The notes under the pieces are model-generated. The model was not told the origin of the DNA. It did not search any database and worked only from the letters and a program-made list of their open reading frames with translations. Position numbers and translations under genes: made by a program. 64,000 nt of DNA from Planctomycetota bacterium (GTDB lineage: Bacteria > Planctomycetota > Planctomycetia > Pirellulales > Pirellulaceae): the NCBI GenBank assembly GCA_963204915.1, contig CAUJHS010000082.1:186001-250000 (forward strand), written 5' to 3'. Numbering within the stretch: the first letter of the stretch is position 1; each line of letters opens with the position of its first letter. This document shows, piece after piece, positions 1 to 64,000 of this stretch.

Positions 1-110
1 CAAACTCGCGAAGCCGCGTCTTCAAGTGGTGTTGTTTACCGAAGGTACTGCTGTCTTGTAAGGATCTTTTGACTCGGCCCTCGCTTCGGCCTGATGTGGC
101 GCAAGACGCA

Positions 111-524
111 TCAAACCCGTTCGCTGAGTGCTGCTTCTAACAAACGGAATTGGCTATTCATCAAAGCAATGGCCATATTATGAGTCGATTGGTTCTTCGA
201 CATCTGCAGCACTTGCTGCTCTAGCCCGATGTCGCTTTCATCGTGGTAAAGTATCGTTTTCATTGCGTCGCGCACTTCGTGCATGGCATCGCCGGGACGA
301 GTCGTTTTGACGCCGGTCGAAACGGGTTGCTCCGTTGCGTCTCGTCGTGCAATTGCAGAGCGTAAGTGTTCTTCAAAAATTTCTGGCGAAAGATCTGCGG
401 TTCGGTAACCTGGCGTGTCGATATTGGCGATGTTCCCCGCGAGCACCTCATGCCTGGCTTGCGTAAAGTAAACGACCTCCTGCAAGACTGGTATGGTCGT
501 GTGATGAAACAGGTCGCCGAGCAT
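111..524 (-). CDS. flgB: Flagellar basal-body rod protein FlgB
   Basis: This 137-residue protein is the proximal-rod subunit of the flagellar basal body, assembled in the periplasm after export by the flagellar type III system. The N-terminal rod signature GNIANIDTPGYR (about residues 28-39) is the conserved flagellar rod/hook motif, and the C-terminal helix (QVLQMSKNQSTHNMAIALMNSQF) is typical of FlgB. The length matches the family. I start it at the ATG at 524, which has AGGAGGAG about 8 nt upstream; the frame stays open further upstream but reads through that ribosome site. It is the last gene I can see of a minus-strand cluster with a sigma-54 regulator and a histidine kinase. flgC, the usual next gene, is not visible in bases 1-110. 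Function is secure from sequence. Confidence 0.93.
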   Translation of the reverse strand: MLGDLFHHTTIPVLQEVVYFTQARHEVLAGNIANIDTPGYRTADLSPEIFEEHLRSAIARRDATEQPVSTGVKTTRPGDAMHEVRDAMKTILYHDESDIGLEQQVLQMSKNQSTHNMAIALMNSQFRLLEAALSERV

Positions 525-619
525 CGAGGACGCTCCTCCTTCATCAAGGGGCCGCCGGCATGCCGCGCGCCGACAAGGCGCGCCCATCGCGAAGTAATAC
601 CTAATCTTGCGGCGCCACG

Positions 620-2002
620 CTACGCCGATTTACGTCCCGGTTTCTCTCGCGGGCCGTAGCCATAACCTCGCAGCTTGTTCGCCAAGGTGCGCACGCCAAT
701 ACCCAACGCCGCCGCCGTTTTGCCGCGATGCCCGTCGAACTTTTCCAGCGTCGCTTCGATCAATTGTCGCTCCATCGACGAGAGGTTGGCTCCTGGCGGA
801 ATCTGGGAAGACACTGTGGTGTTGTCGCTCGTGAGCCACGGTCGCAATTCGTCGGCGGAGATAATTGCTTGCCCCAAGACACTGGCCCGCGTGGCAATGT
901 TCTCTAATTCCCGTACGTTGCCAGGCCAAGCATACTCGCACAAGACCTCCAGCGCCGAGGGACTTAACTCGCGGGGCGTTTGCTGCAAACGCTGTGCGGC
1001 GCGCTGTAGAAAGTGGTGCATGAGTTCGGGAATGTCTTCCCTCCGGTCGCGCAGCGGGGGTGTTTGCAACGGCACAACGGCCAGGCGAAAATAAAGATCT
1101 TCTCGGAATCGCCGTGCGGCGACGTCTTCCCGCAAGTCGCGATTCGTCGCCGCCAACACCCGAACGTTAACCGCGCGCGGATGACTTTCCCCTACCCGCT
1201 CGTAGACGCGCTCTTGCAGGACGCGTAACAGTTTGGCTTGAAGCGGCAGGTCGATCTCGGTCACTTCGTCCAGAAAGAGCGTACCGCCGTCGGCAAGTTC
1301 GAAGCGTCCGACGCGCGGCGTTTCCGCGGTTGTGAATGCGCCGCGCACGTGGCCAAAGAGTTCGCTTTCCATTAAGTGTGGGGAAAGTGCGGGACAATTC
1401 ACGCCGACGAGCGTCTTAGCAGCGCGCCGACTTGCCGCATGAATCGCCTTCGCAACAAGCTCCTTGCCCGTGCCGCTCTCACCGAGAATCAAGACGGTTT
1501 CCTCAGTAGGCGCCACCTGGGCAATGCGTTGACGCAGCATTTGCATGGCGGGACTAGAGCCAATCATGGGCGCCGCCGACGACGCTGCTAACACCCGTGG
1601 GCCGCGTCCCGTCTGACGCAAGGCGCGTACGACGAGTTGTTCAAGTTGATCGACGTTAAAGGGCTTTTCGATGTAGTCCAAAGCGCCGCACCGCATCGCT
1701 TCAACTGCTGAGGCGACGCTTGCATGGGCGGTAACCATGGCCACTTGCGTATCTTCACCGCGGCGGCACAACGCCCGAATGAAGTCCAGGCCGTCCATAC
1801 CCGGCATCTGTAGGTCCGTTAATACGACGTCATAACGTTCGCGCTCCAATCGCCGTAATGCTTCAACCGCGCTGGCGGCGCTGCGTACCTCATGACCGGC
1901 GCAGCGCAGAATCTCGGTCATGGCTTCGCGCGCACTGGCGTTGTCGTCGACCACAAGCACGCGGCCCGTGACGCCCGAAATAGCAGGGGCAAGTGTCGGC
2001 AT
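620..2002 (-). CDS. Sigma-54-dependent response regulator, NtrC/FlgR type
   Basis: This 460-residue transcription activator opens sigma-54 promoters after phosphorylation. Domains in order: receiver (VLVVDD at the N-terminus, phospho-Asp in [14 protein letters not shown]), AAA+ domain with Walker A GESGTGKE and Walker B GGTLFLDE, and a Fis-type helix-turn-helix at the C-terminus ([19 protein letters not shown]). The sigma-54-contact loop reads GAFTTA instead of GAFTGA. The start at 2002 has AAAGGGAC about 10 nt upstream and leaves 14 bp after the kinase gene; a longer frame would overlap the kinase. Because it lies between a cytosolic kinase and flgB, it is probably the FlgR-like activator of flagellar rod and hook genes; that target is inferred from context. 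Confidence 0.9.
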
Positions 2003-2016
2003 TTCAGCAAGTCCCT

Positions 2017-2913
2017 TTAAGCCGCGAGTCGGCGCGCTGAACGTGGGATGCGAATGGTGAAGGCGGCGCCACCCTCCGGGCAGTTCCGAACCCACACACG
2101 TCCTCCGTGCGCTTCGGCAATGCGATGCACGATTGACAATCCCAGGCCCGTGCCAGAGCTTTTGGTGGTGTAAAATGGTTCGAACACGCGGTCCAAGTCG
2201 TCCGACTCGACGCCCGGGCCGCTGTCGGCGACTTCGACCTCAAGCCCAGAGGGGCCGTCACATGCGGTCACGACAAGACTCCCACCGCGTGGCATGACGT
2301 CCAACGCATTGAGCACCAAGTTGAGCACTGCTCGTCGCAGCAAATCAGGATCGGCGAAACTGCTACAGCCGTCGGGTGCGTCGACCTCGACGGTAACGCC
2401 TTGCGCGTCAAACTGCGGTTGTAACGATTCGCAAACGTCCCGCAATAACATGTTTAAATCAAACGTTCGCCATTGGGGATCTCGGTCGCGCGTAAAGCTC
2501 AAAAGATCGTTCACAGTGGCCTCCAGTGCTGTTAAACTCAACTCGATCTTTTCAAAAATCTCCAGAGAGCGTGCGTCATCACTTAGACGCCGCCGCAAGA
2601 GACTGACGTAAAGCGTCATCGGCATCAGGCTATTGCGTACTTCGTGCGCCACGTGCGACGCCATTTGCCCCAAATCGGCAAGGCGGCTCTTTCGAGCCAG
2701 TTCCCGGTTCTTAGCGGCCAATTCTTCGGAGAGCCGGCGAACTTCGTCGCGGAGTGTCTCGTGCGACTTTCTCAACCGTTGCGTTGCATCATCCCAGGCG
2801 GCGAGAATCATTCCCAGATCGGAACTCGCGTCCAATGATGCTCGCGGCAAGGTCGCCTCTAACGTTTTCGCCATCATATTCGCCAACGTTGGAATTCGTT
2901 TTGCGTGCGTCAA
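2017..2913 (-). CDS. Soluble sensor histidine kinase, FlgS/NtrB type
   Basis: This 298-residue kinase has no membrane segment. After about 60 residues and a coiled coil (roughly 50-85) comes the dimerisation/phospho-acceptor H-box [14 protein letters not shown] (about residue 105), then the HATPase domain with N-box [15 protein letters not shown]1 box DSGPGVE, F-box FEPFYTTK and G2 box GTGLGL. The family passes phosphate to NtrC-type regulators, and its gene is directly followed by one 14 bp away. A cytosolic kinase beside flagellar genes fits FlgS-like sensing of export-apparatus assembly, as known in Helicobacter and Campylobacter; here that is inference from neighbourhood. It could instead sense a metabolic signal. 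Confidence 0.9.
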
Positions 2914-2969
2914 ATGAAGTTGATCGGGTCGAAATCTTTGGTAACGCGGTCGTTGACACTCGTCGGTTA

Positions 2970-3422
2970 CTAAGTTTCGGAGGACAAGTCAATTCGGGTT
3001 GCCGCAGACGTTGATTGGTAAGCGCTCCGCGCATCGGCCGCGGCGTTCGCGGTCTCGAGTTGTCGGCCGAGGGCCTCGCGACGGTCGATCAATTCATTGC
3101 AATCGCGTTTTTCTGCGGTTTTGATTTCCTCCACCAGACGTTGGCAATACTCCGCAGCGTGTCGACATCGCACTCGGTCGTCCGGAGATCGCCACACGCG
3201 ATCTTCCGGCGCTTGGACGCGAAACGGCCCAAGTTCGCGATCTAATCGAAGAATTTCTTCCAAGAGCTTCTGTTTTGCCGCAAACACGCGCAGTAAGGTT
3301 TGTGTGTCGTCGTCGGCGATGAGCGTGCTTTGGCGGAGGGTCAGCTCGCGCAACTGCAACAGCGCGCGCAGCTTACGGCCGATCAATTCAGCCAAGATGT
3401 CAGTTTCCATTCGATCGCCCAT
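2970..3422 (-). CDS. FlgN-like flagellar export chaperone
   Basis: This 150-residue, almost wholly helical protein has long amphipathic stretches (about 8-60 and 85-130), including QLRELTLRQSTLI and KQKLLEEILRLDRELG. That length and pattern fit FlgN, the cytosolic chaperone for the hook-associated proteins FlgK and FlgL. FlgN is poorly conserved, so the call rests on the helix pattern plus the position between a TPR gene and the flagellar kinase/regulator/flgB genes. The start at 3422 has AAGG about 12 nt upstream; a second ATG lies four codons later. If it is not FlgN, it is another coiled-coil flagellar accessory protein. Confidence 0.65.
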   Translation of the reverse strand: MGDRMETDILAELIGRKLRALLQLRELTLRQSTLIADDDTQTLLRVFAAKQKLLEEILRLDRELGPFRVQAPEDRVWRSPDDRVRCRHAAEYCQRLVEEIKTAEKRDCNELIDRREALGRQLETANAAADARSAYQSTSAATRIDLSSET

Positions 3423-3441
3423 GGTCGTGCACGGCCTTAGG

Positions 3442-6018
3442 TTATTCGGCCCCTAGTACCCCCAAAAGCTCCTCCCACTGCGTACGGCCATAACGCGTGG
3501 CGCGTTGAAAATCGGCATCCGGCGGGATACGTTGGAGGACCACTTTAGCCTGTTCTAACACGCCGAGCGCTTCGGAGGGTCGATTCATTCGTCGGTGACA
3601 ACTCGCGATTTGCACAAAAGCCTCAAGCGCAACCGGATCATTCTGAAAGCGGTTCGCCGCTAACGTATACGCGCGGATCGCTTCGTCGTAAAGCTCGAGA
3701 TCGAAGAGGGAGTCGGCACGGCCGAAATACGCGTTGCGCAACATCGCCTTTTCGGCGTTGCTGAATGACGCTACGTCCTCGGCCTTTATTTCGCCAAGGT
3801 GTTCTCGCTGACTAAGATGGTCGATTAAGTCGTCATAAGCGTCAATCGCGGCCGTAAGCTCACTTTGCATTTCGCGCTCGATCACGGAACGAGTCGCGTC
3901 CAGGTCGATTGTTGCGGCGCGTTTTCGCGGGTACTTGGCCGCTTCGCGGCGGGATTCGGCGAGGTAATATCTTGCGCGCAATGCCTGGGGCGCGTCGCCA
4001 TAGCGCGCGATGGCCTCCTGGAACACGCGGGCCGCCTCGCGGCATACTTGATGACACTGCTGCAATTTTTCCAATCCGGCCTTCGCGGCGTCGGGGTCAT
4101 TGGTGTCCACTCCCACTTCGCGGCTTTCGGCTTCGAAGGTCAGACCTTCGCGGTAAAGGGTCTCTCCGAGTAGGAAAAGCGAGTCGCGCCATTCAAGACT
4201 TTCCGGACGAAGCAACTCATGCTCCAAGTTCGCTTGCAAGAGTTGTTTGGCTTCGGCGAGGTTTCCTTGTTCCAAATGCGCCGTCGCGGCAAGGATTCTC
4301 GCCCGATAGCTCGCGGGATGTTGCGGATACGATTGAAATACGTCGGTAAGATTGGTTAGCGCCCGATCCAGTTCCCCAAGGGAAAGAAGCGATTCTCCAA
4401 GCAGCGTTTGCGCATCGGCGCGGCGACTTCGCGGCTCTTGATCCAGATAGAACTGGAACATACGCGCTGCATGTCGGAAGTCGTGCCCGCGTAGGAAATT
4501 TTCCGCGCTGCGCCAAACATCATCGGTGTATTCCCGCGTTGCGGATCGTAGCAAGGCGACGTGCGCAAAGGCGACTCCCGCCAGGCGGAATTGTTTGCGT
4601 GATTGGCCTGTGACCGCTTCAGGGGAAGCAGGTCGGTCTGCCGCTGCTTGCAAGGCGAGTTGCTGCGCCCAGGCTACGCGAGCTTCGGCCTGAAGGAGCA
4701 TAGCGCGGTCGGAGGAAATCAGCGGCGGCAAGGCGCGAGCGAGAGCGATCGCTTCATCGTACTTTTGATGACTTAGCCAACGGGCTTGCGCCGCCAGAAG
4801 CCGTGCGCGAAAACCTGTTAGTGAAATCCAGGGGTTCGAAAACTCCTGCGGCGAGGGCGCTTCATCGAGCAAACTACGAAACGCGGTCAGCGCTTCTTGA
4901 TCGCGATGAAAATGTTGCAGCAATTCGGCTTCGGCAAGCGCCGCAACCAGTCCATTCGGATCTCCTGAATGAAGACGACGCGCCGCAGTAAACGCCTTGA
5001 GGGCCGCGTCAATGTCTCCGCGGTCTTGCAAACAGACACCTTTCAAATAGTCTGCTTGTCGTCGGGCGGGATGATTGAACGGCTCGCGCGCAATGACTTC
5101 ATTCAGATGGTTCAACGCTTCATCAAGTGGAGTCAATAGCTCCAATGGTATTTCACTTTCTGCTCCGGCAGCAGCCCGTCGGCGAGCTGCGGCGCGCACG
5201 AGGAGGCGCGCCTGTAAGACTTCCAGGCGAGACGTCTGGGAAACTCGCTGCCGTGCAAGCGAATCGAGCGATTGTTTCGCCTCGTCGTCACGGTTCAATT
5301 CCAACAGGGCTTGCGCGCGGTCCATCCCGGCCGATTGCCGGTCTGCCGTTTCTAGCGATTCGTTCGCCAAGAGCCGATCGAGATGTTCAACAGCTCGTAT
5401 CCAGTCAGGATCGGGCAGGTTCGCATAGGATTCGGCTAAGAGATGGTCAACTGTGGTCGTTGACGCCAGTCCCGCCTCTTGGGCGCGCTGCAGCAAATCA
5501 ATGGTTTTTGCAAACTGGCGGCTTTGGTTCAGGCATGCCGCGGCCTGCAATACCGCGCGACCCCACAATTCATCGGGAAGCCCTTGATCGAGCGACTGTT
5601 GCAAATACCCTGCGGCGACACGGTAGATTTGTCGGCGATCGTGCTCCTCGGTGGCGTGGTGGACGCGTTGTATCAGTTTCACGCCGCGCAAATACAATGA
5701 TATCCCAGCCGGAGGCTTCGTTGGCGAGGGCTGAGTCTCAAGCGCTAGATTCAGCGCTTGCGCGGCGTCGAGGTCTTCGTCATCAATTGCTTGAACTACG
5801 TCGGTCAAAGTCGGCAAAGAGTTTTCCGATTCGCTTGGCCTGACCAAAATGACTGTAGCGACCACACCTGCCAACAGCGGCGTCAGCGCCAACGGAATAC
5901 GTGAAAATGGTTTCGCGCGAGCCCAGGCAACTGCGGTACGCGGTGTTTGCGCCAGGCGCGAAACAAGATTTTCCGGCCTGTCCGTGGGAGAGTGGGATTT
6001 GTCGCCTGCTCCCGCCAT
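3442..6018 (-). CDS. Membrane-anchored tetratricopeptide-repeat protein
   Basis: This 858-residue protein has a short cytosolic head, one hydrophobic segment near residues 40-58 (LLAGVVATVILV) and a very long run of TPR-like helical pairs to the C-terminus, such as AVEHLDRLLANE, ALTNLTDVFQSYPQHPASYRARIL and AIRAYTLAANRFQNDPVALEAF. Such arrays are protein-binding scaffolds; with one N-terminal anchor the repeats most likely lie in the periplasm. The start at 6018 is preceded by GAGGAGA. It ends 19 bp before the FlgN-like gene and is probably the first gene of the flagellar cluster, but nothing in it is flagellum-specific. No enzyme domain is visible. Confidence 0.8.
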   Translation of the reverse strand: MAGAGDKSHSPTDRPENLVSRLAQTPRTAVAWARAKPFSRIPLALTPLLAGVVATVILVRPSESENSLPTLTDVVQAIDDEDLDAAQALNLALETQPSPTKPPAGISLYLRGVKLIQRVHHATEEHDRRQIYRVAAGYLQQSLDQGLPDELWGRAVLQAAACLNQSRQFAKTIDLLQRAQEAGLASTTTVDHLLAESYANLPDPDWIRAVEHLDRLLANESLETADRQSAGMDRAQALLELNRDDEAKQSLDSLARQRVSQTSRLEVLQARLLVRAAARRRAAAGAESEIPLELLTPLDEALNHLNEVIAREPFNHPARRQADYLKGVCLQDRGDIDAALKAFTAARRLHSGDPNGLVAALAEAELLQHFHRDQEALTAFRSLLDEAPSPQEFSNPWISLTGFRARLLAAQARWLSHQKYDEAIALARALPPLISSDRAMLLQAEARVAWAQQLALQAAADRPASPEAVTGQSRKQFRLAGVAFAHVALLRSATREYTDDVWRSAENFLRGHDFRHAARMFQFYLDQEPRSRRADAQTLLGESLLSLGELDRALTNLTDVFQSYPQHPASYRARILAATAHLEQGNLAEAKQLLQANLEHELLRPESLEWRDSLFLLGETLYREGLTFEAESREVGVDTNDPDAAKAGLEKLQQCHQVCREAARVFQEAIARYGDAPQALRARYYLAESRREAAKYPRKRAATIDLDATRSVIEREMQSELTAAIDAYDDLIDHLSQREHLGEIKAEDVASFSNAEKAMLRNAYFGRADSLFDLELYDEAIRAYTLAANRFQNDPVALEAFVQIASCHRRMNRPSEALGVLEQAKVVLQRIPPDADFQRATRYGRTQWEELLGVLGAE

Positions 6019-6339
6019 GCGCGGTATCTCCTCGATTGCCGGAAGCGGAATGCGCGGGATGAGTCAGCCGCCATTCCCGTCCCCAGTCTTTACGAATCAT
6101 GGCGATCCCGCCGCACAGCGAATTCAAGCGGGGGGTTGTAACAAAATAGTCGTCACGACGTCAATCGAGCTTACGCCGCTGTATTCCCCTCGCGACACGA
6201 TGTTTTTTCGAAAAACTCGTGCTTTTTCGCAATTACTGTCCTAGAATGCGGGTTCATGTTCGAGAACGAGTTTCGCCGCACTCATTACTCGAGCGAAAGC
6301 TCACTTCTGCGCCATTCGGTCGCTCTTACGGAGGTTGCC
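6019..6339. promoter_or_regulatory. Divergent intergenic region, 321 bp
   Basis: This gap separates the minus-strand flagellar cluster from the plus-strand Tat-exported gene and must hold both promoters. For the plus-strand gene, TAGAAT at 6242-6247 is a plausible -10 without a good -35, and a 12-bp palindrome TTTTTCGAAAAA lies at 6204-6215. On the minus strand a TTGACG hexamer is present but without a convincing -10. I looked for a sigma-54 element (GG and GC 10 bp apart in the TGGCAC/TTGC context) and did not find a good one. Possible upstream in-frame extensions of the plus-strand gene are weak in coding character. Confidence 0.4.
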
Positions 6340-7878
6340 ATGTATTCGCGTACACGCCGTCAGTTTTTGGGAGAAGTTGGTCGCGGGATGGTTGTCATTG
6401 GAGTCGGCGCATCTTTGGCCGCTGACTTGGGGTTATCGTACCTTCATGCCGAGGACGCTGCCGAGCGACTTGCGCTGGGGAAATGGGGACCGCTTGTCGA
6501 TTTGCTGCAACAAACTTCGCTTGAAAAACTTCAGCCGGTGCTAGTTGAGAGACTAAAGACGAAGGAAGTGGATTTGCCCCAACTGATTGGAGCGGGCGCT
6601 CTGGCGAACGCCGAGACCTTCGGTGGACAGGACTATGTGGGGTTCCATACGGCGATGGCGATGCGTCCTGCCTTGCAAATGGCAGCGCAAATGCCGGCGG
6701 CTGAAAGTGCGTTGCCTGTTTTGAAGGTTTTGTATCAAAACACCGACCAAATCCAACGGAGCGGCGCAGCTGAGCGCAAGACGCTTCGCCCGGTTGATGG
6801 CGCAGGAGCGAAAGACGCGAGCAGCCAAACGCTGCGCGAAGCGGGCCGCGAACCGAATATGGATCGGGCAGAACAGATCTTCGCGACTTTATCGAATCGG
6901 CCCTATGAAGAAGCGTACAACGATCTGCATCCCATGGTGCAAGATGATTCGGATGTGCATCGGTTCGTGTTGGCGCACCGGGCCTATCGCCTGATTGACG
7001 TTGTTGGCGCCGAGTTCGCACATACGCTGCTGCGGCAGTGTGTTAGGTACTGTGTCAAGTCGGAACAAGACCGATTGTCGCGCCGTGGCCCTGAATCGGA
7101 AATCCGCACGTTGTTGCCCAAAATTGTGGACGAGTATGGCCTGGCCGAGAAGGCGCTCGGAACACGATCGGCCGATGACGCCTGGGTCGAGCGTATGTGT
7201 GAAACGTTGTACCAGAGCAACGCCGAACAAGCCGCGAAAACGGTTGCAGCGGCGTTGGCCGAAGGCTTCTCGCGCGAGGATGTGGGCGAGGCGATTTCCT
7301 TGGCCGCCAATTTACATGTGCTGCGTCAACCCGAAGAAAACAAGCGAGTGCACGGCGCTTCCGTAGGTGTGCACGCGTCGGACGCGATGAACGCTTGGCG
7401 CAATATGGCGCGGGTTGTCGAAGACCGCCATGCCGCAACAGGGCTAATTCTCGCGGCGTATCATACGATGCGCTCGCAGGGTTTCTCAGCCCCCTTGTTG
7501 CCGACCGAAGCGCATCGCGAACTGGTTCAAACAACCGATGCGCAACAATTACTTGCCGTTACGGAGGAAGCGATCCGGTCTAACAATCAAGGTTTAGCAA
7601 CGGCCGCCATGGCCATTTACGGTGCACAGAATTACCCAATACGACCAGTATTTGACCTGATGTTGCGGTACACGGTGAGCGAAGACGGACGACTTCATGG
7701 CGAAAAGTATTATCAAACCGTTACGGAAGAATTCGCCACGACGCGGCCCGCCTTGCGATGGCGGCACATCCTGGGGCTCGCTCGGGTGACAGCTAGCGCG
7801 TACGGATTCAATCGTGATGACCAACCTGGCTACCGCGCGCCAGGATATGAAGAAGCCCGACGTTTGCTGAACGTCTAA
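6340..7878 (+). CDS. Tat-exported protein of unknown function
   Basis: This 512-residue protein begins with a twin-arginine signal: TRRQFLGEVGRG followed by a hydrophobic stretch (MVVIGVGASLAA), so the folded protein is probably exported by the Tat route, often a sign of a cofactor-bearing enzyme. The start at 6340 has GGAGG 7 nt upstream; the longer frame from 6256 would bury the Tat motif. The mature part is mostly helical with scattered, possibly metal-binding histidines (GFHTAMAM, DVHRFVLAHRAYRL, ASDAMNAWRNM, AAYHTMRSQG). I do not recognise the family; a distant resemblance to questin-oxidase-like helical proteins is only an impression. It precedes a small membrane protein and two P450 genes on the same strand. 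Confidence 0.75.
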   Translation: MYSRTRRQFLGEVGRGMVVIGVGASLAADLGLSYLHAEDAAERLALGKWGPLVDLLQQTSLEKLQPVLVERLKTKEVDLPQLIGAGALANAETFGGQDYVGFHTAMAMRPALQMAAQMPAAESALPVLKVLYQNTDQIQRSGAAERKTLRPVDGAGAKDASSQTLREAGREPNMDRAEQIFATLSNRPYEEAYNDLHPMVQDDSDVHRFVLAHRAYRLIDVVGAEFAHTLLRQCVRYCVKSEQDRLSRRGPESEIRTLLPKIVDEYGLAEKALGTRSADDAWVERMCETLYQSNAEQAAKTVAAALAEGFSREDVGEAISLAANLHVLRQPEENKRVHGASVGVHASDAMNAWRNMARVVEDRHAATGLILAAYHTMRSQGFSAPLLPTEAHRELVQTTDAQQLLAVTEEAIRSNNQGLATAAMAIYGAQNYPIRPVFDLMLRYTVSEDGRLHGEKYYQTVTEEFATTRPALRWRHILGLARVTASAYGFNRDDQPGYRAPGYEEARRLLNV

Positions 7879-7953
7879 TCGCAGCTTATATTTTCTTGCC
7901 AATTTGGAATGCTGGACTACGGAGGGGGTATCGCGTAGACCTGTTGGGGGCAC

Positions 7954-8003
7954 GTGGTCGCAACCACCTGGAAAATCAGGGTGAAACATTTACTCTGATT
8001 TTC
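7954..8003 (+). other. Two tandem hairpins between genes
   Basis: Hairpin 1 at 7954-7967 is GTGGT-CGCA-ACCAC. Hairpin 2 at 7971-8003 has arms GAAAATCAGGGT and ACTCTGATTTTC, a 12-bp stem with one G-T wobble and a 9-nt loop. There is no T-tract behind either stem, so they are not classical intrinsic terminators. They lie between the Tat-exported gene and the small membrane-protein gene and could attenuate or protect the transcript. Confidence 0.5.
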
Positions 8004-8099
8004 CGCCCTACGAATTGCCGGTTCTCGCTCCGAAAAAGCATTAACGGTACGGCGACAGCAAGTCGTTGTCGCAACTGGCCATTTTGGGAGGAACGTTCC

Positions 8100-8552
8100 A
8101 TGGTCTGGGCGCTCGTGTTCGTGGCGCACTTCGGTGCCGCGTTCGCAATGATAGGCATTATGTGGTTTGTGCAGATTGCCTATTATCCAAATCTCGCGTG
8201 TATTGGGCCTGTGGAGTTTGTCCGATACCAGCGAGAGCATGTACGGCGCGTCACGGCCGTCGCTTGGACGATGCTCATCATTGAACTGGCCACCGCGTTA
8301 ATTCTGCCAGTATTGGCAGTGCCTTGGGCGATGCGCGCCGCATTACTGGTTAATCTTGGTTTATTGCTAGTCACGTGGCGCTCCACTTGGTTTGTCCAAG
8401 TGCCATTACACAAAATTCTCGAACATGGATTTCATGCCGATGTGCATGATCGCTTGGTGCGTACCAATTGGCTGCGAACGATTTGCTACTCGGTTCGCGG
8501 GGCCATTCTGTTGGGCGCCATGATTTACGAATTTGCCGGACGCATCATTTAG
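8100..8552 (+). CDS. Small integral membrane protein, DUF1772-like
   Basis: This 150-residue protein has four hydrophobic segments: about 2-24 (VWALVFVAHFGAAFAMIGIM), 54-75, 80-97 and 125-145. Conserved-looking motifs between them are QIAYYPNL, YQREHVRRVT, QVPLHKILE and HDRLVRTNWLRT. The His/Arg pairs at membrane borders recall the DUF1772 (anthrone-oxygenase-like) membrane family, but the match is from memory of the pattern. The start at 8100 has GGGAGG 8 nt upstream (GGGAGGAACGTTCCATGG); the frame open from 7896 runs through the hairpins and is not credible. It lies 136 bp ahead of the first P450 gene, so it could take part in the same oxidative pathway. Confidence 0.72.
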   Translation: MVWALVFVAHFGAAFAMIGIMWFVQIAYYPNLACIGPVEFVRYQREHVRRVTAVAWTMLIIELATALILPVLAVPWAMRAALLVNLGLLLVTWRSTWFVQVPLHKILEHGFHADVHDRLVRTNWLRTICYSVRGAILLGAMIYEFAGRII

Positions 8553-8688
8553 CGCGGTTGTCCGCCTGGCGATCTTTGGTCGGCTGTGTCCAGGATGTGG
8601 CTTTTTGCATCCTGCGTCGAGCTTCGTACGGTAGGGTGTAAGATGCTGTTGCCGTTGTCAGGCGACAGCCTCACCCCTGGGCTGAGCT

Positions 8689-10116
8689 ATGGCATTGATT
8701 TTCCAAGGTAGAAAGAACGCAACGCCGCCCGGTCCTCCTAACGGCTTGATAGGACGCGATCATTATCGGCGTATCCGGTGCGATTTGCTGGAGTTCTCGC
8801 GATCGCTAATCCACGATTATGGCGACTGCGTCACATACCGCATTGGCCCGATGCGGTTTTTTCAATTAAGCCATCCAGAGCAGATCAGCGAATTGCTGAT
8901 TAGGAACGCAGAGTCGCTGCGCAAATTGACCATGGTGAAATGGTTCTTCAAGCGCTGGATGGGAAACGGTCTGCTGTTGAACGAAGGCCAGCCGTGGCAA
9001 CAACAGCGCCGCAAAGTGCGCTGGGCCATGCAACGCTTGGACGAGCAAAAACAGGCCGAGATGGTGGTGTGGCAGACGCGCGAATTGCTCGACAAACACG
9101 CAAATACTCAGGTTGATATTACGGCGTTATTGGACCGGCTCGCATTTTATTTCAACGTGCGAACCTTGTTGGGCGATGACGCCGACGACGTGCTGGAGCC
9201 AATTTACGCCGCCGCCAATGTCCTGCACGCAACAGGCATCCGTGAGTTGACCAGTTGGGGATTTACTCCCGACTGGGCGCCAACCACAACAAAACGGCAA
9301 ATGCGCGCAGCGCTGCACGCGTACCGCGGAACACTAATGAAACTTGCGGCCAAGCGTCGCCAGTCCCCAAGCCACGATGAAGATCGAGACTTGCTTGCCT
9401 GGATGATTGTCGCCAAAGATGTGCAGGGCAAAACGGAAGGTATGAGTGACCTCCAAGCGTGCGATGAGTCGGTCAACCTGTTAATGGGAGGTAAAGAAAC
9501 TGTCTCTGCGACACTGATTTGGGCTTCGTACTTGTTGGCAACTCACCCATGCGAACAAGCTCGCGCCGCGGAGGAAGTACATCGCGTTGTTGGCGACCGC
9601 GATGTGGCGTTAAGCGACTTAGATCACCTGCCCTTTACGCAATGCGTCGTGCAAGAGGCAATGCGGCTTTATCCGCCGGTTTACATGATTGCCCGCGAAG
9701 TGGCCCGCCCTATCACGATTGGCGGTTATCGGGCGCCGCGAGGAACGCAAATCCACGTACCCGTACACGCGATTCATCGAGATGCGCGGTGGTTCGAACG
9801 CCCCGACGAGTTTGTTCCCGAGCGGTTTTGCCCCGAGTTGAACAAGAGGCGGCCTCCCTACACGTTCATCCCCTTTGGAGTTGGACCTCGCAACTGCGTG
9901 GGAAAGAAAATAGGATATGAGCAATGCATGCTGGTGCTAGCCACTTTGCTCAAGTACTATTTAATGCATCTGGCGCCGAAGCAAGGCGTTCCGACGCTTT
10001 CGACCGACATTGTGCTCCACCCACGTGATCCGCTGCACTTGGTCATTGAGGCGCGTTGCCCAGCGTTAGCCATGTCGTATGATGAAACCGGATTGGAACG
10101 AGATTTGCCGCGATAA
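8689..10116 (+). CDS. Cytochrome P450 (copy 1)
   Basis: This 475-residue haem monooxygenase has all classical marks: a Pro-rich start (PPGPPNGLIGR), the I-helix GGKETVSA (acid Glu270, Thr271), the K-helix ExxR motif EAMRLYPP, the meander PERF, and the haem loop FGVGPRNCVG with the thiolate ligand at about Cys403. There is no N-terminal membrane anchor, so it is probably cytosolic and needs separate redox partners, none of which lies nearby. It is followed 70 bp later by a clear paralogue that aligns with it nearly end to end (shared MVKW.FKRWMG.GLLLNEG, RRKVRWAMQ, DEDRDLLAW). Substrate is unknown. No strong ribosome site is seen, but the start agrees with the paralogue. Confidence 0.94.
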   Translation: MALIFQGRKNATPPGPPNGLIGRDHYRRIRCDLLEFSRSLIHDYGDCVTYRIGPMRFFQLSHPEQISELLIRNAESLRKLTMVKWFFKRWMGNGLLLNEGQPWQQQRRKVRWAMQRLDEQKQAEMVVWQTRELLDKHANTQVDITALLDRLAFYFNVRTLLGDDADDVLEPIYAAANVLHATGIRELTSWGFTPDWAPTTTKRQMRAALHAYRGTLMKLAAKRRQSPSHDEDRDLLAWMIVAKDVQGKTEGMSDLQACDESVNLLMGGKETVSATLIWASYLLATHPCEQARAAEEVHRVVGDRDVALSDLDHLPFTQCVVQEAMRLYPPVYMIAREVARPITIGGYRAPRGTQIHVPVHAIHRDARWFERPDEFVPERFCPELNKRRPPYTFIPFGVGPRNCVGKKIGYEQCMLVLATLLKYYLMHLAPKQGVPTLSTDIVLHPRDPLHLVIEARCPALAMSYDETGLERDLPR

Positions 10117-10186
10117 ATGGACCAACGCGGCATGGACGCCTTTCCAACCGCAGTGCAGAAGGTTTTGAGCCGAACAGCTAGTTTTC

Positions 10187-11563
10187 ATGCACCGCCTTCC
10201 TCCAGGTCCCCCCAACGGCGTTTTCGGTCGTCGGCATTTTCGCCGGATCACGCGCAACCTGCTGGAATTCTCGCGCGATTTGCAGCGAGAGTATGGCGAC
10301 TGCGTGACATATCGTATCGGGCCGATCCGCTTCTACCAGTTCTGCCACCCGGACCAAATCGCCGAGCTACTCATCCGCAATGCTTTCCGACTGCACAAGC
10401 TGCAAATGGTGAAGTGGTACTTCAAGCGCTGGATGGGCGACGGGCTATTGCTGAACGAGGGCGAAGATTGGCAACATCAACGGCGCAAGGTCCGCTGGGC
10501 GATGCAACAGATGGACGCAGCCAAGAACGCCGCGATCGCGGTGGCGCAAGCCAAAGAGTTGCTATCGCGAAGTTCAGGACAAGTCGTAAACCTGGAGGCG
10601 CTGCTGGATCGTATCACCTTTTACTCCAACGTGCGTATCATGCTCGGTACCGACGGTGAGGCCGTCATGGCTCCGCTGTACGACGCCGCAAACATCCTCC
10701 ATGACACCGGCGTGCGCGAGTTGGAAAGCGCGTCCATGATCCCCGACTGGATGCCCATCGAATCGAAGCGGCGGCTGCGCCGCGCGATGCATTTCTACCG
10801 GCAAACGCTGCTCGACTTTTCCGCTCAACGCCGCGCGCGAACCATCGCCGACGAAGATCGCGACCTGCTCGCGTGGTTTATTGTTTCTCGCGATGTGCAA
10901 GGCAAGTCTCAGGGAATGAGCGATGTGCAAGCGTGTGACGAAGCGCTGACATCGTTGATGGGGGGCAAGGGGACCGTCTCCGCCTCGATCATGTGGGCCG
11001 CATACCTTTTGGCGCTGCACCCTAACGACCAAGAGCGGGCCGCAGAGGAGGTTTGCCAAGCCGTGGGCGAACGGGATGTAATGCTCGCCGATCTCGAACG
11101 CCTCCCTTTTACGCAGCAAGTCATTCTGGAAGCAATGCGAATGTACCCCGCGGGTTACATGCTCGCCCGCGAGGTCGCCGAGCCTTTCGAAGTAAATGGC
11201 TACCGCTTACCGCGTCGCGCCCAGGTTCACGTGCCGGTCCATCTTGTGCACCGCGATCCGCGCTGGTACGACAGGCCCGATGAATTTCTTCCGGAGCGGT
11301 TTCGCCCCGAAAACAAACTCAAGCAACGTCCTTATACTTTCATTCCGTTTGGCGTAGGAAGAAGAAACTGCGTTGGCAAGCGGTTGGGATTCCAGCAGTG
11401 TTTGCTCATCCTGGCCACGTTGTTGGCTGGGTATCGCGTCCGCTTGGCGCCAGGGCAAGGCGAACCGGCGTTGGCGACGGATATTGTCCTCCACACGCGC
11501 GACGGATTGCATATGATGCTCGAACCGAGAACATCGAACATCGCGACGCCCATTCACTCGTAG
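10187..11563 (+). CDS. Cytochrome P450 (copy 2), I-helix acid missing
   Basis: This 458-residue protein is a tandem paralogue of the preceding P450. The haem loop FGVGRRNCVG (about Cys395), the ExxR motif EAMRMYP and the meander PERF are intact. The I-helix reads GGKGTVSA: the acidic residue before the conserved Thr is Gly262 where copy 1 has Glu. In P450s this acid/alcohol pair delivers protons for O-O cleavage, so copy 2 may act with altered coupling, on an oxygenated substrate or by a peroxide-type route. The start at 10187 matches the first copy's PPGPPNG segment. A longer frame at 10117 in another phase is an overlap shadow. The absence of a redox partner gene also applies here. Confidence 0.93.
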   Translation: MHRLPPGPPNGVFGRRHFRRITRNLLEFSRDLQREYGDCVTYRIGPIRFYQFCHPDQIAELLIRNAFRLHKLQMVKWYFKRWMGDGLLLNEGEDWQHQRRKVRWAMQQMDAAKNAAIAVAQAKELLSRSSGQVVNLEALLDRITFYSNVRIMLGTDGEAVMAPLYDAANILHDTGVRELESASMIPDWMPIESKRRLRRAMHFYRQTLLDFSAQRRARTIADEDRDLLAWFIVSRDVQGKSQGMSDVQACDEALTSLMGGKGTVSASIMWAAYLLALHPNDQERAAEEVCQAVGERDVMLADLERLPFTQQVILEAMRMYPAGYMLAREVAEPFEVNGYRLPRRAQVHVPVHLVHRDPRWYDRPDEFLPERFRPENKLKQRPYTFIPFGVGRRNCVGKRLGFQQCLLILATLLAGYRVRLAPGQGEPALATDIVLHTRDGLHMMLEPRTSNIATPIHS

Positions 11564-11639
11564 AGCGTCCTGCATTTGGTCGACTTGCCTGGTCGACTTG
11601 ACGATGCTGGCTGGATCGCCTCCAGAGACCTTGCTCTTG

Positions 11640-12998
11640 TTAACTTGCATCGGTAGTGAGTTGATTCGCTAGTTGATCGGCGGCGTCCCATTGCTGCCGA
11701 TGACGCTGCATTTTTCCAGCGTCACGCTCGCGAAGACCTTCCACTAACAACTCGAAACTTTCTTCGCGCATCCGGAGGTATTGCGTTAGCTTCGAGAAAA
11801 TCTGACGATTAACCAGCGGCGAGTTCTCGGCCGCGACCATCTCGCGCCGTAACTCGCGCCATGGCGTTAGCACGTCGCGGTCAATTCTCGCTGCCGTGTC
11901 GGATTCACTCATTTTCTTCTGTTCGCTTTGGCTGATCAGTTCGTCATATCGGTCCAATAAGGTTCTTTCCGTTACGACCATTTTTTTGAGCAGCTCAAAC
12001 ACATCAGGTTGCGCCTGAGGGAGCAGCATTGCGAACGCAGGTACCCCTACAAGAGCCATGGCGAAGACCACGGCGTTGCGTCGCGGACGTCGTTGGGCGC
12101 CTTCCCCCGTAAGTGGATGGCTCATCACGACGCCGCATACTAACCCCGCGGCGAATCCGCCCAGGTGAGCCGCCATGTCGATTCCCGTGGCGATGAACCC
12201 GAACAGGAAATTATAGATCAGAAACGCCGAGAGACTGCTTCGCAAATGCGCGAGTAGGGGCGCGGGGACGGTATCACGGCGGAGCGCCATAAACCCGGCC
12301 AAGCCGCCGACGACGCCAAACACGGCGCCCGAGGCGCCCGCACTCACCACGGTTGAGTTCCAAGCCAAGCTGGTCAGGCTGCCCACCACGCCGGACGCAA
12401 CATACAACAACGCGAACCCGAAATTCCCAACCAATCGCTCGAGCAACTTTCCTACATCCCAGAGCACCCACATATTGAACGCCAAGTGGATGATTCCAAA
12501 GTGAAGGAACATGGAAGTCAGCAGCCGCCACCACTCGCCGTTAAGGGTTTTCGGACCAAAGTTCGCTCCCCAATTCAGCACGCCTTCGATCGACGGTGAA
12601 AATGGACTGATTCCCATGGCGGCCATCACGACAAACACGATGACGTTCGCCGCAACAATTGCTGGCGTCACGAAAATGCGTGGGGTGAACGTGGCCAGAG
12701 CGACGCGAAAGCGATCCACCGCTAATGCCGGTTGGTCAACCGACGCCGTTTCAGCAAACGTCGGATTAGAGGAAGTTGATGTCTGCCGCGACTCCGCGTC
12801 AGGTGGCGTTTTGGTCAGATCGAACATATCGCCAAACTGCTTCCAGACTGCATCTGCCGATGCGATCTTGTCGTTCGGAGCCGCAGGCGTCGCGCGCTCC
12901 GGAGGTTGAAAGACGTTTCTGCGGCAGGCGGGACAAACGCCCTCGTTCGACGGAATCACATTCGTCGCACAATGGGGACACGCGACACGTTCATTCAT
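11640..12998 (-). CDS. Zinc-ribbon rhomboid-family intramembrane serine protease
   Basis: This 452-residue protein starts with a zinc ribbon (CPHC, then CPAC 12 residues later, about residues 7-25), followed by a flexible linker to about 110 and a six-helix rhomboid domain. Rhomboid marks are HLAFNMW in TM2, the catalytic Ser in GASGAVFG (TM4) and the catalytic His in DMAAHLGGFAAG (TM6). About 130 cytosolic residues follow, with a coiled, charged tail. Rhomboids cleave transmembrane substrates inside the bilayer; the substrate here is unknown. The start at 12998 gives the ribbon directly after Met and has GGGAAA upstream. The frame extends to 13124 but that stretch overlaps the clpC terminator. 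Confidence 0.88.
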   Translation of the reverse strand: MNERVACPHCATNVIPSNEGVCPACRRNVFQPPERATPAAPNDKIASADAVWKQFGDMFDLTKTPPDAESRQTSTSSNPTFAETASVDQPALAVDRFRVALATFTPRIFVTPAIVAANVIVFVVMAAMGISPFSPSIEGVLNWGANFGPKTLNGEWWRLLTSMFLHFGIIHLAFNMWVLWDVGKLLERLVGNFGFALLYVASGVVGSLTSLAWNSTVVSAGASGAVFGVVGGLAGFMALRRDTVPAPLLAHLRSSLSAFLIYNFLFGFIATGIDMAAHLGGFAAGLVCGVVMSHPLTGEGAQRRPRRNAVVFAMALVGVPAFAMLLPQAQPDVFELLKKMVVTERTLLDRYDELISQSEQKKMSESDTAARIDRDVLTPWRELRREMVAAENSPLVNRQIFSKLTQYLRMREESFELLVEGLRERDAGKMQRHRQQWDAADQLANQLTTDAS

Positions 12999-13101
12999 GG
13001 CCAGCTTTCCCAAGGCGAGAAATGCGTCACAAGAGAAGCTCGCAAGAATTCTACTCACGGCCGATCTCGCCGACCGATCGGGAGCGAGCGAGGCTGCAAC
13101 A

Positions 13102-13132
13102 TAAAAAAACCCGAGAGCATCCACTCCCGGGT
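13102..13132 (-). terminator. Rho-independent terminator of clpC
   Basis: Read on the minus strand, arms ACCCGGGAG and CTCTCGGGT (9 bp, one G-T wobble, 6-nt loop) are followed at once by seven T. It lies about 57 bp past the clpC stop codon and just upstream of the rhomboid start, so the two genes are separate transcription units. Confidence 0.88.
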
Positions 13133-13188
13133 CTTAGCGGTTTGCTTTTGCGTTCGGCCAGGCGTCGCGTTCGACGGCGCGCGGCGGC

Positions 13189-15762
<2,574 letters not shown>

Positions 15763-15986
15763 GATGGTATTCCCCGATCTTGGTCTGCCAACGAGCCGCG
15801 TCAGGCGAGGGTCACGACCTGCGAAGCATGGTAGGCGAAGGGATGAAGTTCCTGCTCTGTCTGGTTTTTTGACGCTTGTTTGTTAACGAAGCTCTCGTTC
15901 ACCGCGATTGGCATGCGGAACGCCCCGCAGAGTTCATAAAGCAATGCTTAACTTGGCCGCTTACCAATCCAGTGTATTGTTTCCCA

Positions 15987-16715
15987 TCACGCGGCTTTGG
16001 ACAATCCACCGTTTCCTTGGGAAACTTCAAATTGTGCTTCAGGCGTATCGCCTGGCGCAGGTGCGGAAGAGTCGCCGCGATGGTCCGGCTCTCCCGCCTC
16101 GTCGCCTGAATCGTTCGTAGGGGCGGCAGGAGGGTTTTCTTGGGTCGTCGAAGACGAATCGGATTGTGTCATAGGTTCTTCGGCTTGAGAGGCTCCTTGG
16201 TCCTTGGCTCGCTGAATCCAGACGCGTTCCTGATGGATTTCCCATGTCCAACGCTGGGCATGAGGATACCGCGCCGCTTGATCTAATTGCGTTAAAGCCA
16301 AGTCGAGACGTGCGGTATGACGGTAAAGCGTCGCCAAGAGAAGGCGCCCTTCCACGTCCGAAGGTTCATCACGAATCAGCCGCAACAACAACGACTCGGC
16401 CTCGAACCAATGCCCCTTAACGTATTCCTCTTGCGCGCGAAGCAATGGCTCGTTATCAAAATGTCCCGCAACGCCATGAAATTGTGACAGCCGACTTGCA
16501 CCGCGATGTACACACGCCAGCCAAACCAACGTTAAAACCGACCAATTCGCTGCTTGGGCCATCGGCTGCAAACCGGCCAACAGAAACGTATCGGCCAAGG
16601 CCCCATTTAACCATACCGCGAACAGCACCGCCGAGACCAAACCGGAGACCTGACCGCGATACCACAAACGCGGCAGTCCTGGCCAAAGACAGGTTATCCA
16701 CGGCGAAACGCCCAT
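15987..16715 (-). CDS. Membrane protein with TPR-like C-terminal region
   Basis: This 242-residue protein has a WPGLPRLWYRGQ start, two hydrophobic segments (about 22-40 and 55-70) and a soluble domain with a TPR-like pair (EYVKGHWFEAESLLLRLIRDEPSDVEGRLLLATLYRHTARLDLALTQL region). The last 70 residues are acidic and rich in Ser, Pro and Glu, probably disordered. The start at 16715 has a strong AAGGAGG site. It lies 235 bp after the glycosidase-like gene and 224 bp before clpC, apparently on its own. I know of no function; similar short membrane-plus-TPR proteins are common in planctomycetes. Its job is not deducible from context. Confidence 0.78.
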   Translation of the reverse strand: MGVSPWITCLWPGLPRLWYRGQVSGLVSAVLFAVWLNGALADTFLLAGLQPMAQAANWSVLTLVWLACVHRGASRLSQFHGVAGHFDNEPLLRAQEEYVKGHWFEAESLLLRLIRDEPSDVEGRLLLATLYRHTARLDLALTQLDQAARYPHAQRWTWEIHQERVWIQRAKDQGASQAEEPMTQSDSSSTTQENPPAAPTNDSGDEAGEPDHRGDSSAPAPGDTPEAQFEVSQGNGGLSKAA

Positions 16716-16950
16716 TCAGCCTCCTTACCGAACGCAAAGCCTCGCAATTCTAACCCCCCGTTCCGGGTCGAGCAAGTTTGAACTGTCGAATCGGGCCACT
16801 TTCGTTGAACGAACTTGCAGCAATCGCTGAATCGTTCGACAAAATCGCCACGAATTCCGTAGACCCCGTTCCAGACAGCTCGCCAATGCAGCACAAATAA
16901 TAACCGTGTAGCACAATCTTGTCCCATCGGGTCGTGCGAATAAACACAAG

Positions 16951-18549
16951 TTAGTTTTTGCCCCACGCAGCTTGAGCAAAGTCTTCCAACTTACTGAAAT
17001 CGTCTTGCCAGGTGGTATACATTACCCCCGGTGTAGCTGAGAGCCCTTTGCCCTGATTAAGCCATGCAGCGATTTGACGGGGATCGGAATCGTAAAAGCC
17101 CGCGAGTACCTGATCATGCCCACGTTTTCCAAAAAAAGCCAAGCTTTCTTCGGCATGGCCATGATTCCAGTTTGCAATGACGATGTCCTTGGGCAGTCCT
17201 TCCCATGACCCTGTCAAATCGCCGTTTACGAGATAAAAGTCTTTTTTGGCGTTATGGTGGGGGTCGAACATGTCGGACCAAACGCATAAGCCTGCGTGGG
17301 GATTGACTTTACGTACAATCGCTGCGCATTGGCGCACATTTGCGGCAAGTAAGGCTCCTGCACTGCGACCCTCCTGATGACAAGATTCGCACCAGTTGGC
17401 CAGCCGAATTTCATCGTGTGAGAGGAAGTACGTCTTTGGTGCGAAAAGTCGTTCAACGCGCCGTACCTGATCCTCTAAGATTTGAAATACCTTGGGGTGA
17501 CCGAGGCAACACACCACCTGATTGTCGTAAATGGTGACTGTGTGAAAAAAGTGGACAACCAGTTTGTGGCCATCCGGAATCTTTGAACTGGCTGGAATGG
17601 TCAACTGAGGCGGCTCGTGCCATACATCATAGCCACCCGCCCAAGGGGTTCGTCCAACTTTGGGGTCATGCAATGGGGCGTAGTCTTGACCTTCGGCCAA
17701 CACTTGTCCACGTTCATCCCGAACGAGGAGCGGACATCCCTCACGCCGCAAAAGATTGACGAACGCGGTTTCCTCGAGCGCCAGTTCGTCCATCCAGAGC
17801 GTACCCTCTGTGCCGCCCCAGGTGCCGCAATACAAGCGAATTTCAGCGTTTTCTAAGCTATTGAACACAATATGGTGTTGCGTCCAGTCCTGGTTGAGTT
17901 GCACGCCCAAGTTGGAGTGCGACAACACCCGGCCGTCGGAACCCATGGCGAATAATCGAACGGTGTTGAACGACTTATAGTCGCGCGTTTTGATCCATAC
18001 CGAGGCGTGATACTGCCTCCACGGCGACACCGCCACGACGCGCGAGACACGGGCGTTGCCCTTGGTCGAAGCGGCTTGGCGTCCCGGATCAGTCCAGCGA
18101 AGTGAACTTCGGCCGGCATATTTTTCCCGCGTGTCGATGAAACTTGCCTGACCAGGGCTATCTTGGAAGCTCCACCCCGACGCCGAGTGGTTGCGATGCT
18201 CCTCAAATCCACCGCCGGGCAATAGGTTGACCTGCGAATTTTCCAGCACTGCAACGCGGTCTTTTACGACGAAGCGCGCATCGCGAACGGGTAAGCCTTC
18301 CGCTAAGTTGGGGTCGTGTGCTAAGAGCCCGTCGCTATATCCCATTGGCGCAACAGCGGGAATAATTTCGAGCCCCAGTTCATTAGCAATTTGCTTGAAC
18401 TGCCGCGCATGGTCAAAGTAGAAGTTGGGAACCCGATCAAGAATGTTCAGTTTGTAGTCGGCCAGGACAACACCGTTGTATCCTGCAGCAGCCGCACGCT
18501 CCATTATGTCCCGAGCTTTCTCGACATTCTCGCGCACCTGCAAGTTCAT
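16951..18549 (-). CDS. Glycosidase-like TIM-barrel/carbohydrate-binding protein, 5' end disrupted
   Basis: As an intact frame this gives 532 residues. The N-terminal part looks like half of a TIM barrel (RAAAAGYNGVVLADYKLN, GLEIIPAVAPMGYS), residues about 110-265 look like a carbohydrate-binding beta-sandwich (NLLPGGGFEEHRN through WGGTEGTLWMDELALEE), and the rest resumes the barrel (YFLSHDEIRLANWCESC, GLCVWSDMFDPHHNAK). This layout resembles family-20-type glycoside hydrolases split by an inserted domain; no precise family is claimed. The only start in the open frame is the ATG at 18549, with no good ribosome site. Upstream, in the same frame, a signal peptide beginning at 18660 is separated by one TGA at 18562-18564. 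The secreted form therefore cannot be made without readthrough, and the gene may be a recent pseudogene. Confidence 0.7.
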   Translation of the reverse strand: MNLQVRENVEKARDIMERAAAAGYNGVVLADYKLNILDRVPNFYFDHARQFKQIANELGLEIIPAVAPMGYSDGLLAHDPNLAEGLPVRDARFVVKDRVAVLENSQVNLLPGGGFEEHRNHSASGWSFQDSPGQASFIDTREKYAGRSSLRWTDPGRQAASTKGNARVSRVVAVSPWRQYHASVWIKTRDYKSFNTVRLFAMGSDGRVLSHSNLGVQLNQDWTQHHIVFNSLENAEIRLYCGTWGGTEGTLWMDELALEETAFVNLLRREGCPLLVRDERGQVLAEGQDYAPLHDPKVGRTPWAGGYDVWHEPPQLTIPASSKIPDGHKLVVHFFHTVTIYDNQVVCCLGHPKVFQILEDQVRRVERLFAPKTYFLSHDEIRLANWCESCHQEGRSAGALLAANVRQCAAIVRKVNPHAGLCVWSDMFDPHHNAKKDFYLVNGDLTGSWEGLPKDIVIANWNHGHAEESLAFFGKRGHDQVLAGFYDSDPRQIAAWLNQGKGLSATPGVMYTTWQDDFSKLEDFAQAAWGKN

Positions 18550-18561
18550 TTGCAGATAAAC

Positions 18562-18660
18562 TCAACGCCTCGGCGCCGGCCCCGCGGCATTCAGAATGTC
18601 GGCACGATTCAGGCACAGGGTCAACACGCACGCTATGATTGCCCCGGTTTTAATGTGCAT
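18562..18660 (-). pseudogene. Orphaned signal-peptide segment of the glycosidase-like gene
   Basis: From the ATG at 18660 (GGGAAGACC just upstream, 20 bp after the hybrid-kinase stop) the frame encodes MHIKTGAIIACVLTLCLNRA and a short tail ending in RR, then TGA, then VYLQ leading directly into the next Met without a change of frame. This is a typical Sec signal peptide. A single TGG-to-TGA change (Trp to stop) would explain the break, since RRWVYLQ would be an ordinary start of the mature domain. Alternatives are a sequencing error or UGA readthrough. Confidence 0.7.
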
Positions 18661-18680
18661 AACAGGTCTTCCCATAGCGA

Positions 18681-20678
18681 CTACGTCATGATTGACGCAC
18701 TCTCGTTCGACAACAAGGCCTGAAGCTGCGCGGGTTCGATGGGCTTGACCAGGTGGTGATCGAAACCCGCCGTTTTCGTGCGACGCCGATCCTCAGCTTG
18801 TCCCCACCCAGTAAGCGCAATCAAGATGATGTCTTGCCCCCACGGCTGCCGGCGAATCGACTGGGCGACGGCGTATCCATCCAGGTCGGGCATGCCCAAG
18901 TCAAGGATCATCACGTCGGGCTGGAATGCAGCAGCGGCCTCCAAACCTTGGGTCCCATCGTACGCCGTGCGCACTTCGTGCCCCAACATTTGCACGACGC
19001 GGCCAAGCATGTCGGCCGCGGCGCGGTTATCGTCAACAACCAGCACCCGTTGTTTTTTGTGCGGCCCCGCCGGCACATCGCACAGCGGCAAAGCACGCTC
19101 GCCTTCGACCTCATCCCGCCAGATGGGTAATCGAACGATGAACTCACTTCCCTGATTCTCGCCCGCGCTGTGAACTTCGACCGTTCCGCCGTGCAAATCG
19201 ACGAGCGACTTCACTAGCGTCAGGCCAATCCCTAGGCCGCGATACCCCTTCTCCAATGAACGATCAATTTGGGTGAACATCTCAAAAATGCGATCCTGCA
19301 TTTCCTGCGGAATACCCACCCCGGTGTCTTTTACGGAGATCGTCGCACATTGGTCTTGTTGCTCCGCGGTTAAGCGAATGACGCCGCGATCGGGAGTGTA
19401 CCGGGCGGCATTGTTCAACAGATTCGACACCACCTGCGCCAGCCGGTGCGGATCAGCGTTGAGGTATACGGGTTCCGGCGCCACCGACACGAGCAATTGA
19501 TGGCCCGCTTCATCGATGAACGGCCGACTTGCCTCCACCGCGCTTTGAATCACTTCGCTTAGTTCCACGCGCCGCGGGCGCAACTCTAATTTGCCGCGTG
19601 TGATACGCGAGACTTCCAACAGATCATCCACCAATCGCACCAATTGCTCCACTTGGCGCTCCATCGTAGCCCGAACTTCCTGGACAATTTCAGGGTTATC
19701 CGCGGCCAGTTTCATCACTTCCAAACCAGTGCGCACTGGCGCCAAAGGGTTGCGCAACTCGTGCGCCAGAATGGCAAGGAACTCGTCTTTCCGACGATCC
19801 GCGACGCGCAACTCCTCGACCAGGTTTTGTATGCGCTGCTGGGTTTCGCGTTCTTGGGTCGTGTCTCGCACCGTGCCAATGAACCGTACCGCGCGGCGGG
19901 CGTCTCCTTCGCCATCAAAGAACGCCTTGCCCTTGGCGACAATCCAGCGCACCGTGCCGTCGGGCCACTGAGCACGGTAGGAGATTTCGTATTGACCGTC
20001 GCTGGTGGGCTGCAGCGACGCCTTTACCGCGCGATCCGCCCTCTGTCGATCGTCAGGATGTAAACGGTCAAGGAAAATCGCATAACTGACCTCGGCGTCC
20101 GGAGTTAAGCCAAACATGGCTTTACATCGTTCGGACCACTGAAGCGTTTGCGCGACGGGATTGAAGTCCCAGGCGCCAATATCGGCCGACTCGACCGCCA
20201 TTCGAAACCGCGCTTCGCTTGCACGCAGTTCATCGTTCGCCCATTTCAACTCGGCAGTGCGCTGTTCCACGCGGCGCTCGAGTTCCTGTCGACTGCGCCA
20301 GCGCTCGCGGGCGTAACGAATTGAACGTTCGAGCAAAGTGGCGTCTAATCGCCCTTTTTCTAAATAGTCGGATACTCCGGCTTCCGCCGCTTCGATATCA
20401 ATCTCGCGTTCGCCTTGCCCGGTGAGCAAGATCGTTGGCATGGCGGCCCCAAACGCAGACGCTTCCCGCAAGAGTTCAACGCCCGTGCGACTTCCCAATC
20501 GGTAGTCGAGCAGGCATAGGTCGTACTCCTGGCGGCGCATGGCTTGCAGCCCCGACTCGAAATCCGAGGCCCAATCCAGCTTATGGCCCCCGTTCATATC
20601 GGCGAACAATTCGCGCGTGAGGAGATAATCGTCCTCGTCATCTTCAATTAGCAGCACACGCAAGGGCTTACCAGTCAC
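18681..20678 (-). CDS. Hybrid histidine kinase, REC-PAS-HisKA-HATPase-REC
   Basis: About 665 residues and soluble. Order: receiver 1 (LLIEDDEDDYLL, phospho-Asp in LCLLDYRLGSR), coiled linker, PAS (ADIGAWDFNPVAQTL to the PAC segment FIGTVRDTTQ), H-box LAILAHELRNPLAPV, HATPase (NLLNNAARYTPD, DTGVGIP, GLGIGLTLV) and receiver 2 (VLVVDDNRAAADML, phospho-Asp in VMILDLGMPDLDG). Being flanked by two receivers, it can act as a relay hub. GTG at 20678 has GGAG 6 nt upstream and is preferred; another GTG at 20708 extends the frame by ten codons. It follows a single-domain regulator and a CHASE3 kinase on the same strand and is followed 20 bp later by the signal-peptide ATG of the glycosidase-like gene. 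Confidence 0.9.
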   Translation of the reverse strand: MTGKPLRVLLIEDDEDDYLLTRELFADMNGGHKLDWASDFESGLQAMRRQEYDLCLLDYRLGSRTGVELLREASAFGAAMPTILLTGQGEREIDIEAAEAGVSDYLEKGRLDATLLERSIRYARERWRSRQELERRVEQRTAELKWANDELRASEARFRMAVESADIGAWDFNPVAQTLQWSERCKAMFGLTPDAEVSYAIFLDRLHPDDRQRADRAVKASLQPTSDGQYEISYRAQWPDGTVRWIVAKGKAFFDGEGDARRAVRFIGTVRDTTQERETQQRIQNLVEELRVADRRKDEFLAILAHELRNPLAPVRTGLEVMKLAADNPEIVQEVRATMERQVEQLVRLVDDLLEVSRITRGKLELRPRRVELSEVIQSAVEASRPFIDEAGHQLLVSVAPEPVYLNADPHRLAQVVSNLLNNAARYTPDRGVIRLTAEQQDQCATISVKDTGVGIPQEMQDRIFEMFTQIDRSLEKGYRGLGIGLTLVKSLVDLHGGTVEVHSAGENQGSEFIVRLPIWRDEVEGERALPLCDVPAGPHKKQRVLVVDDNRAAADMLGRVVQMLGHEVRTAYDGTQGLEAAAAFQPDVMILDLGMPDLDGYAVAQSIRRQPWGQDIILIALTGWGQAEDRRRTKTAGFDHHLVKPIEPAQLQALLSNESASIMT

Positions 20679-20765
20679 AACTGTCTCCGAAAGTGGGTTC
20701 AGACACACCGCGCTGCGTCAGCGCTACGAGCCTCAACCGTCGGGGCAGGGTTAGGTACGGCGCGA

Positions 20766-21233
20766 TCATTCGCCGTTGGCCTCGCTGGGAAGTTCAACGA
20801 TTTCCAGCCAGTATTTACCAAGGGTCCGAATTACCTCGGCCAGGCCGGTGAAGGTGACAGGTTTGGTAATGTACGACGCCGCGGAGAGCTCATAAATGCG
20901 CTCAATGTCTTCTTCCGCCTTGGATGTGGTCATGACTACGACGCGAATACTCTTGAGCTTGGGGTCGTTCTTGATTTCGCGTAACGCTTCCCGGCCGTCC
21001 ATCTTGGGCATATTCAAATCGAGCAGAATCAAGCCGGGCCGCGGCGAAGTGGCCGGGTCGCTAAACTTGCCGCGCCGACAAAGATAATCCATCAGTTCTT
21101 CGCCGTCTTCCACAAACCGTAAGTCGTTGGCGAGCCGGCTTTCTTCGAACGCCTCTTTGGTCATTTGGCGGTCGTCGGCATCGTCGTCGGCCATCAAAAT
21201 GGTAATCGGCTTGCCGGTCTTAGTTTGTGTCAT
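20766..21233 (-). CDS. Single-domain response regulator, Rcp1-like
   Basis: This 155-residue protein is a lone receiver: ILMADDDADDRQM (acidic pocket), phospho-Asp in LILLDLNMPKMDG, Thr/Ser switch VVVMTTSKAEED and Lys in YITKPVTF. The insert LMDYLCRRGKFSD after helix 2 is typical of Rcp1-type partners of phytochrome-like kinases. No output domain is present, so it probably shuttles phosphate to the hybrid kinase or binds a protein target. The ATG at 21233 overlaps the end of the upstream kinase gene by 14 bp, which points to translational coupling; an in-frame GTG at 21248 is a second possible start. Confidence 0.9.
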   Translation of the reverse strand: MTQTKTGKPITILMADDDADDRQMTKEAFEESRLANDLRFVEDGEELMDYLCRRGKFSDPATSPRPGLILLDLNMPKMDGREALREIKNDPKLKSIRVVVMTTSKAEEDIERIYELSAASYITKPVTFTGLAEVIRTLGKYWLEIVELPSEANGE

Positions 21234-23973
21234 CGTGGCTTTCGTCACTCTCGTGTGGGGTGGGTTGCTGCAAGGGGAGGGTAATCAGGAACGTCGCGCC
21301 CTCGCCGGGGGAACTGCGCGCGGTGATGCTTCCGTTGTGGCGCTGGACAATCTTGCGGCAGATCGCCAGTCCCATGCCCGTCCCCTCATATTCTAAACGA
21401 CCATGGAGTCGCTGAAAGACCTCAAAGATGCGATCGAGGTATTTCTCGTCGAATCCGATGCCGTTGTCCTGAACCGCCACTTCCACGGAAGGAGCCGGCT
21501 CTCGCAAGGTTTCTTCGTTCTCCGACGAATTCGCTTGCCGCATTTCCAGCTCGGCCGGCTCCAAGATGCGGGCCGAGACACGAACCACGGGAGGCGTGCC
21601 GGGCTTTTGGAACTTCAGTCCATTGGCAATGAGGTTTTGCAGCAATTGGCGCATTTGCAGGCGGTCTGCATCGAGCGTTGGTAATTCGCCTATTTCAACC
21701 TGGCCGCCAGCCTGTTGAAGTCGCCCCTCAAGGTCCGAAACCACATCGTGCGCCACCTCGTTCAGATCAACGGGCTCAAACGGTTGGGCTTTGGTCGTTA
21801 CGCGAGAGAACGAGAGCAAATCGTCGATCAAGCGGCGCATCCGCGAAGCCGCCGTTTGCATGCGTAATACGTAGTCGCGGCCCGTTTCATCTAAGGCGGC
21901 GACGTATTTTGCTTGCAAACGGTCGCCAAATGCTTGAATCTTGCGAAGCGGTTCTTGCAAATCATGTGAGGCGACCGAAGCGAATTGCTCTAATTCTCGG
22001 TTGCTGCGCTGCAGCGCTTCGTTGGTTTTCGTGAGTTTCGCGGTGCGTTCCTGGACGCGCTGTTCGAGCCGTTCATTCGTGCTGAGCAATTCCTGCTGGG
22101 TCAGATGCAGCCGAATGCCGGCTGCGACCTCTTGTGCGATCGACGCCATCGCGTCCAGCGTGGTCGATGAGAGCGGTCGTCGACTGAACATCGCCATGAC
22201 ACCGACGAGTTCATGATCCAGCACCAGGGGGAAACCAGCGAATGCGACGAGGCCTTCGCGCTGCGCCCACTCCTGCTCGGGCACTTGCGGGTCGCCAATC
22301 ACCTGATTGGTTACATGTGGTTGGCGTTCTTGCGCGATGCGTCCAATTTTGAACTTTCCCACCGGTACGCGCGCATGCCCACCGTCGATATGCGTATACA
22401 AGCCGGCGCTGGCTTGAAGTTCGAGCACGTTCTCTTCTGCGTGCAATGTCCACACGCGCGCAAAGGCGGCGTCAAGCCGGTGCACGATCGCCTCCGAACA
22501 GCTTTGCAGCATGTCGCGTAACGTTTCGCCCTGCGTCAGCGCGGCGCCCACTTCGGCCCGTAGCGCCAGCAGTTGCATTCGTTCAGCAAGCGCCGCTTCG
22601 GTTTGTTTGCGGTCCGAAATATCTCGCAAAAAACCAGTGAATAACGGCGGATGGTGGCTGATTTGCGCGATGGCGATTTCGATCGGAAACTCCTCGCCCG
22701 AGTTGCGGAGCGCAGAAAATTCTAATCTTTGATTCAAAATCGGCCCGTCGCCGGTCGCAACACAACGAACCAAGGCTTTCCGGTGTCGCTCTCGATACGC
22801 TGGTGGAATCAGGATCTCGGCCGCCTCGCGACCTAAGACCGTTTCTTTGGTCGTTTCGAAGATTTGCTCGGCCGCCCGGTTGAACTCGACGATGTTCCCC
22901 GCATGATCGATGGTGATCACGCCATCCAGAGCAGCGTTCACGACGGCCGCCTTGCGCGCTTCGCTTGCTTGCAAAGCGCGCTCCGCCTCGCGCCGGTTCG
23001 CCACATCCCGGAAAATGAGCACAACCCCACGCAATCGGCCGCGCTCGCCGCGTATCGGGGCGGCGCTATCGTCAATCGGGCGATGCATTCCGCCCTTGGT
23101 GATGAGCGCCGTGTGATTCGCCAGCCCTACAACGATGCCTTCGCGCAGCACTTTCGCGACGGGGCTTTCGACTGGTTTCAATGACTCTTCATTCACAATA
23201 CGGAAGACGTCTTCGAGCGGCCGTTCGTGGGACTCCGTGTTCGTCCAACCCGTCAGTGCTTCCGCTACGGGGTTCAAGTACGTAATGCGCCCTTGCGTGT
23301 CCGTTGTGATGACTGCATCTCCAATACTGGACAACGTCACGCGCAGGGTTTCTTCCGTTTGAATAATTCCGCGCGACACGACCCCGCTGGTTGCAGCCGC
23401 GGTAACTAATCCGACAACGAACAGCGCCACGGTAAACGCCAACAACGACTGGGCTATGCCGCGGGTCTGAATGCGCTGCGGGGCGAGTTCTTGCGCATTG
23501 ATATTCTCCAGTTCATCTTGGATCAAATCCGCCAGCGTAATGCGCTGATCCACCAGGAGCTTAAAGTCGTCCAGCCAAGGTTCGCCTTGATCGCGCCGCT
23601 CCAAAAGACGTTGTCCCAAATCGTGAAACTCGCCAAACTGGGTTGCGATCTGTTCACCGGCGTTTCGCCGGCGCGGCGTGACGGCCAAACTTCGGTACGT
23701 CTTGAGATGTTGATAAAATTGGACCGTTTCGTCGTCGAAGCGTTGGCGGCTGCGTACTTCTTGCGTGTGAAGGTAATTTGATACCGCGGCGCCAACTCCG
23801 TTCGCCCGAAACGCCATGCCACTAACCGCGTCATTGAGCGGTCCGGCCGAGAGCGTCAATTGCCGCACCTCAGCGTCCAGCGCTCGCAGCCAATAAATTT
23901 GCGGGACGACGATCAACACCAACACGGCGATGACAACGCCAAACCCCAGCCAAAGTTTCGTGGTGGTGCTCAT
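21220..23973 (-). CDS. Membrane sensor histidine kinase, CHASE3-PAS-PAS-GAF-HisKA-HATPase
   Basis: This 917-residue kinase has TM1 (about 7-28), a helical periplasmic CHASE3-like domain (about 35-175), TM2 (about 178-200), PAS 1 (ITYLNPVAEALTGW), PAS 2 (IVEFNRAAEQIFETT), GAF (about 475-620; GLVAFAGFPLVLDHELVGVMAMF), a coiled coil and the H-box FASVASHDLQEPLRKI, which belongs to the phytochrome-like group. HATPase boxes are NLIANGLKFQKPG, DNGIGFD and GTGMGLAI. The PAS/PAC ends FRDVANRREAE and LRDISDRKQTE are clear. The cognate receiver is most likely the overlapping Rcp1-like gene downstream. The input signal is unknown; CHASE3 domains sense extracytoplasmic cues. About 250 bp upstream lies a strong inverted repeat that may be regulatory. 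Confidence 0.92.
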   Translation of the reverse strand: MSTTTKLWLGFGVVIAVLVLIVVPQIYWLRALDAEVRQLTLSAGPLNDAVSGMAFRANGVGAAVSNYLHTQEVRSRQRFDDETVQFYQHLKTYRSLAVTPRRRNAGEQIATQFGEFHDLGQRLLERRDQGEPWLDDFKLLVDQRITLADLIQDELENINAQELAPQRIQTRGIAQSLLAFTVALFVVGLVTAAATSGVVSRGIIQTEETLRVTLSSIGDAVITTDTQGRITYLNPVAEALTGWTNTESHERPLEDVFRIVNEESLKPVESPVAKVLREGIVVGLANHTALITKGGMHRPIDDSAAPIRGERGRLRGVVLIFRDVANRREAERALQASEARKAAVVNAALDGVITIDHAGNIVEFNRAAEQIFETTKETVLGREAAEILIPPAYRERHRKALVRCVATGDGPILNQRLEFSALRNSGEEFPIEIAIAQISHHPPLFTGFLRDISDRKQTEAALAERMQLLALRAEVGAALTQGETLRDMLQSCSEAIVHRLDAAFARVWTLHAEENVLELQASAGLYTHIDGGHARVPVGKFKIGRIAQERQPHVTNQVIGDPQVPEQEWAQREGLVAFAGFPLVLDHELVGVMAMFSRRPLSSTTLDAMASIAQEVAAGIRLHLTQQELLSTNERLEQRVQERTAKLTKTNEALQRSNRELEQFASVASHDLQEPLRKIQAFGDRLQAKYVAALDETGRDYVLRMQTAASRMRRLIDDLLSFSRVTTKAQPFEPVDLNEVAHDVVSDLEGRLQQAGGQVEIGELPTLDADRLQMRQLLQNLIANGLKFQKPGTPPVVRVSARILEPAELEMRQANSSENEETLREPAPSVEVAVQDNGIGFDEKYLDRIFEVFQRLHGRLEYEGTGMGLAICRKIVQRHNGSITARSSPGEGATFLITLPLQQPTPHESDESHDDTN

Positions 23974-24302
23974 CGTCGAGTTGGTGTGGCTTGAGGATGC
24001 CGCGGAACCGAACGAACAGCGAAGCCGTCTGTTTCCGCACCGCGATTCGAGGGGCGTTCACGTCGGCGGAGAGAGTCGCACCGGTCTTGCCCGAAGGTTG
24101 GCGAACCCTAACCGATCGACGCAAAATGAAATCCGTCAAGAACTTAGGGGACCGCTTCAACTTAACTGACGGAGCGGGACTCTCGGCGGGGATCGTGTAG
24201 GTGCTTGTGAAAGCGGCATTGGCAAACTTAAACCCCATTGCTGCAGTGATTTACAGCGACCTGCCCGTTAACACGATCGCTCACGAACTTTAGCAAGTAT
24301 CA

Positions 24303-24331
24303 CGCTGATTGACCCACTGTGTCAATCAGTG
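24303..24331 (-). repeat. Inverted repeat downstream of kdp operon
   Basis: Arms CTGATTGAC (24305-24313) and GTCAATCAG (24321-24329) are a perfect 9-bp match around a 7-nt centre, extended to 11 bp by one wobble and one C-G pair. No T-tract follows on either strand. It may end or protect the kdp message, or be an operator for the divergent side; no transposase lies next to it. Confidence 0.55.
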
Positions 24332-24414
24332 GCGGCTTATGCAGTCTCTTTCGACATTCAATCCAGAAACCGGCAGAAACCGCACCTTTGCTGAAGCGGC
24401 ATGAAAGGTAAGAA

Positions 24415-24534
24415 CTACGTAATCGGCTGCCCAGGATGGCTCGACGCATAGGGCGGCTTGTAGGTCACGTCGATCATGATCGCCGGAGAAAGGCCCTCGA
24501 GTCGTAGCAGACTCAGAAGAGACGTTGGAGTCAT
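24415..24534 (-). CDS. Possible 39-residue protein after kdpE
   Basis: A short frame starts 48 bp beyond the kdpE stop with AGGAG 9 nt before its ATG. The product starts MTPTSLLSLLRLEGLSPA and has a polar tail with YKPPYASSHPGQ. I recognise nothing in it. The good ribosome site and the position at the end of the kdp operon favour a real gene; its small size makes chance equally possible. It could also be the remnant of a longer gene broken at the edge of the imported block. Confidence 0.3.
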   Translation of the reverse strand: MTPTSLLSLLRLEGLSPAIMIDVTYKPPYASSHPGQPIT

Positions 24535-24582
24535 GCCTGATTGCTCCTGTCAGCGGTACGTGAACCAGCCAAGTGATTGCTG

Positions 24583-25275
24583 TTACTCAGCGGCGAACCG
24601 ATATCCCACGCCTTGTTCAGTTAGGATGTAGCGGGGACGAGCCGCGTTGTCTTCGAGTTTCCGTCGCATGCTGGCGACGAACACCCGGAGGTAATGGTTC
24701 TCCTGGGAGTCCTGCGGCCCCCATACTTCTCGCAGCAGGAACCGGTGCGTCAGCACTTTTCCGGCGTGTTTGACCATCGTTACGAGGAGTTTGTACTCCA
24801 GCGGCGTCAGGTGAACCTCGTCGCCGTTGCGGTACACGAGCCGGGCGGCCAGATCGACACGGATATCACCAATGGTTACGGTCATCGCTTCCGGGCCAAC
24901 TTGGTGAGCGTGACGGATGGCCGTTCGCATTCTGGCGAGAAGTTCTCCCACGCCAAACGGTTTCGTGACGTAGTCGTCAGCCCCGCTGTCAAGCGCCGTG
25001 ATCTTCTGCGACTCCTGATCTCGTGCGGAGAGGACGATAATGGGGGACGTATACCACTCTCGCAGCCTCTTCAGCACGTCTTGTCCATCGAGGTCGGGAA
25101 GACCGAGATCGAGAATCACGAGGTCGGGCGGCTGGGCCGCCGCCATTCGCAATCCCTCTTCACCGGAAATGGCTTCGCTGACCCGATAACCCTGGTTCGA
25201 CAACGATGCCTTCAAGAACCTGCGGATCGGTTGCTCATCTTCGATGATCAAAATGTGATGGCCGTTGGCTTGCAT
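24583..25275 (-). CDS. kdpE: KdpE response regulator
   Basis: This 230-residue OmpR-family regulator turns on the kdp operon when phosphorylated by KdpD under potassium limitation or osmotic upshift. Receiver: ILIIEDEQPIRRFL, phospho-Asp in VILDLGLPDLDG, switch IIVLSARD, Lys in YVTKPF. C-terminal winged helix: HLTPLEYKLLVTMVKHAGKV, with the recognition helix in LRVFVASMRRKLE. The length is standard. Its ATG is 4 bp after the kdpD stop, so the two are co-translated. Direct recognition is strong because the complete kdp set precedes it. Confidence 0.96.
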   Translation of the reverse strand: MQANGHHILIIEDEQPIRRFLKASLSNQGYRVSEAISGEEGLRMAAAQPPDLVILDLGLPDLDGQDVLKRLREWYTSPIIVLSARDQESQKITALDSGADDYVTKPFGVGELLARMRTAIRHAHQVGPEAMTVTIGDIRVDLAARLVYRNGDEVHLTPLEYKLLVTMVKHAGKVLTHRFLLREVWGPQDSQENHYLRVFVASMRRKLEDNAARPRYILTEQGVGYRFAAE

Positions 25276-25279
25276 AGCC

Positions 25280-27970
25280 CTATTCTACCACGACCCGCGG
25301 CGCATCCTTCGGAAGCGGCAACCGGATCACAAATTCGGCGCCGCCGCCGGGGCGATTGGCGGCGACGATTGTGCCGCTGTGGGCTTTAATGATGGCTCGA
25401 CAGATGGCAAGTCCGAGGCCACTCCCTCGACCGCCATCCGCGGTTGATGATGCTCGATAGAACTTGTCGAAGATTCGCTCTTCGGCGCCGGCGGGCAGAC
25501 CCGGTCCATTGTCTGAGATGGCGATACGCACCTGCTTGCCATCGAGCGCCGCTCTGATCGTCAATTCGGTTCCTTCTGGCGTGTAGCGAGCCGCGTTCTC
25601 GAAGAGATTGACGAAGACCTGCTCCATAAGAAGACCGTCCACGTACAAGAGAGGCAGATCGTTGGGCAGATGGACGGCAACCTCGTGTCGAGCCAGTTCA
25701 CGACGAGTACGATGGAGCGCGGAACCAACAAGCTCTTCCAAGACATGCCATTGGCAATTTGGAGTCGCCGCCCCTGCCTCCAGCTTCGACATCTGAAGAA
25801 TGTTTTCGAGTAGACGATTGAGACGAGCCGCCTCATCGGCCACCGTTTCGAGCAACTGACGGCTTGTGTCTTCGTCGAGCGAAGAAGCTTCTAGCAGGCT
25901 ACTACTCGCCCCGGCAATGGCGGCGAGCGGTGTCTTCAGGTCGTGAGACACGCTGCTCAGCAGGCTGCTCCGAACCTGTTCGGCGTCTGCTTGGATGCGA
26001 GCGTTGGCGGCCTCAATCGCGAGTTGATCTCGTTCCAGAGCCAACGCCAGTTGGTTCGCACACGCATCCAAGAGGCGACGGAATTCCGGGTCGAGCAATC
26101 GCTCGGCGTCTGGCGCCCGAATGGCAATTGCACCGTGGGTGCCTTGCGAGCCTGTTAAGGGGAAGAACAGGGCCACCGCATTCGGGAGAGTATTCGTTCC
26201 GGCCCCTGCGACCTGATCGTGCTCAATCACCCACTGGGCCACGGGCAGGCTCACCGCATGCTTGGCAATTGTGGTGTCGTGTCCGAAAGCGAGTTCCGGC
26301 GAACTTGACGGCTGACGCAAGTAGATCGCCACTTCCCCGCCCAGCATCTCGGCAATCTTGCCGCCCGCCGCTCCCACCAGAAACACATTCCCGTACAACG
26401 AACTCAGTTGCTTCCCCAACTCGTAGAGGGCTGAAGTCCGCCGCTCCCGCTGGCGGGTGCTCTCAATCTGTGCTCGCAAGCGGGAAGTCAGTGTGCTGAT
26501 GACAAGACCGATGGTCAGCATGGCCGCAAACGTGACCACGTATTGCGTGTCGGCGACGGCGAACGTGTGGAACGGCGGAACGAAGAAGAAGTCGAACACG
26601 AGGACGGCCAGGATGCTTGCGAAAATCGCTGGCCCTCGTCCATAACGAAAGGCCGTCCAGGCGACCGCCGCCAGAAATAACATCACGGTATTCGCTTCAG
26701 CGTCAGCGAAATGCAGGAAGCGAAGCCCGTAAGCGATTAAGCCCGTTAGGCCGACAAGTCCAAACGCTAAGAAGTAGTGAAGTTTCGTCGCAGGCGAGGT
26801 TGTTGTACGAGCGGGAGCGTCTTCTGTCTGCTCTTCCTCGCCATGGATGACATACACGTCGATGTCGCCGCTGTTCTCCAATACGTCATCCACGACGGTG
26901 CCGAAGATCAGTCGTCGCCACCGTGGCTGGTTTGTCTTGCCGATCAGAATCTTGGTAACGTTTCGAGAACGGGCAAAGTCAAGAATCGTGTCGGTGACGT
27001 TCTGCCCGGCCAGAGTGGCCGTTTCCGCTCCTAACCGTTCGGCGAGTCGGAAATGTTGGCTGACCTGCTGCTTGGCAGGGGTGCTCGATGGTTCGCCAGT
27101 GAGATCAACGGAGACCGCCAGCCAGGGTGCATCCAGAGCCGCCGCCATCCGTCGAGCGGTGCGAATGACACGGGCGGTGGTGGGACTAGGCCCCACGCAT
27201 ACCAGCAGCCGCTCAGCAGTGGCCCACGGTTGGATGGCCGCCTTCTCTCGCCGGGCCGACTCAACATCGGTATGAATGCGACGAGCCGCTTGCCGCAATG
27301 AAAGTTCCCGGAGAGCGGTGAGGTTGGATTTCTGGAAGAAGTTTTGGATTGCTCGCTGAGCTTGTTCGGTAACGTAGACCTTGCCTGCCTTGAGCCGGAG
27401 CAGCAATTCTTCCGGCGTGATGTCCACAAGCTCTAGGTCGTCCGCCAAATCGAACGCTCGGTCGGGCACCGTCTCTCGAACGGTGACGCCAGTAATCTGC
27501 CCAATCACATCGTTGAGGCTCTCGATGTGCTGAACATTGAGCGTCGTCCAGACATTGATCCCCGCTTCAAGAAGCTCTTCCACATCCTGCCAGCGTTTCT
27601 CGTGTCGACAACCGACTGCGTTGGTATGAGCCAGTTCATCGACGAGAATCAGGTCGGGGCTACGGGCCAGGGCTGCGTCGACGTCAAAGTCTCGAAGCGT
27701 GACGCCACGATATTCGTACTCGCGCACCGGGAGGACTTCGAGACCGGAGAGCAACGCTTCCGTTTCCGGGCGACCATGCGGTTCGACATAACCGACGACG
27801 ACTTCTCGCCCTTCCGCTTTCGCACGTTGGGCGTTCTCCAGCATGGAATAGGTTTTTCCGACACCGGCGGCATACCCGAAGAACACCTTCAGCGAGCCAC
27901 GCTTGGCCTCGGCTTCTTCCGCCTGCACTTGGGCAAGCAGATCATCAGGATTGGGGCGAACATCGGGCAT
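25280..27970 (-). CDS. kdpD: KdpD sensor histidine kinase
   Basis: About 896 residues. N-terminal KdpD domain with Walker A GYAAGVGKTYSMLE and Walker B-like LILVDELAHTN, a Usp-like domain (about 245-370; LLVCVGPSPTTARVIRTA), four closely packed membrane segments (about 400-500), a GAF-like region, the H-box SSVSHDLKTPLAAIAG and HATPase boxes NLFENAARYTPEG, DNGPGLP and GSGLGLAI. It is an integral inner-membrane sensor of potassium and turgor, and kinase/phosphatase of KdpE. ATG 27970 is 8 bp after kdpC; a TTG at 27982 overlapping the kdpC stop is an alternative. All domains of full-length KdpD are present. Confidence 0.96.
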   Translation of the reverse strand: MPDVRPNPDDLLAQVQAEEAEAKRGSLKVFFGYAAGVGKTYSMLENAQRAKAEGREVVVGYVEPHGRPETEALLSGLEVLPVREYEYRGVTLRDFDVDAALARSPDLILVDELAHTNAVGCRHEKRWQDVEELLEAGINVWTTLNVQHIESLNDVIGQITGVTVRETVPDRAFDLADDLELVDITPEELLLRLKAGKVYVTEQAQRAIQNFFQKSNLTALRELSLRQAARRIHTDVESARREKAAIQPWATAERLLVCVGPSPTTARVIRTARRMAAALDAPWLAVSVDLTGEPSSTPAKQQVSQHFRLAERLGAETATLAGQNVTDTILDFARSRNVTKILIGKTNQPRWRRLIFGTVVDDVLENSGDIDVYVIHGEEEQTEDAPARTTTSPATKLHYFLAFGLVGLTGLIAYGLRFLHFADAEANTVMLFLAAVAWTAFRYGRGPAIFASILAVLVFDFFFVPPFHTFAVADTQYVVTFAAMLTIGLVISTLTSRLRAQIESTRQRERRTSALYELGKQLSSLYGNVFLVGAAGGKIAEMLGGEVAIYLRQPSSSPELAFGHDTTIAKHAVSLPVAQWVIEHDQVAGAGTNTLPNAVALFFPLTGSQGTHGAIAIRAPDAERLLDPEFRRLLDACANQLALALERDQLAIEAANARIQADAEQVRSSLLSSVSHDLKTPLAAIAGASSSLLEASSLDEDTSRQLLETVADEAARLNRLLENILQMSKLEAGAATPNCQWHVLEELVGSALHRTRRELARHEVAVHLPNDLPLLYVDGLLMEQVFVNLFENAARYTPEGTELTIRAALDGKQVRIAISDNGPGLPAGAEERIFDKFYRASSTADGGRGSGLGLAICRAIIKAHSGTIVAANRPGGGAEFVIRLPLPKDAPRVVVE

Positions 27971-27978
27971 TGACGGAC

Positions 27979-28554
27979 TCAATTCATCTGATGTTGATCC
28001 AAAGCGAGATTCAGTCGCAGCACATTCACACGAGGCTCCCCAAGGATTCCAAGTTGTCGGCCTTCCGTAGACTGGCGAATGAGTTCACGCACGGCGTTTT
28101 CAGACATTTTCCTCGATGCGGCGATTCTTGGCGCCTGGAACTCGGCTGCCGCCGGCGAGATGTGGGGGTCGAGACCGCTGGCGGATGCGGTCAAAAGATC
28201 GACCGGAACCGTTTTTCCCGAAGACCCTGCGGCTTGAAGTGCGGACAGGCGAGCTTCGGCAGCTTGCTTGAGACCGGGGTGCAGGGGGCCGAAGTTCGAG
28301 CCACTGGAGGCCGCTGCGTTGTAGGGAAACGGGGCAGTCGCCGAGAGGCGCCCCCAAAAGTATTCCGGGCGAGAAAATGGCTGCCCAATTAGTTCCGAAC
28401 CAGCGATCTGCGCGCCTCGTTGAATGAGGCTGCCGTTGGCCTGCGTCGGGAACGCCACGTGAGCGATTGCTGTCACGACCAGTGGATAGACGCCTCCGGT
28501 GAGAAAGGTCAACGCGATCAATACCAGTGTTGCCGTGCGAAGTTGTTGAATCAT
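27979..28554 (-). CDS. kdpC: Potassium-transporting ATPase subunit KdpC
   Basis: This 191-residue subunit has one N-terminal membrane helix (TLVLIALTFLTGGVYPLVVTAIA) and a periplasmic domain with the family motifs GSLIQRGAQIAGSELIGQ, YFWGRLSAT, NAAASSGSN and DLLTASASGLDPHISPAAAEFQ. KdpC stabilises KdpB and raises its ATP affinity in the KdpFABC pump. The start at 28554 has AAGGAGAG upstream; the frame continues to 28629 but overlaps the end of kdpB. It sits 13 bp after kdpB. Confidence 0.96.
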   Translation of the reverse strand: MIQQLRTATLVLIALTFLTGGVYPLVVTAIAHVAFPTQANGSLIQRGAQIAGSELIGQPFSRPEYFWGRLSATAPFPYNAAASSGSNFGPLHPGLKQAAEARLSALQAAGSSGKTVPVDLLTASASGLDPHISPAAAEFQAPRIAASRKMSENAVRELIRQSTEGRQLGILGEPRVNVLRLNLALDQHQMN

Positions 28555-28567
28555 GGGTTCTCTCTCC

Positions 28568-30631
28568 TTACGCCAAGCCCACGGCGGACAGCAGCAAGTC
28601 GATGGCTTTGATACCGATGAAGGGCACAATCAATCCGCCCACGCCGTAAACGAGCAAGTTGTTGCGAAGCAGTTGAGCCGCTCCCACCGGTCGGTACGCC
28701 ACCCCCTTCAACGCCAGCGGCACGAGGGCGATGATGATTAGAGCATTGAAGATGACCGCCGACAGAATAGCGCTGGACGGTGACGACAGTCGCATGAGGT
28801 CCAATGCTTTAAGGGCGGGATAGGTGGCCGCAAACGCCGCCGGAAGAATGGCGAAATACTTGGCGACATCATTGGCAATGCTGAAAGTTGTCAGTGAGCC
28901 ACGAGTCATTAGCAGTTGCTTGCCGATGTTCACGATTTCGATGAGCTTTGTTGGGTTGGAATCGAGGTCGACCATGTTCCCAGCTTCCTTCGCCGCCTGG
29001 GTGCCGCTGTTCATAGCGACTGCCACGTCGGCTTGGGCCAGAGCGGGAGCGTCGTTTGTACCGTCGCCGGTCATCGCCACGAGTCGACCACCCTTTTGGT
29101 ATTCCCTGATGAGAGACAGCTTGGCTTCGGGAGTCGCCTCGGCCAGGAAATCATCTACGCCTGCCTCGGCGGCGATGGTAGCGGCCGTTAAGGGATTGTC
29201 GCCGGTGATCATCACGGTCTTGATGCCCATCTGGCGCAGTTCGGCGAAACGCTCCTTAATTCCGCCTTTTACGATGTCTTTAAGTTCAATCACGCCGAGT
29301 ACTTTATCATCCCGGCTGACGACGAGCGGAGTCCCGCCGGATTTGGCAACAACTTGAACGGCGGACCGGACATCTTCCGGCAGAAATCCGCCGAGACTTC
29401 GCACGTGCGTCTCCACGGCCTCGGCGGCTCCTTTACGAATCTCGTGGCCATCGAGCGTGACGCCGCTCATGCGAGTCCGAGCAGAAAACGGAACGAAGTG
29501 AGGTTGAATGTGTTCCAGTTCTCGGCCTCGCAGTCCGAATTGCTTCTTGGCCAGGACGGCGATGCTGCGTCCCTCGGCGGTTTCATCGGCCATTGAAGCC
29601 AGGTGAGCTGCTTCCGCCAATTCCTTCTCGGTGGTTCCCGCTGCGGGGATGAAGTGAGTCGCCTGCCGATTGCCAAGCGTGATCGTGCCCGTCTTGTCAA
29701 GCAGCAACACATCCACATCGCCTGCCGCTTCGACCGCTCGGCCCGACAAGGCGATCACGTTCGCCTGGCTGAGCCGGTTCATTCCAGCGATGCCGATGGC
29801 GGACAACAACGCACCGATGGTGGTCGGTGCGAGACAGACGAAAAGAGCCACAAGCACCGTGAGGCTAATCGCTTTTCCCTGGCCAGAAACTTCAACACCA
29901 AAGATCGAGTACGGCAGCAGAGTCGCCACGACCAACAGAAAAATTAGCGTCAAAGCGGCCAAGAGGATCGCCAGGGCGATCTCGTTGGGCGTTTTCTGCC
30001 GTTGGGCTCCCTCGACCATTGCAATCATGCGGTCTAAAAAACTCTGCCCAGGAAGCGTCTTCACCTGAATGATAAGCCAGTCGGAGATGACTCGTGTTCC
30101 GCCGGTGACGGAACTGCGGTCGCCGCCGCTCTCCCGCACGACCGGAGCGCTCTCGCCCGTGATGGCGCTCTCATCGACTGAAGCGACTCCTTCGATGACT
30201 TCTCCATCGGCCGGAATCGTTTCTCCCGCCTTCACTATCGCAATGTCGCCGATTTTGAGGTCGTTCGCTGGAACTTCATTTGCGATCCGATCCGCCTTGT
30301 TGGCGATCTTGCGAGCGATGACGGTGGTTCGGCTCTTCTTGAGCGAAGCGGCCTGAGCCTTGCCGTGGCCTTCGGCAATCGCCTCGGCAAAGTTGGCGAA
30401 CAGCACCGTAAACCAAAGCCAGATTGTCACGCCGAAAACAAACATCGATGATTCGCCCGTTGCCTCGCTCAGCGAGTTGAGCCACAGCACGGTCGTGAGG
30501 ATGCTGCCGAGGTACACGGCGAACATCACCGGATTGCGAAGCTGCACACGGGGATCGAGCTTGGAGAACGAAGCCCTGATCGCATCGCCGAGAATCTTGC
30601 TGTCAAATAGTTTTGTCGACGCTTTGGTCAT
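28568..30631 (-). CDS. kdpB: Potassium-transporting ATPase ATP-binding subunit KdpB
   Basis: This 687-residue P-type ATPase is the energising subunit of KdpFABC in the inner membrane. Visible motifs: actuator TGES ([14 protein letters not shown]), phosphorylation site [15 protein letters not shown]-binding [10 protein letters not shown] and KGA region, hinge [10 protein letters not shown] and [25 protein letters not shown]. Seven membrane helices fit the hydrophobic pattern. The Ser of TGES corresponds to the inhibitory phosphorylation site known in E. coli KdpB. It starts 11 bp after kdpA. Confidence 0.97.
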
Positions 30632-30642
30632 AATGCCATCTC

Positions 30643-32391
30643 CTACCTCGCTGTCGACGTCAGCAGGTGCTCGACAATCGGCCCCAGAGCCAGGGCCGGA
30701 AAGAAGCTCAAAGCTCCCACCACGATCACCACGGCCACCAGCAGAACGACAAACAGCGGAGTATGTGTTGGCAGAGTTCCTGGCCCAGAGGGAACGGTCT
30801 TTTTCGCCGCCAGAGAACCTGCAATGGCCAATACTGGCAGCATCACCCAGAATCGTCCGACGAGCATCGCCAAACCCAAGAGGCAGTTGTAGAACGGCGT
30901 ATTCGCTCCCAAACCCGCAAAGGCGCTGCCGTTATTGTTTCCCGCCGACGAGAAGGCGTACAGCACTTCGCTGAATCCATGGGGGCCGGGATTGAAGATC
31001 GTCTCACTTCCACTGGTCGAAGCGACGGCCACGGCTGTCCCCACAAGCACCATCGCACAGGGGAACAGGATTGCCAGAGACGCCATTTTCATTTCGAAGG
31101 CGCCAATCTTCTTGCCGAGATACTCCGGCGTGCGTCCGACCATCAGCCCTGAGAGGAAGACGGCGACAATGGCGAACATCAACATGCCGTACAGACCGGA
31201 GCCGACGCCGCCGAAGATGACTTCGCCGAGTTGCATTAACCACATCGGCACGAGTCCGCCCAAAGGCGTATACGAGTCGTGCATCGAGTTTACCGAACCG
31301 TTCGAGGCAGCGGTTGTGGCCACCGCCCAGAGCGACGAATTCACAATCCCGAATCGAGTTTCCTTCCCTTCCATGTTTCCACCGGGTTGCAAGTCAGTGG
31401 CTAATTGATCAGCGCCCAGTTGGGCGAGGGTGGGATTACCCGCCTGTTCGGACATCAGCGTAATCGTGAGCAGCGGAACGAAGATTGCGAGCATGGCCGC
31501 CAGAACCGCCCATCCCTGGCGGCGGTCGCCAACCATCTCGCCAAACGTGAAGCAGAGGGCGGCGGGAATGAGCAGAATGGCCAGTAGTTGCAGGAGATTA
31601 GAAAGTGGTGTGGGATTCTCCAGAGGATGGGAGGAGTTCACGTTGAAAAACCCGCCGCCGTTCGTGCCAAGCTGCTTGATTGCAATCTGGGATGCCGCCG
31701 GGCCGACAGCGATGGTCTGCGTGGTGATCTCCGCGCCTACCGCATCAACGGTCGGCTCAAGAAGTGTGACTTCTTGATACGATCCAAAGGTCTGAACGAC
31801 CCCCTGCGAGACCAAGGCTAAGGCCAGCACCAGGGACAGCGGAAGAAGGATGTAGAGCGTTCCTCGCAGCAAATCGACCCAGAAGTTGCCGATGGCGTCG
31901 GTCGTGTGCCGCGTGAAGCCCCGAATCAGAGTTACCAGAACAGCCATGCCTGCTGCCGCGGAAACAAAGTTCTGCACCGTCAAGGCAAGCATCTGAGTGA
32001 GATAACTCATCGTGATCTCGCTGCCATACCCCTGCCAGTTCGTGTTCGTCGTGAAGCTCACTGCCGTGTTGAATGACGAGTCGGGCGACACGGCGGGCAG
32101 CGATTCAGGATTGAACGGCAGCCAGCCCTGAGTTCGCTGTAATGCATAGACCGTCAAGAAACTCATGAGGCTGAAGGCTAGGACGGCTGTCGAGTATTGT
32201 CGCCATGTCATTTCGGCGGTCTTGTCAATCCCGCAGAGCCGATAGAGCAGTCGTTCCACCGGACCGATGATGCGGTCGAGGAACGTCGTCGAACCGGAGT
32301 ATACCCTGGCCATGTAGAAACCCACGGGCTTGACGCACGCCAGCAACACTCCGAAAAAAATGACAAGTTGTAGAAGTCCGTTGGTCGTCAT
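30643..32391 (-). CDS. kdpA: Potassium-transporting ATPase channel subunit KdpA
   Basis: This 582-residue membrane protein is the potassium-selective channel-like subunit. All four pore-loop regions are recognisable: [44 protein letters not shown] and [14 protein letters not shown]. About ten hydrophobic segments fit the family. The ATG at 32391 overlaps the kdpF stop as ATGA, so the two are translationally coupled. Length and motif order are standard. Confidence 0.97.
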
Positions 32392-32480
32392 GAGAATTTC
32401 TCCGGTGTGAGCAGAGCAGCCGTTAGATAGATCGCCAGCACGACGGTCACGACGAGAGCGAGAATCGTTGTCCAGTCCAC
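32388..32480 (-). CDS. kdpF: KdpF small membrane subunit
   Basis: Thirty residues with a single membrane helix (LALVVTVVLAIYLTAALL) ending in TPEKFS, the typical tail of KdpF, which packs against KdpA and KdpB to stabilise the pump. The start is GTG at 32480 with GGAGG 7 nt upstream; the longer frame to 32582 reads through the preceding micro-ORF in another phase. The stop overlaps the kdpA start (ATGA). Confidence 0.85.
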   Translation of the reverse strand: MDWTTILALVVTVVLAIYLTAALLTPEKFS

Positions 32481-32482
32481 GG

Positions 32483-32575
32483 TCAGTCCTCCGTCAATAG
32501 GCTGCCGAAGCAACGTACAAGGCCACACGAGCCGACGAAGAAGGCGACTCCAGCCAAGAGCCATACGATGTCCAT
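32483..32575 (-). CDS. Thirty-residue membrane micro-ORF preceding kdpF
   Basis: ATG at 32575 with GGAGG 8 nt upstream gives MDIVWLLAGVAFFVGSCGL and a tail ending SLLTED, stopping 2 bp before the kdpF GTG. It is a single hydrophobic helix with two Cys and one Arg near the end. The strong ribosome site, the tight spacing and the first position in the operon all argue for a real gene. Comparable tiny membrane frames occur before kdpF in other bacteria in my recollection, without assigned function. It may be an accessory subunit of the pump or a leader that sets translation of kdpF and kdpA. Confidence 0.6.
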   Translation of the reverse strand: MDIVWLLAGVAFFVGSCGLVRCFGSLLTED

Positions 32576-32860
32576 GTCCCATTCCTCCGCGATGCGTATC
32601 AACGAATGAATTGAACCAGATGTCGCATTAAATGGGGGTCAAGACCGGCCCGGACCGTATCAAATTTTCGTCAAGATCTTCTAAACTTACGCCGAGAAGG
32701 GAGCGCGGCCTTCCCCCGGAAGGACTCCAGCCTGCGACCCAGCGGTTGGCCGCCAATTTTGGGCCGAACCCCACCTAAACATCCATTCCTTTAACGGAAG
32801 ACGTTTGCGACAAGATGCTGCCGCCAAGGTCTACGGCGCGCCCTCGTCTGCCCCGTTTGT

Positions 32861-33607
32861 CTATGATGGCGGGATGACATCCGATTCATCTTGCGTAAGC
32901 GTTAAGTAGAGATCTTCAAGTGGGCGGTCTTGTAGCGCCAAACGTTCTCGTAACTCCGCGACGGTTCCAAGAAAGGCGAGCTTCCCACGGTTAACGATGC
33001 CAATGCGATGGGCGATTTCCTCGGCCACGGCTAGGGTATGGGTCGACATGAAAACCGTCGTTCCTGCCTCGGCTAAACCACGCAGCAAGTCCTTGACCAA
33101 ACGCATACTGCGAGGGTCGAGACCGACCATGGGCTCATCAACAATCAACACTTGCGGCTGGTGCAACAGAGCCGATGCAAATACCAGGCGCTGTTTCATT
33201 CCGTGGGAGTAACTTTCCCCGAGTTGATCGACAAACGGGACCAGCCCAAACGTCTCGATTTGACGTTGGATTCCCTCGGCCGCAAACCGACTTGAAAGAC
33301 CGTACGCTTCAGCAATGAACTGTAGAAATTCTCGGCCGGTTAATTTCTCATAAAGGTGGGGCTCATCGGGAACATAGCCTGACAAACGATTCGCCTCGCG
33401 CGGATTCTGCGCGACATCGATTCCCGCGACTCGCACCTGACCCGACGTCGGTCGTAGCAGTCCGACCAGCATTTTAATGGTTGTCGTTTTGCCAGCGCCA
33501 TTTGGACCTAGAAACGCGAAAAGTTCACCCTGGGGAATGGACAAACTAAGGCCGTCTACGGCCGTTTTTTGTCCATACTTGCGCGTCACGTCGAGCAGTT
33601 CAATCAT
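32861..33607 (-). CDS. ABC transporter ATP-binding protein, CcmA/drug-exporter type
   Basis: This 248-residue ATPase has Walker A GPNGAGKTTTIKML, Q-loop, the signature SYSHGMKQR, Walker B VLIVDEPMVGLDP and the switch STHTLAV. This CcmA-like group drives export or membrane-lipid/gliding-type ABC systems with separate permeases. Its ATG overlaps the stop of the upstream gene by 4 bp (ATGA), so the two are co-translated. No permease with many helices lies next to it, so the membrane partner is elsewhere or is unconventional. Substrate unknown. Confidence 0.9.
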   Translation of the reverse strand: MIELLDVTRKYGQKTAVDGLSLSIPQGELFAFLGPNGAGKTTTIKMLVGLLRPTSGQVRVAGIDVAQNPREANRLSGYVPDEPHLYEKLTGREFLQFIAEAYGLSSRFAAEGIQRQIETFGLVPFVDQLGESYSHGMKQRLVFASALLHQPQVLIVDEPMVGLDPRSMRLVKDLLRGLAEAGTTVFMSTHTLAVAEEIAHRIGIVNRGKLAFLGTVAELRERLALQDRPLEDLYLTLTQDESDVIPPS

Positions 33608-34599
33608 TCGATAGGCGCAGGATGCGAGGCGGCGTCGGTTAGCGGTAAAAGCGGAAGAAACGCATTGTCTTGAAGCGCATCGGCATAAGCCGCGCTCTGG
33701 TCATCGGAAACTCGTTCAAACACGAGCAACAAGTTTGACGCCATAACTTCCTGACGAAGGACGAGTCCATCGGGACGCACCCAGAGCCTGCCTATGGGTC
33801 GCCGTGCGGTCGCGAGGCCCGAGCCCGCTTCGCTGCGGTACACGACCAACATCGTTTCTACCGTTTCACGGTTCCAGGAGATCAGATCCAGTCGTTCCGC
33901 TCTCGCTTCCAAAATTTGCACCGGACTGTTCGGAGGAAACGGGCGATATACGGGGATCGTCCAAGTTTGGCCAACCTGAAGGTCTTTCAACTCTGAATGC
34001 GGTGCAAAGGCGTCGCTGAGAATGGCGTCACGAGGAAGTTCGATCGTCTGGCGGAACAATGCTTTGCCGTTATCCTCCGAATTCCATGGTATTTCTTTGC
34101 CCGAGAACACAACGACCTGCAAATCGCTGCCTTGCTGGACTTCACCATGCAAACTGAGGACATGCGGAAGGTCCGCGACGGCGATGGAGGACGCAATGGC
34201 CTCAAGACGTTGCTCGCGGCTAAACTGCGCCCGGCTCGCAATCGTCATATCAAGCCGCAACTCGTCGTCGCCTAGCGCGGGGACCATCTTCGCAAACACC
34301 CCTAACAACTGTTGGAGAATGCGTTTGACGTCCAATTGCTCGAACCGCACCAGACTACGCATTTCGATTCGGCCTGAATCTAGCCGATGGACCTGAGTTA
34401 CGGCATATCCAATCGTGCGATCCTCCCAGTCCATGCGCCAGACAACAGGGGGAGGCGGCTTGGGCGCGACGGTGAGCGCCGAGCGATAGTCGGGCGCATC
34501 GCCTCCAAACAAGGGAGGCAGCACCTTGGCAGCCCCAAGCCAGGCCATGGAGGCGCCCCAGAATAGCATCACGAACGCAATGTAGTATCGATTGACCAT
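33604..34599 (-). CDS. Membrane-anchored protein coupled to an ABC ATPase
   Basis: This 331-residue protein has an N-terminal hydrophobic segment (about 5-24; AFVMLFWGASMAWLGAAKVL) and a beta-rich extracytoplasmic domain with motifs WRMDWEDRTIGYAVTQV, LQVGQTWTIPVYRPF and GRLWVRPDGLVLRQEV. The repeated use of short beta strands suggests a lipoprotein-carrier or lipid-binding fold, but that is only a guess. I prefer ATG 34599, directly ahead of the hydrophobic segment; a GTG at 34665 lengthens it by 22 codons. The 4-bp overlap with the ABC ATPase gene shows they work together. Family not recognised. Confidence 0.7.
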   Translation of the reverse strand: MVNRYYIAFVMLFWGASMAWLGAAKVLPPLFGGDAPDYRSALTVAPKPPPPVVWRMDWEDRTIGYAVTQVHRLDSGRIEMRSLVRFEQLDVKRILQQLLGVFAKMVPALGDDELRLDMTIASRAQFSREQRLEAIASSIAVADLPHVLSLHGEVQQGSDLQVVVFSGKEIPWNSEDNGKALFRQTIELPRDAILSDAFAPHSELKDLQVGQTWTIPVYRPFPPNSPVQILEARAERLDLISWNRETVETMLVVYRSEAGSGLATARRPIGRLWVRPDGLVLRQEVMASNLLLVFERVSDDQSAAYADALQDNAFLPLLPLTDAASHPAPIE

Positions 34600-34721
34600 C
34601 GGGGCAGAACTTGCGGGTGATCCTTGCCGAGCCGATTCCGTCGGTCGGTTTGGGCATTTTACCACGCAAAAGCAAATGTCTGGCCTTTGGAGAAAAAACT
34701 TGCGTCGTGAGGAACGGACTA

Positions 34722-35348
34722 CTACCTTTCCTGCGTTTGTCGATGCACCGCATCCAGTTGATGCAGCAGATCAGCCACGGTGTAAATCCGACCCGTGGGT
34801 TTGTTCATGTCGGCAACGTACGCCGTCTTACCTGATGCTCCTTTCGGCAATAAATCCGTGAGGGTGGGTACGCTCGGGGGAGGGGAGACTTGCGCATAGC
34901 GATACCCGTCGGGCAAGCGAATCAAGTCGTGCAACAAACGCGCCCCGCCGGGACTTCGCGATACACGGTCAAGCCGGTCATAGATTAACTTGTAGTTAGC
35001 CGTCTTTTGCATGAACGCCTGTCCTTCTGGGGAACGCAATTCCCGCGCGAGAAGTTCAGTATCGCTCACTAAGCGTGTGACGATGTCTGATTGCGAAAGA
35101 TTCCGCCAGCCTTGCATCTCGAGTTGTCGGAGAACCGGAGTTACCTCGCTGGCGACAATGAGCCGGCTTGGCGAATATCCAGGCAAGCCTTGGAAATGGT
35201 GATTGACGTGTGCCGCAACTTGCGCCATCGAAGGAAGCACCGCGGGAGGGGTAGAAGCGCTAGGCGACTTTTCCCGGGCATTGACGGAGAAAGCGTTCAA
35301 TAGCCCACCGAAAGCGACCAAGGCAATAGGAACGAGCTTGCGAGCCAT
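34722..35348 (-). CDS. Exported protein of unknown function
   Basis: This 208-residue protein has a signal peptide (MARKLVPIALVAFGGLLNAF, likely cut after SVNA) and a helical mature part with motifs RNLSQSDIVTRLVSD, SPEGQAFMQKTANYKLIYDRLDRVSRSPGGARLLHDLIRLPDG and a C-terminal helix HQLDAVHRQTQER. I place the start at 35348, next to the signal; the frame stays open to 35408. It is a type of small exported protein common in planctomycetes. It lies 122 bp upstream of the ABC-linked pair on the same strand, without evidence of a shared function. Confidence 0.68.
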   Translation of the reverse strand: MARKLVPIALVAFGGLLNAFSVNAREKSPSASTPPAVLPSMAQVAAHVNHHFQGLPGYSPSRLIVASEVTPVLRQLEMQGWRNLSQSDIVTRLVSDTELLARELRSPEGQAFMQKTANYKLIYDRLDRVSRSPGGARLLHDLIRLPDGYRYAQVSPPPSVPTLTDLLPKGASGKTAYVADMNKPTGRIYTVADLLHQLDAVHRQTQER

Positions 35349-35683
35349 AAATAATCCAAGAACTAGTGGAACCGGACATCGCTTAACGCGGCGAATGACG
35401 CCACTCAACTTTACCCTACGTTCATCGGACGTCGGACTAAGTGACCTAAAGCGTTTCCCAACAACGCGTTGCGTTATTTTTCATGAAGCGATGAACCAAC
35501 CTTCGTCGTGCATCGTAAGAACAAATCGAATCTAAGGTCCATGCAGTGCGACACACCTTGGCCTTGGAAATTTACGCGAAAGTCATATTCGTAACATTAC
35601 TTTGTTGCATTTTGGCTTTCAGTGCGATAAGATAACCCACACTTTTCATTGTTCGTGGTTTCACGGTAGCAGGAGATGCCGTC
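35349..35683 (+). promoter_or_regulatory. Intergenic region with candidate promoter, 335 bp
   Basis: The gap lies between divergent genes. For the plus-strand zinc-ribbon gene, TTGCAT at 35605-35610 and TAAGAT at 35628-35633 are 17 bp apart and form a plausible vegetative promoter, ending about 50 bp before the start codon. For the minus-strand exported gene I see no convincing pair. No repeat or RNA gene is visible. Confidence 0.35.
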
Positions 35684-35950
35684 ATGCCTCACACCACGTT
35701 TTTCGTGCAGGAATGCCCTACGTGCGGACGACGGCTGCAAATCCGTGTGGCCTACCTTGGCAAACGGTTGTTTTGCCAGCACTGTGGCGGACCATTTCTT
35801 GCATGCGATCCGTCGCAAGGTCCGAATGCTGGCCTGGGTAATTCGAAACTTTTGGAACGCGCCGAACAGTTATTGGCGTTTGCGGAAAGTCATAAATCGC
35901 AAGGAGCGCTGGGCTCGGAGTTATTAGGCGGCGAAGTGCCATCCTACTGA
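35684..35950 (+). CDS. Small zinc-ribbon protein
   Basis: This 88-residue protein has one zinc ribbon near its start: CPTC and CQHC about 18 residues apart (about residues 11-34) with the intervening RRLQIRVAYLGKRLF. The C-terminal half is helical (KLLERAEQLLAFAESH). The start at 35684 has AGGAG 8 nt upstream. Proteins of this kind, a MJ0042-like ribbon plus a short tail, are abundant in planctomycetes with no settled role. It stands alone with aroA convergent. Confidence 0.8.
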   Translation: MPHTTFFVQECPTCGRRLQIRVAYLGKRLFCQHCGGPFLACDPSQGPNAGLGNSKLLERAEQLLAFAESHKSQGALGSELLGGEVPSY

Positions 35951-36006
35951 GAATTCACGTCGCCCGTGTCCTAATGCGTTGCGACTCGTGAAAAACCATG
36001 ATCGGG

Positions 36007-37284
36007 CTAATTGCTCAAACGGCTGAGGTCGTCGAAAAACTGGGGATACGTTTTCGCAGTACATCCGGGATCGCGAATCATAATAGCTGGCCCGCCCAAT
36101 CCAACGAGCGCCATGCTCATCGCCATGCGGTGGTCGTGGTAGGTCTCAATTTCGACACTGCGGCGTTCGTCCGGAATGATCCGCAAACCATCCGGTAATT
36201 CCTGAACAATTGCGCCAATTTTCCTCAATTCACGAGCAAGATCGCCAATTCGGTCCGTCTCTTTGAAACGATTGTGACCGACCCCGGAAATTGTGGTGGC
36301 GCCTTTCGCGAACAAGGCGACAGCCGCCAATGTCTGCACGGTATCGCTGATCGCATTCATGTTGACCGTTATTCCCTGCAACGGTCCTCCCTTGACCGTA
36401 ATCGAGTTGTCGCCGTATTTCACGGAACAACCCATATTCTGTAAACACTCGCAAAACACGACATCACCCTGAAGTGAGGTTCGTGACAACCCCTCAACCG
36501 TGATTTCGCCTCCGGTGATCGCGGCCGCTGCCCAAAAATAACTTGCCGCCGATGCGTCGGGCTCGATCGCGTATTCGAGACCACGATAGGATTGCGGTGC
36601 GGCGATTCTGAACGTCGTCAAATCAGCCGACGCCTCCACCTGCACGCCAAACGCATGCATGACAGAAAGGGTCAGTGTCACATACGGACGAGAAACCAGC
36701 TCACCTACAACGAGTATTTCGACATTGCGTTGCGCCAGCGGCGCGGCCATAAGCAAACCACTCAGAAATTGGCTTGAGATATCACCGCGAACGGAAGTGC
36801 GCCCTCCGGGCAGGCCGTTAGCGTTCACTAGGACCGGAGGGCAGTCTCCGCCGCGTTCGCTAGATACGTTGGCGCCAAGTTGATTCAAAGCTTCTAACAG
36901 ATCGCCAATCGGCCGTTGCCGCATTCGTTCGACGCCATCGAGTCGAAATTGCCCACATCCGGCAGGCAACATGGCGGTGAGAAATCGTATGGTGGTTCCA
37001 CTGTTGGCGACATACAAGTCGGCGGATTCAACGCGAGGCGCCCCCCCGGCGCCTTCGACACGCAGAACCGAGGTGGCCGAATTGAACTCAATCGCCACAC
37101 CTAGCCGGCGCAGGCTTTCAACCATCACATGCGTATCGTCGCTATCGAGCGCGCCGGTCAAAACCGATGGACCTTCCGCTAACGCGGCGCAAAGCAAGGC
37201 CCGGTTCGTTATGCTTTTGGAGCCGGGAGGACGGACCGTCGCCGTTAGCGGCCCCCGAGGTGATATGGTGATCGACTCGTGCAT
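36007..37284 (-). CDS. aroA: 3-phosphoshikimate 1-carboxyvinyltransferase (EPSP synthase)
   Basis: This 425-residue cytosolic enzyme joins shikimate 3-phosphate and PEP to EPSP in the shikimate pathway. Motifs: RPPGSKSITNRALLCAALA (substrate phosphate binding), VANSGTTIRFLTAML, QFLSGLLMAAPLA, EPDASAASYFWAAAA, RFKETDRI and DHRMAMSMALVGL. The ANSGTT stretch (LYVANSGTT) is the PEP-site loop. The length is standard. Its ATG overlaps the upstream gene's stop codon as TAATG, with AAGGGA about 9 nt before it, so it is co-translated with an unrelated propeller protein. Confidence 0.97.
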   Translation of the reverse strand: MHESITISPRGPLTATVRPPGSKSITNRALLCAALAEGPSVLTGALDSDDTHVMVESLRRLGVAIEFNSATSVLRVEGAGGAPRVESADLYVANSGTTIRFLTAMLPAGCGQFRLDGVERMRQRPIGDLLEALNQLGANVSSERGGDCPPVLVNANGLPGGRTSVRGDISSQFLSGLLMAAPLAQRNVEILVVGELVSRPYVTLTLSVMHAFGVQVEASADLTTFRIAAPQSYRGLEYAIEPDASAASYFWAAAAITGGEITVEGLSRTSLQGDVVFCECLQNMGCSVKYGDNSITVKGGPLQGITVNMNAISDTVQTLAAVALFAKGATTISGVGHNRFKETDRIGDLARELRKIGAIVQELPDGLRIIPDERRSVEIETYHDHRMAMSMALVGLGGPAIMIRDPGCTAKTYPQFFDDLSRLSN

Positions 37285-38507
37285 TAACGGCTTGGTCCCT
37301 TACTCGCAATCTTCCAAAGATGGCGGTCGCTACGCACATACAGCGCGTCACCCGATACGGCAGGAGTTCCCTGAATCGATTCGCCGAAGTCGCTACGACC
37401 GATAATCGCGCCCTTTTCGCCCTGTTGAACGACAAACGCTTTACCATCCGAATTGAACACGTAGATGCGTTCATCCGTGACAATAGGCGTGGCCCAACAA
37501 CGTCCTTCTAAACGCAGTTGCCACAACACTTCGCCGGTTGCTGTATCGCCGCAAACCAGAACACCTGCGTCATTGACGAGGTAGATTTTGCCTTGGTGGA
37601 CGGCCGCACTGCCCGCGCCAGGCCGCAATCGTGATGCATTCCAGGCAAATTGCGCGCTTGTTGAATCCGTTGGCATATCAAGCGCCGTCAATCCATTGGA
37701 GGGCAGGAAGATTCGATTCTGAGAAACCACGGGCGACGAGATGGCCGAGCAAGATGCATCATACTTCCACAATTCTCTGCCATCACGCGCATCAACGGCG
37801 GTGAGGCCGTGCGGTGCTTGAAGCAAGACTGTCGTTTCATCGGCCCCGTCGCGCGAAAGCACTGTGGGAGAAGACCAGCTGGCTTCGGGGCGACGATCGA
37901 TGCGCCAGCGCGTCTCACCGGTTTCGGCGTCGACCCCGGCGACAAAGGAGTCGCCTTGTGCTTCAACTTGGACAACAACTGTCCCATGGACGACAATCGG
38001 CGACGAAGACATGCCAACGTCATTGCCAGCTTTGGGAAAATCATTGCCAAGTCCACGATACCAACGCAAGTCGCCGTTAAGTCCAAGACAAATCAGGTCA
38101 TTCGAGGAAAAGAACGCGTAAATGGCGTTACCATCGCTTACGGGCGTAGGGGCTGCATTCGCACTCGTCGGGTGAGTCAGCGTACGCCCCGTTGCCCAAA
38201 ACTGCCGCTCCCATCGCTTTTCACCGGCCATCGCATCAAAACACAGGACATGCAGCCGATCTTGCTCGACACCGCTGGAGCAGGTAATCACGACATGATT
38301 ACCAATTACAATCGGACTCGAAGGGCCGCGGCCAGGCAAGTCGCGACGCCAGATGACGTTCTCCTCATCCTCCGCGTTTCCCCAGGTGAGTGGAGGGTTG
38401 GCTTTCGCCGCAACGCCTGTTCCGCCTGGCCCGCGAAACTGAGGCCAATCGGCGAAAGCAGTTGCCGGCCCATAAAGGAAGCTGGCGAATAGGAGTATAC
38501 GGATCAT
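37284..38507 (-). CDS. Exported PQQ-like beta-propeller protein
   Basis: This 407-residue protein has a signal peptide (MIRILLFASFLYGPATAFA) and then WPQFRGPGGTG, a standard start for planctomycete propeller proteins. Repeats of the type GKRWERQF, GETRWRI, GRELWKYD and GEVLWQL, each with a Gly/Trp-docking strand, form seven or eight blades. Without the catalytic residues of PQQ dehydrogenases it is more likely a BamB-like scaffold or binding protein. Start 38507 overlaps the upstream stop (ATGA) and has GGAG 8 nt upstream. It is coupled on both sides, to aroA downstream and to another exported protein upstream. Confidence 0.85.
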   Translation of the reverse strand: MIRILLFASFLYGPATAFADWPQFRGPGGTGVAAKANPPLTWGNAEDEENVIWRRDLPGRGPSSPIVIGNHVVITCSSGVEQDRLHVLCFDAMAGEKRWERQFWATGRTLTHPTSANAAPTPVSDGNAIYAFFSSNDLICLGLNGDLRWYRGLGNDFPKAGNDVGMSSSPIVVHGTVVVQVEAQGDSFVAGVDAETGETRWRIDRRPEASWSSPTVLSRDGADETTVLLQAPHGLTAVDARDGRELWKYDASCSAISSPVVSQNRIFLPSNGLTALDMPTDSTSAQFAWNASRLRPGAGSAAVHQGKIYLVNDAGVLVCGDTATGEVLWQLRLEGRCWATPIVTDERIYVFNSDGKAFVVQQGEKGAIIGRSDFGESIQGTPAVSGDALYVRSDRHLWKIASKGPSR

Positions 38508-39652
38508 GGCTGGGACTCCGGCAGGACCGCGGTTCCGGTTTTGTCGCATACACGTAGCTGAAACTGCCAGCGCTGGGCCCAATCTTTGGTTTGCTCGTTT
38601 TGGCAAACCTTCACCAAAATCTCGTTCGAGCCAACGTTTAACCGACCTGGGGCGACGTACTGATCAATTTTCGTGTTCGTGTGATACACCTCATTGGCGG
38701 TCAGCAACACCCCGTTGAGCCAAACTTTGTTGGCATTGATGCTTCCCAGCCGTAGTTCGACATTACGCTCCGATGACGAAACAAAATCAAAAAATGCATA
38801 AGCCGTGACGCCGTTGTGTTTTCCTACAGCGCGATTGAGATCGACCATGCCGTACTTGTCGTCAGTGGTGAAATCCGTCCATGCGACCTTGCCGAGCTTG
38901 CCATGATACTGTGCCTCGAGGTCGATCGACGTTTCCGGAGGAAACACGGCGGCGAACCCCGTCAGGTTGGAATTGTCGAATGGGCCAACGACTTTCCATC
39001 GAGTCAGAAAGCCAAAATGCGCCGGCAGATCAACTTCGACGCCCAACGCGGATAATGCCTTGGTCGCGGCTTCAATTTGGTCTACATCGCGCGCTGCCGA
39101 GAGCGTTGCTCGATATTTCTGAATCGCCTCGGACTTCATTCCATTGTCCGCCAATAGGCTGGCCTGTTCGAGCGCAAATGCAACGGCGTCGCGCCGGAGT
39201 TCAAGGCTAGGGTCATCGAGCATGGAAGGAATTAATCTTGCCCGCGCCGAGGGGTCGCTTCGTTCGAGCCACTCAAAGGCGAGTCGTCGCGCCCGGGGGT
39301 CATGGCGCCGGTCGCCAAGGAACTGTTCTAGTGCGTCGGTGGGTAGCCCATTTCCGGACTTTATCGTGTCTTCGGCAATCGAATCGACCACGGCGCGAAT
39401 CCAATTCATCGCCAATCGATTGGCCCCAGTCATTCCCTCGAGGATTTCAGGAATCTGAGCGGCGTCGGCCTGCGCCAACTCTTGCCACGCCGACATCGCC
39501 GCACGATGCCCCTCGCCATGAGGCATGACTTGCCGCAAAGCTTGCAGCGGTTTTGAAACGTCGATTGACTCGGCCGGAAGTGGGCCCGACAACAGGGTAA
39601 TACTGGCGAAAGTCAACACAACACGAACGTGAACACCCTTAAGGCTGTTCAT
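38504..39652 (-). CDS. Exported protein with HEAT-like and jelly-roll-like parts
   Basis: This 382-residue protein has a signal peptide (about 1-27; HVRVVLTFASITLLSG), an all-helical part with HEAT-like repeats (RRLAFEWLERSDPSARARLIPSMLDDPSLELRRDAV), a linker FLTRWKVVGPFDNSN, and a C-terminal beta-sandwich resembling a carbohydrate-binding module (ELRLGSINANKVWLNG, VNPGRLNVGSNEILVKV pattern). The WKVVGPFDN motif is frequent in planctomycete exported proteins. The start 39652 is next to the signal; no ribosome site is clear. It overlaps the propeller gene by 4 bp. Function unknown; substrate binding at the cell surface is plausible. Confidence 0.72.
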   Translation of the reverse strand: MNSLKGVHVRVVLTFASITLLSGPLPAESIDVSKPLQALRQVMPHGEGHRAAMSAWQELAQADAAQIPEILEGMTGANRLAMNWIRAVVDSIAEDTIKSGNGLPTDALEQFLGDRRHDPRARRLAFEWLERSDPSARARLIPSMLDDPSLELRRDAVAFALEQASLLADNGMKSEAIQKYRATLSAARDVDQIEAATKALSALGVEVDLPAHFGFLTRWKVVGPFDNSNLTGFAAVFPPETSIDLEAQYHGKLGKVAWTDFTTDDKYGMVDLNRAVGKHNGVTAYAFFDFVSSSERNVELRLGSINANKVWLNGVLLTANEVYHTNTKIDQYVAPGRLNVGSNEILVKVCQNEQTKDWAQRWQFQLRVCDKTGTAVLPESQP

Positions 39653-39836
39653 TGCAATAAGTCGGATCTTGAAAGGCGGGAATGTCACAATTAACAAGCG
39701 TCGGGGTATTGTAGTCCACATCGTGACGTTGCGAAAACTGGGCGCATCGCTGCAATTGACAGCCATGATCACTGAGTCCTATTGTGTGAGGACTCGTCTC
39801 TCGTGAGATTTGTCATCTTGATTGAGGCGCAATGGT

Positions 39837-40733
39837 ATGAGTTCCCCTTGGACTGGAGTTTTTCCTGCCGCCGTCACGTGTTTTCACAGTGACGAATCGC
39901 TTGATTTTGCCGCCACGACGGCGCATGTGCTCCGGATGATCGACGCGGGCGTCCATGGCATGGTTATGCTGGGAACTGTTGGGGAAAACTGCTCGCTACG
40001 ACGGGAAGAAAAACTTTCCGTCTTACGAGCCACGGTTGAGGCGGTCGGCGGACGAACGCCAATATTGACCGGCGTGGCCGAGTACACCACGGCGCAGGCG
40101 GCCCAGCTCGCGCGTGATGCGCATTCCGCGGGAGTCGATGGGTTAATGGTGCTCCCGGCGATGGTGTATAAGTCGGATCCGCGCGGAACGATCTCGCATT
40201 TCCGCGCCGTCGCAAGTGCGACTGATTTGCTAATTATGCTTTACAACAATCCCGTGTCGTATGGTGTTGACATTCGACCGGAAATGTTTGGATCTCTGGC
40301 CGATTTGCCCAATGTCGTGGCGATTAAGGAGTCGTCGGAAGATCCTCGTCGTATTACCGACTTACGTAACCGGTACGGCGATCGCTTTACTCTATTCGCC
40401 GGCGTCGATGACTTAGCGTTGGAAAGTGTTATGCTAGGCGCTGATGGCTGGGTTTCCGGTCTGGTGAACGCCTTTCCGGACGAACACCGCCGACTTTGGG
40501 ACTTGGCCATCCAAGGAGACTTTTTCAAAGCTCGCGACTTGTATCGCTGGTACACGCCGCTGTTACATTTGGATACTCACCCGAAGTTGGCGCAATACAT
40601 CAAATTGGCCATGGCGTTGCGAGAGTTTGGGTCAGAAATGGTTCGCGCTCCGCGTTTACCGCTCGAAGGTGAGGAGCGCCAACGGATTGTCGAATTAATT
40701 CGGCAGAGCCTTGAAACGCGTCCCCAACGGTAG
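39837..40733 (+). CDS. Dihydrodipicolinate synthase/N-acetylneuraminate lyase family protein
   Basis: This 298-residue class I aldolase-fold protein has the Schiff-base Lys in VVAIKESSED, the Tyr in MLYNNPVSYG and the pyruvate-binding GTVGENCSL. It is placed only 6 bp before a proline-racemase-family gene. That pair fits trans-4-hydroxyproline breakdown, where a DHDPS-family member deaminates the pyrroline-4-hydroxy-2-carboxylate intermediate; it could alternatively cleave or make another 2-oxo acid. The start at 39837 has GAGGCG upstream; a TTG start five codons earlier is less likely. No lysine-pathway genes are nearby, so true dapA is less likely. Confidence 0.85.
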   Translation: MSSPWTGVFPAAVTCFHSDESLDFAATTAHVLRMIDAGVHGMVMLGTVGENCSLRREEKLSVLRATVEAVGGRTPILTGVAEYTTAQAAQLARDAHSAGVDGLMVLPAMVYKSDPRGTISHFRAVASATDLLIMLYNNPVSYGVDIRPEMFGSLADLPNVVAIKESSEDPRRITDLRNRYGDRFTLFAGVDDLALESVMLGADGWVSGLVNAFPDEHRRLWDLAIQGDFFKARDLYRWYTPLLHLDTHPKLAQYIKLAMALREFGSEMVRAPRLPLEGEERQRIVELIRQSLETRPQR

Positions 40734-40739
40734 TTTGCC

Positions 40740-41705
40740 ATGCCGAGTCTGCAACATGTTCCCGTCATCGATTCCCATACCGGGGGCGAGCCGACTCGCG
40801 TCGTCATGGACAACGGTCCCACCTTGGGAGAGGGTGCATTAAGTCAACGATTAACGCGTTTCCGCCAACATCACGATGAGTTTCGTTCGACCGTAGTAAA
40901 CGAACCGCGAGGATCGGACGCCATGGTCGGCGCCTTGCTGTGTACGCCGGTGGATACGTCGTGTGTGGCGGGCGTTATTTTCTTTAATAATGTCGGCTAC
41001 TTGGGGATGTGTGTCCATGGAACGATTGGCGTTGTCGCCACGCTATACCATGCCGGACAAATAACGCCAGGACTCCACCGAATCGAAACGCCGGTTGGCG
41101 TTGTAACGGTGCAGTTGGATCCTGACGGTGTTGTCACCGTACAGAACGTGATTTCCTTTCGTCACGCCGCCAATATGACGGTCAAACTGGACGACGGGCA
41201 ATGCGTGACAGGCGATGTCGCATGGGGTGGAAATTGGTTTTTTCTAGTAGACAATTACACGCGGCCGTTACGGCTGTGTGACGTCGAGGCCCTGACAAAT
41301 TTCGCGAGGAAGATTCGACGCGCGCTGCAACAGAACGGGATCACGGGCGCCGATAACGCGGAAATCGACCACATTGAACTGTTTGGTCCACCCGATACGG
41401 CCGGCGCTCACAGCAGGAATTTTGTACTTTGTCCCGGCGGCGCCTATGATCGTTCGCCATGTGGAACCGGAACAAGCGCTAAATTGGCTTGTTTGGCGGC
41501 GGAGGGAAAGCTCGCGCCAGGTCAATGGTGGCGCCAGGAAGGGATTTTAGGGAGCATATTTGAGGGAAGTTACCTAATCGCCCCAGGCGGCATAGCTCCC
41601 AGCATCCGGGGAACGGCCCATATTACCGCAGAGGCGAAACTAATTCTTGATCCTCGTGATCCATTCCGTCAAGGAATTCGGGGTCAAACGCCTATTTCGA
41701 CTTAA
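40740..41705 (+). CDS. Proline racemase/4-hydroxyproline epimerase family protein
   Basis: This 321-residue cofactor-free epimerase has both catalytic cysteines: MCVHGTIG (about residue 97) and DRSPCGTGTSA (about residue 244). Having two Cys points to epimerase or racemase rather than the dehydratase branch, which lacks the first. The first motif has Val where Gly is usual (MCGHG). Typical neighbours SHTGGEPTRVV at the N-terminus and DRSPCGTGT agree with 4-hydroxyproline 2-epimerase. The start is 6 bp after the DHDPS-family gene. The D-amino-acid oxidase/dehydrogenase and dehydrogenase of the pathway are not in the window. Confidence 0.85.
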   Translation: MPSLQHVPVIDSHTGGEPTRVVMDNGPTLGEGALSQRLTRFRQHHDEFRSTVVNEPRGSDAMVGALLCTPVDTSCVAGVIFFNNVGYLGMCVHGTIGVVATLYHAGQITPGLHRIETPVGVVTVQLDPDGVVTVQNVISFRHAANMTVKLDDGQCVTGDVAWGGNWFFLVDNYTRPLRLCDVEALTNFARKIRRALQQNGITGADNAEIDHIELFGPPDTAGAHSRNFVLCPGGAYDRSPCGTGTSAKLACLAAEGKLAPGQWWRQEGILGSIFEGSYLIAPGGIAPSIRGTAHITAEAKLILDPRDPFRQGIRGQTPIST

Positions 41706-41974
41706 TGTTTCGCCGTAAACACGGGTCGTTACTCGTCGGGCGATGAATCGGACGGAAAGGCGAACACGAGGGGCTTCGTGTTTCGGTCGTGGGCAACTTT
41801 CCGGAACAGTCGAATCGCATCACTCGGGTAATATAGCCAAGTTTGGCAGGCTTCGTGTTCCACGACGGATGGTGCAAACTGTTTCCCGTACGGTAGCCGA
41901 TGTTCTCGGTACAGCCAGCCCTGGATACAATCCCGCAATGTTTGCTGACGGCCCTGCACTTGGAGTCAATCACG

Positions 41975-42244
41975 ATGACGGTCGCTCCACCCCCCGGCCA
42001 AATTCGCGCCCTCGTGTTGAACACGCTGCAGCAGTTGGGCGCTCGAATATTTTCCGAGTTTCATGTGGAGGAAACCGTCCTGCTCCAAGATGGTCGATGC
42101 TTGGCTCGCTCGTATCGTACCGACGACTTCTTCGCCATGTGGTTGATTGAAGTGGGGCTTGTGCAGTTTTACAACGGCGAGGGAGATATGCTCCTCGTCA
42201 TTAACCTTCTGGACGACGCGACGCCCAGCAAGATGGCTGCGTAA
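41975..42244 (+). CDS. Small conserved-looking protein of unknown function
   Basis: This 89-residue protein starts MTVAPPPGQIRALVLNTLQQ, with GGAG 8 nt before the ATG at 41975. The body has alternating short beta strands: ETVLLQDGRCLARSYRT, FFAMWLIEVGLVQFYNGEGDMLLVINLL. The compact size, polar Cys and Trp suggest a folded domain, but I recognise no family. It lies between the hydroxyproline pair and the oxidoreductase gene. The frame continues upstream to 41900, with no ribosome site. Confidence 0.6.
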   Translation: MTVAPPPGQIRALVLNTLQQLGARIFSEFHVEETVLLQDGRCLARSYRTDDFFAMWLIEVGLVQFYNGEGDMLLVINLLDDATPSKMAA

Positions 42245-42426
42245 CATAGCATCCGCGCATTACCCGTGTGCAAACGGGCGTCTTGACAACTCGCACCAAC
42301 GACAGCCGCGCCTCGCCGCATGACCGGGCCGGAAAGCCGTGTTTTTCTTGTGCCATCTCTTGTTGTACTCCGCACGCCGACCGCTAAACTACGCCCATAG
42401 TTTGTGGTTCGCTCCACAGAATGCCT

Positions 42427-42447
42427 AAACCGCCGCGTCGGCGGTTT
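42427..42447 (+). other. Perfect hairpin in the leader of the oxidoreductase gene
   Basis: AAACCGCCG and CGGCGGTTT form a 9-bp stem with a 3-nt loop, 32 bp before the start codon of the Gfo/Idh/MocA gene. Only three T follow, so it is not a good terminator. It could be a leader structure influencing translation or the end of an upstream message. Confidence 0.5.
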
Positions 42448-42479
42448 GCGAAGGGTCTCTTTTCACAGGCGAAGGCGCT

Positions 42480-43595
42480 ATGAGCAAGAATAAATTCAAC
42501 GCGGCGATTATCGGTCTGGGCTTCGGAGCAGAATTTATCCCCATCTATAAAAAACATCCGAACGCTAACATGTATGCGATTTGTCGGCGTGATGAGAAGG
42601 AGATGAACAAGATTGGCGACCACTTTGGAATAGATAAACGTTACAAGACTTACGACGAAGTGTTAGCCGATCCCAGCGTTGACTTCGTGCATATTAATAG
42701 CCCGATTCCGGATCATGCGTGGATGTCGCTCAAAGCGCTTGACGCCGGCAAGCACGTTATGTGCACGGTGCCCATGGCGACAACCATCGATGAATGCCGT
42801 CAAATTGTCGAAAAAGTGAAACAAACCGGGTTGAAGTACATGATGGCGGAAACGGTCGTGTACAGCCGCGAGTTTCTGTTCATTAAAGAGATGTACGAGC
42901 GTGGTGAATTAGGCAAGATTCAATATATGGCTGCGTCCCATCCGCAAGATATGGATGGCTGGCCGGAGTATTGGGAACGCATGATTCCCATGCACTACGC
43001 CACGCACGTCGTCAGTCCTGTGCTTGGGCTCGTCAAGGGGCGCGCGGAATACGTCTCCTGTTTTGGGTCAGGAACGATCCGCGACGACCTGGCTAAAAAG
43101 TCGGGGAATAAATTCGCGGTTGAGTCGTGTCATATCAAAATCAAAGACTCTGATATCGCCGCGCATATTTGGCGATTCCTGTTCGACACCGCACGGCAAT
43201 ACCGCGAGTCGTTTGACGTGTACGGCACGAAGAAAAGCTTCGAGTGGGCGCTCATCGAGGGAGAGGAGCACGTCATCCACACCGCAAAGAAACCTGAGCC
43301 GGAAATCGCGTCCCGCGTTGCCGTTCCGGATTACGCGCACTTACTTCCGGCCGAGATTCGCGAATTTACGTCGACCATTCAAGACGCTGAGCATCTGTCC
43401 TTCATTCAAGGCGCAGGACACGGTGGGTCGCACCCGCATTTAGCGAACGAGTTCTTGTCGGCCTTACGCGATGACCGCGATCCTTGGCCAAACGCTTCCC
43501 TTAGCGCGAATTGGACCTGTGTGGGTATTTGCGCCCACCAATCGGCCGAACAAGGCGGTGCGATCGTTCGACTACCCGAGTTTACGCTGCAATAA
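42480..43595 (+). CDS. Gfo/Idh/MocA-family oxidoreductase with altered EKP motif
   Basis: This 371-residue protein has an N-terminal Rossmann nucleotide fold with GLGFGAEF and a C-terminal substrate domain with HYATHVVSP near residue 170. In most members EKP carries the Lys that binds both cofactor and substrate; here the position reads CTVPMATT (V for K). Catalysis is therefore uncertain; it may bind NAD(P) as a sensor or use another base. The start at 42480 follows AGGCGAAGG. It stands alone, followed by a hairpin and a convergent small gene. Confidence 0.85.
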   Translation: MSKNKFNAAIIGLGFGAEFIPIYKKHPNANMYAICRRDEKEMNKIGDHFGIDKRYKTYDEVLADPSVDFVHINSPIPDHAWMSLKALDAGKHVMCTVPMATTIDECRQIVEKVKQTGLKYMMAETVVYSREFLFIKEMYERGELGKIQYMAASHPQDMDGWPEYWERMIPMHYATHVVSPVLGLVKGRAEYVSCFGSGTIRDDLAKKSGNKFAVESCHIKIKDSDIAAHIWRFLFDTARQYRESFDVYGTKKSFEWALIEGEEHVIHTAKKPEPEIASRVAVPDYAHLLPAEIREFTSTIQDAEHLSFIQGAGHGGSHPHLANEFLSALRDDRDPWPNASLSANWTCVGICAHQSAEQGGAIVRLPEFTLQ

Positions 43596-43616
43596 CTCGG
43601 CTGGGTTGTTACGTAT

Positions 43617-43640
43617 GTGGAACACATTACCGTGTTCCAC
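43617..43640. terminator. Symmetric hairpin between convergent genes
   Basis: GTGGAACAC and GTGTTCCAC (perfect 9 bp, 6-nt loop) lie 21 bp after the oxidoreductase stop and 22 bp before the stop of the convergent small gene. A T-tract is missing, so a bidirectional terminator or RNA-stabilising stem is possible but not certain. Confidence 0.45.
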
Positions 43641-43661
43641 GCCACACCGCCCGCGATCCAC

Positions 43662-43832
43662 TCACATCGCTAGGAGCACGCCGATGATGCCCAGGATCGC
43701 TCCCCCGGTGACAATCACAAACAGGATGCTTGTCACGGCGCCCCAGGCTTCAGAGTCTTCGTCGCGCATCGCTTGTTGCTGCTCGGAAGAAAACGCTTGA
43801 TCAAGGACAGTTTGTCGGGACTTGAGTATCAT
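43662..43832 (-). CDS. Small single-span membrane protein
   Basis: Fifty-six residues: a polar, charged N-terminal part (KSRQTVLDQAFSSEQQQ) and a hydrophobic C-terminal helix (AVTSILFVIVTGGAILGIIGVLL). The ATG at 43832 has GGAG 8 nt upstream in TTGGAGCGTATGCG, which decides the start; the frame stays open to 44030 but the extra part has no ribosome site. This orientation suggests a tail-anchored inner-membrane protein. No family recognised; no close operon partners. Confidence 0.65.
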   Translation of the reverse strand: MILKSRQTVLDQAFSSEQQQAMRDEDSEAWGAVTSILFVIVTGGAILGIIGVLLAM

Positions 43833-44202
43833 CGCATACGCTCCAAGATAAACGTAATAAGGCGAGGCAATCCTTGGTATGGCTCTTTCGATCCGGCCGA
43901 ACTTGGGATTGTTGGCCCCTTCGAGAATCGCCCCGGGTAAAGCAAAACCCGGACCACAACACCAAGGCATGAAGAAACCTTGGTATGTTCTGGGATTGCG
44001 CCATTCTTGACCAAAGTGTGACTTGATCATGCGCGCGGATTAGCGCACCTGCGCGACAAAAACGCGCGCTCACAGCGGGTTGACTGTGTCATTTTCGCTT
44101 GCGAATTCCGAACTTCGCCGCGGCGCGTCATTTGCTTACGCTCTAAACTTTCGCAGCGATGTTGGCTGTTGATCCTATTCCTTACACAACCGTGTGGGGC
44201 CC
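43833..44202. promoter_or_regulatory. Divergent intergenic region, 370 bp
   Basis: This region separates the small membrane gene from the PFOR gene. It contains a TTGACT hexamer at 44080-44085 with no good -10 partner 17 bp away, and a GC-rich stretch of repeated CGCG near 44050-44070. The upstream extension of the small gene's frame (to 44030) looks non-coding. I saw no RNA gene. Confidence 0.35.
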
Positions 44203-47200
44203 ATGAACGAGACGGAGAAACGGTTTGTCACCTTGGATGGTAACGAGGCGGCGGCGCGAGTTGCGTATGCAGCTAGTGAAGTCATCGCGATCTATCCCAT
44301 CACGCCTGCGTCTCCGATGGGAGAAGTGTGTGATGCGTGGGCCAGTTTCGGCAAACCCAACGTGTTTGGCGGCGTGCCGGACGTAATCGAAATGCAAAGC
44401 GAGGCCGGCGCGGCGGGCGCCGTCCACGGGGCGATTCAGGCAGGCGCCTTGACGACGACCTTCACCGCGTCACAGGGGCTGTTGTTGATGATCCCCAACA
44501 TGTTCAAGATCGCGGGCGAGCTAACGCCTACGGTGTTCCACATTGCGGCTCGCAGTCTTGCAACCCACGCGTTGTCGATCTTTGGCGATCAAAGCGACGT
44601 CATGGCGGTGCGATCCGCGGGTTGGACGATGCTTTGCTCGGCAAGCGTACAGGAAGCGCACGACTTTGCGGCGATTTCTCACGCGGTGACGCTTAAATCG
44701 CGGGTTCCCATCCTGCATTTTTTTGACGGGTTTCGCACGTCGCATGAGGTCAACAAGATTTCGCCTCTGAGCGATGCACAACTTCGTTCGATGCTTGATT
44801 TGGAAGCGGTTGCCGCACACCGCCAACGCGCGCTCGACCCTGACCGGCCCGTATTACGCGGATCCGCACAGAACCCGGACGTCTTCTTTCAGGCGCGCGA
44901 GGCCTCCAACATGTTCCATGCGGCGGTACCGCAGATGATGGAAGACGCATTCGAAGAATTCGCGGTGATGACGGGGCGTAAGTACCGCCTGTATGAGTAC
45001 GTGGGACCACCAGATGCACAGCACGTGGTCGTCCTCATGGGGTCCGGCAGTGGGGCCGCCGAAGAGGCCGTCGAACGGCTCGTTCAACAGGGCGAAAAAG
45101 TGGGCCTCGTCAAAGTACGATTGTACCGGCCTTTTGATATACAGCGGTTTCTTAGCGCGCTGCCGCGCACGGTGCAACGTATCGCCGTACTCGATCGCAC
45201 CAAAGAACCCGGTGCGATTGGCGAGCCTCTTTATCAAGACGTTGTAACAGCGCTATTCGAAGGTCGGCGCGACGGCAATGGAGCCATGCCAAAAGTGATC
45301 GGCGGACGCTACGGGCTCTCGTCCAAGGAATTCACGCCCGCGATGGCGAAGGCGGTGTTTGATGAACTCAATGTCGCCCAGCCCAGGCCGCACTTTACCG
45401 TCGGCATTCATGACGACGTGACCCGCTTGAGTCTGCCTTGGGATGAAGATTGGTACGAAGAGTCGAGCGATGTAACCCGTTGTATTTTTTATGGATTGGG
45501 TAGCGACGGTACGGTCGGCGCCAATAAGAACTCGGTAAAAATTATCGGCGAGTATACCCCGTTGCACGCACAAGGATACTTTGTTTACGACTCGAAGAAA
45601 GCGGGAGCCGTTACCGTCTCGCATTTGCGATTTAGCCCGCATCCGATTCGATCAACGTATCAGATTCACCGGGCGAATTTTGTCGCCTGCCATCAGTTCC
45701 ATCTGCTCGAAAAAATGGACGTCTTAGAAACGGCGGCGGACAACGCCACGTTTTTGCTGAATAGCCCTTACGGCCCGGATGAAGTTTGGAATCATTTGCC
45801 GCGCGAGGTCCAAGAGCAGATTATTCGCCGGAAGATGCGATTTTTTGTGATCGACGGCGACCGCGTGGCGCGCGAGGCAGGCATGGCTGGACGCATCAAT
45901 ACGGTCATGCAAACGTGCTTCTTTGCACTTGCCAATATTCTGCCGCGAGACGAAGCCATTCAGAAAATCAAGGACGCCATTCGAGCCACGTACGGGAAGC
46001 GCGGTGAAACGGTCGTGCAACGTAATTTCGCCGCCGTGGATCACGCTCTAAGCGGGTTGTCCGAGGTAAAGATCCCGGACACGGCCACGAGTGATCTTAA
46101 GAGGTCCGAACCAGTTCCCGCAGATAGTCCTGATTTCGTCAAGCGAATCACGGCGATGATGCTTGCGGGGCGTGGCGACTTGCTACCCGTGAGTGCTCTG
46201 CCTGTTGATGGAACTTTCCCCACAGCCACCGCTCAGTACGAAAAACGCAGCATTGCACACGAGATACCGATTTGGGATCCGGAGATTTGCATCCAGTGCG
46301 GTCTCTGCGCACTTGTTTGTCCGCACGCCTCGATTCGGACCAAAGCCTACCCGGCCGAGGCATTGACGCATGCGCCTAAAGGTTTCCCCTCCCTCGCGTG
46401 GAAAGGAAAGGAGTATCTTGCCGGCACGGTGATGACTGTGCAGGTTGCGCCAGAAGACTGCACGGGGTGCGGCGTGTGCGTGGACGTTTGCCCTGCTAAG
46501 AGTAAGGAAGAGGCTCGCCACAAGGCGATTAACATGTCGCCAAAAACGGAGCATCTTGAGCGCGAACGCGTTAATTGGGACTTTTTCGTCAAGTTAGCGG
46601 AAGCAGAACGCGGCGAAGTCAAATTGGATACGGTCAAAGGCTCGCAGTTGCTACAACCTTTGTTCGAGTTTTCGGGCGCCTGTGCAGGGTGCGGCGAAAC
46701 TCCTTATTTGAAACTGTTGAGTCAGTTGTACGGCGATCGAATTCTCATTGCCAACGCCACAGGATGCTCGTCGATCTACGGCGGAAATCTGCCCACAACG
46801 CCCTGGGCGAAGAATCGAGAAGGTCGCGGCCCCGCCTGGAACAACTCGTTGTTTGAAGATAACGCCGAGTTTGGTTTAGGAATGCGACTGGCGCTTGATC
46901 AAAAGCGAGAGCGAGCTGAGTTTCTCGTCAAGCTCTTTGCGGCCGATGTGGGCGAAGATCTTGTCAATGCGTTGCTAACCTCTCCGCAGACCACAGAAAA
47001 TGAAATTGCCGATCAGCGAGCCTTAGTCGCGGAATTGCGTCGTCGACTAACTCACAATGAACGTGCGGAAGCGCGGGAATTGGAGATCCTCGCCGACGCG
47101 CTTGTAACGCGAGGCGTGTGGATCATCGGTGGAGACGGATGGGCGTACGACATTGGATTTGGCGGGCTCGATCACGTAATGGCCAGCGGTCGGGACGTGA

Positions 47201-47820
47201 ATATCCTCGTGCTCGATACGGAGGTTTACTCCAATACCGGCGGTCAGGCGTCCAAATCCACCCCGCGCGCCGCCACGGCCAAGTTCGCCGCGTCGGGAAA
47301 AGCGATTGGAAAAAAGGATTTGGGTATGATCGCCATGGCGTACGGCAATGTATACGTCGCCCAAATCGCGATGGGCGCTCAACCGCTCCAGTCGATCAAA
47401 GCGATGCAGGAAGCAGCATCATATCCCGGCCCGTCGTTGATTCTTGCGTATAGTCACTGTGTGGCGCATGGAATTGACATGTCCACCTCCATGACGCATC
47501 AGAAGGACGCGGCCGCGACCGGGTATTGGCCTCTCTGGCGCTATGATCCTCGGTTAGCCTATGAAGGCGCGCGACCGTTCCGTCTTGATAGTCGGAAACC
47601 AACCAAACCGCTCAAAGAGTTTACGATGAAAGAAGCTCGCTTTGCGATGCTCGCTCGCGCTCAACCTCAACGCGCCGCAGCGCTGATGGAACTGGCGCAA
47701 CGCGACGTCGACGCGCGCTGGCGCTACTACGAGCAACTCGCGGGAATCGAACGTCAAGTAATCGATGGGACGGAAGTTGAACTACCCCTGGAATCGTCCG
47801 CCGAGGAGACCGTGTCGTGA
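44203..47820 (+). CDS. nifJ: Pyruvate:ferredoxin (flavodoxin) oxidoreductase
   Basis: This 1205-residue single-chain PFOR interconverts pyruvate + CoA with acetyl-CoA + CO2 and reduces ferredoxin or flavodoxin in the cytosol. Order: TPP-pyrimidine domain (YPITPASPMGE, FTASQGLLLM), CoA/transketolase-like domain (VLMGSGSGAAEEAVERL), EKR-type PFOR domain (VGANKNSVKIIGE), two [4Fe-4S] ferredoxin motifs (CIQCGLCALVCP and CTGCGVCVDVCP), and TPP-binding domain (CAGCGETPYLKLLSQLYG, ATGCSSIYGG, GGDGWAYDIGFGGLDH). The start at 44203 follows GGGG. It is oxygen-sensitive in many organisms, so its presence beside P450 genes in the same window suggests microaerobic or anaerobic spells. It overlaps the next gene by GTGA. 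Confidence 0.96.
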   Translation: MNETEKRFVTLDGNEAAARVAYAASEVIAIYPITPASPMGEVCDAWASFGKPNVFGGVPDVIEMQSEAGAAGAVHGAIQAGALTTTFTASQGLLLMIPNMFKIAGELTPTVFHIAARSLATHALSIFGDQSDVMAVRSAGWTMLCSASVQEAHDFAAISHAVTLKSRVPILHFFDGFRTSHEVNKISPLSDAQLRSMLDLEAVAAHRQRALDPDRPVLRGSAQNPDVFFQAREASNMFHAAVPQMMEDAFEEFAVMTGRKYRLYEYVGPPDAQHVVVLMGSGSGAAEEAVERLVQQGEKVGLVKVRLYRPFDIQRFLSALPRTVQRIAVLDRTKEPGAIGEPLYQDVVTALFEGRRDGNGAMPKVIGGRYGLSSKEFTPAMAKAVFDELNVAQPRPHFTVGIHDDVTRLSLPWDEDWYEESSDVTRCIFYGLGSDGTVGANKNSVKIIGEYTPLHAQGYFVYDSKKAGAVTVSHLRFSPHPIRSTYQIHRANFVACHQFHLLEKMDVLETAADNATFLLNSPYGPDEVWNHLPREVQEQIIRRKMRFFVIDGDRVAREAGMAGRINTVMQTCFFALANILPRDEAIQKIKDAIRATYGKRGETVVQRNFAAVDHALSGLSEVKIPDTATSDLKRSEPVPADSPDFVKRITAMMLAGRGDLLPVSALPVDGTFPTATAQYEKRSIAHEIPIWDPEICIQCGLCALVCPHASIRTKAYPAEALTHAPKGFPSLAWKGKEYLAGTVMTVQVAPEDCTGCGVCVDVCPAKSKEEARHKAINMSPKTEHLERERVNWDFFVKLAEAERGEVKLDTVKGSQLLQPLFEFSGACAGCGETPYLKLLSQLYGDRILIANATGCSSIYGGNLPTTPWAKNREGRGPAWNNSLFEDNAEFGLGMRLALDQKRERAEFLVKLFAADVGEDLVNALLTSPQTTENEIADQRALVAELRRRLTHNERAEARELEILADALVTRGVWIIGGDGWAYDIGFGGLDHVMASGRDVNILVLDTEVYSNTGGQASKSTPRAATAKFAASGKAIGKKDLGMIAMAYGNVYVAQIAMGAQPLQSIKAMQEAASYPGPSLILAYSHCVAHGIDMSTSMTHQKDAAATGYWPLWRYDPRLAYEGARPFRLDSRKPTKPLKEFTMKEARFAMLARAQPQRAAALMELAQRDVDARWRYYEQLAGIERQVIDGTEVELPLESSAEETVS

Positions 47821-48827
47821 GCGTAGATATTTCGACAACGTACCTGGGTTTGAAGTTGTCCAGTCCCCTGGTAGTCTCGGCCTGTCCCCTTTCCGGTGAC
47901 TTGTCAAGCTTACAGCGATTAGAAGAGGCCGGCGCTGGCGCCGCCGTTATGCAATCCTTGTTTGAGGAACAGATTGAGCACGAGGAGATGGAGTGGTTCC
48001 ATGTCCACGAGAACACCAGTGATCGATATGCCGAGTCCACCAGCTTTTTTCCCGAGATGGAGGACTACAACACCGGGCCAGATCGATACTTGCAGCATAT
48101 CGAGCAGGCGAAACGCGCCTTGACGATACCCATCATCGGAAGTTTAAACGGCACAACCAAAGGAGGATGGATTCGGTACGCGAAGTTAATTGAGCAAGCC
48201 GGCGCGGATGCGCTGGAACTCAATATCTACATTGTGCCTACCGAGACGCACGTCACATCAGAGCAAATCGAACAACGGTATTTGGAACTCGTGGCGGCGG
48301 TCCGCGCGGAGATCTCGCTTCCGCTGGCCGTGAAGATCGGACCTTTTTTTACGTCCCTACCTCATTTCGCCAAACGAATCGAGGCGGCAGGCGCGAACGG
48401 ACTCGTGTTGTTCAATCGCTTTCTCGATCCGGACATCAATTTGGCGACCTTAGAAGTTACGCCCCACTTAGTATTGAGCAGTCGGGACGAACTTCGTTTG
48501 CCCTTGCGCTGGATTGGCATTTTGCGGAACCGTGTAAAGGTATCGCTGGCTTGCACGAGCGGCGTGCACTTTGCGGAAGACGCACTCAAGGCGCTACTCG
48601 CCGGTGCTGACGTTGTGATGATGGCGTCAGCCCTGCTACGCAATGGCCCTACTCACTTGGAAACCGTGCTGGCGGAAGTTCAGAATTGGCTGGTTGAGAA
48701 CGAGTATAAATCGGTCACGCAACTTATAGGCAGCGTCAGCCGGGAAAAAAGTGCAAACCCCGAGGCTTTTGAACGGAGCAATTACATGCGGGCGCTGGCG
48801 TCCTACACCAGTCGATTGGACGGTTAA
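47817..48827 (+). CDS. Dihydroorotate-dehydrogenase-like flavoprotein
   Basis: This 336-residue TIM-barrel protein belongs to the DHOD/PreA superfamily. Motifs: SSPLVVSACPLSGD at the N-terminus, ALELNIYIVPTE, LAVKIGPFF (FMN phosphate/Lys region) and TSGVHFAEDALKALLAGADVVMMASALLRNG (phosphate-binding loops). GTG at 47817 overlaps the PFOR stop by 4 bp, so translation is coupled. Proteins of this subtype are often next to PFOR genes in planctomycetes and bacteroidetes. They lack an iron-sulfur partner here, and orotate synthesis is not implied. The role may be an electron-bifurcating or reductase step linked to reduced ferredoxin; that is inference. Confidence 0.85.
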   Translation: MSVDISTTYLGLKLSSPLVVSACPLSGDLSSLQRLEEAGAGAAVMQSLFEEQIEHEEMEWFHVHENTSDRYAESTSFFPEMEDYNTGPDRYLQHIEQAKRALTIPIIGSLNGTTKGGWIRYAKLIEQAGADALELNIYIVPTETHVTSEQIEQRYLELVAAVRAEISLPLAVKIGPFFTSLPHFAKRIEAAGANGLVLFNRFLDPDINLATLEVTPHLVLSSRDELRLPLRWIGILRNRVKVSLACTSGVHFAEDALKALLAGADVVMMASALLRNGPTHLETVLAEVQNWLVENEYKSVTQLIGSVSREKSANPEAFERSNYMRALASYTSRLDG

Positions 48828-48873
48828 TTCCGGCGCCCTGCAATTTCGCGGAAAATAGCGCGAACATTTTAAA

Positions 48874-48901
48874 TTGACAAGTCGTAATATTACGATATAA
48901 C
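48874..48901 (+). promoter_or_regulatory. Promoter with palindromic operator in the spacer
   Basis: TTGACA at 48874-48879 and TATAAC at 48896-48901 are separated by 16 bp. The spacer holds a perfect 14-bp palindrome, TCGTAATATTACGA, at 48882-48895, a layout expected for repression by a dimeric regulator. A half-site, ATCGTAA, recurs at 49031-49037. The downstream gene is a YgaP-like rhodanese about 170 bp away, and ArsR-family sulfur or redox sensors (YgaV, BigR, SqrR type) are known to regulate such genes. No regulator gene lies next to it. Confidence 0.6.
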
Positions 48902-49070
48902 AAACAGAAAAGGCAAGTCAACGCACGCGAGGGACCTAGTTGCCGTTGCAAACTTTGACCATCGGCCGCTGAGCCGCTCGACACGGTTCCTCGCAAGAGA
49001 AGTCGGTAATTAGTTTTTTTTCCTTAAAATATCGTAACATCTAAACATAACAATTTATTGAGGTGTTTAA

Positions 49071-49637
49071 ATGAGCGTTGCAACCATCTCCCCAACCGAA
49101 CTGCACCATCTACGTCAATCAGGGACGGCCGTTGACTTGATCGACGTGCGGACTCCGGCGGAATTTCAGGAAGTCCACGCCGATGGGGCACGGAACATCC
49201 CGCTCGATCGGATTGATGCTGGAACGGTTCAAGGCGCCACGTCGAACCAAGGGCCACTCTACGTCATTTGCCGCTCCGGCAGTCGTGCGAAACAAGCATG
49301 TGAAAAGTTAGCCCAAGCAGGACTAAAGGTTTACAATGTGGAAGGCGGTACAATGGCCTGGGAAACTGCAGGACTGCCAGTCCAACGTGGAAAAAAGGCC
49401 ATCTCGCTCGAACGGCAAGTACGCATCGCGGCCGGTTTTCTCGTCCTTCTAGGCGCCGTGTTAGCGCTTGTCGTCCACCCTTGGTTTGCGCTACTGTCCG
49501 CCTTTGTTGGGGCCGGCTTGATGTTTTCCGGAATCACGGATACCTGCGGAATGGCGATGGTGCTGGCGAGAATGCCTTGGAACCAAGTAAGCAGCGATAG
49601 TTCGCCGGGCGCCCAAAAATGCTGCACCGTTAGATGA
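49071..49637 (+). CDS. YgaP-like rhodanese-membrane protein
   Basis: This 188-residue protein joins a rhodanese domain (DVRTPAEFQEVHADGARNIPLD; catalytic Cys67 in CRSGSRA) with a DUF2892-type two-helix membrane tail (AAGFLVLLGAVLALVVHP and FALLSAFVGAGLMFSGITDTCGM). YgaP-type proteins are membrane-bound sulfurtransferases acting on thiosulfate or persulfide. The start at 49071 has GAGGTG about 7 nt upstream. It lies behind the palindrome-bearing promoter and ahead of a thioredoxin gene, a pairing consistent with handling reactive sulfur. Function is inferred from the family. Confidence 0.9.
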   Translation: MSVATISPTELHHLRQSGTAVDLIDVRTPAEFQEVHADGARNIPLDRIDAGTVQGATSNQGPLYVICRSGSRAKQACEKLAQAGLKVYNVEGGTMAWETAGLPVQRGKKAISLERQVRIAAGFLVLLGAVLALVVHPWFALLSAFVGAGLMFSGITDTCGMAMVLARMPWNQVSSDSSPGAQKCCTVR

Positions 49638-49819
49638 AATAGCTTTGCACTACCACATCAATGGCCCCTATTGGCGCGCGGTTCGCAGAGTTAAAACTCC
49701 AGGATCGTGTTAACAATTTGCGCAGATACTGGGTATCGCAAATTCACAAAAGCGTCACCTCAATCCTAAGGGTGGCGATGCTCTAAACATTAACGAATCA
49801 ATCGAGTGAGGTTTTTGTC

Positions 49820-50185
49820 ATGACTCATGCAGTTCCTATACATTCAGCAGACTTCCAAACTGAAGTGCTTGAAGCTTCAAATCCAGTCCTTGTCGACTTT
49901 TACGCCACTTGGTGTCCCCCTTGCAAAATGCTCGCGCCAATTCTCGATCAGCTTTCGAGTGAATTCGCAGGGCGAGTGAAAATCGTGAAGGTCAACGTCG
50001 ATGAGGAACGTTCGCTCGCCAGCGCGTATCGGATTGAAAGCGTGCCTACCTTGATCGCTTTTCATGATGGTCAAGTTGTGCATCGCTCACCCGGCGCTCC
50101 ATCGGCTTCTGCATTACGGTCGTTTTTGAATCAACTCGCTGAGTTGAAGTCACCGCCGGGCTCTACGACGTCCAAGGCAGTGTAG
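49820..50185 (+). CDS. Thioredoxin with CPPC active site
   Basis: This 121-residue soluble thioredoxin has the fold motifs VLVDFYATWCPPCKMLAPIL (active site Cys32-Pro-Pro-Cys35), KVNVDEERSLASAYRIESVPTLIAF (cis-Pro) and a final helix with RSFLNQL. The standard motif is CGPC; CPPC usually raises the redox potential relative to it. There is no signal peptide, so it is cytosolic. The start at 49820 follows GTGAGG. It is 182 bp downstream of the YgaP-like gene, so a common transcript is plausible. Confidence 0.93.
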   Translation: MTHAVPIHSADFQTEVLEASNPVLVDFYATWCPPCKMLAPILDQLSSEFAGRVKIVKVNVDEERSLASAYRIESVPTLIAFHDGQVVHRSPGAPSASALRSFLNQLAELKSPPGSTTSKAV

Positions 50186-50363
50186 ATGGTAACCTCGGGC
50201 TAAACTGCGACAGCGCCTCTCCAAGGCGAAGAACGAAACGTGGAGGCGACCTTCAAAACGAAATACAATCTGTTAGGCCCAAAAAAGTCTTGCCACAATT
50301 TGAGACGGACGATTAGAATTACAACGTTATCACCATTAATCCGCCGAGTCGGTGCGATCCTCC

Positions 50364-50852
50364 ATGCCAACCCTCGGACGAAATCGGCTTCGTCAGGTGC
50401 TGACAACAGCATTACGAGTATGGCTTGTCCTTGCGCTCTGGCCTACACCATTGCCGTGGCTTCATGAGCACTCGACAACCAACGAGGATCGAATACGACT
50501 GGTCGCGCATCAACAGAGATTCCACGCGGTTAGCGACGTACCGAGTGGCTGGCATTTGCATTTTGATTATTTGTGGCGGCTCGCTGCGGGCCCCCTATCG
50601 GAGCAGGAGAATAATCAAGGTACGCCGCCGAACGAGTTACCCGCGACTCGGGTATCGCCGTCCACGATGTCGCAACTAGCCAGCCCGTTCTCAACGGGGG
50701 AATGGATTACCTGTGTCAGCTCGGTAAGTCGGGTTTCCTTCGGGCATTTACATCACGTTGAGGAAACGCGCCGGATCGTTCCAATAGACTTTCTCGGCAG
50801 CTACAGCGATTCCCTTGCGCCACACCAATTGCTTGGCGTACTTCTTTGCTAG
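50364..50852 (+). CDS. Histidine-rich exported protein preceding a metal efflux pair
   Basis: This 162-residue protein has a hydrophobic N-terminal helix (ALRVWLVLALWPTPLPW) that resembles a signal peptide or anchor, followed by a polar part unusually rich in His: LHEH, AHQQRFHA, GWHLHF, FGHLHH, APHQ. The density of His suggests metal binding. The start is the ATG at 50364; a GTG four codons earlier is possible and no strong ribosome site is visible. It sits 112 bp before a HlyD-type adaptor and a heavy-metal RND pump on the same strand, which supports a periplasmic metal-binding role. I do not recognise a family. Confidence 0.5.
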   Translation: MPTLGRNRLRQVLTTALRVWLVLALWPTPLPWLHEHSTTNEDRIRLVAHQQRFHAVSDVPSGWHLHFDYLWRLAAGPLSEQENNQGTPPNELPATRVSPSTMSQLASPFSTGEWITCVSSVSRVSFGHLHHVEETRRIVPIDFLGSYSDSLAPHQLLGVLLC

Positions 50853-50964
50853 CTCGTGACGATGATGCTGCGCCATCGCATTGGCGCGGACATGGTCTTC
50901 ACGCATGTTGTCGCTCGACACTTGCGCTTCTTATGAGCTTCTGAATTGTTTTGCGAGTCGCGCC

Positions 50965-52404
50965 ATGAAAAGACTTCCTCCGCTTGCAGCGGTTTTGCTG
51001 CTGATTATCTGTATCGGCGTGTTGGCGACGGTTTTCTGGCCGCGTGACCCACTTGGCGCGATCGGGAGCGAGGCGTCGCCGAGCCGCGAAGCGCCGACTG
51101 ACTCCGATTTGATTGTGCTTACGCCAGCCAAATCCGCTGCGGCGGGGATCCGCTCCGCCGTCGTCGAGCGGCGACAGCTTCAAGCGGTCCGTCGTGTCAC
51201 TGGGCGTCTGAAATACGACGAATCAACACACGTGGCCGTCCGATCGCCCGTCGAAGGCGTACTCGTTGAGGTAGCGGTCAAACCTGGAGACTTAGTAACG
51301 CCCGGGCAGGTGCTTGCGAAACTCAGTAGTCGTGACATTGGCGAAGCAAGAGCGGAAGTCCTGCGTCGTCGCGCCGAGCTCGATTTATCACAACTTGCAT
51401 TTCAACGCGATGACGAAATCTACGCCAATCTGCAGGAATTGCTGCCGCACATTGATTCACGAGCGTCGCTGGAAAAGATCGACGAGCTCTTTGAAGCCAA
51501 GCCGCTGGGCACGCATCGAAACGTGTTATTGTCGGCATACTCGCAGTTATTGTTGACCGAGGAATTATATGATCAGGGCCAGCAGTTATCGGGCGGAGCC
51601 ATGGCCGGTGTGGTGCAACGCCAGCGTCGCTCCGATTGGGAGATCGCAAAGGCTTCGCTGCACTCGGCTGTGGAAGTAGCTCGGTTTGAGTGTCGACAGA
51701 AACGCGATACGGCCGGTTTGGCCGTGGACGATGCGCGCCGGCGGCTTGAGGTAAGCCAACAACGGCTCGAAATCTTATCGGGACGGAAGTACGATCAGAC
51801 GGTTGAGACGCAAGAACTCTCTGAATTTGAAATCGTTGCGCCAGCCCAAGGAGCGGTTGAACAACGTTTCTTCACGAAGTCCGAATTGATTACGGCGACA
51901 GATACGCTATTCATCTTGGCCGACCCAACGACGTTGTGGGTGGACGCCGACTTACGTGAGAATGAATGGAACGCTCTCGCACTTCAACCCGGCGTTGAAT
52001 TAACGGTTTACCCCGCCGGAATGCCCGATCGCCGTTGCAAGGCCCGATTGCTTTATGTTGGCCGAGAAATGTCGGCCGATTCGCACTCAGTCCCTTTGGT
52101 TGCCGAACTTCCCAATGTTGACGGCGCTTTGCGTCCTGGCATGTACGCGACCGTTGCCGTGCCCGTCGGCGAAGTCCGCACTGCGATTGCAGTTCCTACC
52201 TCCGCCGTTATGCAACATGAGGGAGATTCGTTTGTGTTCGTCGCAGAGAAGCCCCACACATTTCGTCGAGTCATGATTGAAACGGGGTTGGAAACGGAGG
52301 ATTGGATCGAAGTCCGTGAAGGGCTGAAGGAGGGGACACCGGTGGTGGAGCGTGGCGCATTCGCGCTCAAATCGGAGCTACTTCTTGAGCGAGAAGCAGA
52401 GTAG
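50965..52404 (+). CDS. RND efflux periplasmic adaptor (CusB/CzcB type)
   Basis: This 479-residue membrane-fusion protein has an N-terminal membrane anchor (PPLAAVLLLIICIGVLATVFW), a lipoyl-like half (VRSPVEGVLVEVAVKPGDLVTPGQVLAKL), a long helical hairpin (about 150-290; RRRAELDLSQLAFQRDDE) and the second lipoyl and beta-barrel parts (APAQGAVEQRF, LRENEWNALALQPGVELTVYPAG, PNVDGALRPGMYATVAVP). It links an inner-membrane RND pump to an outer-membrane channel. The start at 50965 puts the anchor directly after Met; longer starts exist. Its partner RND gene follows 39 bp later. The outer-membrane channel gene is not in the window. Confidence 0.88.
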   Translation: MKRLPPLAAVLLLIICIGVLATVFWPRDPLGAIGSEASPSREAPTDSDLIVLTPAKSAAAGIRSAVVERRQLQAVRRVTGRLKYDESTHVAVRSPVEGVLVEVAVKPGDLVTPGQVLAKLSSRDIGEARAEVLRRRAELDLSQLAFQRDDEIYANLQELLPHIDSRASLEKIDELFEAKPLGTHRNVLLSAYSQLLLTEELYDQGQQLSGGAMAGVVQRQRRSDWEIAKASLHSAVEVARFECRQKRDTAGLAVDDARRRLEVSQQRLEILSGRKYDQTVETQELSEFEIVAPAQGAVEQRFFTKSELITATDTLFILADPTTLWVDADLRENEWNALALQPGVELTVYPAGMPDRRCKARLLYVGREMSADSHSVPLVAELPNVDGALRPGMYATVAVPVGEVRTAIAVPTSAVMQHEGDSFVFVAEKPHTFRRVMIETGLETEDWIEVREGLKEGTPVVERGAFALKSELLLEREAE

Positions 52405-52443
52405 CCGCCCGCACGCCATGCCGCCCTTACAGGAGTCCATCCG

Positions 52444-55400
52444 ATGTTATCTCAACTGATTGAGTTCTCGCTTGCTAACCGCTTCATTATTCTCGTTCTG
52501 GCAGGGTTGATGGCGCTCGTGGGGCTTTATGCCGCGTATCAATTGCCGATCGATGCGGTGCCCGACATGACCAATGTACAGGTGCAAATCGCCACCGACG
52601 CCGGCTCGCTCTCGCCGATTGAAGTCGAACAGAACGTGACGTACATCGTTGAAGCGACAATGAGCGGCCTGCCCAACGTCGAGGAGATTCGCAGCGTCTC
52701 CAAGTTTGGCCTGTCGCTCGTAACCGTGGTGTTTCACGAGGGGACAGACATCCATTGGGCGCGACAATTAGTTGGGCAACGGCTCGGCGTAGCCGCCGCG
52801 GACATTCCGCCCGGTTACGGTACGCCCGAACTCGGCCCGCTGACCACCGCCTTGGGTGAAGTGCTGCAATTTGAAGTTCGCGGCGAAGGTTACACTCCCA
52901 TGGAGCTGCGCACCATTTTGGAATGGCAAATCGCGCCGCGGCTTCGCGAAACGGCGGGCGTGACGGAAGTCAACGCGCATGGCGGCTACTATAAGACGTA
53001 TGAAGTACGTCCGGACCCGAACAAGCTCCATGATTACGACCTTTCGCTGGAAGAACTTTTCGAACGACTGGAAGCGAACAACGCTACGGCCGGCGGCGGC
53101 TATGTGGTACATCACGGCGAACAACGGTTCATTCGTGGGCAAGCTCGTTTGCAAGGAATTGATGACATCGAACAAGTCGTGTTGCGCAGTAAACCCGGAG
53201 CCAGCCCCCTTCTTGTGCGCGACGTAGCGGAAGTGTCTGTGGCGCCCATGACCCGTCAGGGCGCCGTTACGCGCGATGGCCGCGGGGAAGCCGTAACCGG
53301 CATGGTGATGATGCTCTTTGGCGAAAACTCGCGCACGGTGGTGCAGTCTGCCAAAGCCCGCTTGCAAGAAATCGAAAAGACGCTTCCCGAGGGTGTGTCG
53401 GTGGAGGTCATCTACGATCGTTCCGCCTTGATCGGCCGTACGTTGCACACGGTGCTGCGCAATTTGATCGAAGGCGGGCTGCTCGTCATTCTGGTGCTGT
53501 TTCTACTTTTAGGGAGCTTTCGCGCCGGATGCATTGTGGCGTTAGCGATCCCGTTGTCGATGCTCTTCGCCTCAAACTTGATGCTGACGACCGGGATTAC
53601 GGCAAGCCTCATGAGTCTGGGGGCGATCGACTTCGGGTTAATTGTCGACAGCTCTGTGATCATGATCGAAAACTGCATGCGTCGATTATCGCACGGTCGC
53701 GGCATGCAGTCGCACATTCAAGTGATCCGCGACGCCGCCATCGAGGTTCGCAAACCGACGATGTTCGGCGAACTGATTATCGCCGTCGTATTCATTCCAA
53801 TTCTGGCGTTAGAAGGGACAGAGGGAAAGCTCTTCCGACCGATGGCGCTAACCGTGTTGTTCGCACTTGCCGGGTCGCTGGTATTGTCGTTGACCTTGAT
53901 GCCCGTGTTGGCGTCGCTTCTTCTCCCGCGCAACATGGAAGAAAAGGAAGTTTGGTTGATCCGTGTAATTAAGTCAATATATCAACCAGTCGTGCGCCGC
54001 GCCGTACATTATCCCGCTATTACCGTGGCGGCGGCCTTGGTCGTTTTCGCCGCAAGTGTGCCGGTGGCGATGAATCTAGGAGCCGAATTCATGCCGCGCC
54101 TCGAAGAAGGCGATTTGCTCATCGAGGCCGTGCGCCTTCCCAGCGCTGCGCTGGAAGATGCAATCGCCATGGGTACGCAAGTGGAACGCTTGTTGCTCAA
54201 AATGCCGGAGGTCAAGACGGTCTTTTCCAAAACTGGTCGGCCGGAGATCGCGAACGACGTCATGGGAGTTCACCAAACGGACGTTTGGGTGATTCTCAAG
54301 CCGGAACAGGAATGGCCTAAAGCGCGTACTCGCGACGACTTGATCGCTGAAATGTCGCAAACATTGAACGAGAATGTCGCCGGCGTTGCATTCGGTTTCA
54401 CTCAGCCGATTGAAATGCGTGTCGATGAGTTGATAGCCGGCGTCAAAGCCGACGTCGCCGTGCTTCTTTATGGCGACGACCTGGAGATCCTCAACATTAA
54501 AAGCAAAGAAATCGAACGCGTATTGCGAGCAATTCCCGGGGCCGTCGACGTGAAGGCCGATTATCAGGCGAACTTGCCTACACTTCGAATTGAACCGCTA
54601 CCTGAACGCTTGGCCCGTTATGGCGTCGACGCGAAACAAGTGATGAATGCGGTCGAAGCAATCGGGGGCCGCCCCGTTGGGCTTTCAATCGAGGGTCGTT
54701 CGCGATTTCCTATTCTGGTGCGCGTTCCGGAACCATGGCGGCGACATGTGTACCTGCTCGAGCAATTACCCGTTTCGCACGTTAACGGTCATGCGATACC
54801 GCTGGGAGAACTTGCGGAAGTCCTACTCGAAGAAACGCCGCCGTCGATTGAACACGAAGCCGGTCGGCGCCGCACGTTTATTCAAGCGAATGTACGAGGA
54901 CGTGACGTAGCGCGGTTCGTACAAGAAGCTCAGGCCGCAGTGGAGCAAGAAGTCGTCCTTCCCGCGGGGTATGAAATTCGCTGGGGCGGTGATTTTGAAA
55001 ACCTGCAATCGGCGTCACGTCGTTTACTGTGGATTACGCCCTTCGTGCTACTCATCATTTTCCTGTTGCTGCATACCACCTTTAAGTCAGTACGATTGGC
55101 TTTGTTAATTTTCGTGGCGGTTCCCATTGCCGCCTCCGGCGGCGTAATCGCTCTGGCGTTGCGTGGAATGCCGTTCAGCATATCAGCGGGGGTGGGGTTT
55201 ATCGCGCTCTTTGGCGTGGCTGTGTTAAACGGTCTGGTTTGGGTGAGCGCGGCCGAGAATTTGAGAGGTACGCTCGCGCCGTTGCGCGAGATTGCCCTTT
55301 CGACCGCTATCGCAAGAATTCGCCCTATTTTGATGACCGCATTGGTGGCAAGCTTAGGTTTCCTGCCGATGGCGCTTTCCACCAGCGACGGCGCCGAGAT

Positions 55401-55533
55401 GCAACGCCCCTTGGCCACGGTTGTCATTGGCGGGCTCATCACCTCAACGCTGTTAACCGCGTTGGTGGTGCCCGCCGTATATCCTTTGGTTATGCGCTCG
55501 CGGGGCAACGCGCCGCGCTCCCTAGAGACGTAA
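52444..55533 (+). CDS. Heavy-metal RND efflux pump (CzcA/CusA type)
   Basis: This 1029-residue inner-membrane proton antiporter has 12 helices and two large periplasmic loops. HME-type marks: N-terminal PIDAVPDMTNVQVQI, TM4 motif DFGLIVDSSVIMIEN with the proton-relay Asp and Glu, and PLARYGVDAKQVMNA-like porter repeats. The DFG..VD...EN motif is found in metal-exporting CzcA and CusA families and differs from drug pumps. The ion cannot be read from the sequence; methionine-rich copper relays typical of CusA are not apparent, so Co/Zn/Cd or a mixed specificity is more likely. The start at 52444 has AGGAG 9 nt upstream. It forms an operon with the adaptor gene. Confidence 0.92.
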   Translation: MLSQLIEFSLANRFIILVLAGLMALVGLYAAYQLPIDAVPDMTNVQVQIATDAGSLSPIEVEQNVTYIVEATMSGLPNVEEIRSVSKFGLSLVTVVFHEGTDIHWARQLVGQRLGVAAADIPPGYGTPELGPLTTALGEVLQFEVRGEGYTPMELRTILEWQIAPRLRETAGVTEVNAHGGYYKTYEVRPDPNKLHDYDLSLEELFERLEANNATAGGGYVVHHGEQRFIRGQARLQGIDDIEQVVLRSKPGASPLLVRDVAEVSVAPMTRQGAVTRDGRGEAVTGMVMMLFGENSRTVVQSAKARLQEIEKTLPEGVSVEVIYDRSALIGRTLHTVLRNLIEGGLLVILVLFLLLGSFRAGCIVALAIPLSMLFASNLMLTTGITASLMSLGAIDFGLIVDSSVIMIENCMRRLSHGRGMQSHIQVIRDAAIEVRKPTMFGELIIAVVFIPILALEGTEGKLFRPMALTVLFALAGSLVLSLTLMPVLASLLLPRNMEEKEVWLIRVIKSIYQPVVRRAVHYPAITVAAALVVFAASVPVAMNLGAEFMPRLEEGDLLIEAVRLPSAALEDAIAMGTQVERLLLKMPEVKTVFSKTGRPEIANDVMGVHQTDVWVILKPEQEWPKARTRDDLIAEMSQTLNENVAGVAFGFTQPIEMRVDELIAGVKADVAVLLYGDDLEILNIKSKEIERVLRAIPGAVDVKADYQANLPTLRIEPLPERLARYGVDAKQVMNAVEAIGGRPVGLSIEGRSRFPILVRVPEPWRRHVYLLEQLPVSHVNGHAIPLGELAEVLLEETPPSIEHEAGRRRTFIQANVRGRDVARFVQEAQAAVEQEVVLPAGYEIRWGGDFENLQSASRRLLWITPFVLLIIFLLLHTTFKSVRLALLIFVAVPIAASGGVIALALRGMPFSISAGVGFIALFGVAVLNGLVWVSAAENLRGTLAPLREIALSTAIARIRPILMTALVASLGFLPMALSTSDGAEMQRPLATVVIGGLITSTLLTALVVPAVYPLVMRSRGNAPRSLET

Positions 55534-55562
55534 GAAAGGGTCGAAGCTCCTGAACTCCCGTG

Positions 55563-57038
55563 TTACCGACGTCGGCGTTTGCCCGTTCGCTTATGACGTT
55601 GCGGCGCCGTGGGTTGGCGCGCGAGCAAAGGGGCCGCCGCCAGGTCATAACCTTGAAACGCTACGATCTCGCAAGGAACCAGGTCTCCTTCCGAAACTTC
55701 CTCGCTGGTCACGTAGACGACTCCGTCGACGTCGGGAGCGTCGGCATAAGTGCGGCCAATCCAAACATCGGGCTCTCCTTCCAAGGGACGGTCAATCAGT
55801 ACATCGAGTCGTCGACCGATCTGGCGTTCGCTCCACGCGAAGGCGTTTTCCTGCTGAACTTCCATCAATTGGGCGCGCCGCTGTTGCTTGACTTCCTCAG
55901 GCAAATGGTCAGTCAGCTTGGCCGACGGCGTACCTGGTTCATAGGAATACGTAAACACGCCCATGCGCTCAAAGCGATGGGTCGCTACGAAATCCACCAG
56001 CTCTTGAAAATGCTCGTCCGTCTCGCCAGGGAAGCCTGTGATGAACGTAGTTCGAAGGACAAGATCGGGAATGCGGCTTCGCAGTTTTGCGAGCAAATCC
56101 TCGGTTTCGCGTCGTGTCACCCGGCGCGACATCCTCCGCAGCATTAAATCATTCGCGTGCTGGAGCGGCATGTCGATATACGGCACGATTTTGCGGCTTG
56201 CGGCGATCGTGTCGATTAGTTCATCGGTCACGTACATCGGATAAAAGTAGTGGAGGCGAATCCAATCGAAACCCTCCACCCGCTCCACTTGCCGCAAGAG
56301 TTCGGCAAGTCGCGGTTCGCCGTACACATCCATCCCGTAGTACGTCGTGTCTTGAGCGACAATGTTCAGCTCACGAACGCCATCGGCGGCGAGTTGCTCC
56401 GCTTCACGCAACACGTCTTCCATAGCTTTCGTTGCGTGCTTGCCGCGCATTTGAGGAATCGCACAAAACGTGCAAAGCCGGTCGCAACCTTCGGAAATCT
56501 TCAAATAGGCAAAGTGGGGCGGCGTAATACGAAGCCGGTCGTGATCGGCAAGGGCGCGAATCGGCGCAGGACGAAATACGGTACGTTGCTCCTGCAAATG
56601 GCCAACCAGTCGATCCGCCACTTTCGTGATTTCTTCGCGACCGAATACGCCCACCAAGTGATCGATCTCAGGGCATTCTTCGAGCAGCAACTCCTTTTGG
56701 CGTTCTGCGAGGCAGCCGGAAACAATCACTCCCCGCGTGCGTCCTGCACGCTTGAGTTGAAGCATTTCGTGGATTGCCCCCATCGACTCTTGCCGCGCCG
56801 CGTCAATGAAGCCGCATGTATTGATTACAACAAAATCGGCGCCGTCAGGTTCGCGGACAAGTTGATATCCATCCAACCGCAACAGCCCAAGCATGCGTTC
56901 GCTGTCAACAAGGTTTTTTGCACAACCCAAGCTCACAAACGCATAGGTTCCCTTGCTGCTTTGTTGGGAAGTAGGGGGAGTAATTTGCAGAGTCAAAGCG
57001 TGGCCGAAGGTGGGAGTAAGAAGAAACGCCCGATGCAA
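55563..57038 (-). CDS. rimO: Ribosomal protein S12 methylthiotransferase RimO
   Basis: About 491 residues. This radical-SAM enzyme methylthiolates an Asp of ribosomal protein S12. N-terminal MTTase domain: [25 protein letters not shown] and SGCLAERQ supply three Cys for the auxiliary [4Fe-4S] cluster. Radical-SAM CxxxCxxC is in [18 protein letters not shown]. The LDV/TRAM end has [33 protein letters not shown], and a basic tail (KRTGKRRRR) follows. The start is uncertain: TTG at 57038 opens the frame, and no ATG precedes the conserved YAFVSLGC; a TTG at 56996 is an alternative. It is convergent with the RND gene. Confidence 0.94.
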
Positions 57039-57319
57039 CTTCGATATTTTACCCTCTCGCTAACGGCGCGGCGAGTGGATGCCACGCGCGTTGCGGGGGA
57101 CGTAAGTCGCGTACTTCACGGTTTCACCTAGTCACGTGGTCCGGTAAACCAAGTTGGTTACAATGAAAACTTTCAACCCATTTACGCTCCGTGTTTTATC
57201 CGAGCGATCATGAGATGGGAACAAGTCACCGTTGCCTGATTCCGCTAGGTTCAATTTGTTCTATGCTCTACGGCCATATCCCACACGACCGGTACACGGG
57301 AATTTGGCGTCAATTCGCG

Positions 57320-58270
57320 ATGTTGGCCACATTCACGGTGTTTACGTTTGTCTGGATCGCAGTTTCACTCCGGGCCGGGGAACGCAAAAAGGTTCTAGTC
57401 AAGAGCACCCTCGATGGCGTGCCGCAAACGTGTTACATCATCGAACCTGAGGGATTTGCCCCAAGCAATGGCCCCGTTCCGCTCGTTGTTGCGCTTCATA
57501 GTTGGAGTGCGGACGTTGAACAACGCAACGTGGAACGTGAAGCCGCTGCCGAACGACGCGGGTGGTTGTATCTTTCGCCTGACTTTCGCGGTGCGAACGT
57601 TCGGCCGGAAGCATGCGGTTCGCTCAAAGCCCAGCAAGACATCCTGGACGCCGTCACATGGACGTTGGAGCGATATCCCGTGGATCGGCGCCGCATCTAT
57701 CTGACGGGCGTCTCCGGCGGAGGACACATGACGATGCTCATGGCAGGGCGTCATCCCGAGTTATGGGCCGCCGCCAGCGCGTGGGTTGGCATTAGCGACC
57801 TCGCGACCTGGCATCAGTTGCACGTTGACGACAACTATGGCGCCATGCTACGGGCTTGTTGCGGTGGTTCGCTGGGCGAGAGGGCCGCAGTGGATGAGGA
57901 GTATCGTCAACGGTCGCCTTTGACTCATTTGCACCGGGCTGCGGGACTACCGCTGGACTTGGCTGCGGGTGTTCACGACGGCCATCAAGGATCTGTGCCT
58001 GTAAAACACTCGCTGGATGCGTTTAATGTCGTGGCCGGCGCGGTGGGCGCCCCGCTTGTAACGGCTGCCGAGATCGTACAAATCAGTAGACCAAACGGAC
58101 GACTGGAGCATCCGAAAGACGGCGACGAATTGTACGATCCGGTGTTTGGGCGCCGGATTTACCTTCGCCGAATGGCCGGACCATGCCGGATCAGTATTTT
58201 TGAAGGAGGCCATGAGTGCGTGGCCGAGGCCGCAATCGAGTGGTTAGCTCGCCATGCAAAACCCGAATGA
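57320..58270 (+). CDS. Exported alpha/beta hydrolase, prolyl-oligopeptidase/esterase-like
   Basis: This 316-residue protein has a signal peptide (MLATFTVFTFVWIAVSLRA), then the oxyanion strand LVVALHSWSAD, the nucleophile elbow GVSGGGHM, a likely acid in AGVHDGHQG and the catalytic His in EGGHECVAE. This is the fold of polyhydroxybutyrate-depolymerase or feruloyl-esterase-like hydrolases (DUF/LpqC type), also close to the prolyl-oligopeptidase group; substrate unknown. The frame opens at 57191, but the start at 57320 places the signal peptide at the N-terminus. It overlaps the methyltransferase gene by 17 bp. Confidence 0.8.
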   Translation: MLATFTVFTFVWIAVSLRAGERKKVLVKSTLDGVPQTCYIIEPEGFAPSNGPVPLVVALHSWSADVEQRNVEREAAAERRGWLYLSPDFRGANVRPEACGSLKAQQDILDAVTWTLERYPVDRRRIYLTGVSGGGHMTMLMAGRHPELWAAASAWVGISDLATWHQLHVDDNYGAMLRACCGGSLGERAAVDEEYRQRSPLTHLHRAAGLPLDLAAGVHDGHQGSVPVKHSLDAFNVVAGAVGAPLVTAAEIVQISRPNGRLEHPKDGDELYDPVFGRRIYLRRMAGPCRISIFEGGHECVAEAAIEWLARHAKPE

Positions 58271-59102
58271 GTTGGACAACGCGACTCGAAGCACACAAAC
58301 GAGCGCCGTGTACGAACACAATCGACGCGCCTGGAATGCGATGGCGCGGCAGGGCCAGCGTTTCACGATTCCCGCACGCGATGAAGACTTCGCCAACCCG
58401 CTGAAGACCCTTGACAGTTCAGGCTGGTTAGGGAATGACATTCGCGGCCGACGCGTGCTTTGCCTTGCGGCGGGAGGAGGCAAGCATGGTCCGCTTTATG
58501 CCGCTGCTGGCGCCGAAGTGAGCGTGGTCGATCTCAGTCCTGCGATGCTTGAGCTGGATCGCCAGGTGGCCGCCGAACGCAAACTTCATGTTCGCACCGT
58601 CGAGACATCGATGGACGATCTTTCCATGTTTCAGACTGGAGAGTTTGATATTGTCGTTCATCCGGTCAGTAGTTGTTACGTTCCCGACGTGGAAGCGGTT
58701 TATCGGCAGGTGGCGCGCGTCGTCCGCGCCCAGGGAATTTACATCAGCCAACACAAACAACCGACCAGCCTGCAAGCCGATATTAGGCCAGCGTCGCAGG
58801 GATACGAAGTCATTGAACCCTATTACCGCCGAGGACCGCTGGCGCCCGTTGCAGGCAGTTTACATCGCGAGGAAGGGGCGTTGGAGTATCTGCATCGTTG
58901 GGAGCAGTTAATTGGCGGACTTTGCCGCGCGGGGTTTGTGATCGAAGACTTGATTGAACCACTCCATGGCGACTCGAGCGCTGACCGAGGATCGTTTCAA
59001 CATCGCAGTTTGTTCATCGCCCCGTATGTGCGACTCTTAGCGCGGCGGACCGACGATCAACAGTTTCGCGTCAACCGGCAGCGACTGTGGGCGCCAAGTT
59101 AG
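58254..59102 (+). CDS. SAM-dependent class I methyltransferase
   Basis: This 282-residue protein has the class I fold: motif I VLCLAAGGGKHG, motif II acidic VVDLSPAMLELDR, motif post I DIVVHPVSSCYVPDVEAVYRQVARVVR. The substrate is unknown; ordinary small-molecule methyltransferases of the UbiE/COQ5-like group look alike. The start at 58254 overlaps the hydrolase gene by 17 bp, which suggests coupled translation even though the proteins act in different compartments. Confidence 0.88.
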   Translation: MQNPNELDNATRSTQTSAVYEHNRRAWNAMARQGQRFTIPARDEDFANPLKTLDSSGWLGNDIRGRRVLCLAAGGGKHGPLYAAAGAEVSVVDLSPAMLELDRQVAAERKLHVRTVETSMDDLSMFQTGEFDIVVHPVSSCYVPDVEAVYRQVARVVRAQGIYISQHKQPTSLQADIRPASQGYEVIEPYYRRGPLAPVAGSLHREEGALEYLHRWEQLIGGLCRAGFVIEDLIEPLHGDSSADRGSFQHRSLFIAPYVRLLARRTDDQQFRVNRQRLWAPS

Positions 59103-59283
59103 CAAAATCTCCGTCACATCGTCGCGCCGCAACGTTGTGACATACGATTCGCACCTCAGATGAGCAAGAACTTCAAACTTTTGCCATAACAGGCCATGGC
59201 CCACGGCGACCGCGCTGGCCGACGCGAAACCGTGGATCTGCCACCTTTGGGCTATTTTTCTCGCATCCTGATGATAGGCGCGC

Positions 59284-59289
59284 TATAAT
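59284..59289 (+). promoter_or_regulatory. Candidate -10 element for the hemerythrin-like gene
   Basis: TATAAT at 59284-59289 is a perfect -10, 56 bp before the start codon. The position 17 bp upstream carries TCGCAT, a poor -35, so an activator may be needed. Confidence 0.4.
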
Positions 59290-59345
59290 CGACGGTTGTT
59301 TGTCGTCAGACCGTGCCCGATTGCGCCACAACAGGAGTCCTGGTC

Positions 59346-59822
59346 ATGGCCATCGCTACGGGGATTTTAGCCGTTAATGCCGCATTCTTGCGCGACATCA
59401 AGGACGATAACCGTCGGCTGCATGATTTGCTGGACGAGACGAACCGCTTGTTTGCCTCAACGAATTCCGTGGAGGGAAAAACCAGACGCGTCGTGAATGT
59501 GCTTGTTGAATTGCGCGACCAATTGGCTTTGCACTTTGCATTAGAAGAGGCATATGGTTATTTTGAAGATGCCTTGGAGTCGACGCCGAGCTTGACCGAG
59601 CGAGCCGAGAAACTGCGCTCCCAGCATCGCGAACTATTTGTCGAACTATGCGGAATGGTTGATCAGGCCGAACAAGGGTTATACCACGAGAACCCCAAGG
59701 CGAATTGCGTGCCGTTGGAGGAGCGTTTCCAACGATTCCTCGGCGACTTACGACAGCATGAAGCGCGTGAGGTGGATATGATCATGGAAGCCCTTTCTAA
59801 TGACGTGGGAGTTGGCGATTGA
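59346..59822 (+). CDS. Hemerythrin-like (HHE) domain protein
   Basis: This 158-residue, four-helix-bundle protein has iron-ligand-like spacing: NRRLHDLLDE, LALHFALEEAYGYFEDAL, LRSQHRELFVEL and LRQHEAREVDMIM. The pattern of H and E residues is that of the HHE cation-binding domain, which binds non-haem di-iron and can sense or carry O2 or NO. The start at 59346 has AGGAG 9 nt upstream; the frame opens at 59313. It is followed 19 bp later by a single-domain response regulator, an unusual pairing that suggests the iron protein feeds a signal pathway. A few ligands deviate from consensus, so iron binding needs proof. Confidence 0.72.
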   Translation: MAIATGILAVNAAFLRDIKDDNRRLHDLLDETNRLFASTNSVEGKTRRVVNVLVELRDQLALHFALEEAYGYFEDALESTPSLTERAEKLRSQHRELFVELCGMVDQAEQGLYHENPKANCVPLEERFQRFLGDLRQHEAREVDMIMEALSNDVGVGD

Positions 59823-59841
59823 GATGCGGGGAAATTCGTCC

Positions 59842-60291
59842 ATGCATGCCGAAACCGTTGGGCGTCCGATGGAGATTTTACTCATCGAGGATAGCCTGTT
59901 TTATGCGCGGTTCACCATTGAGGCCCTGAAGAAAGGCGGCATCCAACATCGCTTGACATTGATTTTCGACGGTGAAGAAGCGCTCGAGTTTATCCATCGC
60001 AACGGTAAGTTTGCGAATGCTCCTCGCCCGGATCTGATCCTGCTGGATTTGCAACTTCCCCGCAAGAGCGGCCTTGAGGTGCTGGAGGATTTACGCGCCA
60101 ATTACGATCTCCAAAGCATCCCCGTCGTCGTAATGACCTCATCCGAATCCTTGGCCGACATGCAGGAATGTGAACGGCTGGGAGTGGAAAGTTACATTAC
60201 AAAACCCGTCGATCTGCAAAAGTTTTTGGCGGTGGTCAAAGAACTAAAGAACTGCTGGCGCGATGATTTATTACTTCCCGCGCTCGACTGA
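59842..60291 (+). CDS. Single-domain response regulator
   Basis: This 149-residue protein is a lone receiver: ILLIEDSLFYARF, phospho-Asp in LILLDLQLPRKSG, switch VVVMTSSESL and Lys in YITKPVDLQ. The KGGI/RNGKFANAPRPD insert marks it as Rcp1-like, as in the regulator at 21 kb. The start at 59842 has GGGGA 9 nt upstream; ATG at 59824 is also possible, directly after the stop of the hemerythrin-like gene. No kinase lies next to it, so it may be served by one of the kinases elsewhere. Confidence 0.88.
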   Translation: MHAETVGRPMEILLIEDSLFYARFTIEALKKGGIQHRLTLIFDGEEALEFIHRNGKFANAPRPDLILLDLQLPRKSGLEVLEDLRANYDLQSIPVVVMTSSESLADMQECERLGVESYITKPVDLQKFLAVVKELKNCWRDDLLLPALD

Positions 60292-60674
60292 CCATCCGAA
60301 GGACCTCGTCCGGCGGTACGATGTACGCTGACCGATTCTAGAAAACACTTTTCCCATCTTGCGGAAACGATATAATCACAGCAGTTCCACCTCGCTGGTT
60401 GAGCCACCGGCGAATCCCACCATGCCCTTTTCGGGGTAATTCCGCCTCAAATCAACTGACTGATTGTCACAACGCAAAAGGCGATTCTGCTTAGAATCGC
60501 AGTTTTGCGCTTGCTGAATCTGTGCGTTTTGCTTATTTTTCCAAATGTGTATAAGCTGCCTAAGCAGTTTCTTTATCAAAAACGCTGGAGTGAACTCCGG
60601 CCAGTTGCTTTTCTGCAACGTATAAAAGAAAGATCGCCCTTTTTGTAATTTGTCTCGAAGGAGGGACTAAAGGC
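60292..60674 (+). promoter_or_regulatory. Structured leader of the metalloprotease gene, 383 bp
   Basis: The region holds TATAAT at 60371-60376 with a poor -35. A long hairpin lies at 60473-60509: outer arms CGCAAAA and TTTTGCG, inner arms GCGATTCT and AGAATCGC around a GCTT loop. Smaller hairpins follow: GGAGT-GA-ACTCC and GTTGC-TTTTCT-GCAAC close to 60590-60620. The gene's strong ribosome site is at the end. I do not recognise a known riboswitch. The AT-rich leader and its stems could make a regulatory RNA or end the response-regulator transcript. Confidence 0.45.
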
Positions 60675-63578
60675 ATGTTCGCGGGGAGAATCCAGCGCCC
60701 AGTTGCCCTAATTTTCGTCACTGCGGCCTTTTGCACGACGCTCGGCGTGGTGCAGGCCCAGGAGCAGAAACCTGAGTATCCGCCGCACGCCGAGGTGTTA
60801 AAGGATTACACCAAAGTCGTTTCGACGATTGATAACAAGTCGAGTCTGTACACCATCTGGACCCGCGAAAAAGACGGCCAGATGTACGCCGAACTGCCGA
60901 AGAACTTTGGCTCCCAGAAGTACTTTATCGCTCTTACCGTTTCCAGCGGCGATCGGTACGCGGGACTACAGTCGGGCGATATGTATGTGTACTGGCGCCA
61001 GTACGATAATCGCTTGGCGCTAATTACGCCGAATGTGACGACACGTAGTACCGGCGACGAAGAATCGAAGGCCTCGGTAAAGCGACTGTTTACCGACCAG
61101 GTTTTGCTTGAAGTACCCATCGTCACGATGGGCCCCGGCGGTGGTCCCGTGATCGACATGGACCAGTTGCTGGTCATGCAATCGCCCTTGTTCTTTGGCT
61201 CAAGCGTGTTTCACAAGGGGTTGACCCCGCGCCTTTACAAAATCAATAAGGCGAAAGCATTTCCTGAGAACGTGGAGTTGGCGTTTGAAATTCCAAATGC
61301 TGACGGAAGGTTGCAGATTATTCACTACTCAATCAGTGTAATTCCAGATAAGTCGGATTATAAGCCGCGCGTGGCGGATGAGCGCGTCGGTTATTTCGTC
61401 ACGTCGTACAGTGATTTAGGCAAATACAAAGACGACGAAGTTGCGGTGCGCTACATCAATCGTTGGAATCTTCAAAAGCGCGACGCCAATCTCAAACTCA
61501 GCCCGCCGAAGAAGCCCATCGTGTTTTATATCGAACACACCACGCCCGTTCGTTATCGTCGCTGGGTGAAAGAGGGCGTTTTGGCGTGGAATAAGGCGTT
61601 CGAAAAGGTCGGCCTCATCGACGCGATCCAGGCGGAGTACCAAGACGCTGAGACCGGCGCGCACATGGACAAAGACCCCGAGGATGTGCGTTACAACTTC
61701 GTGCGTTGGTTAAATAATGACGTGGGTACGGCCATTGGCCCAAGCCGCGTGAATCCGTTAACCGGCGAAATTCTCGATGCCGACATCATTTTGACTGACG
61801 GTTGGATTCGATACTATCGCTATGAATTCGAAGACCTGCTGCCCCAGTACGCCATGGAAGGTTTCAGCCCGGAAACCTTGGCTTGGTTAGGAGAACATTC
61901 CGATTGGGATCCGCGGGTTCGCCTCGCGGCGCCCTCGCAGCGAGAATTCATTCGAGCGCGGTTGGCGGCTCAGGCCCCGCAACCGTACGGCGGACATCCC
62001 TTGACTCAGGTCAACACCAAACTGCTTGGCGATGACGAGTTCGACGGTTTGGTTGGACGCCAAAGTCAATTGAACGGTAGCTGCCTTGCCGCCGAGGGTA
62101 AAGCCTTCGATATGGCCCTCATGGCGATGACCTTCTCCATGATGAACGACCTCCGTGAAGCCGTCGCGGAAGAAGCCGCTGAGAAAGACGAAAACAAGGA
62201 GAAAGGCGACGAAGAGAAAAAGGACGAAGAGAAAAAGGACGAGGAAGCCCTGATCGACGGAATGCCTGAATCGTTCGTGGGCCCGTTGTTGGCGAACCTG
62301 GTCGCTCACGAGGTAGGTCACACGCTCGGACTGCGGCACAACTTCAAGGGATCGTCGGCCTACAAACTCGATGAGATCAACAGCGAAAAGATGGTCGGCA
62401 AGACGTCGCACGCCACCTCAGTTATGGATTACACGCCAGTCAATATCCGCATGGAGTCAGGAAACAAGCAGGGCGACTGGACCATGCTGGGAATTGGCCC
62501 GTACGACAACTGGGCGATCGAATACGGTTATACGTCGGAGACGGACCTCAAGCCAATCCTGAGCCGCGTTTCCGAACCCGAACTGCAATATGCGACGGAC
62601 GAGGACACGATCGGCCCGGATCCCCTCGCCAGGCGCTATGACTTTAGTGCGGACCCCCTCGATTACGCCAGTGACCAGGTGAAGTTGGCGAAGTTCCACC
62701 GGGAAAGAATTATCGACAAACACGTCAAAGACGGCGACAGTTGGTCGAAAGCCCGCCGTGGGTACTCGTTGACGTTGAGCTTGCAAATGCGGGCGGTCAG
62801 CATGATGTCGAATTGGATCGGCGGCGTTCATGTGTATCGTGATAAGAAGGGCGATCCGAATGGCCGAGCGCCATTGGACGTTGTCCCGGCCGAGAAGCAA
62901 CGGCAAGCATTGAAGTTTGTGATCGACAACACGTTCAGCGATGAGGCCTTTGGGTTAAACGCTGAATTGCTTCGTCGCATGGCCAGTGATCGCTGGCTGG
63001 ACGAAGGCGGAGTCGACGAGGCGACCTGGCCGATCCACGACACAATCATGGGCGTGCAGGCCTCCGCCCTGACGATGGTCATGAACCCGACGACGCTTCG
63101 GCGCGTTTATGACAACGAGTTTCGAGTTCCTTCGGACCAAGATGCTCTGACGCTTCCGGAGGTCATGGAAACCGTTCGGAAGTCCATCTGGAGTGAGTTG
63201 GACCAGAAGGTCGATAAGGCGGTCACGCCGCGACAGCCGATGATTTCCAGCTTGCGTCGCAATCTGCAACGGGAACATCTGACGCGGCTAATCGATCTAA
63301 GCCTTCCTGGCGCCGGCTCGTCGGCTGCCTACAAGCCGATCGCCAACCTTGCGTTGGAGGAGATTCGTAAGATTCGCGCAAGTGCAGAAAACTGCCAAAA
63401 GCAAAACGGTGATAAACTTGACGCGTATACACAAGCTCACTTGGCCGAGATTCAACAAGTGATCGACAAAACTCTGAACGCGGAGATTATCTACAACGCC
63501 AACAAAATTGGCGGCGCAAGCAGCTCAGGACTGCGAATCATCCTCGGCCAAGAAGCGCAGAGTCAGGCCAAGGAATAA
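60675..63578 (+). CDS. Secreted zinc-dependent metalloprotease, DUF4953/DUF5117 type
   Basis: This 967-residue protein has a Sec signal peptide (PVALIFVTAAFCTTLGVVQA) and a long N-terminal domain (DUF5117-like; QKYFIALTVSSGDRYAG, PRLYKINKAKAFPENVEL), then the gluzincin-like/metzincin motif HEVGHTLGLRH at residues 545-555 (HExxHxxGxxH, three zinc ligands and the catalytic Glu), followed by the met-turn-type SVMDYTPVN. The C-terminal part (about 700-960) is helical. A highly charged insert of Glu, Asp and Lys (about residues 497-525) precedes the active site. The start at 60675 has GAAGGAGGG upstream. It ends at a strong terminator. Function as an extracellular or periplasmic peptidase is from the motif; no substrate is known. 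Confidence 0.92.
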   Translation: MFAGRIQRPVALIFVTAAFCTTLGVVQAQEQKPEYPPHAEVLKDYTKVVSTIDNKSSLYTIWTREKDGQMYAELPKNFGSQKYFIALTVSSGDRYAGLQSGDMYVYWRQYDNRLALITPNVTTRSTGDEESKASVKRLFTDQVLLEVPIVTMGPGGGPVIDMDQLLVMQSPLFFGSSVFHKGLTPRLYKINKAKAFPENVELAFEIPNADGRLQIIHYSISVIPDKSDYKPRVADERVGYFVTSYSDLGKYKDDEVAVRYINRWNLQKRDANLKLSPPKKPIVFYIEHTTPVRYRRWVKEGVLAWNKAFEKVGLIDAIQAEYQDAETGAHMDKDPEDVRYNFVRWLNNDVGTAIGPSRVNPLTGEILDADIILTDGWIRYYRYEFEDLLPQYAMEGFSPETLAWLGEHSDWDPRVRLAAPSQREFIRARLAAQAPQPYGGHPLTQVNTKLLGDDEFDGLVGRQSQLNGSCLAAEGKAFDMALMAMTFSMMNDLREAVAEEAAEKDENKEKGDEEKKDEEKKDEEALIDGMPESFVGPLLANLVAHEVGHTLGLRHNFKGSSAYKLDEINSEKMVGKTSHATSVMDYTPVNIRMESGNKQGDWTMLGIGPYDNWAIEYGYTSETDLKPILSRVSEPELQYATDEDTIGPDPLARRYDFSADPLDYASDQVKLAKFHRERIIDKHVKDGDSWSKARRGYSLTLSLQMRAVSMMSNWIGGVHVYRDKKGDPNGRAPLDVVPAEKQRQALKFVIDNTFSDEAFGLNAELLRRMASDRWLDEGGVDEATWPIHDTIMGVQASALTMVMNPTTLRRVYDNEFRVPSDQDALTLPEVMETVRKSIWSELDQKVDKAVTPRQPMISSLRRNLQREHLTRLIDLSLPGAGSSAAYKPIANLALEEIRKIRASAENCQKQNGDKLDAYTQAHLAEIQQVIDKTLNAEIIYNANKIGGASSSGLRIILGQEAQSQAKE
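62208..62237 (+). repeat. Tandem 15-bp coding repeat in metalloprotease gene
   Basis: Two identical copies of GACGAAGAGAAAAAG encode DEEKK-DEEKK in the charged insert before the HExxH motif; similar, imperfect units surround them. Copy number may vary between strains by slippage without changing the frame. Confidence 0.85.
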
Positions 63579-63624
63579 TTGTCGGTCTCAACCGGCTTGA
63601 AACAATTGCTACGTTTTTGCATGT

Positions 63625-63661
63625 ACGGCGTTTGGTTCTCTGAGCCAAACGCCGTTTTTTT
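63625..63661 (+). terminator. Rho-independent terminator of the metalloprotease gene
   Basis: ACGGCGTTTGG and CCAAACGCCGT form a perfect 11-bp stem with a 9-nt loop, followed by seven T. It lies 46 bp after the stop codon. It is the clearest terminator in the window. Confidence 0.93.
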
Positions 63662-63735
63662 GCGCCCATCGGGGGGCTCGCAACCTATGTTTGAATCTCC
63701 ATTTGTTTCACTGGACCAGTTTTCGCGGGGGCGCT

Positions 63736-64000
63736 ATGAACACTCACGAACCGACCACATTCGAGGAACGTCGCCAGGCTTCGCGGTTTGGACGCGAATT
63801 CGAGTCGGACTATGCCGTGCTTCGCGTCGGATCGGCTGAAGCTCGGACCTGGCCCGTTCATGACGAATCGCTCGGTGGCATCAGCCTTGTTGTCGACGAA
63901 ACGCTAACGCTTCCCGTCGGGGCCGAAGTTACGATCGATTACCGAAACTCCCAGTTCCATGGTGTGGTAATTCATCGCCGATCGACCGGTGAGAATCAAA
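63736..64000 (+). CDS. PilZ-domain protein (partial, continues past the window)
   Basis: The ATG at 63736, preceded by a GGGGG-containing ribosome site, opens a frame that stays open to the last base. The first 88 residues contain ERRQASRFGR (RxxxR), then DESLGGISL ((D/N)xSxxG-like), followed by beta strands ending GVVIHRR. These are the two motifs of the PilZ fold, which binds cyclic di-GMP and often adjusts motility or polysaccharide. The position just after a terminator makes it a new unit. Only the N-terminal part is available, so partner domains are unknown. Confidence 0.75.
   Translation, partial: MNTHEPTTFEERRQASRFGREFESDYAVLRVGSAEARTWPVHDESLGGISLVVDETLTLPVGAEVTIDYRNSQFHGVVIHRRSTGENQ

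Follow-up and report, generated by a model that had tools for sequence, protein, structure and literature searches.

Bacterial genes that are intact but for an in-frame stop codon have been widely described, and such stops are mostly short-lived at the population scale (Belinky et al. 2021, PMC7918605). A UGA can also be read as Trp by an altered tRNA-Trp(CCA), either one with a 4-bp anticodon stem or one with the Hirsh G24A change, which is listed as a UGA read-through variant (PMC13092985). In bacterial selenoprotein genes, a UGA inside the open reading frame is followed by a bSECIS hairpin, for which the published rules give a loop 16-37 nt from the UGA, a G within the first two nucleotides of the loop, a loop of 3-9 nt, a stem of 4-16 bp and a minimum free energy of -7.5 kcal/mol or lower (PMC13188914). 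Cys homologues exist for almost all selenoproteins (PMC1088965).

Here we describe a gene interrupted by TGA in a stretch of 64,000 nucleotides from the genome of an environmental planctomycete (hereafter the window). The locus resembles the cases collected by Belinky et al. (PMC7918605) in having a single nonsense codon, a constrained remainder and no wider decay; unlike those cases, it is represented by one genome. With UGA-Trp systems based on tRNA-Trp(CCA) (PMC13092985) it shares a UGA standing where Trp is expected, but the tRNA-Trp genes of the host have a full anticodon stem and its genome makes no genome-wide use of UGA as Trp. It is likewise comparable to bSECIS selenoprotein genes in possessing a UGA inside the reading frame, a downstream hairpin and a host with tRNA-Sec and SelB, but differs from them in the lack of Cys homologues, in the spacing of the hairpin and in the missing loop G.

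Reading frame and homologues

The gene lies on the minus strand, where a frame of 32 codons (18565-18660) starts with an ATG at 18660 and encodes MHIKTGAIIACVLTLCLNRADILNAAGPAPRR, which comprises a signal peptide, recognised by eye from its composition, and the start of the mature N-terminus. This frame ends at an in-frame TGA (18562-18564), beyond which it continues as VYLQMNLQV and stays open for 532 codons, from a Met at 18549 to a TAA at 16951 (16951-18549, minus strand), encoding the remainder of a GH20-like glycosidase that is predicted to be secreted and to carry a CBM4/9-like insert. The TGA, which lies outside any homopolymer, is the sole interruption of the glycosidase frame, with neither a frameshift nor another stop in the 532 codons. 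Minus-strand translation bore out the coordinates and frame given in the initial annotation. That annotation had also proposed a signal peptide with its own ribosome site; the signal peptide stands, whereas the ribosome site is weaker than claimed, since the sequence GGGAAG, 7 nt before ATG 18660, scores -4.2 kcal/mol against the anti-Shine-Dalgarno sequence, a value attained by about 24% of random positions. Similarly, the frame that begins at 18660 holds, but the exact start is uncertain because a second in-frame ATG is present at 18672.

The ATG at 18660 follows, after 20 bp, the end of a gene on the same strand for a hybrid histidine kinase/response regulator (18681-20708), and the two genes, to judge by their spacing alone, may possibly be co-transcribed. 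The region directly upstream of the glycosidase gene, from 18681 to 27982, is occupied on the same strand by a two-component gene cluster that includes hybrid kinases, response regulators and KdpD/KdpE-like proteins.

Related loci, drawn both from GTDB species genomes and from other genomes in the host's family, yielded a homologue set of 91 distinct sequences, about 32-61% identical. At the column of the stop, 85 of these have Trp and six have Phe, with Cys in none and a stop in none, in keeping with the earlier suggestion that a restored Trp would give RRWVYLQ. The window sequence RR-(stop)-VYLQ-M-NLQV aligns with the relatives' RRWVYLQ-x-NLQV without a gap, its signal-peptide junction AA(G/E)P-x-RRW agrees with theirs, and in all 91 homologues the signal peptide leads gaplessly into [RLK]-[WF]-[VLFI]-[YWF]. 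These alignments indicate that the frame on both sides of the TGA is truly one gene. The column of the internal Met at 18549 is variable, with T, V, W or Q in most relatives and also A; one close relative (L095) shares the Met, as part of a longer frame that is intact. Met 18549 was ruled out as a native start on the grounds of this variability, the upstream continuation of all 91 homologues with W or F and the lack of a Shine-Dalgarno sequence. The idea that homologues begin at the internal Met is accordingly refuted, and the alignment marks this Met as an ordinary residue.

The geometry itself is less informative. The window contains 36 stop-to-stop frames with a length of 250 codons or more; five of them are preceded by an ATG-led in-frame stretch of at least 30 codons that ends at the upstream stop, and the two longest of these five represent separate neighbouring genes (HlyD/CusB followed by an AcrB-type/CusA-type efflux pump, and a DapA-like gene followed by proline racemase). 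Since like geometry is found in 5 of 36 frames, geometry alone is not rare; it is homology that establishes the stop-interrupted glycosidase gene as real. The finding is real but ordinary, and its significance is chiefly one of annotation: an automatic gene caller would give a 532-aa cytoplasmic protein from 18549, and this call would be wrong because the frame is the broken remainder of a predicted secreted enzyme. Two homologues on MAG contigs (L041 and L075) are divided over two frames, probably through assembly frameshifts or as pseudogenes, and broken copies of this glycosidase family therefore occur elsewhere.

The predicted enzyme, its conservation and its distribution

The window protein shares its profile and fold over the catalytic half with the GH20 domain (PF00728), as represented by Treponema denticola lacto-N-biosidase (9fyl/9fym) and Niako3494 (8bal). 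Its Pfam GH20 score of 19.9 bits does not reach the curated cut-off of 22.3, and the GH20 profile matches 16 of 70 members of the glycosidase family at E <= 0.01. A profile search returned the GH20 structures 9fym, 9fyl and 8bal, together with the carbohydrate-binding module 4d0q for the middle part. Structural modelling of the read-through protein with AlphaFold2, using the protein and 69 relatives as input, gave a model with a pLDDT of 93.8 and a pTM of 0.90, in which residues 2-22 form a helix (pLDDT 62-68) and the stop-containing segment RWVYL (32-36) forms strand 1 of the predicted barrel. With this model, Foldseek matched the middle to CBM4/CBM16-type modules and the rest to GH20 barrels (9fyl, 8bal); the CBM4/9-like insert spans roughly residues 146-296 in read-through numbering. 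In the same numbering, D416-E417 is an invariant Asp-Glu pair in the family and may be equivalent to the catalytic pair of GH20 enzymes. These models predict a secreted GH20-like glycosidase whose TIM barrel holds a carbohydrate-binding insert. The protein, for which glycosidase activity is a prediction, is unlike described GH20 systems in scoring below the Pfam cut-off, in having a CBM4/9-like insert inside the barrel, and in belonging to a family found mainly in Planctomycetota and Verrucomicrobiota.

The claim that the mature part is open and constrained was upheld. At the 40 columns conserved in at least 95% of the family, the window protein departs at none (family mean 0.62); at the 62 columns conserved at 90% or above there is one departure, S370 to H (mean 2.3), and at the 98 columns conserved at 80% or above there are three (mean 7.7). 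When compared with its ten closest relatives it departs from 5 of 168 invariant columns, within a leave-one-out range of 0-10. No decay is seen in the mature part, which by these sequence comparisons looks intact. The neutral expectation for the open reading frame is about 0.64 new stops per 1% divergence, indels not counted, and since none was found, any inactivation would be recent. The intact remainder allows three readings: a recent stop, a false stop or continued production of the protein. Identity to the nearest relatives is about 60%, a distance too great for a dN/dS clock.

Among 241 genomes of the family, 17 carry the gene; it was not found in the one congener searched, a genome 72% complete, and a search for plasmid relatives returned no match. 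It is a patchy, accessory gene, so that its loss would be tolerable.

UGA decoding in the host genome

The host genome (G000) is a draft of 9.24 Mb in 118 contigs, 99.6% complete. It encodes the release factor RF2 (472.6 bits), and a survey of two large families, sulfatase and PSD1, covering some 34,000 codons as estimated from listed spans, identified no internal stops in 134 domain matches. With RF2 intact and these control matches free of stops, genome-wide reassignment of UGA to Trp (code 4) was excluded, and UGA has its standard meaning in this genome. Among the tRNA genes scanned, a UCA anticodon was found in tRNA-Sec alone, and a suppressor tRNA with this anticodon was rejected on that basis. 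The main tRNA-Trp is standard, with a 5-bp anticodon stem and a C11-G24 pair. A second tRNA-Trp(CCA), which lies in a tRNA array, has a U11-A24 pair. A 4-bp anticodon stem was rejected for tRNA-Trp, as the stem is 5 bp or longer in each copy. Two tRNA arrays, including the second tRNA-Trp(CCA), were observed (C22:31465-33276 and C83:51461-54008; L159 and L160), with at least 15 and at least 19 tRNA genes, and resemble those of mobile elements or large phages.

Directly 3' of the UGA, at 18532-18561 on the minus strand, the transcript can form the hairpin UAUCUGCAA-AUGAAC-UUGCAGGUG, with 9 bp (including two G-U pairs), a 6-nt loop AUGAAC located 12 nt from the UGA and an energy of -11.9 kcal/mol. 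It folds modestly better than shuffled sequences (z = -2.0, -1.4 and -1.4 in three windows), and its strength is uneven across relatives that have TGG. The hairpin is a consequence of the family motif LQxNLQ, whose two Leu-Gln pairs are encoded here by CTGCAA and TTGCAG, which are mutual reverse complements.

The presence of such a hairpin after the UGA, in a host with the selenocysteine machinery, would be in keeping with a selenocysteine codon at 18562-18564. A tRNA-Sec gene (66.7 bits) is found on the contig of the window, some 63 kb before the window begins (C82:122785-122881; L158:9786-9884), and SelB (370 bits) is encoded on C16, so the host probably decodes some UGA codons as selenocysteine. 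For this UGA, the prospect is negligible. Of the four published bSECIS rules, the hairpin agrees with those for loop size, stem and energy (6 nt, 9 bp, -11.9 kcal/mol), but it breaks two, with its 12-nt spacing against the 16-37 nt expected and a loop whose first two positions lack a G (PMC13188914); Rfam gave no match at the site of the stop and hairpin. Furthermore, none of the 91 homologues has Cys at the column, whereas a selenoprotein nearly always has homologues with Cys (PMC1088965), and the site is a structural strand rather than a redox centre. The selenocysteine reading was rejected on the absence of Cys homologues together with the failed spacing and G rules. More broadly, the suggestion of a read-through or recoded UGA gained no positive support, there being no UGA reassignment, suppressor tRNA, valid SECIS or Cys homologue. 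The tRNA-Sec gene itself sits between an msrA-like gene and a truncated-globin-like open reading frame.

Explanations for the stop codon

A recent nonsense mutation and a sequencing error, two of the causes that the initial annotation had offered, are both supported. The main rival to a nonsense mutation is an error in the consensus, from sequencing or assembly, or else an allele of a minority strain, in which case the true base would give Trp and the gene would be intact. We regard this as a substantial minority prospect: the sole lesion is a single-base difference, the mature part is under full constraint and the assembly is a 118-contig draft. Moreover, as one genome assembly is the sole source, a consensus error would give the same picture. 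Against it, the stop-free control matches imply that such errors are uncommon, and the site lies outside a homopolymer; both points lower the probability of an error.

If the base is real, the UGA might be read as Trp by a near-cognate tRNA-Trp(CCA) at low but useful efficiency, with the stop serving as an expression throttle. This would restore the family residue and fits the lack of decay downstream, and a stable hairpin begins 3-6 nt after the UGA. The U11-A24 pair of the array-borne second tRNA-Trp(CCA) is suggestive at most: the Hirsh G24A suppressor creates this pair in E. coli tRNA-Trp, but it is common among tRNAs as a whole. Since the main tRNA-Trp is standard, the hairpin is a by-product of the LQxNLQ codons, with its modest and uneven stability, and the stop is kept in no second genome among the homologues, we consider such misreading unlikely. 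Its stronger form, in which the UGA is a maintained throttle and a near-cognate tRNA-Trp, perhaps the array-borne one with U11-A24, acts with the hairpin to yield a little exported wild-type glycosidase, is very unlikely. Were the stop maintained and read through, it would provide a clean natural case in which a Sec-decoding planctomycete controls an exported enzyme through UGA misreading. Translation might instead restart inside the gene, at ATG 18549 or 18504, to give a cytoplasmic enzyme without a signal peptide, and an in-frame ATG only 12 nt past the stop does make short-range re-initiation conceivable. This is highly improbable, since ATG 18549 has no Shine-Dalgarno sequence (-2.2 kcal/mol, against a stronger mean of -2.6 for random positions), lies within the hairpin loop and corresponds to a variable column, and the product would miss both the signal peptide and barrel strand 1.

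The stop is shared by none of the 91 homologues, which come from other species, and among these relatives shows no sign of having been inherited. Absence of decay would be equally expected of a read-through gene that still functions, which counts against reading it as a sign of mutation. Even so, the explanation that we consider probable is that an otherwise intact, accessory GH20-like glycosidase gene has very recently acquired a nonsense mutation, and we infer that the base is real, that the mutation is recent and that the protein has been lost. A single transition would have changed a Trp codon to TGA, and ribosomes starting at 18660 would make the 32-residue signal-peptide fragment and then stop. 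The exported enzyme would be absent or, at most, made in trace amounts when tRNA-Trp misreads UGA in the ordinary way, and the mutation would be too young for a second lesion to have accumulated.

Elsewhere in the window, positions 8689-11563 hold a tandem pair of cytochrome P450-like genes, encoding mutually similar proteins of 475 and 458 aa.
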